This document shows positions 1 to 64,000 of a stretch of 64,000 nt of DNA, piece by piece (the first letter of the stretch is position 1; the number at the start of each line of letters is the position of its first letter). Both the position numbers and the translations under genes were made by a program. Origin of the DNA: Melioribacteraceae bacterium. GTDB lineage: Bacteria > Bacteroidota > Ignavibacteria > Ignavibacteriales > Melioribacteraceae. The notes beneath the pieces were generated by a model. It saw only the letters and a list, made by a program, of their open reading frames with translations. It made no database searches and was not told the DNA's origin. The stretch lies in the NCBI GenBank assembly GCA_015493615.1, contig WGCV01000041.1:124001-188000 (forward strand). Direction: 5' to 3'.

Positions 1-152
1 GTATTGACGATAACATTTATTTGAACAATCGGCAGAGAGTTTTTCTCGGTGTAGAATACCGGAACGCCGTTTTTTAGTTTAGTCTCGGTAAATCCGGGCG
101 GGGAATAGTTGATTTCATTTTTCGGGACCGGCGGTTTTGTTCTATCTATCAT
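1..152 (-). CDS. M16 zinc-peptidase-family protein, second of a pair (5' part only)
   Basis: The first ~50 codons of a minus-strand gene that runs off the left edge. It starts MIDRTKPPVPKNEI and continues with FTETKLKNGVPVFYTEKNSLPIV, the N-terminal strand pattern of M16 peptidases ('LxNGxxVxxxxxxSLPIV'). Its ATG overlaps the TGA of the upstream M16 gene in an ATGA, so the two are probably translationally coupled. In two-gene M16 arrangements the second subunit often lacks the HxxEH zinc site and acts as the partner subunit. The part visible here ends before that motif, so catalytic status cannot be judged. Confidence 0.85.
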   Translation of the reverse strand, partial: MIDRTKPPVPKNEINYSPPGFTETKLKNGVPVFYTEKNSLPIVQINVIVN

Positions 153-1429
153 AACTTGTTTTCACTATTTTTAGGAACGATTCTTAATTCAACAAAAGGT
201 TTGCTTAAATATTTTGCGGTTGCGTCTTTAATATCGTCGATTTCGAGAACGTTGTATCTGTTCAAATCAAATCTGAAAGAATTAGGTTCTCCGAGAGTCA
301 TATTGTAGTTGTTAAGCTGATCGGCAAGCGAGGAAATATTCTGGAGAGAATAAATGTAATCGGAAATAATTGTATTTTTTGATTTTTCCAATTCAAACGG
401 GGTAATTCCTTCTCTGATGATTTTATCAATTTCGGAAAGAATGATCTCTTTCAGTGTGTCCAAACTTACGTTCGGACGGGCAGTTGCAGAAATTACAAAA
501 ACGCCTTCTTTCTGAATCGAATATTGAAACGCATAAGCGTCAAGCGCAAGATGATTTTCAAAAATCAGCTTTTTATAAAGGCGGGTGTTCTTTGAACCGC
601 TTAACGCGTTGGCAAGAAAATCAAGTTTGGCGTCGTTTTCATCGTAAAGCTTATCGCTTTTCCACATCAAATAGATGCGGGGAAGCTGTACGTTATCCTC
701 GTGTACAATCAGCTTATTTTCCGGGAGTTCACTTTGAGGCACAATTATTTCAGGCTTTCCGTTAAAGGAAGGAATTTCCTCAAAGTATTTTTTCACTAAT
801 TCAAGAGATTTCCCGTATTCAATATCTCCGGCTATTACGATGCTGGCGTTATCGGGAGAATAATATCGCTTAAAAAAGTTTCGTACGTCGTCAAGGGAAT
901 AGCTTTCGATATCTTCCATCCAGCCGATTGTGGGCCAGTGATAAGGATGGTTTTCCGGAAAAAGATTTGAGAAAAGAATTTCCCACGCTCTGCCGTAAGG
1001 CTGGTTGTCGTAACGCTGACGCCGTTCGTTCATCACAACTTCGCGCTGATTTTCCAGTTTGGCTTCATCAAGCGTATCGAGAAGAAATCCCATTCTGTCG
1101 GACTCAAGCCAAAGCGCAAGCTCTAAAGAATTTGAGGGAAGAGTTTCGTAGTAGTTTGTTCTGTCAAAGCTTGTCGAACCGTTAAGCGTTCCTCCCGCTT
1201 CCTGAATATACTTGAAATGCATTTCTTTCGGGACATTCTTGGATCCCTGAAACATCATATGTTCAAAAAGATGCGCCAGACCGGTTTTACCCTTAACTTC
1301 ATTGGCGGAACCGACGCGGTACCAAATGTTGACGCTTAAAATCGGAAGGGAATTATCTTGGTGCAGAATAACTTCGAGTCCGTTTTTTAACTTATGCTTT
1401 TCGTATTTAATGTCTAAAACTTTATCCAT
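149..1429 (-). CDS. M16 family zinc metallopeptidase (insulinase/processing-peptidase type)
   Basis: A 426-residue protein of the usual length for a single bacterial M16 subunit. The inverted zinc motif HLFEH is at residues 53-57, with a downstream glutamate near residue 135 (REVVMNER) as the likely third ligand, so it should be catalytic. M16 enzymes degrade peptides inside a clamshell chamber, often formed by two non-identical subunits. The overlapping downstream gene is a plausible partner. No signal peptide is apparent, which suggests a cytoplasmic enzyme, although many Bacteroidota M16 proteins are periplasmic. The ATG at 1429 directly precedes the conserved N-terminal strand. The physiological substrate cannot be told from sequence. 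Confidence 0.93.
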   Translation of the reverse strand: MDKVLDIKYEKHKLKNGLEVILHQDNSLPILSVNIWYRVGSANEVKGKTGLAHLFEHMMFQGSKNVPKEMHFKYIQEAGGTLNGSTSFDRTNYYETLPSNSLELALWLESDRMGFLLDTLDEAKLENQREVVMNERRQRYDNQPYGRAWEILFSNLFPENHPYHWPTIGWMEDIESYSLDDVRNFFKRYYSPDNASIVIAGDIEYGKSLELVKKYFEEIPSFNGKPEIIVPQSELPENKLIVHEDNVQLPRIYLMWKSDKLYDENDAKLDFLANALSGSKNTRLYKKLIFENHLALDAYAFQYSIQKEGVFVISATARPNVSLDTLKEIILSEIDKIIREGITPFELEKSKNTIISDYIYSLQNISSLADQLNNYNMTLGEPNSFRFDLNRYNVLEIDDIKDATAKYLSKPFVELRIVPKNSENKL

Positions 1430-1511
1430 ACTTCCACTTTTTTGTAATTAATAAAAATACAAAAATTATTCCTAAAATATCTGAGAAGATGAGTCGGTTT
1501 TACGACGTAAA

Positions 1512-2249
1512 TTAAACTAATGATGAAATTATTGACGCCGCGGCAATGACCGCGGTCTCGGATCGGAGGCGGTAATCGTTAAGTTTAAATAAATACTTCG
1601 GTTTAAGCAGGCTAATTTCTTCTTCGCTCAGTCCTCCTTCCGGACCGATAAGAACGGAAATATTATCTCCAAAATTTATTTTTCCTCTTGCGTCAATAAG
1701 TTTGTCCGTCCCATTTTGATCAAAGAAAATAAGGTTGCTGATTTCCGATTTCATTAGGTTTTCGCAAAATGAAATTTCGGGAAGAAACGCGCGGAGAGAC
1801 TGTTTTATAGCGGCAACGGCAACTTTCTCCCACTTTGCCTGATTAAATCCTTTGGCTATTGTTCGCGAGCTGTTGTAAATCCTTATTTTTGTGAATCCCA
1901 ATTCAATTAACTTTTCGACCGCAAACCGCATCCTTTCTTTATTGTGAAGGTTAGGAATATAAAAGGAAATATTCCCTAATTTGTCGGAATATTTTATTGT
2001 GTCCAATATTTTCAGCGCCGCTTTCTTTTTATTCAAAGCGGTAATTTCGCTTTCATATATGGCGCCTTTCCCGTCGGTAACAAATATCTTATCGCCTTCT
2101 TTTTTACGCATCACTTTGGAAAGGTGATGAAATTCCTCGTCCGATATTACAATTTTATTTCTCTCTGAGTCTATTGACGAAGAGAAAAATAATTCCGTAT
2201 TAGAAAGAAAATCCTGATTCAAAAATAAACTCCGAATTCCCAAATTCAT
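1512..2249 (-). CDS. rsmE: 16S rRNA m3U1498 methyltransferase RsmE
   Basis: SPOUT-family RNA methyltransferase that methylates N3 of U1498 in 16S rRNA. Visible hallmarks are the N-terminal PUA-like part (EFHHLSKVMRKKEGD), the SAM-knot signature LIGPEGGLSEEE and the C-terminal LRSETAVIAAASII. The start is uncertain. Family alignment suggests the protein begins close to NTELFF, but no ATG, GTG or TTG lies exactly there. The nearest upstream ATG (2249) gives about 16 extra residues and overlaps the end of the upstream barrel gene by roughly 50 bases; another ATG lies at 2276. The overlap suggests translational coupling to the outer-membrane protein. Confidence 0.93.
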   Translation of the reverse strand: MNLGIRSLFLNQDFLSNTELFFSSSIDSERNKIVISDEEFHHLSKVMRKKEGDKIFVTDGKGAIYESEITALNKKKAALKILDTIKYSDKLGNISFYIPNLHNKERMRFAVEKLIELGFTKIRIYNSSRTIAKGFNQAKWEKVAVAAIKQSLRAFLPEISFCENLMKSEISNLIFFDQNGTDKLIDARGKINFGDNISVLIGPEGGLSEEEISLLKPKYLFKLNDYRLRSETAVIAAASIISSLV

Positions 2250-3534
2250 TAAAAGCGATTTCAAACCGCAGCGCATTAAAAGGTAAAATAAGTAAATTTA
2301 ACGAAACTCCGTACCCAAAAAGGTTCTTTCGTTTCATACTCAACTCCGAAAGTGAATCGTATGTATTGCCGACATCGACAAAAGTATTCAAATCCAGTCC
2401 GATACGAGCCGACGTAAGAGATTCGGGAAGCAGAGGCAATTTCATTACAAAATCATATTCTTTAACGAGAGGAATCCCAAGATCAAACGAAGCGATAAAC
2501 ATATTTTTCCCTTCCTTAACATCGTGCAAATGACCGCGAATATAGTTGTTGTAACCGATGTAAGACTTATCGTAAATCGGGATTTTATCGCCGATTAAAT
2601 ATCTGTTTGTAATTCGATATTTAAAAAAGAGATTCTTGTTGACCGGAAAATATTTTCTGTAATCAAAAGAAAAATCGACAAAATGAATGCCGCTCAGATA
2701 GAATCCGTAATGAGTTAAGGAAACCTGTAAGTAAGTTCCGTTGCGTGGGCGGAGCACGAGGTCGCGTGTGTCGTAACGATATGAAAACGAAAGGGAAGGC
2801 TCATATTCAAAGTTCCTTCCGGAAGATAAATATTGATAAGCATAAGGCTTTTTAAGAGTGATGTACCGGTAGAGAAAACCGAATTCAAATTGGTGAAAAA
2901 TGTTTACTCTTTTGCCGAGATTAAATCCGGTATAGAAAGATTTGTAATTAAAATCTTCTTTTGATATGGAAAGAAACTTTACGCTTTTATTAAAAAAATT
3001 AGTGTAACCGATTGTGAAACCGAAGATTAGATTTCTGTAGAAAAAGTTTGGGTTGTTGTATTGAACAAAAAAGTTGGGATCAAATCCGAATCCTAAATTT
3101 GCCGAAAGCGTTTCATTTCTTCCTCGAAAATTTTTGTAAAGAAAATTAATTCCGTAAGCTGAATATTTAATGGAATTTCGTCTGAAATAAAAGTAAGGAA
3201 TCGGAAAGATTGTCCAAGTTTCTTTAACAACAATTATTATCCGCTTTTTATCTTTTCTGTTGTCGGTAACAATATCGACAAAATTGAAAATCTTAAGTCC
3301 GTAAATTCTGTCTCTGTTGTAGTTGAGAATTTTCCAATTTATTTTATCTCCGACTTTGAACGTAAGTTCGTTTAATATCACGTAAGCTTTCGTCTCTTTA
3401 TTCCCGATTATTTTTATATCGGAAACTACAAAGGAAGAAGTATCCGAAGGAGAATGATATTCCTGCGCAAAATAAATCGTAGAAAGAAATAAAAGGGAAA
3501 AAAAAGCGTTTCTTAATAACTGCGTTGCATTCAT
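2200..3534 (-). CDS. BamA/Omp85-like outer-membrane protein with one POTRA domain
   Basis: A 444-residue protein with an N-terminal signal peptide (residues ~1-23, ending near YFAQE). A single POTRA-like domain follows (residues ~35-115, including 'VSDIKIIGNKETKAYVILNE'), then a C-terminal surface-antigen-type beta-barrel of alternating aromatic strands ending in Phe (FESGFSF). Its one POTRA domain, against five in BamA, puts it among the short Omp85/TamA-like proteins common in Bacteroidota. Role in lipid or protein insertion at the outer membrane is inferred. It lies 7 bases after the CoA-binding gene and overlaps rsmE at its 3' end. Confidence 0.85.
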   Translation of the reverse strand: MNATQLLRNAFFSLLFLSTIYFAQEYHSPSDTSSFVVSDIKIIGNKETKAYVILNELTFKVGDKINWKILNYNRDRIYGLKIFNFVDIVTDNRKDKKRIIIVVKETWTIFPIPYFYFRRNSIKYSAYGINFLYKNFRGRNETLSANLGFGFDPNFFVQYNNPNFFYRNLIFGFTIGYTNFFNKSVKFLSISKEDFNYKSFYTGFNLGKRVNIFHQFEFGFLYRYITLKKPYAYQYLSSGRNFEYEPSLSFSYRYDTRDLVLRPRNGTYLQVSLTHYGFYLSGIHFVDFSFDYRKYFPVNKNLFFKYRITNRYLIGDKIPIYDKSYIGYNNYIRGHLHDVKEGKNMFIASFDLGIPLVKEYDFVMKLPLLPESLTSARIGLDLNTFVDVGNTYDSLSELSMKRKNLFGYGVSLNLLILPFNALRFEIAFNEFGNSEFIFESGFSF

Positions 3535-3541
3535 TCCTTAC

Positions 3542-3934
3542 TCAAAAACAGCGGAAAAATTCAACTTTAATGCATGTATCCTGAATAACCGTAATTCCGA
3601 CTTCCTCCGCAGGTTTAACGGCTTCGTCGTTTCTTATTCCGAGCTGAAGCCAGAGAACATCAGGCTTAATTTTCAAAACATCAGGAATAATCGGCGGAAT
3701 ATCTTCCGACTTTCGGAAAACATCCACAATGTCGATATGAAACGGAATTTCTGTCAAACTTGGATAAACCGGAAGCGGGGCTTCTCCCTTGAAAACCGGA
3801 TTCACACCAACTACAATGTAGCCGTTATCTGTAAGAATATGCGCAATGTCGCCGCTGATTCTTCCGGGTTTGTAGCCGACTACGGCAATTGTTTTATATT
3901 TCTTTAAAATCTCGCAAGTTAAGTCCTTTTTCAT
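3542..3934 (-). CDS. CoA-binding domain protein (YccU-like)
   Basis: A 130-residue single-domain Rossmann protein. The N-terminal TIAVVGYKPGRISGDIAHIL and 'GYIVVGVNPVFKGE' match the CoA-binding family related to succinyl-CoA synthetase alpha. Later segments 'DIVDVFRKSEDIPPII' and 'LWLQLGIRNDEA' are also typical. These stand-alone proteins bind CoA, but their physiological role is not settled. The ATG overlaps the gcvP TGA in an ATGA, so it is in the gcvP transcript. Confidence 0.9.
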   Translation of the reverse strand: MKKDLTCEILKKYKTIAVVGYKPGRISGDIAHILTDNGYIVVGVNPVFKGEAPLPVYPSLTEIPFHIDIVDVFRKSEDIPPIIPDVLKIKPDVLWLQLGIRNDEAVKPAEEVGITVIQDTCIKVEFFRCF

Positions 3935-6807
3935 TTTTCCTCATCATAATTTTCCATGGGAGGGCAAGAGCAGAAAAGATGTCTGTCTCCGTAAGCGTTA
4001 TCTATTCTGTTTACCGCCGGCCAAAATTTATTCTCTTTAATCCAAGGTTTAGGAAATACGGCGATTTCCCTTGAATAGGGATGCGTCCAAATATCAACAG
4101 TAACATCTTCGGCAGTGTGAGGCGAAAATTTCAGCGGGTTATCGAGTTTCGACCAGACGCCGTTTTTTACGTTATCTATCTCTTCGCGAATGCCGATCAT
4201 TGTCTCGATAAAACGGTCGAGTTCCGCTTTCGATTCGCTTTCCGTCGGTTCCACCATTAACGTGCTGTGAACGGGGAAAGACACGGTAGGAGCGTGAAAG
4301 CCGTAATCCATAAGACGTTTGGAGATGTCGGTTTCGTCAACTTCGGTATCCTGCTTAAACTGATGCATATCAAATATAAGTTCGTGCCCTACAAAACCGG
4401 TTTCGCCAGTGTAAACAACTCTGTAATATTCGGAGAGTTTAACTCTGAGATAGTTTGCGTTTAATATTGCGGCTTCGGTCGCTTTACGCAACCCTTCTTC
4501 TCCCATCATTTTGATATAAGCGTAAGAAATAGTCAAAATCAATGCGCTGCCGAAAGGAGCGGAAACCGTAGCGTGAATTGCTTTGTCGGAAGCGGATTTT
4601 CTGAAGCGGTGAGCAGGGAGAAACGGTTTTAACTTTTCGTTAACAGCAATAGGACCGGCTCCCGGTCCGCCGCCGCCGTGCGGGATTGCAAATGTTTTAT
4701 GCAGATTGAGATGGCAAACATCAGCCCCGATTTTTGCGGGACTTGTTAATCCGACTTGCGCGTTCATATTAGCTCCGTCCATGTAAACGAGTCCGCCGTT
4801 ATCATGAATAAGATTAATCATCTCGGTTATTTTCTGTTCAAATATCCCGTGAGTTGAGGGATAAGTAATCATAAGCGCCGCAAGATTATCTTTATTCAGT
4901 TCAATTTTTTCTTTTAAGTCCGCCATGTCAACATTGCCGTTTTCGTCAGTTTTTACGACGACAACTTTTCCGCCGGCAAGAACCGAACTGGCGGGATTTG
5001 TTCCGTGAGCCGAAGCGGGAATCAAAACGACATTGCGTTCCGGATTCCCGTTTGCTTTGTGATATGCCATTATTACGCTTAGTCCGGTAAATTCTCCCTG
5101 AGCTCCGGAGTTCGGCTGGAATGAAACATCTGCGAACCCCGTGATTTCGCATAAATCTTTTTTCAAGTCTTCTATCATTTCAAGATAGCCTTCGGCTTGA
5201 TCATCGGGAACGAAAGGATGAATATCGGTAAACTCGGGCCAGCTCAACGGAAACATCTCCGTTGCGGCGTTAAGCTTCATGGTGCACGAGCCGAGCGAAA
5301 TCATTGAGTGCGTAAGGGATAAGTCTTTCCGCTCCAATTTTTTTATGTAGCGCATCATCTCGGTTTCGCTGCGATAAGTATTGAAAACCGGATGAGTCAT
5401 AAACTTGCTTTTGCGCTCGAGTTTTTTATCCCACGATAATTCATCGGAGTTGAAAATAGAATTGAAATCTAAAGTTGGAATATTTTTTGCAGAAACAGTG
5501 GCGAAAACACTTAAGATTTTTTCAATGTCTTCGGGAGTCGTAATTTCGGAGATTGAGATTCCGACAAAGTTTTCCATATCCCATCTGAAGTTCATTTTGT
5601 ATTTATGCGAAAGAGATTTCAGCATTTCGGCTTGAGACTTATTAAGTTTAATTTTGAGCGTATCGAAGAATGAACCGTTTACCTGCTCAAATCCAAGTTG
5701 CGATAATCCTTTATTGAGCGCAATAGTAAGTTTATTAATTCTTTTGGCAATATTCTTAAGTCCTTCGGGACCGTGATAAACGCCGTAAAAGCCGGCAATA
5801 ATCGCAAGGAGAACTTGTGCCGTGCAGATATTACTTGTCGCTTTTTCCCGCTTAATGTGCTGTTCTCGAGTCTGAAGCGCCATCCGGAGAGCTTTTCTTC
5901 CGGTTCTGTCAACCGAAACGCCGATTATTCTTCCGGGAAGCTGACGCTTAAATTCTTCCTTTGTCGCAAAATACGCGGCATGCGGACCGCCGTATCCGAG
6001 CGGTTCGCCCAAACGCTGTGAATTCCCGAGTACTACGTCCGCTCCGATTTCTCCGGGCGGAGTGATCAAAGCAAGACTTAAGATATCGGCAATAACGGCA
6101 ACGTAAATCCCTTTTTCTTTGGCTTTGGCAAAGTAATCGGAGTAGTCTCTTATTTCGCCGTTGCTATCAGGATTTTGAACTAGAACCGCAAAATAATCTT
6201 CTGAAAAATCAAAATCTTCAATTGCTCCGAATACGGTTACTATCCCGCGTGGCTCGGTCCTTGAAAGAATAACATCCTTTGTTTGAGGAAAAATATTTTC
6301 ATCAATAAAAACTTTTTCGGCTGATTTTTTATCCCTTTTACGAGCATTGTGGAGCATCATGATGGCTTCCCCTGCGGCGGTACCTTCGTCAAGAAGGGAA
6401 GAGTTCGCCAAATCCATCCCTGTTAAATCTGAAATCATAGTCTGGAAATTAAGGAGAACTTCAAGCCGCCCTTGTGAAATTTCCGCCTGGTAAGGCGTAT
6501 ATTGAGTGTACCAACCGGGATTTTCCACAACATTACGCTGAATTACCGAAGGCGTGATTGTCGGGTAATAACCGAGTCCGATGTATGAATCGAAAACTTT
6601 ATTTTTGGATGCGAGCAAACGTAATTTTTTTAACGCTTCATACTCCGTGTATGGTTTTTCCAAATTTAATTTTTTATCCAATAAGATGTGATTGGGAATC
6701 GTTTTTCCGATTAACGATTCCATAGAGTCTTCGCCTATTTCTTTAAGCATTTCACTGATGTCTGTTTCGGAAACGCCTATGTGTCTTGTATGAAATTTCT
6801 CGAACAT
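3931..6807 (-). CDS. gcvP: Glycine dehydrogenase (decarboxylating), P-protein
   Basis: The PLP-dependent P-protein of the glycine cleavage system: it decarboxylates glycine and passes the aminomethyl group to lipoyl-GcvH. About 958 residues, the length of the fused single-chain form (N- and C-halves in one polypeptide). The PLP-lysine segment HLNLHKTFAIPHGGGGPG lies near residue 700. An in-frame start exists at 6837, but the ATG at 6807 is preceded by GAGG at good spacing and begins MFEKFHTRHIG, as in homologues. gcvT and gcvH are not in the window. No glycine riboswitch was seen upstream. Confidence 0.97.
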   Translation of the reverse strand: MFEKFHTRHIGVSETDISEMLKEIGEDSMESLIGKTIPNHILLDKKLNLEKPYTEYEALKKLRLLASKNKVFDSYIGLGYYPTITPSVIQRNVVENPGWYTQYTPYQAEISQGRLEVLLNFQTMISDLTGMDLANSSLLDEGTAAGEAIMMLHNARKRDKKSAEKVFIDENIFPQTKDVILSRTEPRGIVTVFGAIEDFDFSEDYFAVLVQNPDSNGEIRDYSDYFAKAKEKGIYVAVIADILSLALITPPGEIGADVVLGNSQRLGEPLGYGGPHAAYFATKEEFKRQLPGRIIGVSVDRTGRKALRMALQTREQHIKREKATSNICTAQVLLAIIAGFYGVYHGPEGLKNIAKRINKLTIALNKGLSQLGFEQVNGSFFDTLKIKLNKSQAEMLKSLSHKYKMNFRWDMENFVGISISEITTPEDIEKILSVFATVSAKNIPTLDFNSIFNSDELSWDKKLERKSKFMTHPVFNTYRSETEMMRYIKKLERKDLSLTHSMISLGSCTMKLNAATEMFPLSWPEFTDIHPFVPDDQAEGYLEMIEDLKKDLCEITGFADVSFQPNSGAQGEFTGLSVIMAYHKANGNPERNVVLIPASAHGTNPASSVLAGGKVVVVKTDENGNVDMADLKEKIELNKDNLAALMITYPSTHGIFEQKITEMINLIHDNGGLVYMDGANMNAQVGLTSPAKIGADVCHLNLHKTFAIPHGGGGPGAGPIAVNEKLKPFLPAHRFRKSASDKAIHATVSAPFGSALILTISYAYIKMMGEEGLRKATEAAILNANYLRVKLSEYYRVVYTGETGFVGHELIFDMHQFKQDTEVDETDISKRLMDYGFHAPTVSFPVHSTLMVEPTESESKAELDRFIETMIGIREEIDNVKNGVWSKLDNPLKFSPHTAEDVTVDIWTHPYSREIAVFPKPWIKENKFWPAVNRIDNAYGDRHLFCSCPPMENYDEEK

Positions 6808-7046
6808 TTTAATCCTCGTCAATTTTAAATAATTCAACTTTTAAATATAACGTTATTCGATTTTAATTATTTATGAAAGTAGGGAAATATCGTGTGAAAA
6901 AATTTTAATGGTTTCTAAATCATGTTATTCTATCTGTGCGCTATTGAAAGCTACCGGCTTGCCTATACAGAATATTGAGCATTGTCCCGCTTTCTGCGGA
7001 CAAAAATGACAAATTATTAAGATATGCAAATCTATCTTAAAATAAC
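6808..7046. other. Intergenic gap with a decayed repeat end
   Basis: No convincing gene. Positions ~7005-7036 (TGACAAATT...ATATGCAAATCTATCTT) resemble the right-hand end of the MITE-like repeats found at 41466-41877, so this is probably an eroded remnant. A weak AAGATA/TATCTT hairpin near 7017-7037 lies just beyond the stop of the upstream gene and could act as a poor terminator. Confidence 0.4.
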
Positions 7047-8012
7047 TTACAGTAAATTAAACTTTACAGATAAAGAGTAGTATTCGACGCTGAATTCATC
7101 GTAGAAATGTTTTTCATAATTCATTATTAAACCGATTTGCCGAACCGGAAAAACTCTGATGTAAGCCGAGTAGGCGCCGGTTTCTTTATCGGGAATATTA
7201 TAGGAAATCAGATAATTTCTGTCGAAGTTGTATTTTCGTTCTCCGGCAAATCCCATTACGGAAAAATTAGCAAACTTGACGGGCGCCCAGAAAAATTCAA
7301 GATTAACAGATTTGTACAAAGAATCTGTTAGGAAACTATTCATAATTTGCGTCCCGAGCGTAACTGAAAACCATTGAGCCGGACGCCATTTAATGTCGCC
7401 GAATCCGACGACTAACTTTTCCGAGTTTCCGTACCCGTTAAATGATATATATTTAACCCCGAGAGAAGTGAAAAATAATTTGTAGTAGTAAACCCCTTCT
7501 CCCGAAAACATATTTCCCGATATATTGTAACTAAGATTAGCGTTGTTGTATTCACCGTTCAGATGGGCAAACGCACCCCTAATATAAAACGGGAAAAAAT
7601 TCATTAGCCCCTTAACGGCAAAGAAATTTTCATTGTAATCAAAAGTGTTTTCATTTAGACTAAACCTTTTATAAACGGCGGAGACTTCATCCAAAGTGGA
7701 GAAGTAATAATCTCCCCAAATCAAATATTGTGAAGAATTATTTTTATAAGAAGAATTATTGCCGACAACATATCCGCCCGTAACCGAAAGAAGACTTTTT
7801 CTCAGTTCCTGTGAGAAGAGGGAAGTTTGCAAAAGTAAAAAAAAGAGGATGAAGATAGTTATATTTTTTTTAGCGTTTGTTATCCCGACTACATTCGGGA
7901 ACTTTGAATATGAAAGACACAAATTTCTAAATCCTCTTTTTTCTCTAACTTTGTGTTTGCCGGCTTTATTCGGCAAAGAAAAAATAAATTTTAGGCGAAA
8001 GTTAATTTTCAT
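7047..8012 (-). CDS. Outer-membrane beta-barrel protein, unrecognised family (YaiO-like by context)
   Basis: From about residue 70 on, the protein is a run of alternating aromatic beta strands (YLIWGDYYFSTLDEVSAVYKRF, GEGVYYYKLFFTSLGVKYISF) ending in an aliphatic strand, as in small outer-membrane barrels. It follows a TPR gene by 12 bases, and TPR plus barrel is the arrangement of YaiO/PgaA-type proteins, but I cannot assign a family. A good signal peptide (NITIFILFFLLLQTSLFSQ) starts only at about residue 49. The first ~45 residues are probably not native: their DNA holds two small hairpins typical of intergenic repeats. No ATG, GTG or TTG lies right before the signal peptide, so either a TTG near 7925 or the far upstream ATG is used. 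Confidence 0.65.
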   Translation of the reverse strand: MKINFRLKFIFSLPNKAGKHKVREKRGFRNLCLSYSKFPNVVGITNAKKNITIFILFFLLLQTSLFSQELRKSLLSVTGGYVVGNNSSYKNNSSQYLIWGDYYFSTLDEVSAVYKRFSLNENTFDYNENFFAVKGLMNFFPFYIRGAFAHLNGEYNNANLSYNISGNMFSGEGVYYYKLFFTSLGVKYISFNGYGNSEKLVVGFGDIKWRPAQWFSVTLGTQIMNSFLTDSLYKSVNLEFFWAPVKFANFSVMGFAGERKYNFDRNYLISYNIPDKETGAYSAYIRVFPVRQIGLIMNYEKHFYDEFSVEYYSLSVKFNLL

Positions 8013-8024
8013 TTTTTATGTCGC

Positions 8025-8639
8025 TTATTTGGTTGCATTAAAGCCTTTTAACGCGCTCGGGTCGTTGGGGACAGCCATTAGAGCCGATTGAAAATACGCG
8101 TGTGCTTTTTTATTTCCGCCTACATAATAATTAGCCCAACCGAGATAGAGATTAGCGTTATAATCGGAAGGATAATTTTTTACGACATTCTCAAGAAAAA
8201 TTATCGAGTTCAGATAATCGCCCTGATTAAAATAAAGGAGGCCCATATTGAGATTCGCTTTGTAATTTTCGGGCGCTTTATCCAATATTTTCTTGTAAAT
8301 TGTTTTTAACGCGTTAATATTCTTTGCGGCTGAATACGGGTAAGTAATTCCGAGCAAAGCTTCAATACTGTTGGAGCTGATTCGGACGGCATTTTTGTAA
8401 TAGAAAAGGGATGTTTTATAATCGCCTTTAACGTAGTAAAGCCAGCCTAATCTCAAATTGTAGAGGTAGTTGTTTTTCTCTGCGGAATAATTTTTAGATA
8501 ATATATTAATCGCTTCATCATAGTTGCCGATTTTTTCGGCTGCAATTGATTGATAGAAAGCGGAAAGAGGTGTTTTTTCCTGAGCGAATGTAATGCTTAC
8601 CAGCAGTAACAAAACAGCCATTGATTTAATTATATTCAT
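8025..8639 (-). CDS. Secreted TPR-repeat protein
   Basis: A 204-residue protein with a signal peptide (MNIIKSMAVLLLLVSITFAQ). Four to five tetratricopeptide repeats follow, recognisable by 'A...G....Ai......' spacing, as in NYLYNLRLGWLYYVKGDY, YKANLNMGLLYFNQGDY and YNANLYLGWANYYVGGNK. TPRs are protein-interaction scaffolds, and a periplasmic location is expected. Its ribosome site AAGGAG lies inside the last codons of the urea-transporter/M23 gene 2 bases upstream, so both are on one transcript. It probably works with the adjacent barrel protein. The partner is unknown. Confidence 0.85.
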   Translation of the reverse strand: MNIIKSMAVLLLLVSITFAQEKTPLSAFYQSIAAEKIGNYDEAINILSKNYSAEKNNYLYNLRLGWLYYVKGDYKTSLFYYKNAVRISSNSIEALLGITYPYSAAKNINALKTIYKKILDKAPENYKANLNMGLLYFNQGDYLNSIIFLENVVKNYPSDYNANLYLGWANYYVGGNKKAHAYFQSALMAVPNDPSALKGFNATK

Positions 8640-8641
8640 TT

Positions 8642-10840
8642 CTAATCTCCTTTAACCTGTGCGGTAAAATTCTTTTCGTTTTTTCGATATGTGATTTTTT
8701 GTAAACCTGAGTCTGGCGAAATTATTATCTCGCCTTCTCCGTCTCTTTTATAGAACGAAAAAATTCCCGTTCCGAAAATCTTTAACTTAGAGCGAAGTGA
8801 AATAGTTTCATTTTCGTGTGAAAACCAATTATAAACTCCTTTTGATTTTATGACTTCTCCGTAGAAAAGGAAAAACTCGGAAATATATCGCGTAAAACCT
8901 TTAGTAACCGTACCGAGAGGGAAAACATCTTCCCAAAAGAGTTTTTCCGAATATCCCAGAGGAGCTTTTGAAGCTGATAAGTAGAAGAAATAGAGCGCGC
9001 TTTCCTGTTTGCCGATATAATTGGAAGCGTAAAATATTTTTTCGCTGATGAAAATATTCAGTCTGTCGCCGTTACGGTTTTCAATATAGAGCGTGTTAAG
9101 AATGTCAACATTTACTTTCCACCGCTCGGTGAATTTTTCCCCATCTAAAGAACAATTGAAAACGAATTCGTCTCCCAATTTAAAAGTAAAAGCATTTTTG
9201 ATAATTTTATGGACATCGATGTTCTTTACCGATTGATTTTCTTCGGGATAGTCGAACACTTTTAATTCCTCTCGGGAATCGGTTTTAAGAATATACTGAG
9301 AGAACGGAAACTTGTAAGTTTTATCTCCGAGCTTGTCCGTAAGCTGAAATTGAAAGTGAAGATGAGGTTTCGGAGAGCGACCGCTGTTTCCGCATCTCGC
9401 AACTACCTGACCCTTTTTTACTTTGTCGCCGACTTTGGGCAAAATAGATTTCCTTTTCAAATGGGACATCGAGGAAAAAAGTCCGTTCCCGTGATCAATA
9501 ATCAGAGTATTTCCCCAATTCTGCTCGAGGTTAACTTCGTCGATATTATTGTCGTGTACCGAATCGATTGCTTTTACAACTTCTCCGTCGAGAGGAGCGA
9601 CAACAGGCGTATTAAAACAATAAAAATCGGAGGGCTTAGCGCCGTCCCCGGAATAGAACTTTCCCGTTTCATCTGCTATCTCAAAATCCCAAGCATATTT
9701 CCACTCATCTTTATGCGTATGTTTACCATCGAAAGCCTGCGTAATCTTCCATTCGCCAAGAAATGGAAATTCGGGAAACATGTATTTGAAACCCTCAAAG
9801 CGGGCTGTTCTTGTCGTGTGGTAGTAATAGTTTTCTTCCGGCGAGCCCGGACTAAAATAAAGAAGAGTTAAATCGGTGCTCTCTTTTCTGAACTTCAAAC
9901 TGTAAATAGTAGAGAGAGCGACAAAGTTAAACGGAAGAACCAGCACCGGAAGAAGTTTTTCCGCAAGGATACTCTCGAAAAAAAGAGTGAAAATTATTGT
10001 AAAGAAAATAGTCATTAAGAGAAGGGGAATAGTTTTTTTTGATAGAATTATCATACTTCCGCCGAGAGCAAAAGCAATAAGTATTGCATTGAACGACGTT
10101 AAAATTAAAAGCGTGTATGAGGGATTTTTAAACAGGATACTGATTACTGCAAAATTGAAGAAAAAAGCAATCAGGGAGTTGATAAACATAACTCTTGAAA
10201 AAACAAGTATGATAATTAGAATCAAAAATCCGGCAACGGCTTTGCTCTGCAATAAAATTAGAGCTACAGAGTTCAAGAGAAGGTTTACGCAATCCGGAAG
10301 AAAACTAATGGCGCCGGTTGACGCAGTTAGCAAATCGCGATAAAGAACGCCGTTGAAATTGGTAACTACAATTAAGAAGATGTACAATGTTAAAATAAAC
10401 GGAAGACTTAATCCGGGCAGATTAAAAACGTTTGCCATTAAATGTTCCATTGAAGCGGAAATAAAAAAAGCGAGGAAAATAAAGACAATCGCCATTCCGA
10501 GAATAAGAGGCGTTATCTCGAAGAAAAATCCGATTGCGGCTCCAAGCAGTATTCCGTTAAATCCGTAGAAGCCCTTTCTGATTTTATCTTTATCGAAGTT
10601 AAGATAAAGAGCGAATGAATTTGAAAGGAGAACTCCGAGAAATCCGAGCGCGCCGACCTGAACATCAATAAATGAAATTAGGAGCGCCGCAAGCCCGAAC
10701 CACTTCCGGTTTGAGAAAAAAATCTGGGCGTAGCTGTATAAAACGGAATCTAAAAAGAGATTTCCATCACGCCAGACTGTAGAAATATCATTAAGTAATC
10801 GCATAAATAAACGATTGGATAAATAATCAGATTTGGTCAT
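8642..10840 (-). CDS. Urea-transporter domain fused to an M23 (LytM-like) peptidase domain
   Basis: A 732-residue fusion. Residues ~25-320 are hydrophobic with ~10 membrane segments and urea-transporter features (GFYGFNGILLGAAIGFFFE, VFNLPGLSLPFILTLYIF). Residues ~370-520 form an M23/LytM domain with PVVAPLDGEVV, NTLIIDHGNGLFSSMSHL, GDKVKKGQVVARCGNSG and the zinc motif HLHFQF. The usual first-ligand motif HxGxD appears as KYAWDF, with nearby histidines in HTHKDEW, so metal binding may be atypical. Residues ~540-732 are beta-rich and unrecognised. M23 enzymes cut peptidoglycan cross-bridges; inactive ones act as regulators. The gene sits between a PLP-decarboxylase gene (56-base gap) and a TPR gene (2 bases). 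Confidence 0.85.
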   Translation of the reverse strand: MTKSDYLSNRLFMRLLNDISTVWRDGNLFLDSVLYSYAQIFFSNRKWFGLAALLISFIDVQVGALGFLGVLLSNSFALYLNFDKDKIRKGFYGFNGILLGAAIGFFFEITPLILGMAIVFIFLAFFISASMEHLMANVFNLPGLSLPFILTLYIFLIVVTNFNGVLYRDLLTASTGAISFLPDCVNLLLNSVALILLQSKAVAGFLILIIILVFSRVMFINSLIAFFFNFAVISILFKNPSYTLLILTSFNAILIAFALGGSMIILSKKTIPLLLMTIFFTIIFTLFFESILAEKLLPVLVLPFNFVALSTIYSLKFRKESTDLTLLYFSPGSPEENYYYHTTRTARFEGFKYMFPEFPFLGEWKITQAFDGKHTHKDEWKYAWDFEIADETGKFYSGDGAKPSDFYCFNTPVVAPLDGEVVKAIDSVHDNNIDEVNLEQNWGNTLIIDHGNGLFSSMSHLKRKSILPKVGDKVKKGQVVARCGNSGRSPKPHLHFQFQLTDKLGDKTYKFPFSQYILKTDSREELKVFDYPEENQSVKNIDVHKIIKNAFTFKLGDEFVFNCSLDGEKFTERWKVNVDILNTLYIENRNGDRLNIFISEKIFYASNYIGKQESALYFFYLSASKAPLGYSEKLFWEDVFPLGTVTKGFTRYISEFFLFYGEVIKSKGVYNWFSHENETISLRSKLKIFGTGIFSFYKRDGEGEIIISPDSGLQKITYRKNEKNFTAQVKGD

Positions 10841-10864
10841 TCGTCATAGATTTTTAGTTTGTCT

Positions 10865-10896
10865 TCTCATTACTCATTACTCTTAACTCATTACTA
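10865..10896 (-). repeat. Short tandem TAATGAG-type repeats between two genes
   Basis: Read on the minus strand, the gap after the decarboxylase gene holds several near-repeats of GTAATGAG/GTTAAGAG in a row. They create stop codons in more than one frame. Their role is unknown; they may be a slippage-generated spacer. The gap has no hairpin terminator, which is compatible with read-through into the urea-transporter/M23 gene. Confidence 0.5.
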
Positions 10897-12261
10897 CTAA
10901 TCTGTTAATGTAAAATCGCTTAATTTTTCAGGAAGCCTTTCCTGTTCCGTGATGTTCTCGTTTGTTTCCGCGGCGCGAATTAATTCCACATCTCCTTCTT
11001 CCGTAATTAAAACGACATTTGGGCGGAGCGAAATAAATTGCATCCATTGCGTTACGCTGTACGCTCCCACGTATAGAACAACAAGTTTATCCCCTTTGTG
11101 CATAACGGGAAGAACCACATCGTCTCTGATAACGTCAATATTCATACATAGCGGTCCATATACTATTGTGTTTTCGGTAAATCCGCTTATTTCTTTTGTA
11201 GGTACTACTTTGTGGTTGAACCAATAACTTGTGAAAAGGTAATTTACTCCGGCGTCCATTATTAACGCCTGCTTACCTGTCGAGAGCCGTTTTGTCGCAA
11301 AAACCGAAGTAATCAGGTAACCTGAATCGTCGATTAAAGCGCGTCCAGTTTCAAGTGTTAAAACGGGAAGTTCGTCCGAAGGAAGATTAAGTTCAAACAG
11401 CGCTGATGTTATTGCGTCCGCGTAATCTTCATAGGTTGGCAGAAGCTGTTCGGCTTCCAGATACTGTCCTTTAAGCGTATTGTTTGAAGGGAATCCGCCG
11501 CCAAGATCGATGTATTCCAGTCTGACATTGTAGTTATCATAAATTTCTTTCGCTAAATCGACTAATTTCAAAGTGGCTTGGCGGTAAGGTTCGGCGCTCA
11601 TTATGTAAGTGCCAATGTGAGTATGCAGCCCTTTCAGCTCTAATCGTTCATCGTGGATTATTCTTTTAAGCGCAAGCATTGCTTCGCCGTTTTCGTAATT
11701 GAACCCGAATCTATTCCAAGGTGGATAGATTCCCGTATCCATATTAACGCGTATTGCGACGTTTGCAGTTAAATCAATTTTTTCCGTAATTTCCATTATT
11801 GAATAGAGTTCGTCAAAGTGATCGATGTGAATCAGCGCTTTTTCTCTGATTGCTTTTTCAAGCGCGGATTCGGATTTAAACGGGCCGTTAAAAATTATAT
11901 TTTCCCCTTTTACGCCGAGATCTCTCGCTTTGTCATATTCAAATTCCGAAACCACTTCCGCCCAAGAGCCTTCCTGATGATAAATTGAGCAGATTGCGCT
12001 TAAATAATTCGTTTTGTACGACCAAGCAAATCTGACTTTGGGATAACGTGTTTTGAATATTTTATTTAGTTTTCTGTATTTCTCGCGAATTTGTTTTTCG
12101 GAAAACACAAAGAGGGGGGAACCGAATTTTTCGGTTAACGAATCGATTTCGACATCGTCAATTTTGGTTATCGGTCTGAAAGTTTGCGTTGAACCGAATT
12201 TATTCATCATTCCCGAATGCTGTTTAAGAATTATCGGTTTTTCATATCTTTTCTTAGTCAT
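10897..12261 (-). CDS. Fold-type III PLP-dependent decarboxylase (diaminopimelate/ornithine-decarboxylase-like)
   Basis: A 454-residue protein with the alanine-racemase-type barrel and C-terminal beta domain of the LysA/SpeC-like family. The PLP lysine is in RFAWSYKTNYLSAI near residue 83. HTHIGTYI, EYIDLGGGFP, LETGRALI and the catalytic-cysteine segment YGPLCMNIDV (LysA usually has CESxD) are present, as is GAYSVTQWM. The site looks intact, but the altered residues after the Cys argue against plain meso-diaminopimelate decarboxylation. Its ATG overlaps the ATP-grasp stop by 8 bases. By analogy with BtrK, which works with ATP-grasp BtrJ in butirosin synthesis, it may decarboxylate an amino acid attached to a carrier or peptide. 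That analogy is inference. Confidence 0.85.
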   Translation of the reverse strand: MTKKRYEKPIILKQHSGMMNKFGSTQTFRPITKIDDVEIDSLTEKFGSPLFVFSEKQIREKYRKLNKIFKTRYPKVRFAWSYKTNYLSAICSIYHQEGSWAEVVSEFEYDKARDLGVKGENIIFNGPFKSESALEKAIREKALIHIDHFDELYSIMEITEKIDLTANVAIRVNMDTGIYPPWNRFGFNYENGEAMLALKRIIHDERLELKGLHTHIGTYIMSAEPYRQATLKLVDLAKEIYDNYNVRLEYIDLGGGFPSNNTLKGQYLEAEQLLPTYEDYADAITSALFELNLPSDELPVLTLETGRALIDDSGYLITSVFATKRLSTGKQALIMDAGVNYLFTSYWFNHKVVPTKEISGFTENTIVYGPLCMNIDVIRDDVVLPVMHKGDKLVVLYVGAYSVTQWMQFISLRPNVVLITEEGDVELIRAAETNENITEQERLPEKLSDFTLTD

Positions 12262-13297
12262 TTCTTAATACTCCGTTTACTGTAATATCTTCAAATTTTT
12301 TCATATCTACAATTAAATCCCATGAATAGCGGATGAAAATTTTCCCTACTTCGTAGTTTTCAAAAGGTTCAATTTTTTCGCCGAGAGCTAATTGAAGAGC
12401 TGCGTAAGGCAGGTTTTGCCCCGCTCCGACTGCGAGATAAACCCAAGCCGGAAAACGCGGGTTAATTTCAAGGAGGAAATATTCTCCCGTATCACGTTTT
12501 TTAACAAATTCAAATTCCGCTCCGCCTCTCCAATTTAGGGCTTTAATTATCTTTTGCGAGATGGACAGAAGCTCCTCGTCCATTATTGTTACTCCCGCCC
12601 AGCCTTTGCCTTTATCTGTAATATACATCTTTTTGCTTGCAACGGCTCCGATAGCTGTTCCTTCGCCGTCTCCTAATGCGACAACATTGTACTCCTCGCC
12701 GCTGATAAACTCCTGAACAATAATGGGCAATCCCCATTTGGAAGCCATCTTGGTAAAATATGCAGAAGCTTCCTGGAAATTATGAGCGACATATGCGTCG
12801 TAAAAAATCCCTTTGATAACAACGGGATACTGCAATTCTTTCGGTAAAGCGTATAAATCATTTATTGAAGAAGCTATAATGTTATAAGGAGCGTTAATAT
12901 TGTTTTTTGTGCAGAAATCAAAAAGTTTGTCTTTTCCTCTTAAGACCAGCTGCTCCATTGTCGGAACAAGGGTCTTGATTCCCAGGTCATTAAGCTTGCC
13001 GGAAAGTTTTGAAAATGCAAAAAGTTCGGCGTCAAGTGTCGGGAAAATTACATCAATTTTCTCAAACGAGTTGATATAAGCCAGTCTGTCAAAGAATGAC
13101 TCTATTCCGCTTGATGGGTAGGGAATTAAATAACTTCGAGAAGTTACTTCTCTCATATATGCTCCTGGCTCAAGAGCGTCGTATAACAAACCTATTATTT
13201 CGCCTTCAAATTTACCTGAATCTTTAATGCCTCGGATTACGGGAACTCCCGGTCCCGGGCTGTCAACGTTGTTCAATCCGGTTACTGCAACTTTCAT
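12254..13297 (-). CDS. CarB/PylC-like ATP-grasp ligase
   Basis: A 347-residue protein with an N-terminal pre-ATP-grasp Rossmann domain (MKVAVTGLNNVDSPGPGVPVIRGI, 'VIFPTLDAELFAFSKL'). The ATP-grasp domain follows: the nucleotide-binding lysine in YPVVIKGIFYDAYVA, IVQEFISGEEYNVVALGD, and the metal site FLLEINPRFPAW. Such enzymes activate a carboxylate as an acyl phosphate and join it to an amine. The substrate is unknown. The ATG overlaps the upstream pqqD-like TGA (ATGA), and the downstream decarboxylase overlaps its own stop by 8 bases. Tight co-translation of the three implies a shared pathway. Confidence 0.87.
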   Translation of the reverse strand: MKVAVTGLNNVDSPGPGVPVIRGIKDSGKFEGEIIGLLYDALEPGAYMREVTSRSYLIPYPSSGIESFFDRLAYINSFEKIDVIFPTLDAELFAFSKLSGKLNDLGIKTLVPTMEQLVLRGKDKLFDFCTKNNINAPYNIIASSINDLYALPKELQYPVVIKGIFYDAYVAHNFQEASAYFTKMASKWGLPIIVQEFISGEEYNVVALGDGEGTAIGAVASKKMYITDKGKGWAGVTIMDEELLSISQKIIKALNWRGGAEFEFVKKRDTGEYFLLEINPRFPAWVYLAVGAGQNLPYAALQLALGEKIEPFENYEVGKIFIRYSWDLIVDMKKFEDITVNGVLRND

Positions 13298-13548
13298 AAT
13301 TCTTCCACTAATTTAAGGTTTCTGAGCAGAGTCAAAAATTCGTCAAAATCTCTTTGAGCCGTATCAATATCAATATCAAATTCATTTGTCAGCAAACTTA
13401 ATATTTCTTCTTCGCTTTTATTTTCTTTTAGATTATTAATTATAAATCTTCCCGTTTCGTTTACGGTAAAAGATTCTCCGCTGTTTGCCATAAATAAAAA
13501 GCCGCTTTCACTGACAGCCAAGTTATCCGATATTTTATATTCAGACAT
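13294..13548 (-). CDS. PqqD-like protein (possible RiPP recognition element)
   Basis: An 84-residue protein matching the PqqD pattern: an N-terminal strand pair (LAVSESGFLFM..SGESF), then FTVNETGRFIINNLKENKSEEEIL and a C-terminal helix FDEFLTLLRNLKLVEEL. PqqD proteins are winged-helix peptide chaperones that bind the leader of a ribosomal peptide and present it to modifying enzymes. Stand-alone relatives also occur beside ATP-grasp genes without a known peptide. GGGAG lies about 10 bases before the ATG. It is the first well-supported gene of the cassette. No radical-SAM PqqE partner is present, so a PQQ role is unlikely. Confidence 0.85.
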   Translation of the reverse strand: MSEYKISDNLAVSESGFLFMANSGESFTVNETGRFIINNLKENKSEEEILSLLTNEFDIDIDTAQRDFDEFLTLLRNLKLVEEL

Positions 13549-13624
13549 AAAATTTTTCTCCCATGTTAATTTCTTGTTTAGACAAGTTAAAACTTATTTT
13601 GGTTTAATTTAATATACTAATTTT

Positions 13625-13697
13625 TGGAAATCGGGGAATGATATAAATCACTCTTTTTGTTATATGATTTTATGGCGGAATTTCTTAATCCCCGATA
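13625..13697. promoter_or_regulatory. Long-looped inverted repeat upstream of the pqqD-like gene
   Basis: Arms ATCGGGGA (~13630-13637) and TCCCCGAT (~13689-13696) face each other across ~50 bases. The left arm lies between the small ORF end and the pqqD-like gene. It could be an RNA stem separating a highly expressed leader/peptide gene from the enzymes, or an operator pair. No T-run follows, so it is not a standard terminator. Confidence 0.3.
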
Positions 13698-13777
13698 ATG
13701 CTGCATGAAGATACGGATTCAATTTCCCACATAAAGTCCCAACAATTTTTACATGTGATTTTTTCATACGGGGACAT
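13685..13777 (-). CDS. Possible 30-residue cysteine-containing peptide ORF upstream of the pqqD-like gene
   Basis: An ATG-to-TAA reading frame of 30 codons begins 20 bases after the FapA-like stop and ends 136 bases before the pqqD-like start. It begins MSPYEKITCKNCWDF and has three Cys, CxxC at residues 9-12 and one more at 25. Codon choice resembles neighbouring genes. Only a weak AAAGAA precedes the ATG. It could be a peptide substrate for the PqqD/ATP-grasp/decarboxylase set, a decayed zinc ribbon (CxxC...CxxI), or chance. A second overlapping frame (13660-13767, 35 codons) exists, which lowers confidence. Confidence 0.3.
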   Translation of the reverse strand: MSPYEKITCKNCWDFMWEIESVSSCSIIGD

Positions 13778-13797
13778 TTGTTCTTTATGAAAAATTA

Positions 13798-15537
13798 TTA
13801 TGAAATTTTCATCTCTTCATTTTCATTTAGAGTAAAAGTTTTATTTCTTAATTTATCGGTTACTTTAAAAACGGTTTTTTTTATAACGATTTCGACGCCG
13901 GGATAAATATCGCCCGTAATTTTAACTTTTGATTCGGAAGGCATATTTAAGATTTTATCGAGTTCAGCTTTCTCTGCCGCCATTACCTCAAAAGTATTTT
14001 TTAGCTCTTGATATTCGGAAATTATTTCTTTTAAACGGCGCTTACCCTTTATTGATAAATTTTCCGGATTGGAATATTGCTTCAGTCTTATTTCTTTTTT
14101 CTTTAGTTTTTCTTTCATCTCGTTAATTGCCAATGACAACCGTAATGATTTTTCAAGAAGCGCATAATCAAGTCCGACGTGTATTCGTGTTTTTACTCCG
14201 AATTCATTTCCCGCAGATTTGATCTCGACATCTTTTTCAGCGATTGAAGTTCCGCCAATTATTCTTGCATTTCCCGCCATTGATTTTATGCTTCCTTTGG
14301 CGTAAAGTTTTGCGTCAACAGCTTCTTTCATTATGATTATATCGCCATCTGCATTAACAGACTGATTCCGTATGTGACGCACTTTTACATCTCCGGCAGC
14401 GGTGATTTTGCCCTTGCCGCTTCCGCCAAAGCCCCCGTTAATCGTAATCGTTCCTTGCGACTTAATCTCAGCGTCATTTATAAAACCGTTTATTGTGATG
14501 CTTTTATCAATGTCTAATTTAAATCCGCTCCGAACGTCTCCGTTTACATTTAACGCTCCTTTGCTCGAAATATTCCCGGTATGGAAATCAACATTCCCTT
14601 TAACGTTATATTTCTCCGTAACGTTCAGTTTTCCGTTTGAATTTGTTAAGTATCCGTTAATATCGGAAAGGAGAACATTCGGCTCTTCCTCCCGGTAGTA
14701 GGTATGAGTTCCTTTCGGGTCGGGCGCTTTTTTTACCGGCTCCGGTTTTGTGGATCTGCCGAGTACGTCAACTCCCGCTTTACCGGGAATCGGAGGATGA
14801 ACTATCGCCAGTTTTTCATCTTGCTCAACGGTGATAATCGTTCCCATGTTGTAGAAATCAACTCTTTGATTACCGTCTATATTATTCTTTTTCTCTTTTT
14901 TCATTTTTACGAGGTATTCCACCCAACCCTCTTTAGCCGGCTGAGGAAAAGTCCCTCGCGCTATTTCAACATCCGTAAATGGCTGCTGTGAAGTTTCCAG
15001 CATTTTCAAATATTTACTTATCAGTTTTACATCCGGCGTGGCTGTAATTTTAAGCTCTTTGAACTTTAACAATATTTCATCAAGAGAAAGATTTTTGTAA
15101 CCTTTTGCGGGGGGATAAAAACTGCATTTTACGCTCATAGCGTCTTTCGTGATCTCCAAGAGAAAAGATGCGTTTTTACGTACCGGTAAAATTGAATATA
15201 AGTTATCTTCCAAAATAAAAAAACCTTCAACCGAAGAATAAAATTTCCCGTTTTCCGAATGAATATTCTTCCAAACTTGTGTAATATTAGCCGTGGGTTT
15301 ATTTGCGCCGGAGTTTTCATCGATTGTGGAGAAAAGCAAAGTATTTGCCGGGAGCATTTTGTTAAAAACGATTAGTTTTTCAACGCTAAACAAATACAAC
15401 TGGTTCTCAATAAGGAGTTGTTTAATTTTTTCGGTTTCCATCAATGAAAGCGGAACGGCTTCTAAGAATAAATTCGAGGTTTTTCCGGAGTCGGTATTTT
15501 TCATAATGTTCGAGCTTTTAGTGACAAATTCCGGCAT
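13798..15537 (-). CDS. FapA/DUF342 family protein
   Basis: A 579-residue protein. The central region (~200-430) shows the FapA glycine-rich parallel-beta pattern (GNVDFHTGNISSKGALNVNG, TINGGFGGSGKGKITAAGDV), preceded by the conserved IVHPPIPGKAGVDVLGRSTKPEP. A charged coiled-coil helix at ~450-525 and a short beta domain close the chain. FapA-type proteins are named for a link to flagellar assembly in Vibrio, but DUF342 proteins are widespread in non-flagellate bacteria and their biochemistry is unclear. No flagellar genes are in the window. Start at the ATG 15537; an internal ATG 11 residues later is an alternative. Confidence 0.85.
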   Translation of the reverse strand: MPEFVTKSSNIMKNTDSGKTSNLFLEAVPLSLMETEKIKQLLIENQLYLFSVEKLIVFNKMLPANTLLFSTIDENSGANKPTANITQVWKNIHSENGKFYSSVEGFFILEDNLYSILPVRKNASFLLEITKDAMSVKCSFYPPAKGYKNLSLDEILLKFKELKITATPDVKLISKYLKMLETSQQPFTDVEIARGTFPQPAKEGWVEYLVKMKKEKKNNIDGNQRVDFYNMGTIITVEQDEKLAIVHPPIPGKAGVDVLGRSTKPEPVKKAPDPKGTHTYYREEEPNVLLSDINGYLTNSNGKLNVTEKYNVKGNVDFHTGNISSKGALNVNGDVRSGFKLDIDKSITINGFINDAEIKSQGTITINGGFGGSGKGKITAAGDVKVRHIRNQSVNADGDIIIMKEAVDAKLYAKGSIKSMAGNARIIGGTSIAEKDVEIKSAGNEFGVKTRIHVGLDYALLEKSLRLSLAINEMKEKLKKKEIRLKQYSNPENLSIKGKRRLKEIISEYQELKNTFEVMAAEKAELDKILNMPSESKVKITGDIYPGVEIVIKKTVFKVTDKLRNKTFTLNENEEMKIS

Positions 15538-15916
15538 TAACGGATTTGTCTGTATTATTTAATTTTTTCAACTAACTATCGGAAATTTTTCGTTAATGTT
15601 TAATCTCTCACTTTCCCTAAACATGGACAAGCCGGAACAGAAAAGAATTGTAAAAGATAAAATAATTTTTTCTTAACGCGGTTTATCGTTTATTTGTACG
15701 TTTCATCTCGCAGACGGCATCATCCGCCTCAATCAGAAATGGTGGGACCGTAACGAAAAGCGTTGCGGTAAACTCTGATATTCAATCCTAATTCAGATGA
15801 TAACTTTCATAAAACAAACTAATTTTGGTTGAATGTATATTATTTTATATTTTGATTTTGTGTGTTCTATTTTATCGTGTAAATTGAAGTTAACTAAAAT
15901 TAAGATTAAAGTTCCG
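15538..15916. other. Divergent intergenic region with a repeated hairpin
   Basis: This separates the minus-strand FapA gene from the plus-strand kinase operon, so it should carry promoters for both; I could not place a consensus confidently. At 15747-15769, ACCGTAACG-AAAAG-CGTTGCGGT forms a 9-base near-perfect hairpin followed by AAAC. A similar GAAAAGCG hairpin occurs at 36486-36507. An open frame extends upstream from 15917 to 15833, but its translation has no signal-peptide character and is probably not used. Confidence 0.45.
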
Positions 15917-17533
15917 ATGAAAACATTAAAAAGTGCGCCATGGTATTTTCTCTCTTTAATTCTTGTTTTATTTCTCCTAAATTCTTGTCAAAATAACAAA
16001 AACAGAAAAACCAATTTCAATAAAGGCGGAACTTTAAATGTTAAAATATTCTCGCCGGTAGAAACACTTGATCCGAATAAGATTTTATATTTATCAGACT
16101 TTTTGGCTTCGCGATTAATATACGATGGATTGGTTGGAGATTCCGAAAATAATACAGGACTTGCCGAAAAATGGGAAAAATCGAAAGATGGTTTGCGATA
16201 CGTATTTCACCTAAAAAAAGGAATATTGTTTCACAGTGATCCATGTTTCAAATCCGACAAAGAACGCGAACTTACCGCATCGGATGTTTTGTTCACATTC
16301 AAAAGAATTGCCGACCGTAAAAATCCAAGCGTTAATTTTTCTCTTTTCGCCGATAAAATCAAAGGGATACGATATTATCAGCAAGGTTTAACGGATACAA
16401 TCTCAGGCATTAAAATAATAAATAAATTTTCGATTGAATTTATTTTAAACAAGCCATATGTTGTTTTTTTGAAATTACTTGCTTCGCCTTCCGCTTTTAT
16501 TCTTTCAGAAAAAGCGGTTAATTATTACGGAGATGAAATCGCCGAACATCCAATAGGAACGGGCCCGTTTAAACTTTCTTTTTGGAACCCGACAGAGGAA
16601 GTTTATTTTATTCGCAACAAAAACTACCGCCGAAAAAACAAAAACGGTAAGAGATTACCATTTCTCGATGCGGTTTCATTTAAGTTTTTTTCAAATGAAA
16701 AAGAAAAAATAGGCGATTTATTTAAAGGGAAATGCGATTACATTTCGCTCGACAGAGGTGAATATATTTCGCTTAAGAACGAGTTAGACAGGGCAAAGTT
16801 CAAAATAATCAAAACTCAAAATGCGCTGAAAATACGATTCTTCGGATTTTCTTTTGAAAAGAATACTCCGCTTGCCAAAAATCCGGAATTACGGAAAGCG
16901 CTTGCGTATTCATTGAACAGACAAAAGTTATATGTTTCGTCGGAGTTTAAGAATTTTCCGCAGAACACTCTTGCCCCGGCTTCGTTATTAGGCGATTCAA
17001 CTTTGCGCTGGTACCAATTCAATCCGGTAAAAAGTAAAAGTTTAGTGAAAAATTTCAGCAATGACAAGAACATTTACGAATTATCATCTTCGGTAAATGC
17101 GCCGTTTCTCAATATTATTGAATCGGGGATGAAATCTTTGAATTTAAAAGTAGTCAAAAATGTGAACCCGAAACGATATTACGAAAGGATTATTAAAAAT
17201 CGTCCGGATATTTTCAGAATTAGTATGTCGCCTTCTTTCCCGGATATTTCGGAGTATTACCAGTTATTCTATTCAAAAAGTGGAAAGTTTGTTAATTTAT
17301 TCGATTACAAAAATCCGGAATTTGATAAAATTTTTGAAAAGTCTCAGATAGAAGATAATCCAACCGAAAGGCGCCGGCTTTTTCGTCGGCTCGAAAAAAT
17401 TCTGAGGGACGATGTTGCTGCAATTTATGTCTCCGAAGAAAAATATTTTTACAACATTGTCCGTAAAAGAGTAAAAAATTTTACCATCAGAAATGGTTTC
17501 CCCGACTTTGCTCTGATTTGGCTTGACAAATGA
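15917..17533 (+). CDS. Solute-binding lipoprotein of the peptide/oligopeptide family (SBP_bac_5)
   Basis: A ~538-residue extracytoplasmic binding protein. The ATG at 15917 gives an ideal lipoprotein signal (LILVLFLLNSC, acylated Cys ~24). DppA/OppA-type features follow: GGTLNVKIFSPVETLDPNKI, LIYDGLVGDSENNTGLAEKW, 'RYVFHLKKGILFHSD', 'IGTGPFKLSFWN' and a C-terminal FPDISEYYQLFYSKSG. Binding proteins of this family usually feed ABC importers, but no permease or ATPase gene is nearby. Instead its TGA overlaps the ATG of a membrane histidine kinase. A ligand-sensing role for that kinase is the simplest inference. The ligand (peptide, nickel or other) is unknown. Confidence 0.9.
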   Translation: MKTLKSAPWYFLSLILVLFLLNSCQNNKNRKTNFNKGGTLNVKIFSPVETLDPNKILYLSDFLASRLIYDGLVGDSENNTGLAEKWEKSKDGLRYVFHLKKGILFHSDPCFKSDKERELTASDVLFTFKRIADRKNPSVNFSLFADKIKGIRYYQQGLTDTISGIKIINKFSIEFILNKPYVVFLKLLASPSAFILSEKAVNYYGDEIAEHPIGTGPFKLSFWNPTEEVYFIRNKNYRRKNKNGKRLPFLDAVSFKFFSNEKEKIGDLFKGKCDYISLDRGEYISLKNELDRAKFKIIKTQNALKIRFFGFSFEKNTPLAKNPELRKALAYSLNRQKLYVSSEFKNFPQNTLAPASLLGDSTLRWYQFNPVKSKSLVKNFSNDKNIYELSSSVNAPFLNIIESGMKSLNLKVVKNVNPKRYYERIIKNRPDIFRISMSPSFPDISEYYQLFYSKSGKFVNLFDYKNPEFDKIFEKSQIEDNPTERRRLFRRLEKILRDDVAAIYVSEEKYFYNIVRKRVKNFTIRNGFPDFALIWLDK

Positions 17534-19326
17534 AACTTCGCTTAAACATACGAAAAAAAATTCTGCTTTCTTTTATGGCGTTTGCCTTTTTACTGCTGCT
17601 TGCGGTGGTAAATTTTTTCTATTTTCAAACTAAAAATAATATTAAAGAAAGGGCTGAAAGCAACTCGGTTAGAACGTCAAATCAATTTAAAATTCAAATG
17701 GATAAAAATATTGACGATGCATTTGTTGAACTTAAAGGAATTGTTGACTTTGGCTTAAAAGGAACAGTTGCCTCCAATCCGGATTTTAATAAGAAACTTC
17801 ACGAGAATATTATAAATTTGCTATCTATTTTTCCGGCTAAATATTCAAAATTGATTTTAATTAGACTCAATTCAGACCAAATTTCTGTTTTTACTCCATT
17901 GCGGCTTTTCAACGGAAAAATAACAGTCGAAGAAAAAAGCGAAAAGATTTCTTTCTTAAATCAATCGCTTGTTAACAAAATTTCTGTTTCGAACAAAAGA
18001 CGACAGATAATCAGCGATGCCGCTAAAAGCGGAAAGGAATTAATACTCGTTTCTCCGGTTAAAAAAACAAACGATATAAGATTAATTGCATTTTTACGCA
18101 CGGGAAAAATTGCCGGTAAAGCGCTGCGTAATCTTTCGCTTTCGGATAACGAAACCGTATTTCTCTTTGACAGAGAGCAAAGAATCATTTTTTCTTCGGA
18201 AAAGATAATGATTAACCGGTTATTCGGCGAGGTTCCTTTAGGGCGGAAAGACGAGGTTATTTCCGTTTTAAAAAAATATCCTGAAATTGATATGAATATT
18301 GCGGCGTTGACAAATACAAGCGCCGAAACCGGGAAATTGCTGGAGGTGATTAAACAGGTAATCTATTTTAGCGTTGTTATTTTTATTTTGCTTTTCGGAT
18401 TGATTTATATTGTTTCCGGGCGGACTTCAAAATCTCTAAATCAAATTACTGAAGCTGCGGGTGAAATAGCGGGTGGAGATTTTTCCCACAAAATAGAGGC
18501 GACTCGGGAAGACGAAATCGGAACGCTAATTGATTCATTTAACAAAATGGCTGATAATCTTGAAATAATGTTTCATAAATTAAACATTGCCAATAGTGAG
18601 CTTGAGCGGAAAATTGAGGAGCTTACCTCCGCAAAAATCGAATTGTCGGAAAAACAACGGCTCGCATTGATTGGTGAAACCGTATCGAAAATTTCTCACG
18701 AAATCCAAAATAAAATGAGTGGAATTTCAATTTGGGTGCAGAATCTTGAGATGCAGACTGACCCCGGCAGTCCGCTTCGCCTTTATGTGAATGAGATTAA
18801 AACGGCGCTTGCTTCTTTTATGAATTTGCTCGTAAATTTTAAGAAATTCTATCGACGGCCGCAATTGATGCTTGAGAAAACCGACATTGAGGACCTCGTA
18901 AGTAATATTTTTAAAAAATATTCTCAACAAATTGAAGAAAAAAAAATAAATGTCGTGAAGTTGTTTCCCGAAACGGCTCCGGCAGTAAATATCGACAAAG
19001 GAATGATTGAAGAAACAATCGAAAATATTTTGCTGAATGCGATTTTTTTTACTCCGCAGAAAGGCAAAATTACAGCGGGCTTGATTTTTAAGAAAGGCGA
19101 AATTGAAATAAACATTTGCAACACAGGCAAAACAATAGAAGTTGAACCGCCGAATAAAATATTTCAACCGTTTTTTACAACAAAAGCAAGCGGTAGCGGA
19201 CTCGGTTTGGCAATCTGCAAAAATGCAGTTGAAGCTCACGGAGGAAAAATATTCGCTAAAAACATTGAAAACGAGGGAGTTTGCTTCGCAATCATTCTCC
19301 CCGCAACAATTGTAAATGACAAATAA
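17530..19326 (+). CDS. Membrane sensor histidine kinase (HAMP, HisKA, HATPase)
   Basis: A 598-residue kinase. TM1 is at ~11-33, a ~240-residue periplasmic sensor lies between, TM2 is at ~276-297 and the HAMP segment at ~298-350 (GGDFSHKIEATREDEIG). A short coiled coil precedes the phosphoacceptor His390 in SKISHEIQNKMSG. The ATPase N-box is near Asn503 (ENILLNAIFFTP), and the G2 box GSGLGLAICK is at ~555-564. The usual Asp of the first G-box is Asn (CNTGK), seen in some active kinases. It overlaps the binding-lipoprotein gene by ATGA and precedes the NtrC-type regulator by 12 bases. This is a three-gene sensing unit. Confidence 0.93.
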   Translation: MKLRLNIRKKILLSFMAFAFLLLLAVVNFFYFQTKNNIKERAESNSVRTSNQFKIQMDKNIDDAFVELKGIVDFGLKGTVASNPDFNKKLHENIINLLSIFPAKYSKLILIRLNSDQISVFTPLRLFNGKITVEEKSEKISFLNQSLVNKISVSNKRRQIISDAAKSGKELILVSPVKKTNDIRLIAFLRTGKIAGKALRNLSLSDNETVFLFDREQRIIFSSEKIMINRLFGEVPLGRKDEVISVLKKYPEIDMNIAALTNTSAETGKLLEVIKQVIYFSVVIFILLFGLIYIVSGRTSKSLNQITEAAGEIAGGDFSHKIEATREDEIGTLIDSFNKMADNLEIMFHKLNIANSELERKIEELTSAKIELSEKQRLALIGETVSKISHEIQNKMSGISIWVQNLEMQTDPGSPLRLYVNEIKTALASFMNLLVNFKKFYRRPQLMLEKTDIEDLVSNIFKKYSQQIEEKKINVVKLFPETAPAVNIDKGMIEETIENILLNAIFFTPQKGKITAGLIFKKGEIEINICNTGKTIEVEPPNKIFQPFFTTKASGSGLGLAICKNAVEAHGGKIFAKNIENEGVCFAIILPATIVNDK

Positions 19327-19338
19327 TCAGGAATAAAA

Positions 19339-20703
19339 ATGCAAATTTTATTGGTTGACGACGACGCGACAATCCGCCGCGGCATTGAAGTGTTTTTGAA
19401 AAGTTTGAATTACACTGTTTCCTCTGTTTCCGACGGGAAAGAGGCGCTTATTGTTTCGGAACGAGAAAATTTTGATTTAATTATTTCGGACGTTCAGATG
19501 CCCGGACTTAGCGGAATTGAATTATTAAATGCTTTGCGAAAAAATAAAAATCCCATGCCGGTGATAATAATAACGGCGTTTGCGACGATAGAAGATGCGG
19601 TAACGGCAATGAAAATGGGCGCAAGCGATTATTTGACAAAACCGCTGAATCTTGAAGAACTGCAATTGAAAATCGTGAAAATAGAAAACGAATTAAAATT
19701 AAAAAGAGAAAACGCCGAACTGAAAGAAAGATTAAGGCAAATTGTTCATCCGGAAATAATAGGGGAAAGCGCTGCAATTGCCGAGGTAAAAAAAATGATA
19801 GGTAAAGCGGCGTTAAGAGACGACGTTCCGGTAATGATTTACGGCGCAAGCGGCACGGGAAAAGAGCTTGCCGCAAGGGCAATTCATAACGCAGGGGAAA
19901 GGAAGGATAAACCTTTTGTTGAGGTTAATTGCGCAGCAATGCCGGATGATCTGCTCGAAAGCGAGCTTTTCGGATATGTGAAAGGCGCATTTACCGGGGC
20001 GGTAAAGGATAAAGACGGATTATTTAAAGCTGCGGACGGCGGAACTCTTTTTTTAGATGAAGTAGGCGAAATGTCGCCTCGGTTGCAGGCTAAATTATTG
20101 CGGGTTTTGCAGGATTTTAAGATTCAACCGCTCGGAACAACAAAATCGTTTCAGGTTGACGTCCGCATTATCGGCGCAAATAATATTCGACTTCAGGACT
20201 TGGTTGCAAGTAAAAAATTTAGAGAAGATTTGTTTTACAGAATAAATGTAGCCGAAATTACGCTTCCGCCCCTTGCAGATAGAAAAGAAGACATTCCTTT
20301 GCTGCTCGAACATTTTATTTCATCGCCGAAAATCAAAGAGAAAATAAGATTTACCAAGGAAGCTCTTGATGTTTTAGTCAATTACAACTGGCGCGGGAAT
20401 GTTCGCGAACTTGAAAACTTCGTGAAATCAATTTCCGTTTTTACAGAAAAAAATGTAATCGATAAAAATGATTTACCTGAACACATTTTGAACCAATTCT
20501 ATGCATTGAAACACGAATGGAATTATCTATTTACAAACAACAATTTTCAAGAAGCGCAGAAAATCATTCTGGAAGATTTTGAAAAGAAATTCTTGGAGTT
20601 TCACCTTCGTAAGAACAATGGAAACATTACCCGAACAGCCGAGGCAATAGGGCTTTCGCGGGTTTCGTTACATAAAAAAATTAATGATTACGGCTTAGAG
20701 TAA
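19339..20703 (+). CDS. Sigma-54-dependent NtrC-family response regulator
   Basis: A 454-residue regulator. The receiver has an acidic cluster at D7-D9, phosphoacceptor D51 (LIISDVQMPG) and K101. The AAA+ domain has Walker A GASGTGKE (~169-176), the sigma-54 contact loop GAFTGA (~216-221) and Walker B TLFLDEVGE. A C-terminal Fis-type helix-turn-helix (NITRTAEAIGLSRVSLHKKI) ends the chain. All motifs needed for activation of sigma-54 polymerase are intact. The upstream kinase is the obvious partner. A near-consensus sigma-54 promoter starts ~180 bases downstream, so the target operon is probably adjacent. Confidence 0.96.
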   Translation: MQILLVDDDATIRRGIEVFLKSLNYTVSSVSDGKEALIVSERENFDLIISDVQMPGLSGIELLNALRKNKNPMPVIIITAFATIEDAVTAMKMGASDYLTKPLNLEELQLKIVKIENELKLKRENAELKERLRQIVHPEIIGESAAIAEVKKMIGKAALRDDVPVMIYGASGTGKELAARAIHNAGERKDKPFVEVNCAAMPDDLLESELFGYVKGAFTGAVKDKDGLFKAADGGTLFLDEVGEMSPRLQAKLLRVLQDFKIQPLGTTKSFQVDVRIIGANNIRLQDLVASKKFREDLFYRINVAEITLPPLADRKEDIPLLLEHFISSPKIKEKIRFTKEALDVLVNYNWRGNVRELENFVKSISVFTEKNVIDKNDLPEHILNQFYALKHEWNYLFTNNNFQEAQKIILEDFEKKFLEFHLRKNNGNITRTAEAIGLSRVSLHKKINDYGLE

Positions 20704-20931
20704 GTTTTTTGCAAAAAGTATTCTCTTTTTTTTAAAGCGCCGCTGAATTATTGTTCAATTATTAATCCGTAAATTGTAAATATTGCTTTACACTTGTAAA
20801 GGCAGCTTAACAATATATTTAATCTCTATCCTGCAAAGACCTCAAAAAACAAGCAAAATCAAACATCTTAGCATTCTTTCCTGTCAGGCACGGATATTGT
20901 CTTTCCCTTTCCAAAAGATAATGGTTAACAA
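20704..20931 (+). promoter_or_regulatory. Regulatory gap with a probable sigma-54 (-24/-12) promoter
   Basis: At 20887-20900 the sequence GGCACGGATATTGT matches the sigma-54 consensus TGGCAC-N5-TTGC with GG and G at the correct 10-base spacing; only the first T and the last C differ (AGGCAC, TTGT). It ends ~32 bases before the receiver-like gene's start. The remaining ~180 bases would accommodate upstream activator sites. An obvious inverted repeat for the NtrC-type protein was not identified. Confidence 0.65.
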
Positions 20932-21306
20932 TTGAAAAAAGAAAAACTAAAATCATTACTGATATTGGAATCGGACGACAGTTTAAGAAAAGGACTTGCG
21001 GTGGGATTGTTTGATGTTTTTAGGGAAATAACTTCATTGTCAAATCCCGACGAGATAATCAACAGTATAAGACAAAAGAATTTCTCGTTTATAATTACGG
21101 GGACTGCATTCGAATACTATAATTCAAATGAAATAATTAAGAAGTTAAGAATCCGTTTCCCGTTGGCAAAATTATTTATTATTTCAGATAAAAACGATCA
21201 AAAATCAATAAGTGAACTGAACGAGTTGAATCCCCAAAAAATCTATTCAAATCTTTTCGACTTAAAAGAACTTATCAACGATATAAAACAAATCTACGAC
21301 AATTAG
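20932..21306 (+). CDS. Degenerate receiver-domain protein (pseudo-receiver)
   Basis: A 124-residue protein with the fold pattern of a response-regulator receiver (LLILESDDSLRKGLAVGLFD, then alternating strands and helices). The phosphoacceptor Asp position is Gly57 (FIITGTAF, canonically FDLIISD), and the conserved Lys is also lost (IYSNLFD). Phosphotransfer is therefore unlikely; it may work as a protein-binding module or adaptor. The first in-frame start is TTG (20932); the nearby ATG at 20921 is out of frame. The gene follows the probable sigma-54 promoter and lies 10 bases before the sorted secreted protein, so it is the first gene of that operon. Confidence 0.75.
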   Translation: MKKEKLKSLLILESDDSLRKGLAVGLFDVFREITSLSNPDEIINSIRQKNFSFIITGTAFEYYNSNEIIKKLRIRFPLAKLFIISDKNDQKSISELNELNPQKIYSNLFDLKELINDIKQIYDN

Positions 21307-21316
21307 GAGGTTTATT

Positions 21317-22426
21317 ATGAAGAATCTTTTTACATTTTTTGTAATTATAACTTTGTTTTCATCGTCGGGCGGATATGCTCAAATAACGCTTACGACAAGC
21401 GATTATGCGAATATTTACGCTGAGGGAAACAGTTATACTGCATATTTTGATATGACGACAAGTTCGGTTGATATCGGACATCCCGGCGGAGGAAACACTT
21501 GGAATTTCTCTAATCTTAATAGTTCTTTTTCTACAGTAGCTGTTATGGTTGCGCCTTCTTCAACGCCGCAAAGCGCGCAATATCCAGACGCCAATTATGC
21601 CACTTTTGTAGAGGATGACTCGGTAGCCGGTTACGGAACTTATTCATACTATCATCTCGGTAATAATTTTGAAATGTGCGGAAGTTATATAAAGACGGAA
21701 ATTGTTGCCGGAACCGTAACCGAATCGGAATCACATTTTACCCCTTTTGAAATTTCAACAAAACTTCCTTTAACGGCAGGAACATCCTGGACTCAGTCGT
21801 ACGAAGCCGTAGTTACAACCACTATGCCTCCGTTACCTCCGATGAATGAAACGGACGATGTAACATTTACCAGAACGGTTGACGCTTGGGGAACGATGAT
21901 TATACCTGGTGAAACCGACCCAATTGAAGCGCTTAGAGTTCACCTCGACGAGAGAATGGTAACGCACACTACGGGCGGCGATAGTTATACAAGATGGATT
22001 GGTTACGAATTTATAACAAAGTCATACACAACAGTGGGAATTACCTTAGCGGATACTTTATCTCCAGATAGCGGAGTTGTCAGTATAATAGGAGGCGGCT
22101 GGGGCATTTCTTCGGTAACCGCCGTAGAAGATGATAACTCAATCACAGATAATTTTAAATTAGAACAAAACTACCCGAATCCGTTTAATCCGACAACAAC
22201 AATCAGTTATTCAATACCGGTCGTAGAAACAGGAAATAACACGTCTGTGCAATTGAAAGTTTACGATATGCTCGGACATAAAGTGGCGACATTGGTAAAC
22301 CGAAAACAAGCGCCCGGAAAATATTCCGTTATATTTGATGCAAGCAAGCTTAGCTCGGGAATTTATTTCTACACTTTGCAAACCGGAAATTTTGTTCAAA
22401 CAAAGAAATGTATTCTACTAAAATAA
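21317..22426 (+). CDS. Secreted protein with type IX secretion C-terminal sorting domain
   Basis: A 369-residue protein with a signal peptide (MKNLFTFFVIITLFSSSGGYAQ) and a ~260-residue beta-rich body of unknown function. The C-terminal type A sorting domain begins LEQNYPNPFNPTTTISYSIP and ends GIYFYTLQTGNFVQTKKCILLK. That tail directs export through the type IX system and surface attachment or release. A strong AGGAGG lies 8 bases before the ATG. The sorting-tail wording is characteristic of Ignavibacteria/Chlorobi-type genomes. Likely under the sigma-54 promoter upstream. Confidence 0.9.
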   Translation: MKNLFTFFVIITLFSSSGGYAQITLTTSDYANIYAEGNSYTAYFDMTTSSVDIGHPGGGNTWNFSNLNSSFSTVAVMVAPSSTPQSAQYPDANYATFVEDDSVAGYGTYSYYHLGNNFEMCGSYIKTEIVAGTVTESESHFTPFEISTKLPLTAGTSWTQSYEAVVTTTMPPLPPMNETDDVTFTRTVDAWGTMIIPGETDPIEALRVHLDERMVTHTTGGDSYTRWIGYEFITKSYTTVGITLADTLSPDSGVVSIIGGGWGISSVTAVEDDNSITDNFKLEQNYPNPFNPTTTISYSIPVVETGNNTSVQLKVYDMLGHKVATLVNRKQAPGKYSVIFDASKLSSGIYFYTLQTGNFVQTKKCILLK

Positions 22427-22459
22427 GAACAGTTAAATAATCAAAAAATGGAGATAAAA

Positions 22460-23194
22460 ATGAAAAGAAAAATATTATCAATAGCAATTACATTAGTTCT
22501 GACGTTATTTTTATCAAGCTGCTCAAAAGATGACAATAACCCAGTAACTCCCGAGGAAAAACCGAGTCCGGAACAGCCCGCAACTCCGCAGTTGCAACTT
22601 CCTCCGAGTGTTTCAAATTCCAACGACCCGCACGCAGCGCGGGCGGAAAGTTTTGTCGCAATGGCAAACAGTTTCAGTCAATACGGCGCTTTCTTTACAC
22701 CTCCGGAAGGCTCGCTGGCTAAAACAGCAGACGACGGCAATTGGGATTATACTTGGACAGACGGAACACTTGTAATTACTCTTCATTATCGAGTAAACGG
22801 AGAAGAGGGTTATTCGTGGGAAGTTGTTCTTAACGGAACCGAACCGAATAGCGGAGTAGTATATACAGATTGGAAGATGATGGACGCTCAACAGAATTCC
22901 GAAGGTACGAGCGGTTCAATGACTGTTTACGAGGACAATACAACCAATCCGGAATTTGAATATACTTGGACAAACGACGGCTCCGGACACATTACATTTG
23001 AATATACTTCCTTTGGAGATTACGGAAGCAAAGTATCCATTACTTCAAATTCCGACAACTCAGGCTCAATGGAATATTATGAATATGTAAACGGACAATA
23101 TGTAATGACCTTTAAATTAATTTGGACATCAAACGGCGGAGAATGGTGGGAGTACGATTATCAAGGCAACGAGACAGGACATGGGACATTTTAA
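22460..23194 (+). CDS. Lipoprotein of unknown function
   Basis: About 244 residues. The ATG at 22460 has GGAG upstream and gives a lipoprotein signal LVLTLFLSSC (Cys ~21). A Pro/Glu-rich linker (PVTPEEKPSPEQPATPQ) follows. The body consists of repeated short beta segments with WTWTNDG/WTDGT-type motifs (DYTWTDGTLVITLHY, EYTWTNDGSGHITFEY). The repeats suggest a beta-sheet surface protein. No family recognised. It lies 33 bases after the sorted protein and is followed by a terminator. Confidence 0.8.
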   Translation: MKRKILSIAITLVLTLFLSSCSKDDNNPVTPEEKPSPEQPATPQLQLPPSVSNSNDPHAARAESFVAMANSFSQYGAFFTPPEGSLAKTADDGNWDYTWTDGTLVITLHYRVNGEEGYSWEVVLNGTEPNSGVVYTDWKMMDAQQNSEGTSGSMTVYEDNTTNPEFEYTWTNDGSGHITFEYTSFGDYGSKVSITSNSDNSGSMEYYEYVNGQYVMTFKLIWTSNGGEWWEYDYQGNETGHGTF

Positions 23195-23197
23195 TTT

Positions 23198-23234
23198 AAT
23201 CAAGGACAGGAAATTTTCCCGACCTTGATTTTTT
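23198..23234 (+). terminator. Rho-independent terminator after the lipoprotein gene
   Basis: Stem AATCAAGG (23198-23205) pairs with CCTTGATT (23223-23230), followed by a T-run. A smaller GGAAA/TTTCC hairpin lies in the loop. It closes the 20932-23194 operon. Confidence 0.75.
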
Positions 23235-23271
23235 ACAATTATTTATTGTGAATATTTAACCGGAGAACAGT

Positions 23272-23796
23272 ATGAAAAATATATTTAATTCATTAATCAT
23301 TGTTTTATTTCTGATAATTCTCTTTTCGAGCAAAACTAAAGCGCAATACGAGGTAAAAAGACATTATCTTGGACCCGAAATAGGATTTGTTTTTAATGGA
23401 TCTACTCTTCAATTCGGAGCTAACTATGAATATGCTCTGGATATACAAGATATCGGGAATATCGGAGTAGGATGAATTTTTCGCTATTGGAGTTTTGGCG
23501 ACGCCGATTGGCATTATACCGATATCGTTATTGGAGGACAGGGGAATTATCATTTTAAGTTGAAAAACAAAAAATTAGATATTTGGAGCGGATTGGTTTT
23601 GGGCTACGATTTTGGGTCGTGGAGTTACGACGGACCTGATTCGGGCTTTTTGGAACCTACATACGGCGGATTTATTTTAACCGTTAACGGAGGCGCAAGA
23701 TATTGGTTTTCTCCCACAATTGCAGTAACCGCAAGATTAGGATTTGGTTCATTAAGCTACGGAGCTTTAGAGTTTGGAGTTGATTTTAAATTATAA
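23272..23796 (+). pseudogene. Small outer-membrane-type protein interrupted by an in-frame TGA
   Basis: One reading frame of 174 codons plus stop, with a signal peptide (MKNIFNSLIIVLFLIILFSSKTKAQ) and a beta-barrel-like body. It is cut by a TGA at 23473-23475: GNIGVG, stop, IFRYWSFGDADWHYTDIVIG. The frame continues without any shift to a natural end (LSYGALEFGVDFKL). The context suggests GGA changed to TGA (a glycine in VGGIFRYW), a single-base event. The part after the stop retains clean beta-strand periodicity, so the mutation is recent or a sequencing error. Function unknown; possibly porin-like. Confidence 0.8.
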
Positions 23797-23937
23797 GAAA
23801 CAAATATGGTTTAGAATAAAATGTAATCAATTATCAGCTACAATTTTATTATTGAGGATTTTAAGATTACACGAAAATTACTCTGAATCAACCTTTTAAT
23901 TCTTGAACAGTAAAAATAAGTCTCTATGGGATTAAAT

Positions 23938-23968
23938 AAAAAAAGGGAGATTAAGAATCTCCCTTTTT
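23938..23968. terminator. Bidirectional rho-independent terminator
   Basis: AAAAAGGGAGATT and AATCTCCCTTTTT form a perfect 13-base inverted repeat around AAG. It lies immediately downstream of tRNA-Leu on the minus strand and also faces the end of the 23272-23796 gene. Confidence 0.9.
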
Positions 23969-23971
23969 CTG

Positions 23972-24055
23972 TACCGAAGGCCGGACTCGAACCGGCACAT
24001 CCTTGCGGATACATGATTTTGAGTCATGCGCGTCTACCAGTTCCGCCACTTCGGC
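23972..24055 (-). tRNA. tRNA-Leu (anticodon CAA)
   Basis: On the minus strand an 84-base class II tRNA: acceptor GCCGAAG pairing with CTTCGGT (one G-U at the first pair), D-arm with TGGTAGACGC, and anticodon stem CATGA/TCATG with loop CTCAAAA (anticodon CAA, reads TTG). It has a variable arm GTATCCGCAAGGATG and T-arm GGTTCGAGTCC. It is close to E. coli tRNA-Leu(CAA). CCA is not encoded. It precedes the terminator at 23938-23968. Confidence 0.95.
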
Positions 24056-24119
24056 TCAAAAATCGAACAACTAAAATAGCTGTTTTAATCAATAAAATCA
24101 ACAGCTTAATTAAAACAAA

Positions 24120-25805
24120 TTAACCTTTTTTTAATAATTTCTGCCAACTGTCCCGCAGAGTAACCGTCCGGTTGAAAACCAAATTATTTTCATCGGCTGA
24201 TTTTGTGTCAACGCAGAAGTAACCTTTCCGCTCGAATTGGACTCTGTCTCCGGGTTTTGCATCTTTAAGAAACGGTTCAACCTTACAATTTTTTAGAATT
24301 TCCAATGAGTTCGGATTAATAAATTCTGTAAAATCTTTTTCTTTGTCAGCTTCAGGAAACTCTTCGGAAAAGAGCCTGTCGTATAATCTTACTTCGGCGT
24401 CTATTGCATGATGAGCGGAAACCCAGTGAATTGTTCCTTTAACCTTTCTGTTCGCGTTTGGAGAACCGCTTTTGGTTTCCGGATCATAAGAGCAGAGAAG
24501 TTCAATAACGTTGCCTTGTTCGTCTTTAATAACTTCTTCACATTTAATTATATATGCGTAACGGAGGCGAACCTCACGTCCGGGAGCCAATCTGTGAAAT
24601 TTTCTGTGGGGCGTTTCCTGAAAGTCATCCCGCTCAATATAAAGCTCGCGGGAGAAGGGAACAAGCCGTTTCCCCATTGTTTCATCTTCGGGATTATTTA
24701 TCGCTTCCAATTCTTCTGTTTGATTTTTCGGATAGTTTGTAATTGTTATTTTCAACGGATTCAAAACTCCCATTACGCGTTGCGCGCGTTTATTCAAATC
24801 TTCCCGAATGCTGTGCTCGAGAAGTGCGAAATCCACAACCGAATCCCGTTTTGCTACGCCGATTTTATCCGCAAAGTTGCGAATTGATTCCGGAGTGTAT
24901 CCTCTACGGCGGAAACCTGAGATGGTAGGCATTCGCGGGTCGTCCCATCCGTCAACATATTTTTCATTAACAAGCTTAAGAAGTTTTCTTTTACTTAAAA
25001 CGGTGAAGGTTAAGTTTAATCTTGCAAACTCAATCTGCTGCGGGTGAAAAACATTCAGCTCATCCAAAAACCAGTCGTAAAGGGGGCGGTGATTTTCAAA
25101 CTCCAATGTACAAAGGGAGTGCGTTATTCCTTCGATCGAATCGGAAAGCCCGTGCGCAAAATCGTACATCGGATAAATTACCCATTTGTCGCCGGTTCTG
25201 TGATGAGTAGCTTTTTTGATTCTGTAAATTGCCGGATCGCGCATGTTAATATTCGGCGAAGACATATCAATCTTAGCTCTCAGGATGCAATCTCCTTCGT
25301 TGAATTCGCCGTTCTTCATTTTTTCGAAAAGTTCTAAATTTTCTTCAACTGTTCTTTCGCGATATGGACTGTTTTTACCGGGCTGAGTTGGCGTGCCTCT
25401 GTATTCCCTTATTTCATCAGGGGAAAGATGATCAACGTAGGCTTTCCCTTTTTTGATAAGCTCGACAGCGTATTCATAAAGTTTATCAAAATAATCGGAA
25501 GCGAAATATTCTCTGTCGCCCCAATCAAATCCCAGCCAGCGAATATCTTCGCGAATAGAATCAACATATTCCACATCTTCTTTTGCCGGATTCGTATCGT
25601 CAAATCTCAGGTTGCATAAGCCGTTGTAGTCTTCGGCAATTCCGAAATTCAGGCATATTGATTTGGCGTGCCCGATATGCAGATAGCCGTTCGGTTCCGG
25701 GGGAAAACGCGTGTGAACTTTTCCTTCATATTTATTTGTTTTCAAATGCTCGTCGATAATTTCGCGAATGAAATTGGTCTGTTTTACTGTTTTGTTTTCT
25801 TCCAT
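24120..25805 (-). CDS. glnS: Glutaminyl-tRNA synthetase
   Basis: A 561-residue class Ic synthetase that charges tRNA-Gln directly. The signature [15 protein letters not shown] near residues 36-50 and the KMSKS-equivalent [11 protein letters not shown] identify GlnRS rather than GluRS. A C-terminal anticodon-binding beta-barrel part ([31 protein letters not shown]) is present. The gene lies 3 bases after gltX in the same direction, so both enzymes are co-expressed. Presence of GlnRS implies that the GatCAB transamidation route is not essential for Gln-tRNA here. Confidence 0.97.
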
Positions 25806-25808
25806 AAT

Positions 25809-27260
25809 TTATTTCGATATTTTAGTTAAAGCGGTTTCTATTCTGTTAATTACTTCATCCTTCCCGAGTATGAAAAGCAAGTCATAAACTCCCGGACCGA
25901 TTCCAACTCCCGAAACAGCAAGACGGAGTGGGTGGATTAATCTTCCTTTTCCGATTTCCCGTTCTTCGGCAATCTCTACAAGGATTTTTTCGTAATCTTC
26001 TTTTTGGGGATTTTCAATTCTCTTAAGACGACCTACATATTCGCGAAGAAGTTCTTGGGAATCATCTTTCCATCTCTTTTTAATTACAGCTTCGTCATAG
26101 CCGGTAGGGCGTTCATAGAAGTAAGGGCATTTTTCTATATATTCCCTGACAAAACTTACGCGCTCGCGCATCGCTTCAATTATCAGCAGAAGGTAGTCGT
26201 CGTCCGGAATCGAATCCGCATACTTCGAATTTTTGAATTCCTCTTTCAGCATCGATAACAATTCCTCTGCCGGTTTTTTACGGAGATGCTCGGCATTCAG
26301 CCAATTTAATTTTTCAATATTGAAAATAGCGCCTGCTTTGTGAACACGTTCCAACGAAAACTCTTCAATCAGTTCGTTCATCTCAAAAATCTCGCGGTTG
26401 TCGCTTGTGCTCCAGCCGAGAAGCGCGACAAAGTTAATCAGAGCTTCTTTCAAATAGCCCTTCGCTCTGTAATCTTCAACCGCAACATCGCCTTGCCTTT
26501 TACTCAGTTTCGATCTGTCGGGATTCAGAAGCAAAGGAAGATGAGCAAACTCCGGCAGTTCCCAACCGAGATATTTGTAAAGCAGAATATGTTTCGGAGT
26601 TGAGGAGAGCCACTCCTCGCCGCGAATTACATGCGTAATTCCCATAAGATAATCATCAACCACGTTGGCAAGATGATAAGTGGGGAAACCGTCGCTTTTA
26701 ATTAAAATCTGATCGTCAATAATGTCAGTCTCAAATTCAACTTGTCCTCGGATTATGTCGTTCAGCTTAATTTTTTCGCCCGAGCGCACATTTAATCTGA
26801 CAACGTGCGGCTCGCCGTTAGCAAGTTTTTCCTCAATCTCTTCCTTCGATAGCTTTAGGGCAAGCTTGTCGTATTTCGGCTGGAGTTTGTTTTTGTATTG
26901 ATAATCCCTAAGCTCCTGGAGTCTTTCAGGCGTATCGAATGCGTAATAAGCGTTGCCGTCGGCAATTAACTTCTCAGCATATTTTTTATATAAATCCAAT
27001 CTTTGAGATTGAGTATAAGGACCAACATCACCCGGTTTGTCGGGACCTTCGTCATAATCAAGTCCGACCCACTTTAAGGTCTCAATTAATTTTTCTACCG
27101 CTCCTTCAACCAGTCGGTTACGGTCTGTATCTTCAATCCTCAGTACGAATTTACCGTTGTTCTTTTTCGCAAATAAATAATTATATAATGCGGTTCTTAA
27201 TCCTCCGACATGAAGATATCCCGTTGGACTCGGAGCAAAACGCACTCTGACTTCTTTCAA
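25809..27260 (-). CDS. gltX: Glutamyl-tRNA synthetase
   Basis: A 483-residue bacterial GluRS. FAPSPTGYLHVGGLRTALYN (HIGH-type motif) is at residues ~8-27, KLSKRQGDVAV is the KMSKS loop, and an alpha-helical anticodon-binding domain fills the C-terminal third. The start is a TTG at 27260, supported by AAGGAGA at 8-base spacing and by the family's N-terminus. First gene of the gltX-glnS unit. Confidence 0.97.
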   Translation of the reverse strand: MKEVRVRFAPSPTGYLHVGGLRTALYNYLFAKKNNGKFVLRIEDTDRNRLVEGAVEKLIETLKWVGLDYDEGPDKPGDVGPYTQSQRLDLYKKYAEKLIADGNAYYAFDTPERLQELRDYQYKNKLQPKYDKLALKLSKEEIEEKLANGEPHVVRLNVRSGEKIKLNDIIRGQVEFETDIIDDQILIKSDGFPTYHLANVVDDYLMGITHVIRGEEWLSSTPKHILLYKYLGWELPEFAHLPLLLNPDRSKLSKRQGDVAVEDYRAKGYLKEALINFVALLGWSTSDNREIFEMNELIEEFSLERVHKAGAIFNIEKLNWLNAEHLRKKPAEELLSMLKEEFKNSKYADSIPDDDYLLLIIEAMRERVSFVREYIEKCPYFYERPTGYDEAVIKKRWKDDSQELLREYVGRLKRIENPQKEDYEKILVEIAEEREIGKGRLIHPLRLAVSGVGIGPGVYDLLFILGKDEVINRIETALTKISK

Positions 27261-27355
27261 ATTAAATCTCCTTTATTTAAAATTTAAACTGTAAATATAA
27301 TTATTTTAGTTCCTTTAATTTTCAAAATTATTGCAATAAAAAGGAAAGAAATTTA

Positions 27356-27688
27356 ATGGAAAGAAAATATATTGCCGTCGGCGTTGATGAAGAAGGGAAA
27401 ATTTGGAAAGGACATTTCGGTATTGCTCCGGTTTATTTGATTTTTGACGAAATGAAGAATCTGATTGAAAAAAGAATTAATCCTTACGGAGTGAACTCGG
27501 AAAATCACTCGCATCACGATAATCCGAAACTGATAATTTCTTTTTTGAACGACTGCAAAATTTTTGTCGCTAAAAGAATGGGACAGGAGAGCCGCGTAAA
27601 ATTGAAGGAAAATTTCGGCATAGTTCCTTTTCTTACCGAAAAAACTTCTCCCGAAGAAGCAATCGAAGTTCTTGAGATAAATGGTTAA
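27356..27688 (+). CDS. NifX/NafY-like FeMo-cofactor-binding domain protein
   Basis: A 110-residue single-domain protein with the dinitrogenase iron-molybdenum cofactor-binding fold: IAVGVDEEGKIWKGHFGIAPVYLIFD and a C-terminal FGIVPFLTEKTSPEEAIEVL. A His cluster (NHSHHDNP) could bind metal. Stand-alone members occur in organisms without nitrogenase and are thought to bind metal clusters. No nif genes are in the window. It overlaps the following MFS transporter by 8 bases, so the two probably share a function. Confidence 0.85.
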   Translation: MERKYIAVGVDEEGKIWKGHFGIAPVYLIFDEMKNLIEKRINPYGVNSENHSHHDNPKLIISFLNDCKIFVAKRMGQESRVKLKENFGIVPFLTEKTSPEEAIEVLEING

Positions 27689-28895
27689 CGAAAGGCGTAA
27701 TTTTATAGCGCTTGTCTGGCACGGATTCTTTTTGGCGCTGGCTCAAACTTTTGCCGAAAGAAACACCGTACTGCCCGCATTAATTCTATCTGTCGGCGGA
27801 ACTCAAACCACGCTTGGCGTTCTGACGTCAATAGTTATCGGCGTCCCGATGCTTGCTCAGCTTATTTTTGCGGGATTCTTAAACACAAAAGTTTACAAGA
27901 AAAAATATCTGATTTTGGGAATTCTTCTTCGCGTTTTTGCTTTTGCGGGACTAAGTTTAACAATCTGGTTTTATTCGTCATTATCAACCGAAATGACAAT
28001 TGCGCTGATTTTTTTGTGGATGCTCCTTTTCAGTACCAGCGGGGCATTTGCCGGAATTTCATACACAGACATTGTCGGAAAAAGTATGGACAGCCCGACT
28101 CGCAAAAAATTTCTCGTTACCCGGCAGTTCATAAGCGGCATCGGACTTTTCTTTTCCGCGCTTGTAGCAAGGCAGGTTCTTCGCGGCTTTGATTATCCCC
28201 ACAACTATCAGGTTATGTTTGCGATTGCCGCGTCCCTTTTATTTGTGGCTTCGTGGGGCTTTATGGCAATTAAGGAAAAACCTTCTGAATTAAAGCACAT
28301 GCAGAACTCAACTCTCAAAATTTTGAAATCGATTCCTGAAATTTTAAGACTTGATAAGAAGTTCAGATACTTTATTTACGTAGTAAATCTTACCGGTTTT
28401 TCGTTAACAATTATTCCGTTTTATATCGCGCTGGGCAAGGAAAGTTTTTCGATAAGCGCAGGACAAATCGGTAATCTGCTTTTAATTCAGATTGTCGGAA
28501 TGATATTGGCTAATATTTTCTGGTCGAAGTTTGTTCATAAAAGAGGTTATCGCGGAGTAATTTCGGTTTTCATCGGTTTCCAAGTTCTTCTTCCGGTCCT
28601 ATTTCTAATTGCGTCTCATTATTATTCTATGACAGAGTTTTCCGTTCTTTTTTTCTTTGTCGGAATCGCAATCAGCGCGCAGAAAATTTCATTTGAAGGG
28701 ATTTTATACGAAATTACGGACGAGACGAACCGCGCTTTGTACAGCGGCGTTTACGGAGCTTTGAGTTTAACTATTTCTCTTTTCCCCCTTGTTTCCGGGC
28801 TTCTGTTAAACAGTTTGGGATTTGCAATAATCTTTCCGATAGTAAGTTTAATCGCTCTGACTTCAATTATTTTTGTGAGAATATTAAGAGTCTGA
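27681..28895 (+). CDS. Major facilitator superfamily transporter
   Basis: A 404-residue membrane protein with about 12 hydrophobic segments and an MFS-type first half (FAERNTVLPALILSVGGTQTTLGVLTSI). The substrate cannot be read from sequence. It overlaps the NifX-like gene by 8 bases, which hints at a metal- or cofactor-related substrate, but this is speculation. The ABC genes start 70 bases downstream. Confidence 0.85.
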   Translation: MVNERRNFIALVWHGFFLALAQTFAERNTVLPALILSVGGTQTTLGVLTSIVIGVPMLAQLIFAGFLNTKVYKKKYLILGILLRVFAFAGLSLTIWFYSSLSTEMTIALIFLWMLLFSTSGAFAGISYTDIVGKSMDSPTRKKFLVTRQFISGIGLFFSALVARQVLRGFDYPHNYQVMFAIAASLLFVASWGFMAIKEKPSELKHMQNSTLKILKSIPEILRLDKKFRYFIYVVNLTGFSLTIIPFYIALGKESFSISAGQIGNLLLIQIVGMILANIFWSKFVHKRGYRGVISVFIGFQVLLPVLFLIASHYYSMTEFSVLFFFVGIAISAQKISFEGILYEITDETNRALYSGVYGALSLTISLFPLVSGLLLNSLGFAIIFPIVSLIALTSIIFVRILRV

Positions 28896-28965
28896 TTTTT
28901 TTTGTAAAAATATTTTGAACCAATTTTAATTCTTGTCGTCAAAAATTAAAAATTCAGGATTTCCT

Positions 28966-29901
28966 ATGTCTCAAATAATTGAAATTAAAAATGTAACGAA
29001 ACTTTATTCCGCCCGAAGTAAACATCCCGTTAAAGCGTTGAATAATTTTACTCTTTCGGTTGCGGAAGGAACCGTTTTCGGTTTGCTTGGACCGAACGGA
29101 GCGGGTAAAACCACTCTCGTTAAGGCTCTTCTCGGAATGATTTCGATTGACGGTGGAGAGTTGAACATCTTAGGTGAAAAAGTAAGCGATATTTCAATTC
29201 ATACTGAAATCGGTTACCTGCCGGAAAATCACAGGTTTCCTCCCTTTATGAAAGGGGTTGATGTGTTGATGCTTCTTGGAAGTCTTTCCGGATTGGCTAC
29301 GGTGGAATTGAAAGAGAAAATTGAATTCTATCTCAAAAAATTTCAACTTGAGTCCGCCGCTTCAAGAAAAGTAAAAACCTATTCCAAAGGGATGATGCAG
29401 CGTTTGGGATTAATCCAGGCTGTTATCCATAATCCCAAAGTTATTTTTCTCGACGAACCGACCGATGGCGTTGATCCTATTGGGCGTAAGGCGATTCGCG
29501 ATTTTATTGCGGAACTGAAAAACGAGGGGAAGACAATATTTATCAACAGTCATCTTCTTTCCGAAGTGGAGATGATTTGCGACCGTGTTGCAATTATGAA
29601 CAAAGGTGAATTAGTTAAATCGGGCACAATAGATGAATTGCTTCACGAGGAGAATTCGTTTTACGTTAATATTGAAGATAAGGAAAATCGTGTTTATTCG
29701 ATACCGGAGCTGAATGAATACGACGTTAAAATTGAGAAAAATAAAATAACTCTCAACAACGGGAATTATGAAACACTTAATAATTTGATTGATATCCTAC
29801 GGAGTAAAGGAATTATGGTAAAGGGTAGCGGCGAGAACAAAGTTTCGCTTGAGGAATTTTTTATTGAAACGATTGACGATGAGGAGGAAAGCAATGCGTA
29901 A
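28966..29901 (+). CDS. ABC-2 type transporter ATP-binding protein
   Basis: About 311 residues. It has Walker A GLLGPNGAGKTTLVKALLG, signature motif YSKGMMQRLGLIQ (a variant of LSGGQ), Walker B VIFLDEPTDGVDP and the H-loop NSHLLSEVE. A C-terminal extension of ~90 residues after the core is usual for gliding/ABC-2 exporters. The ATG at 28966 (MSQIIEIKN) is chosen over a start 33 bases upstream because of AGGA spacing and family alignment. The next gene overlaps by 8 bases and supplies the membrane part. Confidence 0.93.
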   Translation: MSQIIEIKNVTKLYSARSKHPVKALNNFTLSVAEGTVFGLLGPNGAGKTTLVKALLGMISIDGGELNILGEKVSDISIHTEIGYLPENHRFPPFMKGVDVLMLLGSLSGLATVELKEKIEFYLKKFQLESAASRKVKTYSKGMMQRLGLIQAVIHNPKVIFLDEPTDGVDPIGRKAIRDFIAELKNEGKTIFINSHLLSEVEMICDRVAIMNKGELVKSGTIDELLHEENSFYVNIEDKENRVYSIPELNEYDVKIEKNKITLNNGNYETLNNLIDILRSKGIMVKGSGENKVSLEEFFIETIDDEEESNA

Positions 29902-30721
29902 TACTTACTTAATTTCGAAATATGCGGTTAAGGAGTTATCCTCAAAAAAAATAATCTGGTTCTTTTTCGGAATCTCGCTTCTTGTGATTGCCATTCTGCT
30001 GATTGTTTTTAACACACTGAACGTCAGAGATATTGCGCCGGTGATAAAATTTAAAAGCCGGCATTCCGAGGTTAAGGACGCTTTTTCGCTTGCGGCAATG
30101 TTTTTTAAAACCGCCGTTACTGTTCCGCTTTTCGGCGGAGGTCTTTTCATTTCAATATTTGCCGTTTCCGGTTTAATCCCGTCGTTATTGGAGAAGGGGA
30201 CTGTCGAGTTTTTCCTTTCGCGTCCCGTTAAGCGTTTGGAGCTGCTTCTCGGCGAATTCCTCGGCGGCGTGTTTGTTATTTTTCTTAACATTACTTTTCT
30301 GGTTGTTTCCACTTGGCTGATTGTCGGAATTTATCTGAATGATTGGAACTTAAATTTTCTCCTAATTATTCCTCTTATTACTCTGGCGTTTATGGTTTTC
30401 TATTCGTTGATTATGCTGATGGGAATAAAATGGCAGAATTCCGTCGCTGCAATGATGGTCGCTTATTTAATTTTCATAGCGCTTTCGCCAATTCTTCACG
30501 GAAAGGAAACGATTTTTCTTTTTCTTGACGGAGCGGTGTGGAAATACTTGATTAACGGGTTATATTATTTGCTTCCTCAGTCGTCCGATTTAGCCGGAAT
30601 AACGGCGAAGATTTCTCTCGGGCAGTCAATTGGCTCATACGCCCCGATATTTGTCGGCTTTGTACAGACGACGGTTTATTTCTATCTCGGCTTACTTTTG
30701 TTTAAGAAGAAAGATTTTTAA
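29894..30721 (+). CDS. ABC-2 type permease
   Basis: About 275 residues with ~6 membrane segments in the pattern of ABC-2 permeases (VEFFLSRPVKRLELLLGEFLGG is the typical cytoplasmic loop). The ATG at 29894, preceded by GAGGAGG, overlaps the end of the ATPase gene by 8 bases. Likely an exporter of unknown substrate with the preceding ATPase. Confidence 0.87.
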   Translation: MRNTYLISKYAVKELSSKKIIWFFFGISLLVIAILLIVFNTLNVRDIAPVIKFKSRHSEVKDAFSLAAMFFKTAVTVPLFGGGLFISIFAVSGLIPSLLEKGTVEFFLSRPVKRLELLLGEFLGGVFVIFLNITFLVVSTWLIVGIYLNDWNLNFLLIIPLITLAFMVFYSLIMLMGIKWQNSVAAMMVAYLIFIALSPILHGKETIFLFLDGAVWKYLINGLYYLLPQSSDLAGITAKISLGQSIGSYAPIFVGFVQTTVYFYLGLLLFKKKDF

Positions 30722-31186
30722 GAAACCGTTACAAAGTTATATTGAGTCCTGCAAAACAATGTAGCGCCGTCTCGTCCGCCTTAGGCGGATTACGAGCCGC
30801 GGAGCGACGAAGTAATCTCACTAGAAAACTTTCTGGCGCCGAATATTATTAAGGGAAGGCTTTGCATAACCCCGAAATTTGTCATTCTGATCCCGCCTTG
30901 GCGGGAGAAGAATCTCAAAACCGGTAATAGTGCCGAGTTTAGAGATATTTCGGACGGCTTCCACCTTCGCCGTGTCGAACTCAGTTTTGCAAAGGTCTCT
31001 AAGGCTGAATATTCATGAGATTTCCACAGTCCGTCTCTGGCGGATTACTTGCGCAATTTCTTCGCAGTAACGTTGTGTTTTTTTTATTTTGTTTACTCGT
31101 ATCGCCGGTTTAAGAATCTTAGTTCGTATTTTTCCTTATAATTTCCTAAATTAAAAGTTTATAAATTAGAAAATAGAACCGTAAGT
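30722..31186. repeat. Repeat-filled intergenic region with MITE-like copy A
   Basis: No gene seen. It holds a palindrome CCGCC-TTA-GGCGG at 30776-30788 in a degenerate repeat. A copy of the MITE-like element lies at 30856-31000: AAGGCTTTGCATAACC, GTCATTCTGA, AATCTCAAAACCGG, GAGATATTTCGGACGG, ending TTTGCAAAGGTCTCT. Its right end has lost the ATGACAAATTTAGG segment. A further fragment (GAGATTTCCACAGTCCGTC..GGCGGATTAC) follows to ~31070. The folB promoter should lie in the last ~100 bases. Confidence 0.8.
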
Positions 31187-31555
31187 ATGCAGAATATTAT
31201 CAGAATCAAGAACGCCGTTTTTTACGCTTATCACGGAGCTTTGAAGGAAGAACAAAGCATTGGCGGAAGGTATGAAGCGGATGTCGAACTCTTTACTGAT
31301 TTTTCCGAAGCCGCGGCAACCGACAGCTTGCACAATACAATCAATTACCACGAAGTTTATAAATACATAGATAAGAAAGTAAACGAAAAAAAATATTATC
31401 TGATCGAAACTATTGCAACGGTTATTGCGGACGGACTGTTAACGGACTATCAAACTTTGAAGAAAGTCTCCGTCAAAATTCGTAAGTCCAACGTCCCGAT
31501 AGGCGGAGTAATTGATTTTGTCGAGGCGGAAGTAATCAAGGAAAGAAATGAGTAA
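31187..31555 (+). CDS. folB: Dihydroneopterin aldolase
   Basis: A 122-residue enzyme of folate synthesis that converts dihydroneopterin to 6-hydroxymethyl-dihydropterin. Typical segments are NAVFYAYHGALKEEQSIGGRYEADV, the catalytic-site helix NYHEVYKYIDKKV, LIETIATVIADGLL and the C-terminal VKIRKSNVPIGGVIDFVEAEV. It overlaps folK by 8 bases. folP is in the same window at 59182-60318 but separate. Confidence 0.95.
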   Translation: MQNIIRIKNAVFYAYHGALKEEQSIGGRYEADVELFTDFSEAAATDSLHNTINYHEVYKYIDKKVNEKKYYLIETIATVIADGLLTDYQTLKKVSVKIRKSNVPIGGVIDFVEAEVIKERNE

Positions 31556-32063
31556 AGTTTACTGCGGATTAGGATCCAATATAGGAGACAAATTAAGCTA
31601 CTTGAACAAAGCGGTAGATTTGTTGAATTCGCATGAAAATTGCAGCGTCGTTAGCGCTTCTCCGGTTTACGAAACCGCGCCTATGGGCGAAAAAAAACAA
31701 AACAATTACTACAATGCCGCATTGGAAGTTCAAACAGATCTGGATGTTTACGGATTTCATTCCGTTATTAAATCGATTGAGAAAGAAATCGGCAGGGAGA
31801 AATCTTATCGTTGGGGACCGAGGGAAATTGATATTGATCTACTGTTTTTTGACGATATGGTTATTGACACTCCGGATTTAACCGTTCCGCACAAAGGAAT
31901 TACAGAGCGCGATTTTGTCCTTGTCCCGTTGCTCGATATTGCTCCGGACATCGCTTTGCCCGACAGCGGAAAAAAATTAAGCGAGTTTAATATTAGTTTG
32001 ACAAATCATTATATTTTGAGAAAAGTTTTAGAAAATCTTTCGGAAATTGAAAAAGTTGAGTGA
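31548..32063 (+). CDS. folK: HPPK, 2-amino-4-hydroxy-6-hydroxymethyldihydropteridine diphosphokinase
   Basis: A 171-residue pyrophosphokinase acting directly after FolB. Landmarks are VYCGLGSNIGDKLSYLNKAV, VSASPVYETAPMG, the signature WGPREIDIDLLFFDD and VPHKGITERDFVLVPL. The start ATG lies inside the last codons of folB. Confidence 0.96.
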   Translation: MSKVYCGLGSNIGDKLSYLNKAVDLLNSHENCSVVSASPVYETAPMGEKKQNNYYNAALEVQTDLDVYGFHSVIKSIEKEIGREKSYRWGPREIDIDLLFFDDMVIDTPDLTVPHKGITERDFVLVPLLDIAPDIALPDSGKKLSEFNISLTNHYILRKVLENLSEIEKVE

Positions 32064-32700
32064 AATCAAATATATCGCAATTGAAGGCGTAATCGGCGCG
32101 GGAAAAACATCTCTTGCCAAACTGCTTGCTCACAAGTTGAATTCAAAGCTGATTTTGGAGGAGTTTGAATCGAATCCGTTTCTCGGAGGTTTTTACGATA
32201 ACCCTGAAAAATACGCTTTCCAAACGCAGATGTTTTTTCTTATCAACCGCTACAAACAGCAGGAAGAGCTGATGCAGGAAGATCTCTTTACCGAGTTTAT
32301 TGTTTCCGATTACATTTTTTCAAAGGATAAAATTTTTGCCTATTTAACTCTTTCCGGTGAAGAGCTTAAACTGTACGAATCGATTTTTCCCCTTCTTGAA
32401 AGAAATATTCGCAAACCCGATCTGGTGATTTATCTTCAATCGAGTATTGACAGATTGATGTACAATATCAAAAAAAGAGGTAGAAAAATCGAAGGAGGAA
32501 TAACGCGTTCATATATTGCAAAACTCCACGACGCTTACAATAATTATTTTTTCAAATACAATAACACGCCGCTTTTGATTCTTAATTCCACCGAAATCGA
32601 TTTTGTTAATAACGAAGATGATTTCGAGGAACTCTACCGGCAAATTTTCCGGGAAGACCGCGGCTTTATGGAATATTTTAACCCGGGCGCTAAGGCGTAA
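32047..32700 (+). CDS. Deoxynucleoside kinase
   Basis: A 217-residue dNK/dGK-type kinase that salvages deoxynucleosides to dNMPs. The P-loop IEGVIGAGKTSLAKLLA, LEEFESNPFLGGFY, VSDYIFSKDKIFA and PDLVIYLQSSIDRLMYNIKKRGR are characteristic. No ATG exists near the P-loop. TTG at 32047 or TTG at 32056, both overlapping the folK end, are the candidate starts. In Bacteroidota this gene commonly follows folK. Confidence 0.9.
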   Translation: MKKLSEIKYIAIEGVIGAGKTSLAKLLAHKLNSKLILEEFESNPFLGGFYDNPEKYAFQTQMFFLINRYKQQEELMQEDLFTEFIVSDYIFSKDKIFAYLTLSGEELKLYESIFPLLERNIRKPDLVIYLQSSIDRLMYNIKKRGRKIEGGITRSYIAKLHDAYNNYFFKYNNTPLLILNSTEIDFVNNEDDFEELYRQIFREDRGFMEYFNPGAKA

Positions 32701-32702
32701 CT

Positions 32703-32966
32703 ATGGAATTTTTACTCTCTGTTTTATTTTTCTTCTTTATCGTTTATCTTGTCGGGAAATTATTCTTCCGGCTTCTTGCATTTTTCCTTTTGAGGAAAAG
32801 TCCTATTTATAAACAAAAACACGCCCCCGAAAACAATTTTGAACCGACGGAAAAATCCACCGAAGATGAAATTAAGCTGGAAATTAAGGAGGAGGATATT
32901 ATCGAGGCGGAATTTGAAGATATTATTGAGGACGATGACAAGCGGACTGAAAGGAAAGATGGATAA
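32703..32966 (+). CDS. Small membrane protein, DUF4834-like
   Basis: An 87-residue protein with one N-terminal hydrophobic segment (LLSVLFFFFIVYLVGKLFFRLLAFFLL) and a highly acidic tail (EIKEEDIIEAEFEDIIEDDD). It resembles the DUF4834 type found between salvage and envelope genes in Bacteroidota. Function unknown. It overlaps the glycosyltransferase gene by 8 bases. Confidence 0.7.
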   Translation: MEFLLSVLFFFFIVYLVGKLFFRLLAFFLLRKSPIYKQKHAPENNFEPTEKSTEDEIKLEIKEEDIIEAEFEDIIEDDDKRTERKDG

Positions 32967-34074
32967 GAAACCCTTCAACGAAAGAATCGTGCATTCTTTA
33001 TTAAAACTTTTCTTAAAAAAAACTCCGAAAGAATTTACTAACGACTATCCGAAAAATATTTTGATTATTCGTCAGCATAACCAATTCGGCGATATGATGG
33101 CTACTATCCCTCTTTTCCGCGCCGTCAAAAAAAAGTTTCCCGAATCCCGACTAACCGTTTTGGCTAGTAACATCAACTACTTCGGAGTTGAATCGGCTCC
33201 TTACATTGATGAGCTTTTCGTTTTTGACAAAACCAAACTCTTCGATTGGGAATATCTAAAATTATTAAAAAAAGTTTTAAGAGGGAAAAAGTACGATTTG
33301 GTTATTGTGCCGAGTACGGTTTCACTTTCCTTTACAAGTCATCTTTTTGCCGCATTGGCAAAATCTGATTTTGTAATCGGCGCTTCCAAATTAGACGGTA
33401 AACAAAATGATGCCGCATTTTTCCTCAATAAAGTCGTTGAATTAAATTGGCAGCCGCCTGAGAGACATGTTTCCGATTTTATTTTGGATGTTGTCCGTCC
33501 GGTAGGAATTGATGAAAAAGATTTTTCGTACGAACTGACTTTAACCGATGAAAATTTTAAGTATGCCGATGATTTTTTTCTGAAGTTTGGGAAAGAGTGT
33601 GATGTGAAAATAGGATTTCATGTCGGCGCCGGAAAACCGCCGAACCGTTGGAAGTTGTCCAATTATAAAGAGCTGATAAAGCGGTTGAGGAAAATCCCGA
33701 ATCTCTGCTTTTATTTTACGGGAAGCACATCCGACGAGACTGAAATCGTTTATATGATTAAAGCTTTCGGGAAGGATGCGGGCTATCTGCTTAACAAGCC
33801 GATTCCCGACGTAGCGGCTGTTATCGAAAAATCTCATCTTTTCATAACAAACGACACGGGAATAATGCACGTTGCGGGCGCAACCGGAACGCCGCAGATT
33901 TCTTTGTTCGGACCGACAAATCCTTATCAGTGGGCGCCGGTTGGAGACAATAAATATTTTATCAAAAAAGAAGATGACATAAATTCAATAACTGTTGACG
34001 AAGTTTATTCATTGGCTCTAAAAATTTTATATAATAAATTTGTCGATTTAAATAATAACGAGGAAAAATCATGA
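32959..34074 (+). CDS. Family 9 glycosyltransferase (heptosyltransferase-like)
   Basis: About 371 residues of GT-B fold. ILIIRQHNQFGDMMATIPLFRAVKKKFPESRLTVL (N-terminal domain), IGFHVGAGKPPNRWKLSNYKEL and LFITNDTGIMHVAGATGTPQISLFGPTNPYQWAP are the hallmark GT9 regions. Probably adds a sugar to lipopolysaccharide core on the cytoplasmic face. The ATG at 32959 with AAGGAAAG upstream is used; an open frame extends upstream through the DUF4834-like gene but reads as nonsense there. Confidence 0.93.
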   Translation: MDKKPFNERIVHSLLKLFLKKTPKEFTNDYPKNILIIRQHNQFGDMMATIPLFRAVKKKFPESRLTVLASNINYFGVESAPYIDELFVFDKTKLFDWEYLKLLKKVLRGKKYDLVIVPSTVSLSFTSHLFAALAKSDFVIGASKLDGKQNDAAFFLNKVVELNWQPPERHVSDFILDVVRPVGIDEKDFSYELTLTDENFKYADDFFLKFGKECDVKIGFHVGAGKPPNRWKLSNYKELIKRLRKIPNLCFYFTGSTSDETEIVYMIKAFGKDAGYLLNKPIPDVAAVIEKSHLFITNDTGIMHVAGATGTPQISLFGPTNPYQWAPVGDNKYFIKKEDDINSITVDEVYSLALKILYNKFVDLNNNEEKS

Positions 34075-34592
34075 GCAAAGCGGAAAAAGGTGAAATGAAA
34101 TATGTCCGTCCTTCCTGGGACGAATATTTTTTGAAAATGGCGATGCTTGTTTCCGAACGTGCAACATGTCCGCGTATGCACGTCGGAGCGGTTTTAGTTA
34201 GGGATAAAAGGATTCTCGCTACCGGATATAACGGCTCGCTTCCCGGGCAGCCGCACTGTTACGATGTCGGCTGCATGATTGAGGACGGGCACTGCATCCG
34301 CACAATTCACGCGGAGATGAACGCAATAATCCAGTGCGCAATTCACGGAGTAAGCACTGAAGGGGCGACTGCTTACGTTACAAATATGCCGTGCACCAAT
34401 TGTACAAAGGCGTTAATCGGCGCCGGAATAAAGGAGGTTGTTGTTTTTTCCGACTATCACGGAACTAAAGCGGAGGAGTTTTTCGAAGCGTCGGGAGTAA
34501 AATTGCGTAAACTGAAAATGCCCGAAAAAGAAATCCATTACGATTTGGAGAGCTTTTCATCCGCAAGAAAAATTGAAGATTTTGAAGAATAG
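34071..34592 (+). CDS. dCMP/deoxycytidylate deaminase (ComEB-like)
   Basis: A 173-residue zinc deaminase. CPRMHVGAVLVRDKRILATGYNGSLPG and the catalytic pair HAEMNAII and PCTNCTKALIGAGI supply the zinc ligands and the glutamate. It deaminates dCMP to dUMP for thymidylate synthesis. Its start overlaps the glycosyltransferase TGA by ATGA. Confidence 0.95.
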   Translation: MSKAEKGEMKYVRPSWDEYFLKMAMLVSERATCPRMHVGAVLVRDKRILATGYNGSLPGQPHCYDVGCMIEDGHCIRTIHAEMNAIIQCAIHGVSTEGATAYVTNMPCTNCTKALIGAGIKEVVVFSDYHGTKAEEFFEASGVKLRKLKMPEKEIHYDLESFSSARKIEDFEE

Positions 34593-34672
34593 CAAGTAAG
34601 TGTCGTATATTTGACGTTTACTTTGCTCTGTTCTTAATTAACTTAAATTGATTAATCAAAAAATATATTAAA

Positions 34673-36313
34673 ATGAAAATAGCATTAGCTCAAATTGACA
34701 ATGTCATCGGAGATGTTGAAAATAATAAGAAGAAAATTATCAAACTTTACGAACGGGCTGCATCGGAAAAAGCCGATATTGTAATTTTTCCGGAATTGGC
34801 TCTTGTCGGTTACACGCCGCAGGATTTAATCGAGAAAGCGGCTTTCCGAAAAAAAGTTGATGAAATTAACAAAGAGATAGCTTCACACACTAATTCGGAA
34901 ACGGCTATTCTATTCGGCTCAATTACCGAAAGGGACGACAACATCGGCACCGGCGTTTTTAATTCGGCAATCCTCGGTTTGGACGGAAAGATTGTTTTCG
35001 TTCAGGATAAAACGCTTCTTCCGAACTACGATGTTTTTTACGAACGGAGATATTTCGAATCAGCCAAAAAAGTAAATATATTTGAGTTTAAAGGTGAGAA
35101 ATTAGGGATTTCCATCTGCGAAGATATTTGGAACGATGGCGACTATTGGAAACACAGATTATACGAAGTTGACCCTGTGCAGGAGCTTATTAATCAGGGA
35201 GCAACATTATTGTTAAACATTTCCGCAAGTCCTTACGGTTACGGAAGACGCTCGGAACGGAGAGATATGCTTTCCACGCTGACCAAAACTAACAACCTTC
35301 CTTTGGCTTATGTTTGTACGGTCGGAGCGCAGACCGATTTGATTTTTGACGGCGCGAGTATGTGTTTTAATTCCGAAGGGAAATTAGCGCTAATGGGGAA
35401 AACATATTCGGAAGATTATTTTATTTTTGACACCAAACAAAACTACGCTGAGATTGAAAATGTTGAAAGACCGCTCGAAGAAGAAGTTCACGAAGCGTTA
35501 ATTTACGGAATACGGGAATATGTGGAAAAAACAGGATTTAAGCATATTGTGCTCGGACTCAGCGGGGGAATAGATTCGGCAATGGTCGCTTATCTTGCGG
35601 CAAAAGCCGTTGGGAGTGAAAATGTTACCGCTATCCTTTTACCTTCAAAATATTCCAGCAGGGGAAGTATTGAGGATTCAATTAAACTTGCCGAAAATCT
35701 TGGAATTGAATATAAAACTTTGCCGATTAAAGATGGCGTTGAAACAATCAACAAAAGTTTGGAGCCGTTTTTTAAGGGAACTCAGCCCAATGTTGCCGAA
35801 GAGAATATTCAAGCCCGTTTGCGCGGATTGTATCTTATGGCATTATCAAATAAATTCGGCTGGCTTTTGCTCACTACGGGAAACAAATCTGAAATTGCCG
35901 TTGGCTACGCTACTCTTTACGGAGATACTTGCGGCGCGCTGGCGGTAATCGGGGATGTTTACAAAACTCAAGTTTATAAACTGGCGAAATTCATTAACAG
36001 GGAAGAAGAAATAATTCCGAATGAAATAATTGTTAAAAAGCCTTCCGCCGAGTTGCGTCCGAACCAAACCGACCAGGATTCTCTTCCGGAATATGAAGTT
36101 CTTGATGCAATTTTAAAGCTATACCTCGAAAAGAATAAAGAGTTTGAAGAAATTGCGGCGGAAGTCGGTCATCCCGAGGTAGTTAAAAAAGTTCTGAGAA
36201 TGGTTGACCTAAATGAATATAAACGTTACCAGATTGCGCCGGTTTTGCGCGTTACGCGAAAAGCGTTCGGCTATGGACGCAGATTCCCAATCGTGCAAGG
36301 GTGGAGAAGGTAG
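34673..36313 (+). CDS. nadE: Glutamine-dependent NAD+ synthetase
   Basis: A 546-residue two-domain enzyme. The N-terminal nitrilase-type glutaminase (residues ~1-250) has E in VIFPELALVGYTPQDL, K in LLPNYDVFYERRYF and Cys in KLGISICEDIWND. The C-terminal synthetase has the P-loop LGLSGGIDSAMVAYLA and later LTTGNKSEIAVGYATLYGD. It makes NAD+ from deamido-NAD using glutamine nitrogen. A stand-alone gene, about 80 bases after the deaminase. Confidence 0.97.
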   Translation: MKIALAQIDNVIGDVENNKKKIIKLYERAASEKADIVIFPELALVGYTPQDLIEKAAFRKKVDEINKEIASHTNSETAILFGSITERDDNIGTGVFNSAILGLDGKIVFVQDKTLLPNYDVFYERRYFESAKKVNIFEFKGEKLGISICEDIWNDGDYWKHRLYEVDPVQELINQGATLLLNISASPYGYGRRSERRDMLSTLTKTNNLPLAYVCTVGAQTDLIFDGASMCFNSEGKLALMGKTYSEDYFIFDTKQNYAEIENVERPLEEEVHEALIYGIREYVEKTGFKHIVLGLSGGIDSAMVAYLAAKAVGSENVTAILLPSKYSSRGSIEDSIKLAENLGIEYKTLPIKDGVETINKSLEPFFKGTQPNVAEENIQARLRGLYLMALSNKFGWLLLTTGNKSEIAVGYATLYGDTCGALAVIGDVYKTQVYKLAKFINREEEIIPNEIIVKKPSAELRPNQTDQDSLPEYEVLDAILKLYLEKNKEFEEIAAEVGHPEVVKKVLRMVDLNEYKRYQIAPVLRVTRKAFGYGRRFPIVQGWRR

Positions 36314-36365
36314 AAAAACAATTATAAATGATAAATTATAAATTAAAAATTATGAATTATAATAA

Positions 36366-36553
36366 GACCTTGCATAACCCCGTAATATGTCATTCTGATC
36401 CTCCGCCAAGGCGGAGCGGGAGAAGAATCTCAAAACCGGTAAATATACCAAATTGAGAGATGTTTCGGACGGCTTCTACCTTCGCCCACGACGAAAAGCG
36501 GTCGTGGTAAACGTGGCGAACTCAATATGACAACTTAAGTTATGCAAAGGTTT
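36366..36553. repeat. MITE-like element copy B
   Basis: Left end CCTTGCATAACCCCG..TGTCATTCTGATC, central AGAATCTCAAAACCGG and TTTCGGACGGCTTC, right end CTCAATATGACAACTTAAGTTATGCAAAGG, with ends inverted to each other. Two nested palindromes differ from other copies: CTCCGCC-AA-GGCGGAG near 36399-36416 and a CCACGAC...GTCGTGG hairpin at 36486-36507. The right end lies ~55 bases before the DsbD-like start. Confidence 0.8.
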
Positions 36554-36607
36554 CGATTAAATAATCTCAGTAAGAAAATTTTTATGTACAAAGCGAGGAA
36601 ACAAAAG

Positions 36608-38392
36608 ATGAAAAAAATAAATGTTATAGCGTTATTGATTATATCGGTAATCTTTTTCTCAACTTCTGCGAACGCTCAGTTGTTCGGAGCAAAAAAAGAT
36701 TTGGTAAAGCTGACAACTTACCGGTCTTTCGATAAAATTCAGCGGGGCGGCGAGTTTAAAGTCGCCGTTAAGTTGGAAATCGAAAAAAGCTGGCATATCA
36801 ATTCCAACAAACCGAATGAAGATTATTTAATTAAATCGGAAATAAACTTTCCCGGCAAAACTCCTTTTGAAATCGAAAAAATTCAATATCCGGAAGCAAA
36901 AAACGTTACGTTTAGCTTTTCCGATAAGCCGGTTTCAGTTTACGAAGGGGAAGAATATCTCGGATTAATAATAAAAGCTCCGAAGGATATTAAACTCGGG
37001 AAATATCGAATTCCTTTCCAGTTTACTTATCAGGCGTGCAACAATGCAAGCTGTATGTCGCCTGTTACGCTTAAAGATACGATTAATATCGAGATTGTAG
37101 ATAATCAAACAGCTATCGCCGAAAAAAACAATGAAATTTTTTCCAAATTAAATTTGAATTATACCGCTCTTAAAAAAGTTGATCAGGCTGAAGAGAGTAC
37201 GCTTTCCAAAACATTGGAATCAAGCGGACTTTTAATCAGTTTGTTCATAATCTTCTTCGGCGGATTGGCTCTTAATTTAACTCCATGCGTTTATCCTCTT
37301 ATTCCGATTACAATCGGCTACTTTGGTAGTCAATCGGAAGGAAGCACAAAACGATTGGCGTTTCTCGGTGTGCTTTTTGTTCTCGGTATGGCTTTAACTT
37401 ATTCCGTTGTAGGCGTTGTTACGGCGATGAGCGGAGCCGTGTTCGGGACGTTAATGCAGAACCCGATTGTGATTGCGATTATCGCTCTCGTTTTGGTAGG
37501 ATTGGCGTTAAGTATGTTTGACGTTTACGAATTTAAACTTCCCGATTCTTGGGTAATGAAAGCGGGCGGAGCAAAGGCGGGATATTTCGGTGCATTTATG
37601 ATGGGACTTACGATGGGCGTGGTTGCGGCTCCCTGTATCGGTCCGTTTGTGCTTGGTTTGGTAACTTATGTAGCCGCAAAAGGGGATGTCCTCTACGGCT
37701 TCCTGATGTTTTTCGTAATGGCTCTCGGATTGGGAACGCCTTACCTTATCTTGGCAATTTTCTCCGGTAAAATCAAAAACTTGCCCCGCGCCGGAATGTG
37801 GATGAAGGGCGTGGAAAGAATCTTCGGATTTATTTTAATCGGAATGGCATTTTATTTCCTTATTCCTCTGATGCCGAAAAGTTTCAGCGGTTATGTTCTT
37901 CCGGTATATGCAATTCTGGTTTCTCTTTATCTTATCTTCATCGATAAACTTGCCAACGAAGTTAAGGGATACAAAATTTTTAAGATTTCGTTCTCTGTAA
38001 TTATACTCGCACTTTCAATTTGGGCGCTGATTCCCACTAAGGAATTAAAACCGGCTTGGCACAAATATTCGGAACAAACATTTGAAACGGCAATCAAAAA
38101 CCATAAAAAAATCGTTATTGATTTTTATGCCGATTGGTGTATCCCTTGTAAGGAACTGGACGGAATAACTTTTTCGGACCCGAAAGTTGTCGCAAAGATG
38201 AAAGAATTTACTCCGCTAAAAGTTGATATGACAAAATCCCTTTCGGATGCAACCGAGGCTGTAAGAGAAAAATTTAAGATTGTCGGAATGCCGACGATAA
38301 TTTTCTATAATTCGAGCGGCAAGGAAGTTAAAAGAGTCTCGGGATTTGTAAAACCTGAAGATTTCTTGAAAATATTGAATAAAATAGAGTAA
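36608..38392 (+). CDS. DsbD-like thiol:disulfide interchange protein
   Basis: About 594 residues. The ATG at 36608 gives signal peptide MKKINVIALLIISVIFFSTSANAQ. An N-terminal periplasmic domain with Cys pair CNNASC follows, then about eight membrane segments of CcdA/DsbD type (LTPCVYPLIPITIG, APCIGPFVLGLVTYV). The C-terminal thioredoxin-like domain has DWCIPCKELDG. It carries reducing power from cytoplasmic thioredoxin across the inner membrane. Unlike E. coli DsbD the N-terminal Cys motif is short, so its client may differ. Confidence 0.93.
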   Translation: MKKINVIALLIISVIFFSTSANAQLFGAKKDLVKLTTYRSFDKIQRGGEFKVAVKLEIEKSWHINSNKPNEDYLIKSEINFPGKTPFEIEKIQYPEAKNVTFSFSDKPVSVYEGEEYLGLIIKAPKDIKLGKYRIPFQFTYQACNNASCMSPVTLKDTINIEIVDNQTAIAEKNNEIFSKLNLNYTALKKVDQAEESTLSKTLESSGLLISLFIIFFGGLALNLTPCVYPLIPITIGYFGSQSEGSTKRLAFLGVLFVLGMALTYSVVGVVTAMSGAVFGTLMQNPIVIAIIALVLVGLALSMFDVYEFKLPDSWVMKAGGAKAGYFGAFMMGLTMGVVAAPCIGPFVLGLVTYVAAKGDVLYGFLMFFVMALGLGTPYLILAIFSGKIKNLPRAGMWMKGVERIFGFILIGMAFYFLIPLMPKSFSGYVLPVYAILVSLYLIFIDKLANEVKGYKIFKISFSVIILALSIWALIPTKELKPAWHKYSEQTFETAIKNHKKIVIDFYADWCIPCKELDGITFSDPKVVAKMKEFTPLKVDMTKSLSDATEAVREKFKIVGMPTIIFYNSSGKEVKRVSGFVKPEDFLKILNKIE

Positions 38393-38400
38393 TTATTTGA

Positions 38401-38426
38401 AAGATAAGTTTATCTTATTTATTTTT
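38401..38426 (+). terminator. Weak hairpin terminator after the DsbD-like gene
   Basis: AAGATA-AGTT-TATCTT followed by ATTTATTTTT, 8 bases after the stop. The six-base AT-rich stem makes it a weak candidate. Confidence 0.4.
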
Positions 38427-38476
38427 AGCAATTCATTTAAATAATTAATGTAAAATTAACTGAAGAGATATTTAAA

Positions 38477-40330
38477 ATGTCTGAAGAAGTCCACGAAAAG
38501 AAAGTCGAGAGTCTAAGCGATGTTACAGTGATGTTTGCCGGCGACTCCGGCGACGGTATGCAGTTGACCGGTAGTCAGTTTAGTTCGACAACTGCTTTGG
38601 TCGGAAACGACCTGAACACATTTCCCGATTATCCTGCGGAAATTCGCGCTCCCGCCGGAACCATTTACGGTGTAAGCGGTTTCCAACTTCATTTCAGTTC
38701 GAAAGATATTCACACACCGGGCGATTCCCCCGACGTACTTGTAGCGATGAACCCCGCAGCGTTAAAGAAAAATCTTCCGAATTTGAAAAAACATGCAATG
38801 ATAATTGTTAATATCGATGCATTCACACCGAAAGGATTGAAATTGGCAAAGTATGAATCAAATCCGTTGGAAGACGGTTCGCTCGAAGGGTTTGATGTTT
38901 TTCCGGTTCACATTACAAAAATGACCGAAAACGCTTTGAAAGATACGGGACTTAGCCCAAAAGACATTGTAAGAAGTAAAAACTTTTTTGCTTTGGGATT
39001 GATGTACTGGCTGTTTAACCGTCCGTTAGAACCTACAATGGATTGGGTAAAACAGAAATTTGCAAAACATCCCGAACTAATTGACGCAAACATTAAAGCT
39101 CTGAAAGCCGGTTATCACTTTGGCGATACGGCAGAGTTCTTTACCACAAGATATAAAATAAGTCCCGCTAAGCTTGCTCCCGGTAAATACAGAAGTATTT
39201 CAGGTAATCAAGCTACCGCAATGGGATTTGTAGCCGCCTCGCAATTAAGCGGATTGCAGTTATATCTCGGTTCATATCCTATTACTCCCGCTTCCGAGAT
39301 TTTGCAGTATTTAAGCGCGTACAGAAATTACGGCGTTATCACCTTCCAAGCTGAAGATGAAATTGCGGGCGTGGTTTCTACAATCGGCGCTTCTTTTGCG
39401 GGGAAATTAGCGATTACTTCAACAAGCGGTCCTGGATTAGCGCTTAAAACCGAAGCTGTCGGTTTAGCCGTTATGACAGAATTACCGATGGTTGTGATTA
39501 ACGTTCAGCGCGGCGGTCCGAGCACCGGATTACCGACAAAAACCGAGCAGGCAGATTTACTGCAGGCAATGTACGGACGCAACGGGGAAGCTCCTGTAGT
39601 TGTGCTTGCCGCCTCAACTCCGAGCGATTGCTTTACCATGGCGATTGAATCTTCGAGAATTGCGTTGCAGCACATGACGCCGGTTATTCTTTTAACGGAC
39701 GGATATATAGCTAACGGAACGGAACCTTGGAGAATTCCCGAAATTGACGAGCTTAAAAAGATTGAAGTTTCGTATGCTTCCGATCCCGAAAACTTCCAGC
39801 CTTATGCGCGCGACGAAAAACTTGTTCGTCCTTGGGCGCCGGCGGGAACTCCCGGATTCGAGCATAGAATCGGCGGTTTGGAAAAAGAAAACATTACGGG
39901 AGACGTCAGCTACGACCCGCAGAATCACGACGATATGTGCCGGATCAGAGAAGAGAAAATTAATCTCATAGCAGATGAAATTCCCGAGCTTGAAGTTATG
40001 GGCGACAAAGATGCAGATATTCTTGTTGTTGGCTGGGGCGGAACTTACGGTTCAATTACCGACGCCGTAACCGGTCTGAGAGAAAAAGGTCATAAAGTCG
40101 CTCAGGTTCATTTCAAATATATTAATCCGATGCCTAAAAACACCGAGGAAGTTCTAAAAAGCTACAAACACATTCTGATTCCGGAAATTAATCACGGGCA
40201 GCTTGCCACATTGATTAAAAGTAAATACTTAATTCCGGTTATCCAATTTAACTTAGTTAGAGGCTTACCGTTTAAGTCTTCTGAAATTGAAGAAAAAGTA
40301 TTAGAAATTCTCGGAGGCAAAAATGACTGA
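38477..40330 (+). CDS. korA: 2-oxoacid:ferredoxin oxidoreductase, gamma-alpha fused subunit
   Basis: A 617-residue subunit. The N-terminal gamma domain (VMFAGDSGDGMQLTGSQFS, ~15-200) is fused to the alpha pyrimidine-binding domain (GNQATAMGFVAASQLSGLQLYLGSYPITPASEILQYL) and a C-terminal domain II (DILVVGWGGTYGSITDAV). With KorB it oxidises 2-oxoglutarate (or a similar 2-oxoacid) to acyl-CoA with ferredoxin as acceptor, or runs in reverse. The korB ATG overlaps by 8 bases. The reaction suits an anaerobic or microaerophilic lifestyle. Confidence 0.95.
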   Translation: MSEEVHEKKVESLSDVTVMFAGDSGDGMQLTGSQFSSTTALVGNDLNTFPDYPAEIRAPAGTIYGVSGFQLHFSSKDIHTPGDSPDVLVAMNPAALKKNLPNLKKHAMIIVNIDAFTPKGLKLAKYESNPLEDGSLEGFDVFPVHITKMTENALKDTGLSPKDIVRSKNFFALGLMYWLFNRPLEPTMDWVKQKFAKHPELIDANIKALKAGYHFGDTAEFFTTRYKISPAKLAPGKYRSISGNQATAMGFVAASQLSGLQLYLGSYPITPASEILQYLSAYRNYGVITFQAEDEIAGVVSTIGASFAGKLAITSTSGPGLALKTEAVGLAVMTELPMVVINVQRGGPSTGLPTKTEQADLLQAMYGRNGEAPVVVLAASTPSDCFTMAIESSRIALQHMTPVILLTDGYIANGTEPWRIPEIDELKKIEVSYASDPENFQPYARDEKLVRPWAPAGTPGFEHRIGGLEKENITGDVSYDPQNHDDMCRIREEKINLIADEIPELEVMGDKDADILVVGWGGTYGSITDAVTGLREKGHKVAQVHFKYINPMPKNTEEVLKSYKHILIPEINHGQLATLIKSKYLIPVIQFNLVRGLPFKSSEIEEKVLEILGGKND

Positions 40331-41357
40331 TAAAATAGATGCACAGACGCCAAAATTAACTCCCAAAGATTTTTCTTCCGGAGCTGATGTTCGCTGGTGC
40401 CCGGGGTGCGGCGACTATTCCATTTTAGCTCAAGTTCAAAGAACATTTGCTAAAATCGGTTATCAAAAACATGAACCTATAGTTATTTCGGGAATCGGCT
40501 GTTCAAGCAGATTTCCTTACTATATGTCAACTTACGGATTTCACGGAATTCACGGACGCGCGCCTGCATTGGCAACCGGAGTTAAACTGGCGCTTCCGGA
40601 TCATCCTGTTTGGGTTGTAAGCGGCGATGGCGATTTGATGAGTATCGGCGGCAACCACTTTATTCACGCTTGCCGTAAAAATATGGATTTGAAGATGCTT
40701 CTTTTCAACAACCGTATTTACGGATTGACTAAAGGACAGTATTCTCCAACATCCGAAAAAGGTAAAATTACCAAGACATCTCCTTACGGCTCGATTGATT
40801 ATCCTTTTAACCCGATTTCATTGGCGCTCGGTTCTAACTCGACATTTGTTGCCAGAACAATCGATCACGAACCTAAACATATGCAGATGGTTCTTGAAAA
40901 AGCGGCTGAACATGTAGGAACGGCATTTGTCGAAATATTCCAGAACTGCGTAATCTTTAATCACGGAGCGTTTAATCCCTTGACCGATAAAGAAACTAAA
41001 GAAGATCATCTTCTTTATCTTGAAGACGGACAGCCAATGGTATTTGGCAAAAACAAGGATAAAGGAATTGTGCTTAAAGGATTTGAACCTGTTGTAGTTG
41101 ATCTGAATGACGGCAGTCACTCGATTGACGAGGTTCTTGTTCATCATGAAAAAGATGAAAGCGGAATTTTAGCTTTTATCCTTGCTCACATGACTGATCA
41201 TCCCGATCTTCCTACGCCGATAGGCGTTTTCAGAAACGTAAGAAAAGAAACTTACGGGGAAGCGCTTTACCGCCAGATTGACGAAGTAACCGAGAAAAAA
41301 GGTAAAGGAACTTTGGAAACTCTGTTAAGCGAAGGAAACATCTGGGAAGTAAAATAA
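40323..41357 (+). CDS. korB: 2-oxoacid:ferredoxin oxidoreductase, beta subunit
   Basis: A 344-residue TPP-binding subunit. WCPGCGDYSI and GIGCSSRFPYY provide cysteines for an iron-sulfur cluster, and VVSGDGDLMSIGGNHFIHACRKN is the TPP/Mg site. The KorB-type length matches 2-oxoglutarate:ferredoxin oxidoreductases better than pyruvate enzymes. Followed by two copies of a terminator. Confidence 0.95.
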   Translation: MTDKIDAQTPKLTPKDFSSGADVRWCPGCGDYSILAQVQRTFAKIGYQKHEPIVISGIGCSSRFPYYMSTYGFHGIHGRAPALATGVKLALPDHPVWVVSGDGDLMSIGGNHFIHACRKNMDLKMLLFNNRIYGLTKGQYSPTSEKGKITKTSPYGSIDYPFNPISLALGSNSTFVARTIDHEPKHMQMVLEKAAEHVGTAFVEIFQNCVIFNHGAFNPLTDKETKEDHLLYLEDGQPMVFGKNKDKGIVLKGFEPVVVDLNDGSHSIDEVLVHHEKDESGILAFILAHMTDHPDLPTPIGVFRNVRKETYGEALYRQIDEVTEKKGKGTLETLLSEGNIWEVK

Positions 41358-41387
41358 ATTATTCTTAAATAATTTATAAAATTCTTA

Positions 41388-41418
41388 AAAAGGCGAAGTA
41401 TTTTCTTCGCCTTTTTTT
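41388..41418 (+). terminator. korB terminator, first copy
   Basis: AAAAAGGCGAAG-TATTTT-CTTCGCCTTTTTTT: an eight- to twelve-base stem with a T-run, 30 bases after the korB stop. Confidence 0.9.
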
Positions 41419-41639
41419 GTATTATTACGCTTTAAAATAAATTTAATTCGGTTGCTCATTAAAAGAAGGCTTTGCATAGCCCCGTAAAATGTCATTCTGA
41501 GTGGAGCGAAGCGAAATGAAGAATCTCAAAACCGGTAATTATACCGAATTTAGAGATATTTCGGACGGCTTGCACCGTCCTCAATATGACAAATTTAGGT
41601 TATGCAAAGGTCTCTATTAAATAATTTATAAAATTCTTA

Positions 41640-41670
41640 AAAAGGCGAAGTATTTTCTTCGCCTTTTTTT
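41640..41670 (+). terminator. korB terminator, second copy (duplicated)
   Basis: An exact repeat of the terminator 252 bases upstream, carried along in the tandem duplication. Confidence 0.9.
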
Positions 41671-41900
41671 GTATTATTACGCTTTAAAATAAATTTAATT
41701 CGGTTTCTCATTAAAAGAAGGCTTTGCATAGCCCCGTAAAATGTCATTCTGAGTGGAGCGAAGCGAAATGAAGAATCTCAAAACCGGTAATTATACCGAA
41801 TTTAGAGATATTTCGGACGGTTCCCACTCCGCCTTGGCGGACTCAATATGACAAATTTAGGTTACGCAAAGGTCTCTAAAAAAGAAAAAAGGGCGTAAAA

Positions 41901-42893
41901 GTGCTGTCATATAAAAAACTTGCTGAAATTCTTAACTCAAATAAGTCATTTGTTATTTCAAGTCATATTAATCCCGATGGCGATGCAATCGGTTCGGAGC
42001 TGGGACTTTATTATGCTCTCATGAAAAACAATAAAAATGTGAAGATTATCAATCATTCTCCGGTACCGCGAGAGCTGAAATTTTTGGATGCTGAAAAAGT
42101 AGTAGAAAAATATTCTCCGCGTAAACACAACAAGTTTATTGCGGAAGCCGATATGCACATCTTTGTTGATATAAATCAGATTGACCGCGTTGCTTCGATG
42201 GAAAAAGTTTTCCGCAAGAACAGAAAATATTCCATTTACATTGATCATCATCGCGACCCCGATGACTTTGTTAATGATATGATTCTGAAGCCGGAAATCG
42301 GCTCGGTTGGTGAGATTATTTTTGATTTTCTTGATAAAACTAAATTTGCTCCGATTGACTTAAAAATTGCCAATTCGCTTTATGCGGCAATAATTACAGA
42401 TACAGGCTCATTCCGGTTCGAAAGAACATCCCCTAAAACTCATATAATTGCTTCAAAACTTCTGCGCGCGGGTGTAAATCCCAAACGGATTTACGAATTG
42501 CTTTACGAGCATGATAAGATTAACAGACTAAAACTTTTGGGTAAAGCTCTATCTTCAATCAGATTGGATGGAAAGGGGAAAGTAAGCTCGATGGTTTTAA
42601 GATTGAAGGACATTAAAGAAGTAGGAGGTACGGAATCCGATATTGAAGGATTTGTTTCTTACACGCTTACGCTCGAGGGAGTTAGAATCGGTCTTTTTTT
42701 CCTTGAGTTTGAGGACGGATTCAAAGTAAGCTATCGCTCGCGCGGGACAATTCCGATGAACAAACTTGCCGGGGAATTCGGCGGCGGAGGACATATTAAC
42801 GCGGCGGGATCCCGTTTGGACGGCAAAAGTATCGATGAATATATGCCTAAAGTTATTGCCAAAGCGGTTGAATATCTTAAATATGATAAATGA
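41901..42893 (+). CDS. nrnA: DHH-family phosphoesterase (NrnA-like oligoribonuclease/PAP phosphatase)
   Basis: A 330-residue DHH/DHHA1 protein. It has NPDGDAIGSELGLYYAL, the motif IYIDHHRDPDDF near residue 114-125, TDTGSFRFERTSP and the DHHA1 glycine motif EFGGGGHINAAGS. NrnA enzymes degrade short RNA and dephosphorylate 3'-phosphoadenosine 5'-phosphate; some also hydrolyse pApA, which fits a genome with CdaA. The start is GTG at 41901 with GGGCG upstream. No ATG lies before the conserved N-terminus. Confidence 0.9.
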   Translation: MLSYKKLAEILNSNKSFVISSHINPDGDAIGSELGLYYALMKNNKNVKIINHSPVPRELKFLDAEKVVEKYSPRKHNKFIAEADMHIFVDINQIDRVASMEKVFRKNRKYSIYIDHHRDPDDFVNDMILKPEIGSVGEIIFDFLDKTKFAPIDLKIANSLYAAIITDTGSFRFERTSPKTHIIASKLLRAGVNPKRIYELLYEHDKINRLKLLGKALSSIRLDGKGKVSSMVLRLKDIKEVGGTESDIEGFVSYTLTLEGVRIGLFFLEFEDGFKVSYRSRGTIPMNKLAGEFGGGGHINAAGSRLDGKSIDEYMPKVIAKAVEYLKYDK

Positions 42894-42969
42894 TTCTAAG
42901 AGAGCGACTTTGCTTCGGCGGACTGTCGGTTTAATAAGCCTACAATGAATATTTTATTGTGTGTCAAAA

Positions 42970-43056
42970 ATTCCCCTTCCTTCGGAATCCACCCCTCTGT
43001 CCAGAGGGGAATTAAAAAATTCCCCTTCCCGTGGAATCCGCCGTGGCGGGGTAGGG
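42970..43056. repeat. GC-rich palindromic repeat (CCCCTC...GAGGGG family), unit 1
   Basis: TTCCCCTTCCTTCGGAATCC, then the perfect hairpin CCCCTCTG-TC-CAGAGGGG (42992-43009), GGGGAATTAAA, then TTCCCCTTCCCGTGGAATCC and a GGCGGGGTAGGG end. Members of the same family surround the DUF559 gene at 53151-54000. No function is evident. The flanking gap 42894-42969 has no gene. Confidence 0.85.
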
Positions 43057-43075
43057 ATAGCAGTCCATGATTAAT

Positions 43076-44704
43076 CTACAAATTAATTATCTGATGTTCG
43101 AAGGAAGTGATTGATAATTCATCAAAAATAAGTTTTAGAACATCAAGTCCGTATTTGTTTGCAAAATAGACGAAGTTAATCACTTCCTCCTGCGCTTTAC
43201 CGTTGGGGCGAAACTGATTTTTAAGGAGCTTGGAATGTCGTATAATTGCTTGAACTTTTGAAGCGTTTGACCGCTCTCCTTTCTTCCGAAGAATTGCCAT
43301 TAACTTCAAAATACCGTCTCTTACTTCCTGTGCATCCTTTGTTAAATCGGGATCAATTGCAAAGAGTTTCTCTTTAAGGCGGTCAATTGCAAAATCAATC
43401 TCGTGTTCAGTTTCATCAAAAATTGAATTGATATGTGAATTCGGATCGGCACGAAGGATTTTGTCGGTCAGTTCTTTTTCACTTAATACGAAAATACTTT
43501 GCGGAGTAAGGTTGTAAATCTCAATTTTCTTCTGAAGAAAACTTTCATTCAAAGTCGCGGAAGCTCTTGGGTAGAGTAGGGGAGTTTCCAAGTTGAAATA
43601 GGAATAATAGGGAATTACCTGGGGGAAGTAATTCATCTCATTGGGACCGGCAATTGTAACGGCTGTCGGCAGAATCGTGTCCTGAACTATTGGTCTTAAA
43701 ATCACATCGGGGGATATTCTCTCCGGATTGGAATTTATTATCTCAAGTATTTCTGATTCCGATAAAATTTTTCTGGTATTCCCGATTCTAAAGCCCCGTT
43801 CGTGCGGTTCAAGGCGAAGCCGTCTGTTTTTATCGAGCAGATAGAGATTAACCGGATGCACTTTTAATTGAACGTGATAGTTTTCTTCCAACCGCGCGCT
43901 TCGCTGAATTCCCAGCATGGCAAGGGCTTCCCGATTATTAATAGTCTCGGAAAATAAACTTCGCGCCAAAAGTTTTGGTTCCCGTTCGTTAAAATCAAAA
44001 ATAATTAAACCGTATTCGTCAAATAAATTAAAGAGGAGTTTTCTGAACGCTTCGGTGTAGGTTTTCCCGATGCGGTAAGCTCCGGAAATTAATTCGCGAA
44101 CTTGTTCGGAATGCTCTGTTTTTTTTAACATAGAAAAAAGTTTACCGGCTGTTTCTTCAATCTCTTCGTCAAGGATAATATCTCCCACGCTTCCCAAGTT
44201 TTCTTCTTCGGTTAAGGAATTTTTATATTCTACTTTTTTTATTCCGCTCTCTTTTGTGTAAGTGTAAGTTTTATTAACCGTTTCAAAACCGTGGTCTTCT
44301 CCTTCGAGCCAGAAAACAGGAACAAAATTAAGGTCTTCATATTTTTCTTTAAGTAAACGGCTGAGTTTGACGGCTGAAATAATCTTGTAAAAATAGCCGA
44401 GGGGTCCTCCAAACAATCCGAGCTGTTGAGCCGCGACAACTGCGAACGTCTTATTTGAAAGAAGAGAGTTAATGTTTTTCTTGGTCAGTTGCGAGGGAGA
44501 ATAAGGTGAATATTGTGATTTAATAATCTCAACCAATTTTTGTCTGTGAGGCAGTTTTTTTTGTGAAACCGCCTGAATATGGTCGTTAAAAGTTTCCTCG
44601 TCTCTAAAATTTTTTATGTAAAAATCTTCCACATTTTCAAAATCGTAGATGAAATCGAGCATTAAATCTTTGTAGCCGGGTATCTCGTTGTAATCGACAA
44701 ACAT
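43076..44704 (-). CDS. bshC: BshC, putative cysteine-adding enzyme of bacillithiol synthesis
   Basis: About 542 residues, the usual BshC length. AAQQLGLFGGPLGYFYKIISAVKL, FVPVFWLEGEDHGFETVNKTY, YPRASATLNESFLQKK and the 'ILRPIVQDTILPTAVTIAGPNEMNYF' region are characteristic. BshC is proposed to add cysteine to GlcN-malate, completing bacillithiol. bshA and bshB are not in the window. The ATG at 44704 (MFVDYNEIPGY) is chosen over one 60 bases upstream because homologues begin there. Confidence 0.93.
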   Translation of the reverse strand: MFVDYNEIPGYKDLMLDFIYDFENVEDFYIKNFRDEETFNDHIQAVSQKKLPHRQKLVEIIKSQYSPYSPSQLTKKNINSLLSNKTFAVVAAQQLGLFGGPLGYFYKIISAVKLSRLLKEKYEDLNFVPVFWLEGEDHGFETVNKTYTYTKESGIKKVEYKNSLTEEENLGSVGDIILDEEIEETAGKLFSMLKKTEHSEQVRELISGAYRIGKTYTEAFRKLLFNLFDEYGLIIFDFNEREPKLLARSLFSETINNREALAMLGIQRSARLEENYHVQLKVHPVNLYLLDKNRRLRLEPHERGFRIGNTRKILSESEILEIINSNPERISPDVILRPIVQDTILPTAVTIAGPNEMNYFPQVIPYYSYFNLETPLLYPRASATLNESFLQKKIEIYNLTPQSIFVLSEKELTDKILRADPNSHINSIFDETEHEIDFAIDRLKEKLFAIDPDLTKDAQEVRDGILKLMAILRKKGERSNASKVQAIIRHSKLLKNQFRPNGKAQEEVINFVYFANKYGLDVLKLIFDELSITSFEHQIINL

Positions 44705-44842
44705 GTTAACTCTCAATAATTTATATATTATTAGATAAAAGTGTTTTGATAATTCAAACAACAAAAATAACTTTTTCGTAATAAATATTTCCTTAAAATA
44801 ATTTATCAGGAACCTTGTGCAATTTATTTTGTTTTATTCATT

Positions 44843-44977
44843 ATGCAAAACGAATGTTATCTTCATAATGCTCAATGTTTCGATAAAGACACCGCGAAAC
44901 AATTCTTAAAAAATGCTCCCATGCTGATTCTTCCTCCTTATTCTCGATGTCGCCAAATTATTTTGACCGGATTTTAA
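44843..44977 (+). CDS. Possible 44-residue ORF upstream of the metallophosphatase
   Basis: ATG to TAA, 44 codons, with three Cys (MQNECYLHNAQCFDK... ...RCRQ), ending 22 bases before the next gene. No ribosome-binding site precedes it and no family is recognised. In AT-rich intergenic DNA an open frame of this length is not unlikely by chance, so it is listed for completeness. The rest of the 44705-44999 gap should contain divergent promoters for bshC and the metallophosphatase. Confidence 0.2.
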   Translation: MQNECYLHNAQCFDKDTAKQFLKNAPMLILPPYSRCRQIILTGF

Positions 44978-44999
44978 TAAATATATTTAGAGGAAAAAA

Positions 45000-45707
45000 A
45001 TGAAAGCTTTAATCATATCTGATATTCATGCAAATTTTACTGCGTTGCAAGAAGCGCTTAATAACGATGGGAATTACGATGTGCTTTTGTTTCTCGGAGA
45101 TATTGTAGATTACGGACCGAACCCGAGAGAGTGTTTGGATTTTATTAAAAATAATGCCGATTACTATGTGCGCGGAAACCATGATAATGCAATGGGATAC
45201 GAATCGGACTGTAACAGCATGGGAACATTCAGGAGTTTTTCTATTGAAACTCGAGCATGGCACAGAAAGTTAATGACTGAAGACGATATTGATTTTTTCA
45301 GAAGGATGCCGATTCTTAATAAAGCTCATATTGACGGTAACTCCTTTTTTATGGCGCATGCTTCTCCGCAAGGGGATATCTCCGAATATTTGTCCGTTGA
45401 GGAAATGACTACAAAGATTACGGGAATTAAAACGGAAAACATATTGGTCGGTCATACGCATGTGCAGTACGAAAAACAGATTGACCAATCTCTGATTGTA
45501 AATCCGGGCAGCGTCGGATTGCCAAGAGACGGGAGCGAAGCGTGTTATGCGGTTTACGAAAACAATTTGATAACTCTGAAAAGAATTGAGTATGATGTGG
45601 AGAAAACGATTTTCGATTTGAATAAAGCCCCGTTATCGGAAAGCTGTAAAGAAGGAATTACAAAAATACTCCTTCACAAACAAGAATTTGCTAAAACGCT
45701 GCTTTAA
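45000..45707 (+). CDS. Calcineurin-like metallophosphatase (YfcE/MJ0936 type)
   Basis: A 235-residue protein with the metallophosphoesterase motifs in order: ISDIHANFTAL, FLGDIVDYGP, YVRGNHDNAMG, FFMAHASP and VGHTHVQYE. These bind a di-metal centre and hydrolyse phosphoesters; the substrate is unknown. GAGG lies 9 bases before the ATG. The downstream zinc-ribbon gene is 129 bases away. Confidence 0.92.
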   Translation: MKALIISDIHANFTALQEALNNDGNYDVLLFLGDIVDYGPNPRECLDFIKNNADYYVRGNHDNAMGYESDCNSMGTFRSFSIETRAWHRKLMTEDDIDFFRRMPILNKAHIDGNSFFMAHASPQGDISEYLSVEEMTTKITGIKTENILVGHTHVQYEKQIDQSLIVNPGSVGLPRDGSEACYAVYENNLITLKRIEYDVEKTIFDLNKAPLSESCKEGITKILLHKQEFAKTLL

Positions 45708-45713
45708 ATTCAA

Positions 45714-45756
45714 AATGATAATTTTAGGACATGCAGAGGTCTTTATTATAAATTCT
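45714..45756. repeat. Decayed right end of a MITE-like element
   Basis: ATGATAATTTTAGGACATGC, AGAGGTCTTTATTATAAAT align with the right end of copies C and D (ATGACAAATTTAGGTTATGC, AAAGGTCTCTATTAAATAA) with several substitutions. Only one end is present. Confidence 0.6.
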
Positions 45757-45836
45757 GCCGCAGATTTGCTCGAATGAGTAATTGGAGAAGGAATTTGTTT
45801 AATGAAATTTAACTTGATGAAAAACGGAATACTTTG

Positions 45837-46232
45837 ATGATTTTCTTCTGTCCGCACTGCTGGAATGAAATTCGTGAAGAAACGGAAATCTGTCCTTTCT
45901 GTGGAACTCATATATCGAAGGAGTCGGAGAAATCGTTTACGGATAAATTAATTTCGGCGCTCAATCATCCCGAACCGAAAACGCGAATGAGAGCGGTTAA
46001 TATTCTCGGTAAACTCGGAGATCGAAAAGCGGTCCCGGCTTTGACCGAACGTCTTGAAAGGGAAAAAGATGCGTTCGTTCTCTCCGAAATTATCATGGCG
46101 CTCGGTATGATGAATGATAATTCATTAATTGACGCGCTTTCTAATTATAACTCGAATGATTATCCTATTGTCGTTAGAAATGCCGCAAAAAAAGTAATCA
46201 CACTACAGTCAGAAAAAAAGGGGAAGCGATGA
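45837..46232 (+). CDS. Zinc-ribbon plus HEAT-repeat protein
   Basis: About 131 residues. It has an N-terminal double CxxC zinc ribbon (FCPHCWNEI...EICPFCGTHI), then two or three HEAT-like repeats (KTRMRAVNILGKLGDRKAVPALTERL, AFVLSEIIMALGMMNDNSLIDAL). HEAT repeats are protein-binding solenoids; some PBS-lyase-type HEAT proteins act on enzyme maturation. Function unknown. The ATG at 45837 is used; a TTG sits directly before it. The next gene overlaps by ATGA. Confidence 0.75.
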   Translation: MIFFCPHCWNEIREETEICPFCGTHISKESEKSFTDKLISALNHPEPKTRMRAVNILGKLGDRKAVPALTERLEREKDAFVLSEIIMALGMMNDNSLIDALSNYNSNDYPIVVRNAAKKVITLQSEKKGKR

Positions 46233-46657
46233 ATCGAGATAAAATTGAACTCTCATCGAATCATAAAAGGATTCTTTCGGTTACGGCAAGAAAAGTGGAA
46301 ACAACTTTGAACGAAATGGAGGAAATTCTTAAGGGAAAGCTTACACAAAATAAAACCGCGCAAATTATTCCTGTGTACAGTGAAGAAAAACGGAATGAAT
46401 TACTCAAGATAATTGAGCGGATAAGAACAGAGAATGAGAGAATGTTCGACGAGCTGAGTTTAAAACCATTGGAATTGGCTGAAGAAAGAGTGATAAAAGC
46501 GAAAAGCGCCAATTTGTGGACAATACTTATCGACAGCAGCTCGGTTAACCTAAAAAACTACGGAGCTTTGCCTGAAGAAAAAGCGGCTGAAATAGATTCT
46601 TATATCCAAAATTTATTGGCATCGCTTGAGGTCTTAATGAGATCGGAAAACGCTTAG
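46229..46657 (+). CDS. Conserved-looking hypothetical protein
   Basis: A 142-residue soluble, predominantly helical protein with heptad-like segments (KVETTLNEMEEILKGKL, KRNELLKIIERIRTENERMFDEL). No family recognised. Codon use resembles neighbours. It overlaps the zinc-ribbon/HEAT gene by ATGA, so the two products may act together. Confidence 0.65.
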   Translation: MNRDKIELSSNHKRILSVTARKVETTLNEMEEILKGKLTQNKTAQIIPVYSEEKRNELLKIIERIRTENERMFDELSLKPLELAEERVIKAKSANLWTILIDSSSVNLKNYGALPEEKAAEIDSYIQNLLASLEVLMRSENA

Positions 46658-46700
46658 AGCATTACTGAATAAAATTCCAAACTCGAAAAATCAAAGGCAC

Positions 46701-46737
46701 AAAGGTTCATAGGTTTTTACCTTTTAACCTTTTTTTT
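46701..46737 (+). terminator. Probable terminator after the hypothetical gene
   Basis: AAAGGTT (46701-46707) pairs with AACCTTT (46726-46732), with an inner AGG/CCT pairing, and runs into an eight-base T-run. Confidence 0.55.
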
Positions 46738-46843
46738 ACGCTTATTGAAACTACATCCGAACACTGAATCGCTGAGTTTCATTCTAATATTTGATAATTC
46801 GATAAAATCTCTTTAATTTCAATCTTCAAATTATAGGATTACT

Positions 46844-48223
46844 ATGAATAATTATGATGCAATTGTAATCGGCAGCGGACCGGGCGGCGAAGGAGCCGCA
46901 ATGAAGCTGACTAAGTCCGGACTAAAAGTTGCCGTTTGCGACAGATTAGAAAATATAGGCGGAAACTCGACGCACAAAGGAACTATACCGAGTAAGGCAT
47001 TACGGCACGCTACCGAAATTCTTGAAGAAAGGGATACGCTTACCAGTGTAAGCTTTCCCGAGCTTCTTTTGACGGCGGAAAATGTAATAGAACAGCAGAG
47101 TAAATTACGCAAACGTTTTTACGAGCGTAATTGGGTTGATATAATAGACGGTTGGGCAAAGTTTGTCGATGAAAATACAATTGAGGTGTTAAACGCTACC
47201 GGAGTTAAAGAGAGGTACCATGCAAAGTATTTTGTGATAGCAACCGGTTCGCATCCTTATCATCCGGAGGATATCGATTTTTCACATCCGAGAATTTTGG
47301 ACAGCGATAAAATATTGGAATTGAAAGAACATCCCCGTTCCCTTACTATCTACGGAGCGGGAGTAATAGGATGCGAATATGCGTCAATATTCAAAGGGCT
47401 TAGAACAAAAGTTAATCTTGTTAATACGCGTTCGCAGCTTCTTGCGTTTTTAGACGACGAAATCATCGACGCACTCAGTTATCATTTGCGTGAAAACGGA
47501 ATTTTGATTCGTCATAACGAAGAATATGAAAAGGTTGTCGCGGACGACGAAGGCGTTACGCTTTATCTGAAATCCAATAAAAAGATTAGAAGCTCATATC
47601 TGTTCTGGGCGCAGGGCAGAACGGGCAATTCCGAAGAATTGGGCGTTAAAGAACTCGGAATTGAAGTTGACTACAAGGGAACAATTAAAGTTAATGAAAA
47701 TCACCAAACGAACATCCCCAATATTTACGCGGTCGGCGATATTGTCGGCTATCCTTCTCTTGCAAGCGCGTCGTATGATCAAGGAAGATTTGCCGCGACG
47801 CATATTGTAACGGGGAAGAAAATCAGGCATCTTGTTGAATATATCCCAACCGGCATTTACACATTACCGGAAATCAGCTCGGTAGGATTAACCGAAAAAG
47901 AACTGACCACAGAGAAAGTACCTTATGAAAGCGGACGAGCGTTTTTCAGGAATCTTGCCCGCGCGCAGATTACCGGGCACACGGTTGGCGTGCTGAAGAT
48001 ACTGTTTCATCCCGAAACGCTTGAAATATTCGGGATTCATTGCTTTGGGCACGGCGCGTCCGAAATTATTCATATCGGTCAGGCAATAATGTCGCAGAAA
48101 AAAGGGAACAGGTCTCTTCTTTATTTTGTTAATACAACGTTCAACTATCCGACGATGGCGGAAGCATACCGCGTTGCCGCTTTGAACGGCTTAAACAGAG
48201 TTGATCCGGAAGTTTATTCTTGA
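46844..48223 (+). CDS. sthA: Soluble pyridine nucleotide transhydrogenase
   Basis: A 459-residue flavoprotein disulfide reductase-fold enzyme. It has the FAD site [40 protein letters not shown], the NAD site [20 protein letters not shown] and [23 protein letters not shown]. The redox-active CxxxxC of lipoamide or mercury reductases is replaced (NSTHKGTIP), and the sequence [14 protein letters not shown] is that of SthA. It interconverts NADPH and NADH, usually consuming NADPH. Confidence 0.93.
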
Positions 48224-48595
48224 TTTTTCTTGCATTGTAAGAAACTTATTTCACCGGATGTCGTTTCCGTAATAAAGAGGGCGACCTTCAGCAAAGAGAA
48301 CGCAAGGGGAACAATAGGGTTTGCGAATCCGAAGGATTCAAATATTTATAGCAAAATGAAACGATAGAAGGCTTTGCAAAACCTAATTTATATGTTATTC
48401 TGATCCTCCGCCAAGGCGGAGCGGGAGAAGAATCTCATAACCGGTTATTATACCTAATTTTGAGATATTTCGGACGGCTTCCACTCCTCCGCCTTGGCGG
48501 ATTGGCAATCTCCCATATTTTTGCAGATTATTTCCGGATAAAAACTTCTCGTAATGACTTAACTATAATTTTTTATTAGGTTAAACAAAGCCCTT
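48224..48595. repeat. Intergenic region with MITE-like copy E
   Basis: The first ~140 bases hold nothing recognisable. Copy E spans about 48368-48596: AAGGCTTTGCAAAACC, TGTTATTCTGATC, palindrome CTCCGCC-AA-GGCGGAG, AGAATCTCATAACCGG, GAGATATTTCGGACGG, palindrome CTCCGCC-TT-GGCGGA. It ends TTAGGTTAAACAAAGCCC against the SDR stop codon. It is longer (~230 bases) and more diverged than other copies. Confidence 0.75.
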
Positions 48596-49258
48596 CTAAT
48601 AAACTTTCAAAATATTTCCCGTTAGGATTTTAGAATTATCAAAAACAGAATTCACTAATTCGCCAATCTCTTGAGGAGAGACCAAATGTGTAGAGGAATC
48701 TGCCCATTCCCTGTTAGCGGGAGAATCCAACACAAACGGAGCAATCGCATTAGCTGAATAGTTTTGCTCCAGACCTTCTTCCGATAAAACTTGAACAAGA
48801 AAATTTAACGCATTTTTCGAAACGACATAAGCGCTTTTTCCTTTCTCGGGGATAAAGGAAGATAGAGCGCTTGTAAAACAAATTGACCCGCGTCCGCAAT
48901 CTTTAACTTTAAGTTGAAAATATTTCCCAAGCAGAAATGCAATATCAACATTCAGTTTAAACATTTTTTCCCATTCTTCGTACGGAGTTTCCCCGATAAA
49001 TTTACCGCCGTAAAATCCGCCTACGGAAGAAAAAAGATAAAGTTCATCATCAACGGAAATTTCAATTTCGTTAAATACTTTTTTCACATTTTCTTCTATA
49101 GATAAATCGCCGGTTAGAATATTCTCTGCAAATTCTTTATCGTGACTCAAAGGGCGCGACGAATAGAGATAAATTTTATCGTAGTTCTTTTTCAAAAGGA
49201 CTTCGGTTACGCCTCGTCCTAAAAATCCTGAGGCGCCAAAAAGCATTAATGTTTTCAT
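48596..49258 (-). CDS. Short-chain dehydrogenase/reductase family protein
   Basis: A 220-residue Rossmann protein. It has the NAD(P) site LMLFGASGFLGRGVTEVL, a possible catalytic serine in ICFTSALSSF, and the YxxxK pair in SAYVVSKNALNFLVQVL. The C-terminal domain has ANAIAPFVLDSPANREW. Substrate unknown. GGAG precedes the ATG. Confidence 0.87.
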   Translation of the reverse strand: MKTLMLFGASGFLGRGVTEVLLKKNYDKIYLYSSRPLSHDKEFAENILTGDLSIEENVKKVFNEIEISVDDELYLFSSVGGFYGGKFIGETPYEEWEKMFKLNVDIAFLLGKYFQLKVKDCGRGSICFTSALSSFIPEKGKSAYVVSKNALNFLVQVLSEEGLEQNYSANAIAPFVLDSPANREWADSSTHLVSPQEIGELVNSVFDNSKILTGNILKVY

Positions 49259-49271
49259 TTTTACTCCGAAA

Positions 49272-49299
49272 AAGCCCTGAGCAAATTCACACAGGGCTT
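49272..49299 (-). terminator. Terminator of the EEP-family gene
   Basis: On the minus strand AAGCCCTG pairs with CAGGGCTT across a 12-base loop and is followed by TTT, 6 bases after the nuclease gene's stop. Confidence 0.8.
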
Positions 49300-49304
49300 A
49301 AAAT

Positions 49305-50330
49305 TTATTTAATGATAAATTTTGCGGCTACGGGGAAATGATCGCTGTAACCTCCGAGATAATGATTCCCCGCGTAAGTTCGGAACGGATTTCCTTTATA
49401 TTTTCCTTTCTGTTCAACCATAAATGGGAATCTGATTATGTGAAACGAATTTTTAATGTATTTGATTTTTCCGTTCGTTAGCAAATTCTGAGAAACAATA
49501 ATCTGGTCAAGCATATTCCAATCCCAGCGGTAAGTCAAACTTCCGTCGCCTTCGGCAAAAAGGGGATAAGAAAGATTAACAAAATCGGTAGGTTTAACGG
49601 TTTTCTTCAAACCGGGTTTGGCGCTTAAAACATAAAGGATTGAAGGATCGCCGGGTTCGTCGTTAAAATCGCCCATAATGATAATGTTGCGCCAAAGATT
49701 ATGCTTGCATAAATATGTTCTTAAAGTCTGAGCCGCCGAAACTCTTCCCGGAACGCTTCTCGCCTGTCCGCCGTAGCGCGAGGGCCAGTGGTTATCAAAA
49801 ATATTCAGCGTGTCGCCCGAAGTCGTAATTAAACGGGCGTAGAGAATATATCGCGTTGTTCTGTGCCCGCCGAGAGCTACTCTTAGCGTGTCGAAACCGT
49901 CAAGTTTGAATTTGTCTTTGTCGTAAATAATACCGTTATCAATACCCCTGAAATCGGGAGATTCGGCATAAACGATTCCGTAATTTCTGTTGATTCCGCT
50001 TATCACTCTTTTAAGGAGCGCTTTATGTTCAACTTCCTCGAATCCGAAAATATCCGGTCCGCGGTTATCATTAAGCTTTTGCAAAACGGATGCAAGATGT
50101 TCAATTTTTCTTCCCAATCTTTTCTCGGTCCATTGTTTTCTGCTTTCGGGAATAAATTCCTTGTCGTTTTTCCCTGCGTCGTGAACAGTGTCAAAAAGAT
50201 TCTCAACATTCCATTCCCCAATGCAAAGCGTGTCGCTCTGACCGGCTTTTAATACGGAAACAGAAGTGAAAATAAAAAAGGCAAGAATGATAAAAATATT
50301 TAATCGGATTGCATTAAGTTTGATTTTCAT
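49305..50330 (-). CDS. Secreted endonuclease/exonuclease/phosphatase-family protein
   Basis: A 341-residue protein with a signal peptide (IFIILAFFIFTSVSVLKA). The DNase I-like fold has IGEWNVENLFDTVHD (metal Glu), DIFGFEEVEHKALL, NIFDNHWPSRYGG (catalytic His), IIMGDFNDEPGDPS and the final SDHFPVAAKF. Likely an extracytoplasmic nuclease or phosphodiesterase; precise substrate unknown. Confidence 0.9.
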   Translation of the reverse strand: MKIKLNAIRLNIFIILAFFIFTSVSVLKAGQSDTLCIGEWNVENLFDTVHDAGKNDKEFIPESRKQWTEKRLGRKIEHLASVLQKLNDNRGPDIFGFEEVEHKALLKRVISGINRNYGIVYAESPDFRGIDNGIIYDKDKFKLDGFDTLRVALGGHRTTRYILYARLITTSGDTLNIFDNHWPSRYGGQARSVPGRVSAAQTLRTYLCKHNLWRNIIIMGDFNDEPGDPSILYVLSAKPGLKKTVKPTDFVNLSYPLFAEGDGSLTYRWDWNMLDQIIVSQNLLTNGKIKYIKNSFHIIRFPFMVEQKGKYKGNPFRTYAGNHYLGGYSDHFPVAAKFIIK

Positions 50331-50388
50331 TTTAATTTAATTTCCTTACTTTTATGTTCAATAATTACTCTAAAAATAAATAGAAAAA

Positions 50389-53145
50389 ATGAGAGATAAA
50401 AAATTATTTGTTATTGTTGACACTATGGCGCTTGCCTACAAAGCTTATTTCGCTTATATAAATCGCCCTCTTTCCAATTCAAAAGGAGAACCGACAAGCG
50501 CGGTTTACGGTTTTTTGTCGCAGATTTTCAAGATATTGAACGATACGAAACCGGATTATTTCGTTATTGCCTTTGATTCAAAGGAAAAGACTTTCCGTCA
50601 TGACAGATATGAAAACTACAAATCATCCCGCGAGGAAATGCCGGAAGAGTTAATCCCGCAGATTGCGAGAATTAAAGAAATTGTCGAGGCGTTTAACTTT
50701 CCTCTTTTGATACAACCCGGTTTTGAAGCGGACGATTTAATCGGAACGGCGGTTAAACTTGCTGAGAATAAAGGACTTGAATCATACGCGGTTACTCCCG
50801 ATAAAGATTATATTCAGCTGATAACGGATTTCGTTAAAATTCTCCGCCCGGGGAAATCGGGGGACAAGTGGGAATTGATTGACAAAGAATCTGCAATCAA
50901 AAAATACGGATTTGAGCCAATCTATATGATTGATTATCTCGCGCTTGTTGGAGACGCTTCGGACGATATTCCCGGAGTTGCGGGAATCGGTCCGAAAACC
51001 GCTACGCCATTGATTCAGCAATTCGGAACAGTTGAACAAATTTACGAAAACATCGACAAAATAGAAAAAGCCGGAGTTAAGAAAAAACTTTTGGAAAACA
51101 AAGAAAACGCATTCCTTTCCAAAGAGCTTGCAACAATTAAAACAGACGTCCCGATGACCTTGGACTTTGAGCATGCAAAATTCGGCAAACCCGATTTTGA
51201 AAAATTGCTTGAAATATTTGCGGAGCTGGAATTTAAATCGTTCGGCAACAGACTTTTCTCAATCTATGAAAAAGAAACGCCGCAGGAAGCGGATAAGAAA
51301 GAAGAAGTAAAAGTTGAAATAGAAAAAGAATATCATCTTGTTAATGATATAAAGTCCGCTCAACAACTGGCGAAAAAACTTTCGCGAGAAAAACTTTTTG
51401 TATTCGATACCGAGACCAACGGACTTAACACGTTGACGGCAGACCTTGCCGGAGCGTCTTTTGCGGTAAAGGAAGGAGAGGCGTATTTCGTCCCCGTTAA
51501 TCCTTTCCCCGATAAAGAAGATTTGTTCTCGTCCGATTTATCGGACAGACTTACGCTCCATGAATTCCGTGAAATTTTTGCTCCGGTTTTTGAAAATAAC
51601 GGCATTAAAAAAGTTTGCCAGAACGGGAAATTTGATATTTCAATACTTCGTTCGCATGGAATAAAAGTGAAAAACTTTTATTTCGATACGATGCTCGCCA
51701 GCTATGTAATCGATCCTGACCAAAAGCATAATATGGATAATCTCGCAAAAGTTTATCTCGGCTACGAAACGATTCCTCTTTCCGATTTAATCGGGAATAA
51801 GAAAAACGCGGGCAAAATTTTTGACGTTGAGCTTGAAAAACTTTCCGAATATGCGGCGGAAGACGCCGACATAACATTCCGGCTTTTTACTAAACTCAAA
51901 GAAATAATCGATAAAGAGAAGCTGCAGAAAATCGCTTACGATATTGAGTTTCCTCTTGTGGAAGTTCTTGAACAAATGGAAAGAAACGGCGTAAAAATCG
52001 ACACCGAGAGTTTGAGGAAATTCAGCAAAGAACTTGAAATTAAACTTGACGAATTAACCAAACAAATCTACTCCCTTTCCGGATTAACTTTTAATATCAA
52101 TTCGACAAAACAGCTACAGGAAGTTCTTTTTGAAAAGCTGAAACTTCCTCTGTCGAAAAAAACAAAAACCGGATATTCCACAGACGCAAAATCTCTTGAA
52201 AAGTTGAAGGGAAAACATGAAGTAATCGATTTGCTCCTCGAGTACAGACAAATTTCCAAACTAAAATCAACATACGCCGATGCGCTTCCGAAACTGATAA
52301 ATCCCAACACGAAAAGAATTCATACTACGTACAACCAGACTGTCGCTTCGACGGGGCGACTTTCGAGCAACGACCCCAACTTGCAGAATATACCGATTCG
52401 TTCGGAGTTGGGTAAAGAAATACGAAAAGCTTTTGTCCCGACGGATAAATCCCATTTGATTTTAAGCGCCGATTACAGCCAGATCGAGCTGAGAATAATG
52501 GCTTCAATCTCAAAAGATCCCGCGCTCACCGAGGCGTTCCGGCAAGGAGAAGACATTCACCGCAGAACCGCGGCGCTTGTTTTTCAAGTTCCTCCGGATG
52601 AAGTTACGCCGGACATGCGCCGGAAAGCCAAAGAAGTTAATTTCGGGATTCTTTACGGAATCGGAGTTTTCGGTTTAAGCAGCCGGCTCGGGATTCCCCG
52701 CGCGCACGCGAAAGAGATAATCGACACTTATTTCGAGACGTTTAAGAACGTCAGGCAATTCATGAATGATTCGATTAACTTTGCCAAAGAACACGGTTAC
52801 GCTAAAACGCTCCTCGGCAGAAGACGCTTTCTCCGCAACATCAACAGCGGCAACAATGTCGTGCGCCAATTCGAAGAGCGCGTTGCAATCAATATGCCGA
52901 TTCAAGGAACCGCCGCGGACTTAATCAAAATTGCAATGATTAATATTCATAAGAAAATGATCGCTGCAAATTTCGTAAGTAAAATGGCGCTGCAAGTTCA
53001 TGACGAACTTGTGTTCGACGTTCATAAAGATGAATTGGAAAGAATTAAAAACTTGGTAAAATCAGAAATGGAAAACGCAATGCAGCTTGAAGTCCCGCTG
53101 ATTGTTGATATCGGAACGGGAGCTAATTGGTTGGAAGCGCATTAA
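50389..53145 (+). CDS. polA: DNA polymerase I
   Basis: A 918-residue enzyme with all three domains. The 5' nuclease is at ~1-290 (IDYLALVGDASDDIPGVAGIGPKTAT). The 3'-5' exonuclease is at ~320-500 with acidic residues retained (VFDTETNGLNT, CQNGKFDISIL, YAAEDADITF), so proofreading should be active. The polymerase is at ~510-918 (LSADYSQIELRIMASIS, RRKAKEVNFGILYGIGVFGLS, LQVHDELVFDV). It acts in Okazaki-fragment maturation and repair. Confidence 0.98.
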   Translation: MRDKKLFVIVDTMALAYKAYFAYINRPLSNSKGEPTSAVYGFLSQIFKILNDTKPDYFVIAFDSKEKTFRHDRYENYKSSREEMPEELIPQIARIKEIVEAFNFPLLIQPGFEADDLIGTAVKLAENKGLESYAVTPDKDYIQLITDFVKILRPGKSGDKWELIDKESAIKKYGFEPIYMIDYLALVGDASDDIPGVAGIGPKTATPLIQQFGTVEQIYENIDKIEKAGVKKKLLENKENAFLSKELATIKTDVPMTLDFEHAKFGKPDFEKLLEIFAELEFKSFGNRLFSIYEKETPQEADKKEEVKVEIEKEYHLVNDIKSAQQLAKKLSREKLFVFDTETNGLNTLTADLAGASFAVKEGEAYFVPVNPFPDKEDLFSSDLSDRLTLHEFREIFAPVFENNGIKKVCQNGKFDISILRSHGIKVKNFYFDTMLASYVIDPDQKHNMDNLAKVYLGYETIPLSDLIGNKKNAGKIFDVELEKLSEYAAEDADITFRLFTKLKEIIDKEKLQKIAYDIEFPLVEVLEQMERNGVKIDTESLRKFSKELEIKLDELTKQIYSLSGLTFNINSTKQLQEVLFEKLKLPLSKKTKTGYSTDAKSLEKLKGKHEVIDLLLEYRQISKLKSTYADALPKLINPNTKRIHTTYNQTVASTGRLSSNDPNLQNIPIRSELGKEIRKAFVPTDKSHLILSADYSQIELRIMASISKDPALTEAFRQGEDIHRRTAALVFQVPPDEVTPDMRRKAKEVNFGILYGIGVFGLSSRLGIPRAHAKEIIDTYFETFKNVRQFMNDSINFAKEHGYAKTLLGRRRFLRNINSGNNVVRQFEERVAINMPIQGTAADLIKIAMINIHKKMIAANFVSKMALQVHDELVFDVHKDELERIKNLVKSEMENAMQLEVPLIVDIGTGANWLEAH

Positions 53146-53150
53146 AAGTA

Positions 53151-53214
53151 ATTCCCCTTCCTACGGAATCCGCTGCGGCGGAGTGGATTCGCGCAAGCGA
53201 AGACGGGGTAGGGG
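53151..53214. repeat. GC-rich palindromic repeat, unit 2 (left of DUF559)
   Basis: ATTCCCCTTCCTACGGAATCC..GCGGCGGAG, ending GCGAAGACGGGGTAGGGG. A half-unit of the family, oriented with its GACGGGGTAGG end to the right. Confidence 0.8.
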
Positions 53215-53261
53215 CTTTGCATGAAAATTAAGCAAAATGTGTAAAAAAATCGGCATCTATC

Positions 53262-53380
53262 CACACCCCGTCTTCCGACTTCGCCACGCTCCGTCGGAAT
53301 CCACCCCTCTGTCCAGAGGGGAATTAAATTCCCCTTCCAGTGGAAGGGGTGGCTCCGCCTCTGGCGGAGACGGGGTAGGT
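53262..53380. repeat. GC-rich palindromic repeat, unit 3 (left of DUF559)
   Basis: A full unit: outer ends CACCCCGTCTTCCGAC and GGAGACGGGGTAGGT in inverted orientation. Inside lie the hairpin CCCCTCTG-TC-CAGAGGGG and GGGGAATTAAATTCCCC. A CTCCGCC-TCT-GGCGGAG palindrome sits next to the right end. It starts ~115 bases downstream of polA. Confidence 0.85.
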
Positions 53381-53476
53381 ACAACTTTACAAAAAACGAG
53401 AAATAAAAAATATCCCCTTGAAACACCGCCCCCGATTTATTATTTTACAATTAAATAATAGGGCAAAAAAATAATA

Positions 53477-53869
53477 ATGAAACAGCATCTTCCACATTGG
53501 TACGAACTACCGAAAAATCCCAAACTTAAAGAACGAGCAAGAGAATTACGCAAAGCGGGAAATCTTTCTGAAGTAATATTTTGGAATGCCGTAAAAAATA
53601 AACAATTCTTAAATTTGGATTTTGACAGACAAAAAATCATCGGGAATTACATTGTGGATTTTTACTGCAAATCTCTCGGACTGGTGATAGAAATCGACGG
53701 TTCGTCTCACGCGGACAAAGAAGAATATGATGAAAACCGAGACGCGTTTTTGGAAGGCTACGGACTGAAAGTAGTGCATATTTTTGATACTGATGTTAAA
53801 AATAATTTAAATGGCGTAATGTGTTACCTTGAACAAATTGCTGAGGAGAGAAAAAGGGAGTTGGAGTGA
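53477..53869 (+). CDS. DUF559 / Vsr-like endonuclease-domain protein
   Basis: A 130-residue single-domain protein. It has LKERARELRKAGNLSEVIFWNAVKNKQ, then the PD-(D/E)xK-like core LDFDRQKIIGNYIVDFYCKSLGLVIEIDGSSH. It ends with the region DENRDAFLEGYGLKVVHIFDTDV. The family is related to very-short-patch repair and restriction nucleases; its real substrate is not established. It lies alone between palindromic repeats on both sides and in a region with no other transcription partner. That suggests a mobile or repeat-associated gene. Confidence 0.88.
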   Translation: MKQHLPHWYELPKNPKLKERARELRKAGNLSEVIFWNAVKNKQFLNLDFDRQKIIGNYIVDFYCKSLGLVIEIDGSSHADKEEYDENRDAFLEGYGLKVVHIFDTDVKNNLNGVMCYLEQIAEERKRELE

Positions 53870-53884
53870 AAGTTAGGGGTTCTT

Positions 53885-54000
53885 CCACACCCCGTCTTCC
53901 GACTTCACTCCGTTACGTCGGAATCCACCCCTCTGTCCAGAGGGGAATTTTAAAATTCCCATTCCTACGGAATCCGCCTTTAGCGAAGACGGGGTAGGTG
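53885..54000. repeat. GC-rich palindromic repeat, unit 4 (right of DUF559)
   Basis: A full unit 15 bases after the DUF559 stop: outer ends CACCCCGTCTTCCGACTTC and GCGAAGACGGGGTAGGTG. It has hairpin CCCCTCTG-TC-CAGAGGGG and GGGGAATTTTAAAATTCCC. Its left ~60 bases are nearly identical to unit 3, so the DUF559 gene is bracketed by direct copies of an internally palindromic unit. Confidence 0.85.
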
Positions 54001-54060
54001 CATTTTTAGCAACAATAAACAAACATCCAACCTCAAATACTTTAAAGGTTACAATAATTC

Positions 54061-54768
54061 CTAATAAACTACGATAAACTGCCCGTAAAATATTGCCGCT
54101 GAGATACAAAGAAATCCGGCAAAAGAGATAAGGTTATTCCTAAAAATCTTTTTCATCCCGATAAAAAGAAGCGCTAAGCTCCACAACAACATTATGCCGT
54201 GAATCGAAAGGAGCAAGTAAGCGGGGAAAGATTTAATCACCCATGGGTAAGGATGAAACGTAAACCAATATTCGCCGAAAAGTCCTACTTCAATCGGAAA
54301 GAGAAAAAATGAAGTTAAAATAACAGGAACAAAGGCAAAAATCGAAACCGCCGCGATATCTTTAAATCTTGCTTTATATCCGAGCGGGTAAAAAATAAAT
54401 TTAACAAACATGGAAACGGATAAAATCGTAATTGTGTAATTGATTATCGCCGATTCAAATATTTTAAGAAATCCTTCAATACCGGACGACTCGTTTCTCA
54501 GAAAATTAGACGCTGCAAAATCGTAAAAAGCAAGAGTAAGAACAAAAGTAAAAGCGATAAGAAATATTCCCGATTTCCTTTTGGCGTAAATAATTTTTGT
54601 CATGGTTTTAACGGGCGAGTCAAACAAGTTCAGAATGGTTTTCCATATGTTGAGGTTGTTTATTCTGTTTCTGACAAAAGCTCCGCATTCGGGGCAAGTA
54701 TCAACATAAGCGGGAATCCTATTTTTACACGAATCGCAAACAATGCTATTTTTTTTCTCGATTTTCAA
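54061..54768 (-). CDS. Zinc-ribbon and Yip1-like membrane protein
   Basis: A 235-residue protein with an N-terminal CxxC...CxxC zinc ribbon (IVCDSCKNRI, DTCPECGAFV) and a five-TM Yip1-type domain (DSPVKTMTKIIYAKRKSG, then hydrophobic helices). The start is a TTG at 54768 that overlaps the DUF5683 stop as TTGA; no ATG lies before the zinc ribbon. Function unknown; Yip1-like proteins are general bacterial inner-membrane proteins. Confidence 0.8.
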   Translation of the reverse strand: MKIEKKNSIVCDSCKNRIPAYVDTCPECGAFVRNRINNLNIWKTILNLFDSPVKTMTKIIYAKRKSGIFLIAFTFVLTLAFYDFAASNFLRNESSGIEGFLKIFESAIINYTITILSVSMFVKFIFYPLGYKARFKDIAAVSIFAFVPVILTSFFLFPIEVGLFGEYWFTFHPYPWVIKSFPAYLLLSIHGIMLLWSLALLFIGMKKIFRNNLISFAGFLCISAAIFYGQFIVVY

Positions 54769-55250
54769 AATCTGTATCTGAGATTTATTTCATGAGCGCC
54801 GGTATTCGGGTTTGTGTATGTGGAAAAATCAAAGAGATGCGCGTCAACGTAAGCGTCAACAATATTCAGTAAGTATGTGATAAATAAAAAAACGCCGTTT
54901 AAATCCCTTTGGTCGCGGTAAAACTCGCGCAGTTCGTAATAGCCCTTTTCTCCGGTTCGCGAATAAAGATCGGCGTTGCTTTTGTAAAGATTATTATTCC
55001 AAATCCAGTAGTAGATAAATCCGGCGGAGGCTCCCCAAATAATCGGAATTTTCCAGTAAGCTTCGTTGTAGAATTGTCCCCATCCCGGTATTATTGCGCT
55101 TCTTAGCATTGCGCCGGTCGGGGATTTGGAAGGCGAATAAACTTGCGAATGCCGCGCGCCGAGAGTGTCGATTTTCGACTGAGCATTCAGACTTGTAACA
55201 GCAAAAAAAATTACGAGTAAAAACAGAGGAAGTTGAAGTCCGTTTTTCAT
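54765..55250 (-). CDS. DUF5683-domain membrane protein
   Basis: A 161-residue protein with a signal peptide (LQLPLFLLVIFFAVTSLNAQ). The conserved SPTGAMLRSAIIPGWGQFYNEAYWKIPIIW and a C-terminal FITYLLNIVDAYVDAHLFDF are typical of DUF5683, which usually follows parB in Bacteroidota. That order holds here (10 bases after parB). Function unknown; probably envelope. Confidence 0.85.
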   Translation of the reverse strand: MKNGLQLPLFLLVIFFAVTSLNAQSKIDTLGARHSQVYSPSKSPTGAMLRSAIIPGWGQFYNEAYWKIPIIWGASAGFIYYWIWNNNLYKSNADLYSRTGEKGYYELREFYRDQRDLNGVFLFITYLLNIVDAYVDAHLFDFSTYTNPNTGAHEINLRYRF

Positions 55251-55260
55251 TTAACACAAT

Positions 55261-56211
55261 CTAATTATATTGTTCAATGATTTCGAAAAGCTCGAAAAGC
55301 CGTTCAAGTTCGTCATTGGAATAAAACTCGATTGTGATATTGCCCGAGCCGTCTTTTTTCTGCTTACATGAAACTTTCGTCGCAAATATTGCCCGCAGTT
55401 TCGATTCCACATCGCGGCGCGACAAATCCTCTACATATTCTTCATCACTCTTGGTGGATGAGTTTGTCCCGGATTTTTTCGCAGGATTGTTTAATTCCTT
55501 TACAATCTTTTCAACTTTTCGTACGGAGAGCTGTTTGGAAATAATTTGGTCAAGCAGCTGAAGTTTTAAGTTATCCGATTCCAAATTAATCAGCGCGCGC
55601 GCATGTCCGCTTGATAATTTTCCTTCGGCAAGGGATTCCTTTATTTTAGCGGGAAGTTTCAGCAAACGAAGGGAGTTTGTGATTGTAGTTCTGTTTTTTC
55701 CTACTCTCTTTGCGATTTCGTCCTGAGTTAATTTGCATTCGCTTATTAACCTGTTGTACGATTCCGCAATTTCAATCGGGTTCAAATCTTCGCGTTGTAT
55801 GTTCTCAATCAGCGCCAGCGCAATCATGTTTTCCGGAGTGTCAACTTTAATTATGTACGCGGGAATTTCCCGGTAGCCGATATCGGAAAAAGCTCTTAAT
55901 CGTCGCTCGCCGGATATCAATTCGTAAGCGCCTTTTTCTGTTCGCCGGACAGTTATCGGCTGAATTAATCCGTTTTCAAGAATCGATTTTTTAAGTTCGT
56001 CAAGAGCTTCGGAATTAAATTCTCTTCTCGGCTGGTAGGGATTGGGAACAACTTTCTCAACCGGAACTTTTACAAGCACATCCGTTTCTTTACCGTTATC
56101 CGGCTGCAGTTCTCCAGAGTTAACCGCAAGAGGTTCGCTGACCGATTCCCTGACTTTCGGGTTAATCAGCGCGTCCAAACCTTTTCCCAATCCGCTTTTA
56201 ATTTTATTCAT
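55261..56211 (-). CDS. parB: Chromosome-partitioning protein ParB
   Basis: About 316 residues. The N-terminal GLGKGLDALI box, the CTPase/ParB signature NPYQPRREF and GERRLRAFSDIGYREIPA, a helix-turn-helix (LTQDEIAKRVGKNRTTITNSLRLLKLP) and a C-terminal dimerisation part are present. It is a CTP-dependent clamp that loads at parS and segregates the origin. The ATG at 56211 overlaps the parA stop by 8 bases; the longer upstream frame is a shadow of parA. No parS site was seen in the window. Confidence 0.96.
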   Translation of the reverse strand: MNKIKSGLGKGLDALINPKVRESVSEPLAVNSGELQPDNGKETDVLVKVPVEKVVPNPYQPRREFNSEALDELKKSILENGLIQPITVRRTEKGAYELISGERRLRAFSDIGYREIPAYIIKVDTPENMIALALIENIQREDLNPIEIAESYNRLISECKLTQDEIAKRVGKNRTTITNSLRLLKLPAKIKESLAEGKLSSGHARALINLESDNLKLQLLDQIISKQLSVRKVEKIVKELNNPAKKSGTNSSTKSDEEYVEDLSRRDVESKLRAIFATKVSCKQKKDGSGNITIEFYSNDELERLFELFEIIEQYN

Positions 56212-56983
56212 TCTCCCTTTCCTTAAAATTTTCATCCGAAAGTAATTCCGCCGCCAAAGCCATATAATTTTTAGCTCCGGTTGATGTTGCGTCATAAAGA
56301 ATTACCGGTTTCTCAAAACTCGGCGATTCGGAAATTCGCACGTTTCTGTGAATTATGGTTTTAAATACGCGATTGCCGAAATATTTTTTAACTTCCTCAA
56401 CCACTTGATTTGACAGCTTCAAACGCTGATCGTACATCGTTAAAAGAACGCCTTCGATAAATAAATTTTTGTTAAAGTTTTTCTTAACGATATTAATTGT
56501 GTTTAACAGTTGTCCCAATCCTTCCAATGCGAAATATTCGCACTGAACGGGAACAATAACGGCGTCGGAAGCCGTTAGTGCGTTCAAGGTTAAAAGACCG
56601 AGAGAGGGAGGGCAATCGATAAAAACATAATCGTACTTATCTTTAACATTGTCGATGAAGTCTTTGAGTAAATACTCGCGGTTTTCAATGCTCACCAGCT
56701 CGACTTCCGCGCCTACAAGATTTATGCTGGCGGGGACAATATCGAGGTACGGCATGTAGGTGGACTGGATAGCGTCCTTATATTCAATCTCGCCGCTGAT
56801 AGCTTCGTAAACGGATTTATCCGAACCGCCGACGCCAAGCCCTGAAGATGAATTTGCCTGCGGGTCAATATCTATCAGCAGTGTTTTTCTTTCAAGCGCC
56901 GCAATTGAGGCGGAAAGATTTATGGAGGTAGTCGTTTTACCGACTCCTCCTTTTTGATTTGTAATTGCAATAACTTTTGACAT
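56204..56983 (-). CDS. parA: Chromosome-partitioning ATPase ParA/Soj
   Basis: A 259-residue Walker-type ATPase: AITNQKGGVGKTTTSINLSASI (deviant Walker A), LLIDIDPQANSSSGLG, DYVFIDCPPSLGLLTLNAL, and the C-terminal YDATSTGAKNYMALAAELL. Partner of the ParB encoded directly downstream. This chromosomal type lacks the N-terminal helix-turn-helix of plasmid ParA. Confidence 0.97.
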   Translation of the reverse strand: MSKVIAITNQKGGVGKTTTSINLSASIAALERKTLLIDIDPQANSSSGLGVGGSDKSVYEAISGEIEYKDAIQSTYMPYLDIVPASINLVGAEVELVSIENREYLLKDFIDNVKDKYDYVFIDCPPSLGLLTLNALTASDAVIVPVQCEYFALEGLGQLLNTINIVKKNFNKNLFIEGVLLTMYDQRLKLSNQVVEEVKKYFGNRVFKTIIHRNVRISESPSFEKPVILYDATSTGAKNYMALAAELLSDENFKERENE

Positions 56984-56986
56984 AAA

Positions 56987-57664
56987 TTATAGTTCTATTT
57001 CTTCGCCGTATTCTAAAATTCGAGAATTAAATCCCTTTGCTTCAACTTTTTCCTTAAACTCTTTCGGGTTAGCGTTGATTAAAGGGAACGTGTTGTAGTG
57101 AATCGGGATAGCGACTTTGGGGTTAACAAATTCAACCGCTTTTACTGCGTCGTCAATACCCATTGTGAAATTATCGCCGATTGGAACTAGAAAGTAATCG
57201 ATATCATTTAACTCGCCGATAAGTTTCATGTCGAGGAACAGCCCGGTGTCGCCCGCATGATAAATTGTTTTTCCGTCAATTGTTAAAATAACGCCAGCGG
57301 GTTCGCCTGCGTAATGTCCGTCGGGAGTAATGGAGCCGTGATGCGCAATTGTAAATTTAACTTTGCCGAAATCAAAATTCCAGCTTCCGCCGATATGCAT
57401 ATTGTGCGCCTTGTAACCTTTCGAGGCAATATAATCGGCTAACTCATTAACCGAAATAAAGAGAGGCGAAGTTTTATCGGCAATCTTAAATGAATCTCCG
57501 AGATGATCGCCGTGAGCGTGAGTAAGCACAATATAATCGGCTGTAACTTCGTCCGACTTCACGGGCGAGGTCGGGTTCTGATCCAAAAAAGGATCGATTA
57601 AAATACATTTGTTGTCCTCGGTTGTAATCTGAAAAGCCGAATGTGAAAAATATCTTAGCTTCAT
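56987..57664 (-). CDS. Metallo-beta-lactamase-fold hydrolase (UPF0173/YtkL type)
   Basis: About 225 residues. MKLRYFSHSAFQITTEDNKCILIDPFLDQNP, the metal motif THAHGDHLGD, IAHHGSITPDGHYAGEPAGVI, YHAGDTGLF and VPIGDNFTMGIDDAVKAVE are characteristic of the UPF0173 family. The reaction is unknown. The ATG at 57664 has AAGGAG 8 bases upstream; an ATG two codons earlier is too close to it. Confidence 0.9.
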   Translation of the reverse strand: MKLRYFSHSAFQITTEDNKCILIDPFLDQNPTSPVKSDEVTADYIVLTHAHGDHLGDSFKIADKTSPLFISVNELADYIASKGYKAHNMHIGGSWNFDFGKVKFTIAHHGSITPDGHYAGEPAGVILTIDGKTIYHAGDTGLFLDMKLIGELNDIDYFLVPIGDNFTMGIDDAVKAVEFVNPKVAIPIHYNTFPLINANPKEFKEKVEAKGFNSRILEYGEEIEL

Positions 57665-57703
57665 AACCATTCTCCTTTTACTTTTATAAAATCTTATTCC
57701 CAA

Positions 57704-58393
57704 TTATATGAATAAGACTTTAATAAATCCAATGATTGCTTGAATTGATTTCATTTTACTTTCGTTATCATTGTAAATAGTCGGAATTTCAACAAAACCG
57801 AATTCCATTTTGTTTCTTGCGGCGTAAACAAGCATTTCGCTTTCGGCTTCAAATCCGGAGAACGCAGGTAATATTTTTTCAATTCGCTCGAGTTTGAATA
57901 ATCTGAATCCGGATTGGCTGTCGAGAATTTTTTTGCCGGTTTTAATCGACAACAGTTTTGAGGTTAAAAAGTTGCTTGCGATTCTCGGCAGCGGCATCTC
58001 TTTGGTTGTGCCGAGTCTGTTCCCGATAACAATGTCGCAACTCTCTTTTTCCGCTTCGGAAAGAAATTTGGGGATAGAACCGGGGTCGTGTTGTAAATCG
58101 GCGTCGAGCGTTACGGCAAAGTCAAACCCCGACTTTTTCGCGAACAACAAACCCGTTGTAAGCGCGGCGCCTTTCCCCATGTTCTTTTCATGTCTGAAAA
58201 TTTTTATGTTGTCAATTCCTTCAAGAAGACTTATCGATTTGTCGGTTGAGCCGTCATCGACAACGATTACAGATTCAATAAACTTTTTGGTTTGAATTAC
58301 CGTTTCAAGGAGTTTACTGTTTTCGTTAAAAGTCGGAATAACCGCGCAGACTTTCGGGCTACTTCCAGAATTGTTCAAAAATGCCCCGGACAT
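57704..58393 (-). CDS. Family 2 glycosyltransferase (dolichyl-phosphate-mannose-synthase-like)
   Basis: A 229-residue GT2 protein. VCAVIPTFNENSKLLETV, SVIVVDDGSTDKSISLLEG, NMGKGAALTTGLLFAKKSGFDFAVTLDADLQHDP and LDSQSGFRLFKLERI are typical of polyprenyl-phosphate sugar transferases. A short hydrophobic C-terminus follows. The only ATG before the conserved core is at 58393, overlapping the cdaA end by 35 bases. Confidence 0.88.
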   Translation of the reverse strand: MSGAFLNNSGSSPKVCAVIPTFNENSKLLETVIQTKKFIESVIVVDDGSTDKSISLLEGIDNIKIFRHEKNMGKGAALTTGLLFAKKSGFDFAVTLDADLQHDPGSIPKFLSEAEKESCDIVIGNRLGTTKEMPLPRIASNFLTSKLLSIKTGKKILDSQSGFRLFKLERIEKILPAFSGFEAESEMLVYAARNKMEFGFVEIPTIYNDNESKMKSIQAIIGFIKVLFI

Positions 58394-59180
58394 TTGTTTG
58401 CTGCTTCAAGTTTAGTTTTTCGTTCAGTAAGTTCTTCAGCGACTCTTTGGATAGCCCGCTGGTAAGCTCTCCGTTTTCCGCGATTGAGATACTTCCGGTT
58501 TCTTCGGAAACGATCAAACTCAAAACGTCGGACTGCTCCGAAATCCCAAGTCCGGCTTTGTGGCGCATCCCGAGAGAAATTCCGTTAACTTCCGATTTGT
58601 TGGAAAGAGGGAGCGTGCATCTTGCGGCTTTAATAATATTGTTTTTAACTACGACGGCTCCGTCGTGCAGAGGGGAACGCGGAAAAAATATATTGCGCAA
58701 TAAATCTTTACTCAGCTTTGCGTCAATAATTACGCCGGTATCGATAATAGCTTTAATCTCAGCCGAGCGTTCGATTACGATTAAAGCTCCGTGCTGATGC
58801 TGCGACATCTCAAAAACGGCGTCTGTTAATTCTTCGGCAACGTCAATATCAATCTCATATTTATTCGAGCTGAAAAATCGTAAAAGTCTTGATTTACTGA
58901 GCATCATCAAAAACCGCCGGAGTTCCGGCTGGAATAAAACGACAAAAACCAGAACCCAAACATCCGTTATCAATTTAAGGATATAGGTTAAAGTTCTCAT
59001 TCCGGTTAGCTGAGCGATTAACGACAGAGCGAGCAAAGCCATCAAGCCGAGCAGAATCTGCGCCGCAACCGTCCCGCGAATCAGCTTATAAATTTGATAA
59101 GTCAGAAACGACACAATTGTTATGTCGATTAAATCGACAACCGTGAACGATATAAAACCTATTTTGAATAGTTCGAGCAT
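58359..59180 (-). CDS. cdaA: Diadenylate cyclase CdaA
   Basis: A 273-residue membrane-bound cyclase. Three N-terminal TM segments (~10-80) and a DisA_N cyclase domain with SPLHDGAVVVKNNIIKAARCTLPLS (DGA motif) and ISLGMRHKAGLGISEQSD (RHR-like motif). Synthesises c-di-AMP, which controls osmolyte uptake and wall homeostasis. It starts one base after folP and co-occurs with a PASTA protein upstream. CdaR-like regulators are absent from the window. Confidence 0.95.
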   Translation of the reverse strand: MLELFKIGFISFTVVDLIDITIVSFLTYQIYKLIRGTVAAQILLGLMALLALSLIAQLTGMRTLTYILKLITDVWVLVFVVLFQPELRRFLMMLSKSRLLRFFSSNKYEIDIDVAEELTDAVFEMSQHQHGALIVIERSAEIKAIIDTGVIIDAKLSKDLLRNIFFPRSPLHDGAVVVKNNIIKAARCTLPLSNKSEVNGISLGMRHKAGLGISEQSDVLSLIVSEETGSISIAENGELTSGLSKESLKNLLNEKLNLKQQTNVRGIFEQFWK

Positions 59181-59181
59181 A

Positions 59182-60318
59182 TTATTCCGATAGTCCCGGT
59201 TCTTTTACAAACCCGATAATCCTTTTCGTTTCAAATGCGGCGCTAACGTTATGAGTTCGTATTATTGAAGCGCCGTTCATTATAGAAAGCGTTTCCGCGA
59301 CTGTTGTTGCGTTGTCCCGTTTGTCAAAGTCAAGCGACAATGAATTCCCTAAAAACGATTTACGGGAAACGCCCATTAAAATCGGAAGTCCGAAACTCTT
59401 AAATTCCTCGAGCCGGGAAATAATTTCATAATTATCCCTTACTCTTTTCCCAAATCCGACGCCGGGATCAATAATGATATTGTTAATTCCGATTGAGTGC
59501 AAGCGGGCAATTTTATCGGCAAGGAATTGATGGATTTCAGCGATCGGTTCGTTATAAAAAGGGCGTCGCTGCATGGTTTCGGGCGTGCCTTTTATGTGCA
59601 TCAAAACGTAAGGCGCGTCGTATCTTCGTACAACCTCAAGAATTTTCTCGTCAAAACCAAAGGAACTGATGTCGTTTACAATATCGGCTCCGGCTTTCAA
59701 CGCCTCTTCGGCCACAACCGCTTTTGTCGTATCAATGGAAATTAAAACGTTTTTCTCCATTCTCGCAATTTTACGGATAACCGGAATAACTCTTTCCAGT
59801 TCTTCTTCCGCTGAGACGGGTTTCGCGCCGGGACGGGAAGACTCGCCGCCGACGTCGATAATATCCGCGCCGCAATTAATCATTTCTATCGCATGTTCCA
59901 AAGCTTTTTCACGGTCGAAAAACTCGCCTCCGTCGGAAAAAGAATCGGGAGTAACATTCAAAATTCCCATAACCAGCGGAGAAAAAGATGAGAACTTTTT
60001 CCCCTTAATCTCAAAAATATAATTATCATAATTGATGTAGTTGGATAAAACCGCCTCGGCGTATTTTCCGACTTCGGGGTATTCGCTCGCCATAGAATAG
60101 ACGCATTCTTCAATATCGTTAATTTTACCGAAGACAATAAAATCATCCTCGTCCTGAAAAATAAACTCTCGAATCAGAGGGGAGAAAAATGAAATACCGC
60201 TTCCCGAAACATACAGACCGAAAAACCCTTTTCTGTTTTCGGGCGGATTTATCCCGAACTTTCCGGAATAATATTCGGCTGCTGAACTATTTTCAAAATT
60301 AATTATTTGAATATTCAT
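59182..60318 (-). CDS. folP: Dihydropteroate synthase with N-terminal extension
   Basis: 378 residues. The catalytic TIM barrel starts near residue 115 with PLVMGILNVTPDSFSDGGEFF. DVGGESSRPGAKPVSAEEELERVIPV, GADIVNDISSF, APYVLMHIKGTPETMQ, NNIIIDPGVGFGKRVRDNYEII and a C-terminal IIRTHNVSAAFETK follow. It joins pABA to the pterin from FolK. The first ~110 residues have no FolP counterpart in E. coli (typical FolP is ~280 residues). Lies 6 bases after the PASTA gene and 1 base before cdaA. Confidence 0.95.
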   Translation of the reverse strand: MNIQIINFENSSAAEYYSGKFGINPPENRKGFFGLYVSGSGISFFSPLIREFIFQDEDDFIVFGKINDIEECVYSMASEYPEVGKYAEAVLSNYINYDNYIFEIKGKKFSSFSPLVMGILNVTPDSFSDGGEFFDREKALEHAIEMINCGADIIDVGGESSRPGAKPVSAEEELERVIPVIRKIARMEKNVLISIDTTKAVVAEEALKAGADIVNDISSFGFDEKILEVVRRYDAPYVLMHIKGTPETMQRRPFYNEPIAEIHQFLADKIARLHSIGINNIIIDPGVGFGKRVRDNYEIISRLEEFKSFGLPILMGVSRKSFLGNSLSLDFDKRDNATTVAETLSIMNGASIIRTHNVSAAFETKRIIGFVKEPGLSE

Positions 60319-60324
60319 CTCAAT

Positions 60325-61047
60325 CTATTTAGTTACGACAATATCAACTTTTTCGCCGACATTAATTAAAGCGTCTTCGCTCGGCATTTGATCAATTACC
60401 GTGTTCGGCAAAAGATTATGCGAACGCTGATAAATAATTTTACCGACGCTTAAATTGTTTCTTCTTAAGATTCTTTTTGCTTCCTTAACGGTTTTGGCAA
60501 TTAACGAAGGAACGCGCACCATTCCCCGGCGCGGACCGATACTGATTTCAATATCTATTTCAGTCCCTTTGGGAACGTTTTCCCCCGGAGCGACGCTCTG
60601 AGAAATTACCGTGTTATTCGGAAATTCCGAACGCGATTCCTTAATTTCCCCGATTACGAAACCGAGCCGCTTCAGCGTTACTTTAGCGTCGCGAATTGTT
60701 TTCCCGATTACTTTAGGAGCCTGAACAAGCGGTTCGCCGCCGCAAACCCAGTAATAGACGTGCCTTCCTTCTTTTACGAGAGCGTTCGGCTCGGGTTTCT
60801 GAAACAATATTCTGTCTTTCGGCACATTCGAATCATATTTAATTCCTTGTTTTACAGGAATAAGTTTTTTGCTTGTTAATAAATTTATAGCTTCGGTTCG
60901 CGGCAATCCCACGATAGCGGGAACTTTAACTTCCGGAACGTTTACGTAGTCGGGAAGGATATAATAATTTAACGCCGCTACGATTGCAACGGCAATCAAA
61001 ACTAAAATGGAAAACCAAACGGTAAGTTTCTTTAGAATTTTTTTCAT
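60325..61047 (-). CDS. Membrane-anchored three-PASTA-domain protein
   Basis: 240 residues: a short N-terminal cytoplasmic part, one TM (VWFSILVLIAVAIVAALNYYI), then three PASTA domains of ~65 residues each. Each has the P-x-hydrophobic-x-G...A...L pattern (VKVPAIVGLPRTEAINLL, APKVIGKTIRDAKVTLKRLG, VRVPSLIAKTVKEAKRILRR). PASTA domains bind muropeptides or act as spacers, usually outside PknB-type kinases or PBPs; here they are stand-alone. Likely periplasmic envelope protein. Confidence 0.93.
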   Translation of the reverse strand: MKKILKKLTVWFSILVLIAVAIVAALNYYILPDYVNVPEVKVPAIVGLPRTEAINLLTSKKLIPVKQGIKYDSNVPKDRILFQKPEPNALVKEGRHVYYWVCGGEPLVQAPKVIGKTIRDAKVTLKRLGFVIGEIKESRSEFPNNTVISQSVAPGENVPKGTEIDIEISIGPRRGMVRVPSLIAKTVKEAKRILRRNNLSVGKIIYQRSHNLLPNTVIDQMPSEDALINVGEKVDIVVTK

Positions 61048-61169
61048 CTTATAAATATATTGAAACTGCTTTTTTTTGACAACTTGTATTTTAATTAATT
61101 ATCTAATTTTTTTTTATCTTTACAACTTAATTTAGATTAATATTCATTTCAAAAACTCGGAGTTAATTT

Positions 61170-62678
61170 ATGTTCAAAGATCATCCCAAAGGACTTCCCG
61201 TTTTATTCTTGACCGAAATGTGGGAACGTTTCGGCTTCTACACAATGTTATCGATATTCGTCCTTTATCTCGGAGAAAATTTTCATTGGGATACGGCGCA
61301 GGTTACAAATGTTTACGGCATATTTCTCGCCGCGGTTTATTTCACGCCGATAGTCGGCGGGTGGATTGCCGATAATTATCTCGGATACAGCAAAACAATT
61401 ATTTCCGGCGCAGTCGTTTTAGCGATCGGATATTTTTTAATGGCGGTGCCGACTAAAAGTCCGACCCTTCTTTTTGTCGCTTTGGGCATTGTGGCAATCG
61501 GCAACGGTTTGTTCAAAGCCAATATTTCCGTGTTGGTGGGGAATTTATACTCGCACAAAAACGGTTCGCTTAAAGACGCCGGATTTAATATTTTTTATAT
61601 GGGAATCAATATCGGAGCGTTTTACGCCCCTCAAGCCGCCAAAGGCATTAAAGATTTTTTAATGACGCATTACAATCTTACTCTTTCCGAAGGATACAAT
61701 GCGGCGTTCGGTTTAGCCGGAATCGGGATGTTGTTTTCGATACTCATATTTTTCGGTTTCAGAAAATATTACAAGGAAGCCGATTACACTTCAAAACATG
61801 CGCCTAATTCGGATAAAGATATTCAACTGACTCCGAAACAGGAAAAGGAGCGGGTAATAGCTTTGTTCACTGTTTTTGCGATTGTAATCTTTTTCTGGAT
61901 GTCGTTTATGCAGAACGGAGCGGCTCTTACACTTTTTGCAAAAAATTACACTAAGAGCATTGTTGATAATGTTACTTACGTTCTTTTCGATATTGTGGGA
62001 CTGCACGCAATCTTATTTATTCTTCTCGGCGGCGGAGTTTTCTTAAGCAAAAAAAGTTCAAAAAGAACAAAACTTATCTCAGCGGGATTTTTTATTACCG
62101 GCGTTGTTTTATTGATTTATAAAATTCACAGTTTCCCGGCTGAAAATCCAATCGCTCCGGAGCAGTTCCAATCTTTTAATCCGATGTTTATTGTTCTGTT
62201 AACTCCGATTATCGTAGGTTTATTCGGATATCTGAACAGGCGGGGAAAGGAGCCGTCCTCTCCCGCAAAAATCGGCATCGGGATGGTGATTTCGGCGGTT
62301 GCTTTTGTAATTATGGTTGTCGCTTCATACGGTCTGACTTCGGTTCACAGCTTGCACGGCGGCGTTTCTCCCGTTACTGTATCGCCGTTCTGGTTAATTT
62401 CCACTTATTTTACGCTGACAATTTCCGAGCTGTTCTTAAGCCCGATGGGATTGTCCTTTGTCTCTAAAGTAGCTCCGCCAAAAATGAAAGGTTTGATGAT
62501 GGGCGGCTGGTTTGCTTCAACGGCAATCGGTAATTATCTTTCAGGATTTATCGGCAGATTCTATCAGAACTGGGAATTGTGGCAATTCTTTTTATTCCTT
62601 GTTGTAACTTCATTGATATCAGCGGGATTAATTTTAATTTTCTTAAAAAGATTGAAACGAGCTACAGCCGATTCGTAA
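61170..62678 (+). CDS. POT/PTR-family proton-dependent peptide transporter
   Basis: A 502-residue membrane protein with ~14 segments. The N-terminal TEMWERFGFYTMLSIFVLYL is the conserved ExxERFxxY motif. IVGGWIADNYLGYSKTIISGAVV and INIGAFYAPQAAKG are typical. It imports di-/tripeptides with protons. GGAG precedes the ATG. It is not obviously tied to the solute-binding lipoprotein elsewhere in the window. Confidence 0.95.
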   Translation: MFKDHPKGLPVLFLTEMWERFGFYTMLSIFVLYLGENFHWDTAQVTNVYGIFLAAVYFTPIVGGWIADNYLGYSKTIISGAVVLAIGYFLMAVPTKSPTLLFVALGIVAIGNGLFKANISVLVGNLYSHKNGSLKDAGFNIFYMGINIGAFYAPQAAKGIKDFLMTHYNLTLSEGYNAAFGLAGIGMLFSILIFFGFRKYYKEADYTSKHAPNSDKDIQLTPKQEKERVIALFTVFAIVIFFWMSFMQNGAALTLFAKNYTKSIVDNVTYVLFDIVGLHAILFILLGGGVFLSKKSSKRTKLISAGFFITGVVLLIYKIHSFPAENPIAPEQFQSFNPMFIVLLTPIIVGLFGYLNRRGKEPSSPAKIGIGMVISAVAFVIMVVASYGLTSVHSLHGGVSPVTVSPFWLISTYFTLTISELFLSPMGLSFVSKVAPPKMKGLMMGGWFASTAIGNYLSGFIGRFYQNWELWQFFLFLVVTSLISAGLILIFLKRLKRATADS

Positions 62679-62690
62679 AAGTTTTTTTAA

Positions 62691-62727
62691 CCGCCGCTTA
62701 TCTGTAAAATAAGCGGCGGAAATTTTT
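62691..62727 (+). terminator. Rho-independent terminator after the peptide transporter
   Basis: CCGCCGCTTAT (62691-62701) pairs with ATAAGCGGCGG (62709-62719) across a 7-base loop and is followed by AAATTTTT. Confidence 0.9.
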
Positions 62728-62749
62728 CAACAACTATTTCGGGCGTTTT

Positions 62750-63997
62750 ATGAAACAGATTTGCATTTACGAAGATGAAAAAGTCAGTAATTTTAATCCG
62801 CTGGTTTACCTGCGTCCGGTTTACGAACTACGTTGCGGTATTTTTACGTTAAGAGAAAAAATCGAAAAGCGGATTAACGGAATTAAACCTTTACTGCATA
62901 CACGCAAATTTATGGAAGATTTTGTGAAGGAAGAAAATCCCGATTATTCCGTTAATAATTTTGAATCGGATAAAATATTGTTCCTAAACGGCAGAGTGAT
63001 TTTCTCCGACAAGTTTTACGCCGGAATAGAAAACATCACCGGAGAGCAAATATTTTTGATTAACGGAAACATTGCGGCGGCATATCTTTCCGAAAAACAT
63101 TTCGGAGAAATTGTAAAGTCGAATCATGCGCTTGATTTTAGCGAACTCCTCCCAAAACTTCCTTCCGTTGAGATTGAAGGGAAAATCTTTGAATATCCTT
63201 GGGAACTTGTTTACGCAAACGGAGAAGAAATCGTAAGTGATTACAATCAATTCTTCAATCAGAACGATTCGGTGGAAATCGAAAAATTTACCGGAGTTTT
63301 TCGCGCAGGCAAAAACAATATTTACATCGGGAAAAATTGCAATATAATGCCGACTGTGGTTCTCGATGCTTCTCACGGTCCGATAATTATTGACGATGAA
63401 GCGGAGATAATGCCTCAGTCAACAATTTCCGGCCCGGCGTATATCGGGGAGAAAAGTAAAATTAAAGTAGGCGCTAAAATTTATCATGACACGACAATCG
63501 GGGAGGTCTGTAAAGTCGGCGGCGAGGTTGAAAATTCAATTGTTCATTCCTATTCGAATAAACAGCACGATGGTTTTCTCGGGCATTCCTATCTCGGACA
63601 GTGGGTAAATCTCGGCGCGGGCACAAACAACAGCGACTTAAAAAATAATTACGGCGAAATAACCGTAAAGGTTAATCGGCGTCCCGTTAAAACCGGATTA
63701 CAGTTTGTGGGATTAATCATGGGCGACCACAGTAAGTCCGCAATCGGAACGCAGTTCAACACCGGAACTGTTGTAGGGGTTTTATCAAATATTTTCGGAC
63801 AAGGTTTTCCTCCGAGATATGTTCCTTCATTTTCGTGGGGCGGAGCGGAATTCTTAAAAGAGTATAAATTGGAAAAATCTTTGGAAGTCGCCGGCTTGGT
63901 TATGCAAAGACGAAAGCATGAACTTACTCCCGCATTGAAACAATTATTTGAGGATATTTTCAGATTAACCGAAAACGAAAGGACTTCGTTTAAATAA
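62750..63997 (+). CDS. Putative sugar nucleotidyltransferase with hexapeptide-repeat C-terminus (GlmU-like)
   Basis: A 415-residue protein. The N-terminal half (ICIYEDEKVSNFNPLVYLRPVYELRCGIFTLREKI) resembles the divergent nucleotidyltransferase family found in Bacteroidota. The C-terminal half is a left-handed beta-helix of hexapeptide repeats (IIIDDEAEIMPQSTISGPAY, IKVGAKIYHDTTIGEVCKVG) with an acetyltransferase-like LGQWVNLGAGTNNSDLKNN. Likely binds nucleotide-sugar; the classic GlmU GxGTRM loop is not visible, so activity is uncertain. The stop TAA is at 63995-63997, 3 bases before the window end. Confidence 0.85.
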   Translation: MKQICIYEDEKVSNFNPLVYLRPVYELRCGIFTLREKIEKRINGIKPLLHTRKFMEDFVKEENPDYSVNNFESDKILFLNGRVIFSDKFYAGIENITGEQIFLINGNIAAAYLSEKHFGEIVKSNHALDFSELLPKLPSVEIEGKIFEYPWELVYANGEEIVSDYNQFFNQNDSVEIEKFTGVFRAGKNNIYIGKNCNIMPTVVLDASHGPIIIDDEAEIMPQSTISGPAYIGEKSKIKVGAKIYHDTTIGEVCKVGGEVENSIVHSYSNKQHDGFLGHSYLGQWVNLGAGTNNSDLKNNYGEITVKVNRRPVKTGLQFVGLIMGDHSKSAIGTQFNTGTVVGVLSNIFGQGFPPRYVPSFSWGGAEFLKEYKLEKSLEVAGLVMQRRKHELTPALKQLFEDIFRLTENERTSFK

Positions 63998-64000
63998 TTT

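Follow-up and report, generated by a model that had tools for sequence, protein, structure and literature searches.

A lasso-type RRE probably recognizes the leader-like N-terminus of a PLP decarboxylase in a conserved gene cassette of Bacteroidota

In a Melioribacteraceae bacterium, a small lasso-type RRE (D) very probably binds the N-terminal tail of a fold-type III PLP decarboxylase (L) encoded in the same cassette, because residue 67 of D, which corresponds to the residue contacting the leader Tyr in a published RRE complex, is perfectly paired with the aromatic residue of the tail. The cassette lies in a window of 64,000 nucleotides (host genome: 3.15 Mb, 97% complete). It consists of six consecutive minus-strand open reading frames at the positions reported in an earlier note on this DNA (Table 1), and the junctions given there were all confirmed from the ORF coordinates: overlaps of 4 bases (ATGA) between D and G and of 8 bases between G and L, and gaps of 56 bases between L and U, 2 bases between U and T, and 12 bases between T and B. 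The labels previously given to the genes (PqqD, ATP-grasp, PLP decarboxylase, UT-M23 and TPR) are backed by Pfam. B had no match in Pfam or NCBIfam.

Table 1. Coordinates of the cassette genes and of selected features in the window
Feature	Position	Strand	Description	Evidence
D	13294..13548	(-)	PqqD-like / lasso-type discrete RRE, 84 aa	Pfam PF05402 4e-14
D Asn30	13459..13461	(-)	predicted LppB N33 equivalent	alignment to 9x8z_B and 9x90_B
D Asp67	13348..13350	(-)	predicted LppB D70 equivalent	co-variation with L tail Tyr/Phe
G	12254..13297	(-)	ATP-grasp ligase, PRK12767 / ATPgrasp_Ter-like, 347 aa	PF15632 5e-13
L	10897..12261	(-)	fold-type III PLP decarboxylase, 454 aa, site GPLCMNID	PF02784 and PF00278; Orn/DAP/Arg decarboxylase match 2e-28
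L residues 1-23	12193..12261	(-)	leader-like tail, MTKKRYEKPIILKQHSGMMNKFG	
U	8642..10840	(-)	urea-transporter-fold membrane domain, M23 peptidase and C-terminal beta domain, 732 aa	UT PF03253 2e-47; M23 PF01551 8e-18
M23 domain of U	9341..9613	(-)		Pfam match
T	8025..8639	(-)	exported TPR protein, 204 aa	TPR_2 2e-13; signal-peptide-like N-terminus
B	7047..8012	(-)	barrel-like exported protein	

The three-enzyme core is real and is kept in order in related loci. A search based on G matched 40 of 116 related genomes, a few of these being partial or distant ATP-grasp matches, and in the 36 loci examined the order D-G-L-U-T was identical wherever the contig extends. At least 568 relatives were found in a scan of species-representative genomes; the best 80 of these keep D-G-L-U-T, apart from contig ends and a few rearranged T genes, and span Ignavibacteria, Bacteroidales, Flavobacteriales, Chitinophagales, Balneolaceae and cyclobacteria, the last with the isolates Rhodonellum psychrophilum DSM 17998 and Algoriphagus sp. 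AK58. The window's own copy is closest to those of Melioribacteraceae and Ignavibacteriales. When relatives from the window's own genus were searched for G, the cassette was absent; it is thus acquired or lost as a whole. Across 395 genomes sampled evenly from the phylum, the 34 that have G are precisely those that have U, and the UT-M23 fusion occurred with the cassette alone. G was present in 75 of 395 genomes of one class and in 13 of 245 of another. The cassette is therefore found in about one-tenth of the sampled Bacteroidota genomes and about one-fifth of one sampled class. In Bacteroidia, a gene of about 440 aa (X) sits between U and T; hhalign relates the C-terminal portion of its product to the window's B (probability 97.5%, E 5e-12). 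Among the flanking genes, conserved neighbours beyond the core were lineage-specific, with none general.

D, G, L, U and T thus form a cassette that is more than a chance grouping. The earlier note allowed that the two halves of the cassette might be linked by co-transcription only. This fallback is disfavoured by the fixed gene order and the identical genome sets of G and U. Checks of the refuting outcomes listed in the earlier note went against them: the cassette was never scattered in the loci examined, U accompanied it in 34 of 34 genomes, no terminator-like site was found in the L/U gap (10841-10896), and L is closer to N-citrylornithine decarboxylase than to LysA. The link between the two halves is therefore more than accidental co-transcription.

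D is, judged by its sequence, a lasso-type RRE with the PF05402 family fold. When the D family profile was compared with solved RREs, the best matches were TbiB1 (1e-13) and TfuB1 (1e-9), with PqqD proper at just 0.01. Calmodulin matches of D were weak, were judged to reflect composition, and were dropped once the family profile was used. In HMMER alignments to the chains 9x8z_B and 9x90_B, D is gap-free over the relevant part; these chains appear to be LppB and PbaB1, as an offset of 18 tag residues would reconcile the published residue letters. On that mapping, Asn30 of D corresponds to LppB N33 and PbaB1 G42, and Asp67 to LppB D70 and PbaB1 Q79. In the LppB-leader complex, D70 forms a hydrogen bond with the leader Tyr and N33 holds the Pro kink; complex formation is nearly gone in the N33A mutant, D70A weakens binding, and PbaB1 binds the Tyr leader far more strongly once it carries G42N/Q79D (PMC13381572). 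Asn30 is found in 173 of 173 D proteins. Both leader-contact residues are present in the family, with Asn at the LppB N33 position and Asp or Asn at the D70 position alongside all 148 Tyr partners.

The leader itself was overlooked in the earlier note, for the leader-like stretch is the N-terminus of L. Every L protein with an intact N-terminus has an extension before the decarboxylase domain, about 23 residues long and reading [YF]ExPx[IV]...K-x-G. The consensus of 173 distinct sequences is K-x-x-[Y/F]-E-[R/K]-P-x-[I/V/L]-x-[K/R]-x3-G-x2-N-K-[F/Y]-G, with the first aromatic position held by Y in 148 and F in 25, followed by E in 169, P in 173, [I/V/L] in 173, the inner G in 163, N in 142, K in 173 and the final G in 172. 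From the first aromatic residue to the last Gly, the length is the same in all 173. In the AlphaFold2 model, residues 1-26 have pLDDT below 50 and the remainder is folded with confidence. Thus, a stretch that is predicted to be disordered is conserved as strictly as an active site. The tail is absent from eight LysA paralogues of cassette-bearing genomes. The motif [Y/W]xxPx[L/V/I/F/A] is bound by discrete lasso-peptide RREs (PMC13381572, PMC6784204, PMC12710340), and in lasso leaders it occupies positions -17 to -12, with the core beginning at Gly1 (PMC10368454). In this register, the tail of L has Y(-17), P(-14), I(-12), K(-2) and G(+1), the first being Tyr6 and the last two Lys21 and Gly23. 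A direct search of the tail peptide against the PDB gave no match, the peptide being too short. Concerning the two aromatic residues, Phe is unable to donate the hydrogen bond made by the leader Tyr.

Residue 67 of D and the aromatic residue of the tail vary together. In the 148 cassettes with Tyr in the tail, residue 67 is Asp (145) or Asn (3); the 25 cassettes with Phe have Tyr, Ser, Ala or His there, without a single Asp or Asn. The pairing is perfect over 173 distinct cassettes (148:0 versus 0:25). Among 828 variable columns of D, L and G, residue 67 of D is the only one, apart from the tail position, that tells the Tyr and Phe cassettes apart in every case. The ATP-grasp tree shows five changes of each trait, every one coincident with a change of the other, and strongly supported branches force two of them; Tyr/Asn pairs occur inside the Phe group. 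When five changes were placed at random 200,000 times, the pattern never arose, a check that presupposes the tree. With two supported pairs, the formal independent-pairs test has too few for significance alone; the weight therefore falls on the unbroken pairing, on the comparison across columns and on the published contact.

The nearest solved relative of L is the N-citrylornithine decarboxylase FslC (7kh2, 32% identity, TMt 0.88), ahead of the diaminopimelate decarboxylases, and L also matches BtrK (4.7e-40). The site was readable in 169 L sequences, and 166 of these have GPLCMNID. FslC has GPSCMQHD, sharing Cys-Met with L, and the eight LysA paralogues mentioned above have GPVCE[ST]GD. With the LysA model L scores 229 bits, below the cut-off of 298, and with the FslC model (NCBIfam NF041039) 251 bits, below the cut-off of 500, though above the LysA score. 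To judge from these comparisons, L is neither LysA nor, by model cut-off, FslC; it is closer to N-citrylornithine decarboxylase than to LysA, and the site and model scores bear out the proposal in the earlier note of a non-LysA decarboxylase. In G, residues K122, E202, E263, E277, N279 and R281 are invariant in 173 sequences, and K162 is found in essentially all. The ATP-grasp and decarboxylase genes are adjacent, and the catalytic residues of both enzymes are conserved. The amino acids decarboxylated by FslC and BtrK carry a side chain that has already been linked to another group. Because substrates of this type would suit an ATP-grasp partner, ligation by G and subsequent decarboxylation by L is the best guess, held with moderate confidence, and the analogy with BtrJ/BtrK drawn previously appears apt.

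The AlphaFold2 model of U has a pLDDT of 90. Foldseek matched it to the whole urea transporter dvUT (3k3f, TMt 0.81) and, separately, to LytM-type M23 domains; PF03253 is covered from position 2 to 289 of 292, indicating a full two-repeat UT fold. The H/D/HxH zinc site of the M23 domain (H376, D385, H460, H493, H495) has its first two residues just ahead of the Pfam match, and the site residues are conserved in 91 of 91 aligned homologues covering the site. UT proteins consist of two inverted halves. In human UT-B, the glycosylated site is N211 (PMC10541013); because this site lies between the halves and must be extracellular, both UT termini should be cytosolic. Counts of K/R in U agree weakly with this orientation (4.67 in the flanks versus 1.89 in the central loop; 80 of 90 sequences). 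The M23 domain may thus lie in the cytoplasm with D, G and L, provided that U follows the topology of the UT family; this is the least certain of the assignments. A cytoplasmic location would be odd for an M23 domain and would suit a role on the tail of L. The split U gene of one genome (G120) was considered as proof of a cytoplasmic M23 domain and was dropped; because the split falls at a run of seven T, it may represent a frameshift or a sequencing error. T has a signal-peptide-like N-terminus, and B probably has one as well. With the annotated ATG, B has about 45 residues ahead of the signal-peptide-like stretch, so that the true start may lie further downstream.

The overall best explanation, judged slightly more likely than not, is that G and L form a unit held together by D, with D gripping the tail of L. 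It is proposed with high confidence that D would grip residues of about 3-13 of L as an RRE grips a lasso leader, by beta-strand addition and with pockets for Tyr and for Pro/Ile. D may in turn sit on G and bring L to the ligase, a step held with moderate confidence because the genes are translationally coupled and RREs normally serve the next enzyme. G would join an amino acid, through a side-chain carboxylate or amine, in an amide bond; the amino acid so extended in its side chain would then be decarboxylated by L, in the manner of FslC and BtrK. The acceptor may be a free small molecule, if the tail serves for docking, or the K21-x-G23 end of the tail, if it serves as a carrier; the product of G and L would be either a modified polypeptide or a small metabolite bearing an amine. 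With low confidence, U may anchor the unit at the inner membrane, with a UT pore for a small amide or a urea-like solute and an M23 domain that trims a peptide, possibly on the cytoplasmic side, and T and B/X may serve export or the outer membrane.

Other explanations would place L or D in more familiar settings. L could be a plain lysine-biosynthetic diaminopimelate decarboxylase with incidental neighbours. It is the sole PF02784 protein in the window's genome, and because no separate LysA is found there, genome content alone would allow a LysA role. However, most cassette genomes carry a separate canonical LysA, the cassette is inherited as a unit, and the CMNID site in place of CE[ST]GD, together with a LysA score below both its cut-off and the FslC score, makes such a role very improbable. 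The cassette could also be an ordinary RiPP cluster, in which D and G really act on a small precursor encoded elsewhere in the genome and the tail of L is a relic or mimic, as RREs normally bind precursor peptides. A separate small precursor had been envisaged in the earlier note, yet among the ORFs near the cassettes that were scanned for the leader, none besides L bears it. The small ORF before the cassette (about 13686-13777, open), encoding the '30-aa peptide' MSPYEKITCKNCWDFMWEIESVSSCSIIGD, has no convincing relatives in other cassette loci (best E 0.18), and the leader motif was not found in it; it was thus ruled out as a precursor and is probably outside the system. Matches to the leader motif elsewhere in the genomes were at about control level, and a second leader carrier was rejected. 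No short precursor of the lasso type, with leader and core, was found near the cassettes; neither an asparagine-synthetase-like cyclase nor a B2 peptidase is among the six typed genes, and the flanks hold no generally conserved family. Moreover, relics do not co-vary perfectly with a binding partner, and this explanation is considered quite improbable.

The fate of the tail divides the remaining explanations. D may be a pure scaffold that tethers L to G (or to D on U) and channels a small-molecule intermediate, leaving the tail uncut and unmodified, an arrangement given somewhat less than an even chance. The disordered and fully conserved tail and the single-domain nature of D are consistent with it, as are the diffusible or carrier-bound substrates used by the relatives FslC and BtrK. 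It leaves unexplained, however, the invariance of K21 (173/173) and G23 (172/173), which lie 10-12 residues past the RRE motif and vary no more than its proline. Alternatively, L may be both enzyme and precursor: D would present the tail, and the M23 domain of U or another protease would cut at F22-G23, or G would load K21 or the freed amine of Gly23. The result would be a decarboxylase that is mature or self-carrying, in parallel to the cut that lasso precursors receive before Gly1. In the lasso numbering (PMC10368454), G23 occupies precisely core position +1 and K21 position -2. M23 is the sole peptidase of the cassette, its catalytic residues are intact, and UT topology would place it on the cytoplasmic side. 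Processing would account better than docking for the lasso register and for the constancy of K21 and G23. Nevertheless, the register match could be a coincidence, the lasso-type B2 peptidase is missing from the cassette, and M23 enzymes normally act on periplasmic peptidoglycan, so that processing of the tail is possible but doubtful. That L is a RiPP-like precursor as well as an enzyme, its tail presented by D, cut by M23 before Gly23 or loaded by G at Lys21/Gly23 and carrying its substrate on its own N-terminus, is regarded as rather unlikely.

The association of D with the tail of L may be compared with several known systems. Lasso RREs of the B1 type (TfuB1, TbiB1, PadeB1) are of the same family as D and share the Asn that holds the Pro kink and the Asp that contacts Tyr; the tail of L has YxxPx[I/V/L] in the same register as the YxxPxL of lasso leaders. 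Unlike in lasso clusters, the leader here is the N-terminus of a PLP enzyme of about 450 aa, and the cassette lacks a precursor peptide, an asparagine-synthetase-like cyclase and a B2 peptidase. In butirosin biosynthesis (BtrI-BtrJ-BtrK), an ATP-grasp ligase and a fold-type III PLP decarboxylase act in sequence, as proposed for G and L. In contrast, no acyl-carrier protein is present among the six genes, an RRE and an enzyme tail being found instead, and the cassette adds the linked UT-M23, TPR and barrel genes. FslC, from the rhizoferrin pathway, has no matching tail, and its partner synthetase is not an ATP-grasp enzyme. In borosins of the OphMA type, a self-modifying enzyme is physically fused to a RiPP-type peptide, which is C-terminal, and no RRE is involved. 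L resembles them in this fusion, with self-modification hypothetical; however, the enzyme is different, the peptide is N-terminal, and an RRE is present. The two halves of U have the same folds as dvUT and the LytM-type M23 endopeptidases, but U fuses both and adds a C-terminal beta domain.

In the open-access papers searched, no description of the cassette was found, nor any of an RRE recognizing the N-terminus of a metabolic enzyme. RRE-leader recognition and the family of D are known; an enzyme as the cargo is new. The presence of an RRE is taken to mark a RiPP cluster, and its ligand is assumed to be a precursor peptide, whereas the lasso-type RRE described here appears to partner a large metabolic enzyme. 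Either an RRE-leader pair would then be usable as an ordinary docking module, or RiPP-like processing would extend to an enzyme. In the latter case, L could be a self-carrying PLP enzyme matured by the logic of lasso peptides.

In 24 of the 61 large loci (for example, L079:6003-7646), a gene that lies upstream of D, the gene of the PqqD-like protein, and has the same orientation encodes a secreted protein of about 500 amino acids; these proteins belong to one family, and their genes are often the immediate neighbours of D. The genes on this side of the cassette in the window are listed in the table.

Genes flanking the cassette in the window
Product	Position	Strand	Location
FapA/DUF342 beta-solenoid protein	13798-15537	-	upstream of D
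Family 5 solute-binding protein, HAMP histidine kinase, sigma-54 response regulator	15833-20703	+	beyond the FapA/DUF342 gene

In genome G120 (L188:5900-6140), the fused transporter-peptidase gene is broken at a stretch of seven T into separate UT and M23 ORFs, of which the M23 ORF lacks a signal peptide. The gene may have undergone true fission, or the split may reflect a frameshift, slippage or an error in sequencing.

The same cassette appears near both ends of a 3.74-Mb contig (G047:C1; 3.9 kb and 3735 kb); the contig probably represents a circular chromosome whose two ends overlap. The cassette of L096 (CALPRR020000125.1), titled Candidatus Kuenenia stuttgartiensis, groups with flavobacterial cassettes; this record is probably mislabelled or a mixed bin.

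PF02784 matches were entirely absent from 19 of 116 relatives. Canonical LysA was not found in the window genome, whose sole PF02784 protein is the cassette decarboxylase, L; the same combination occurs in several other cassette genomes.
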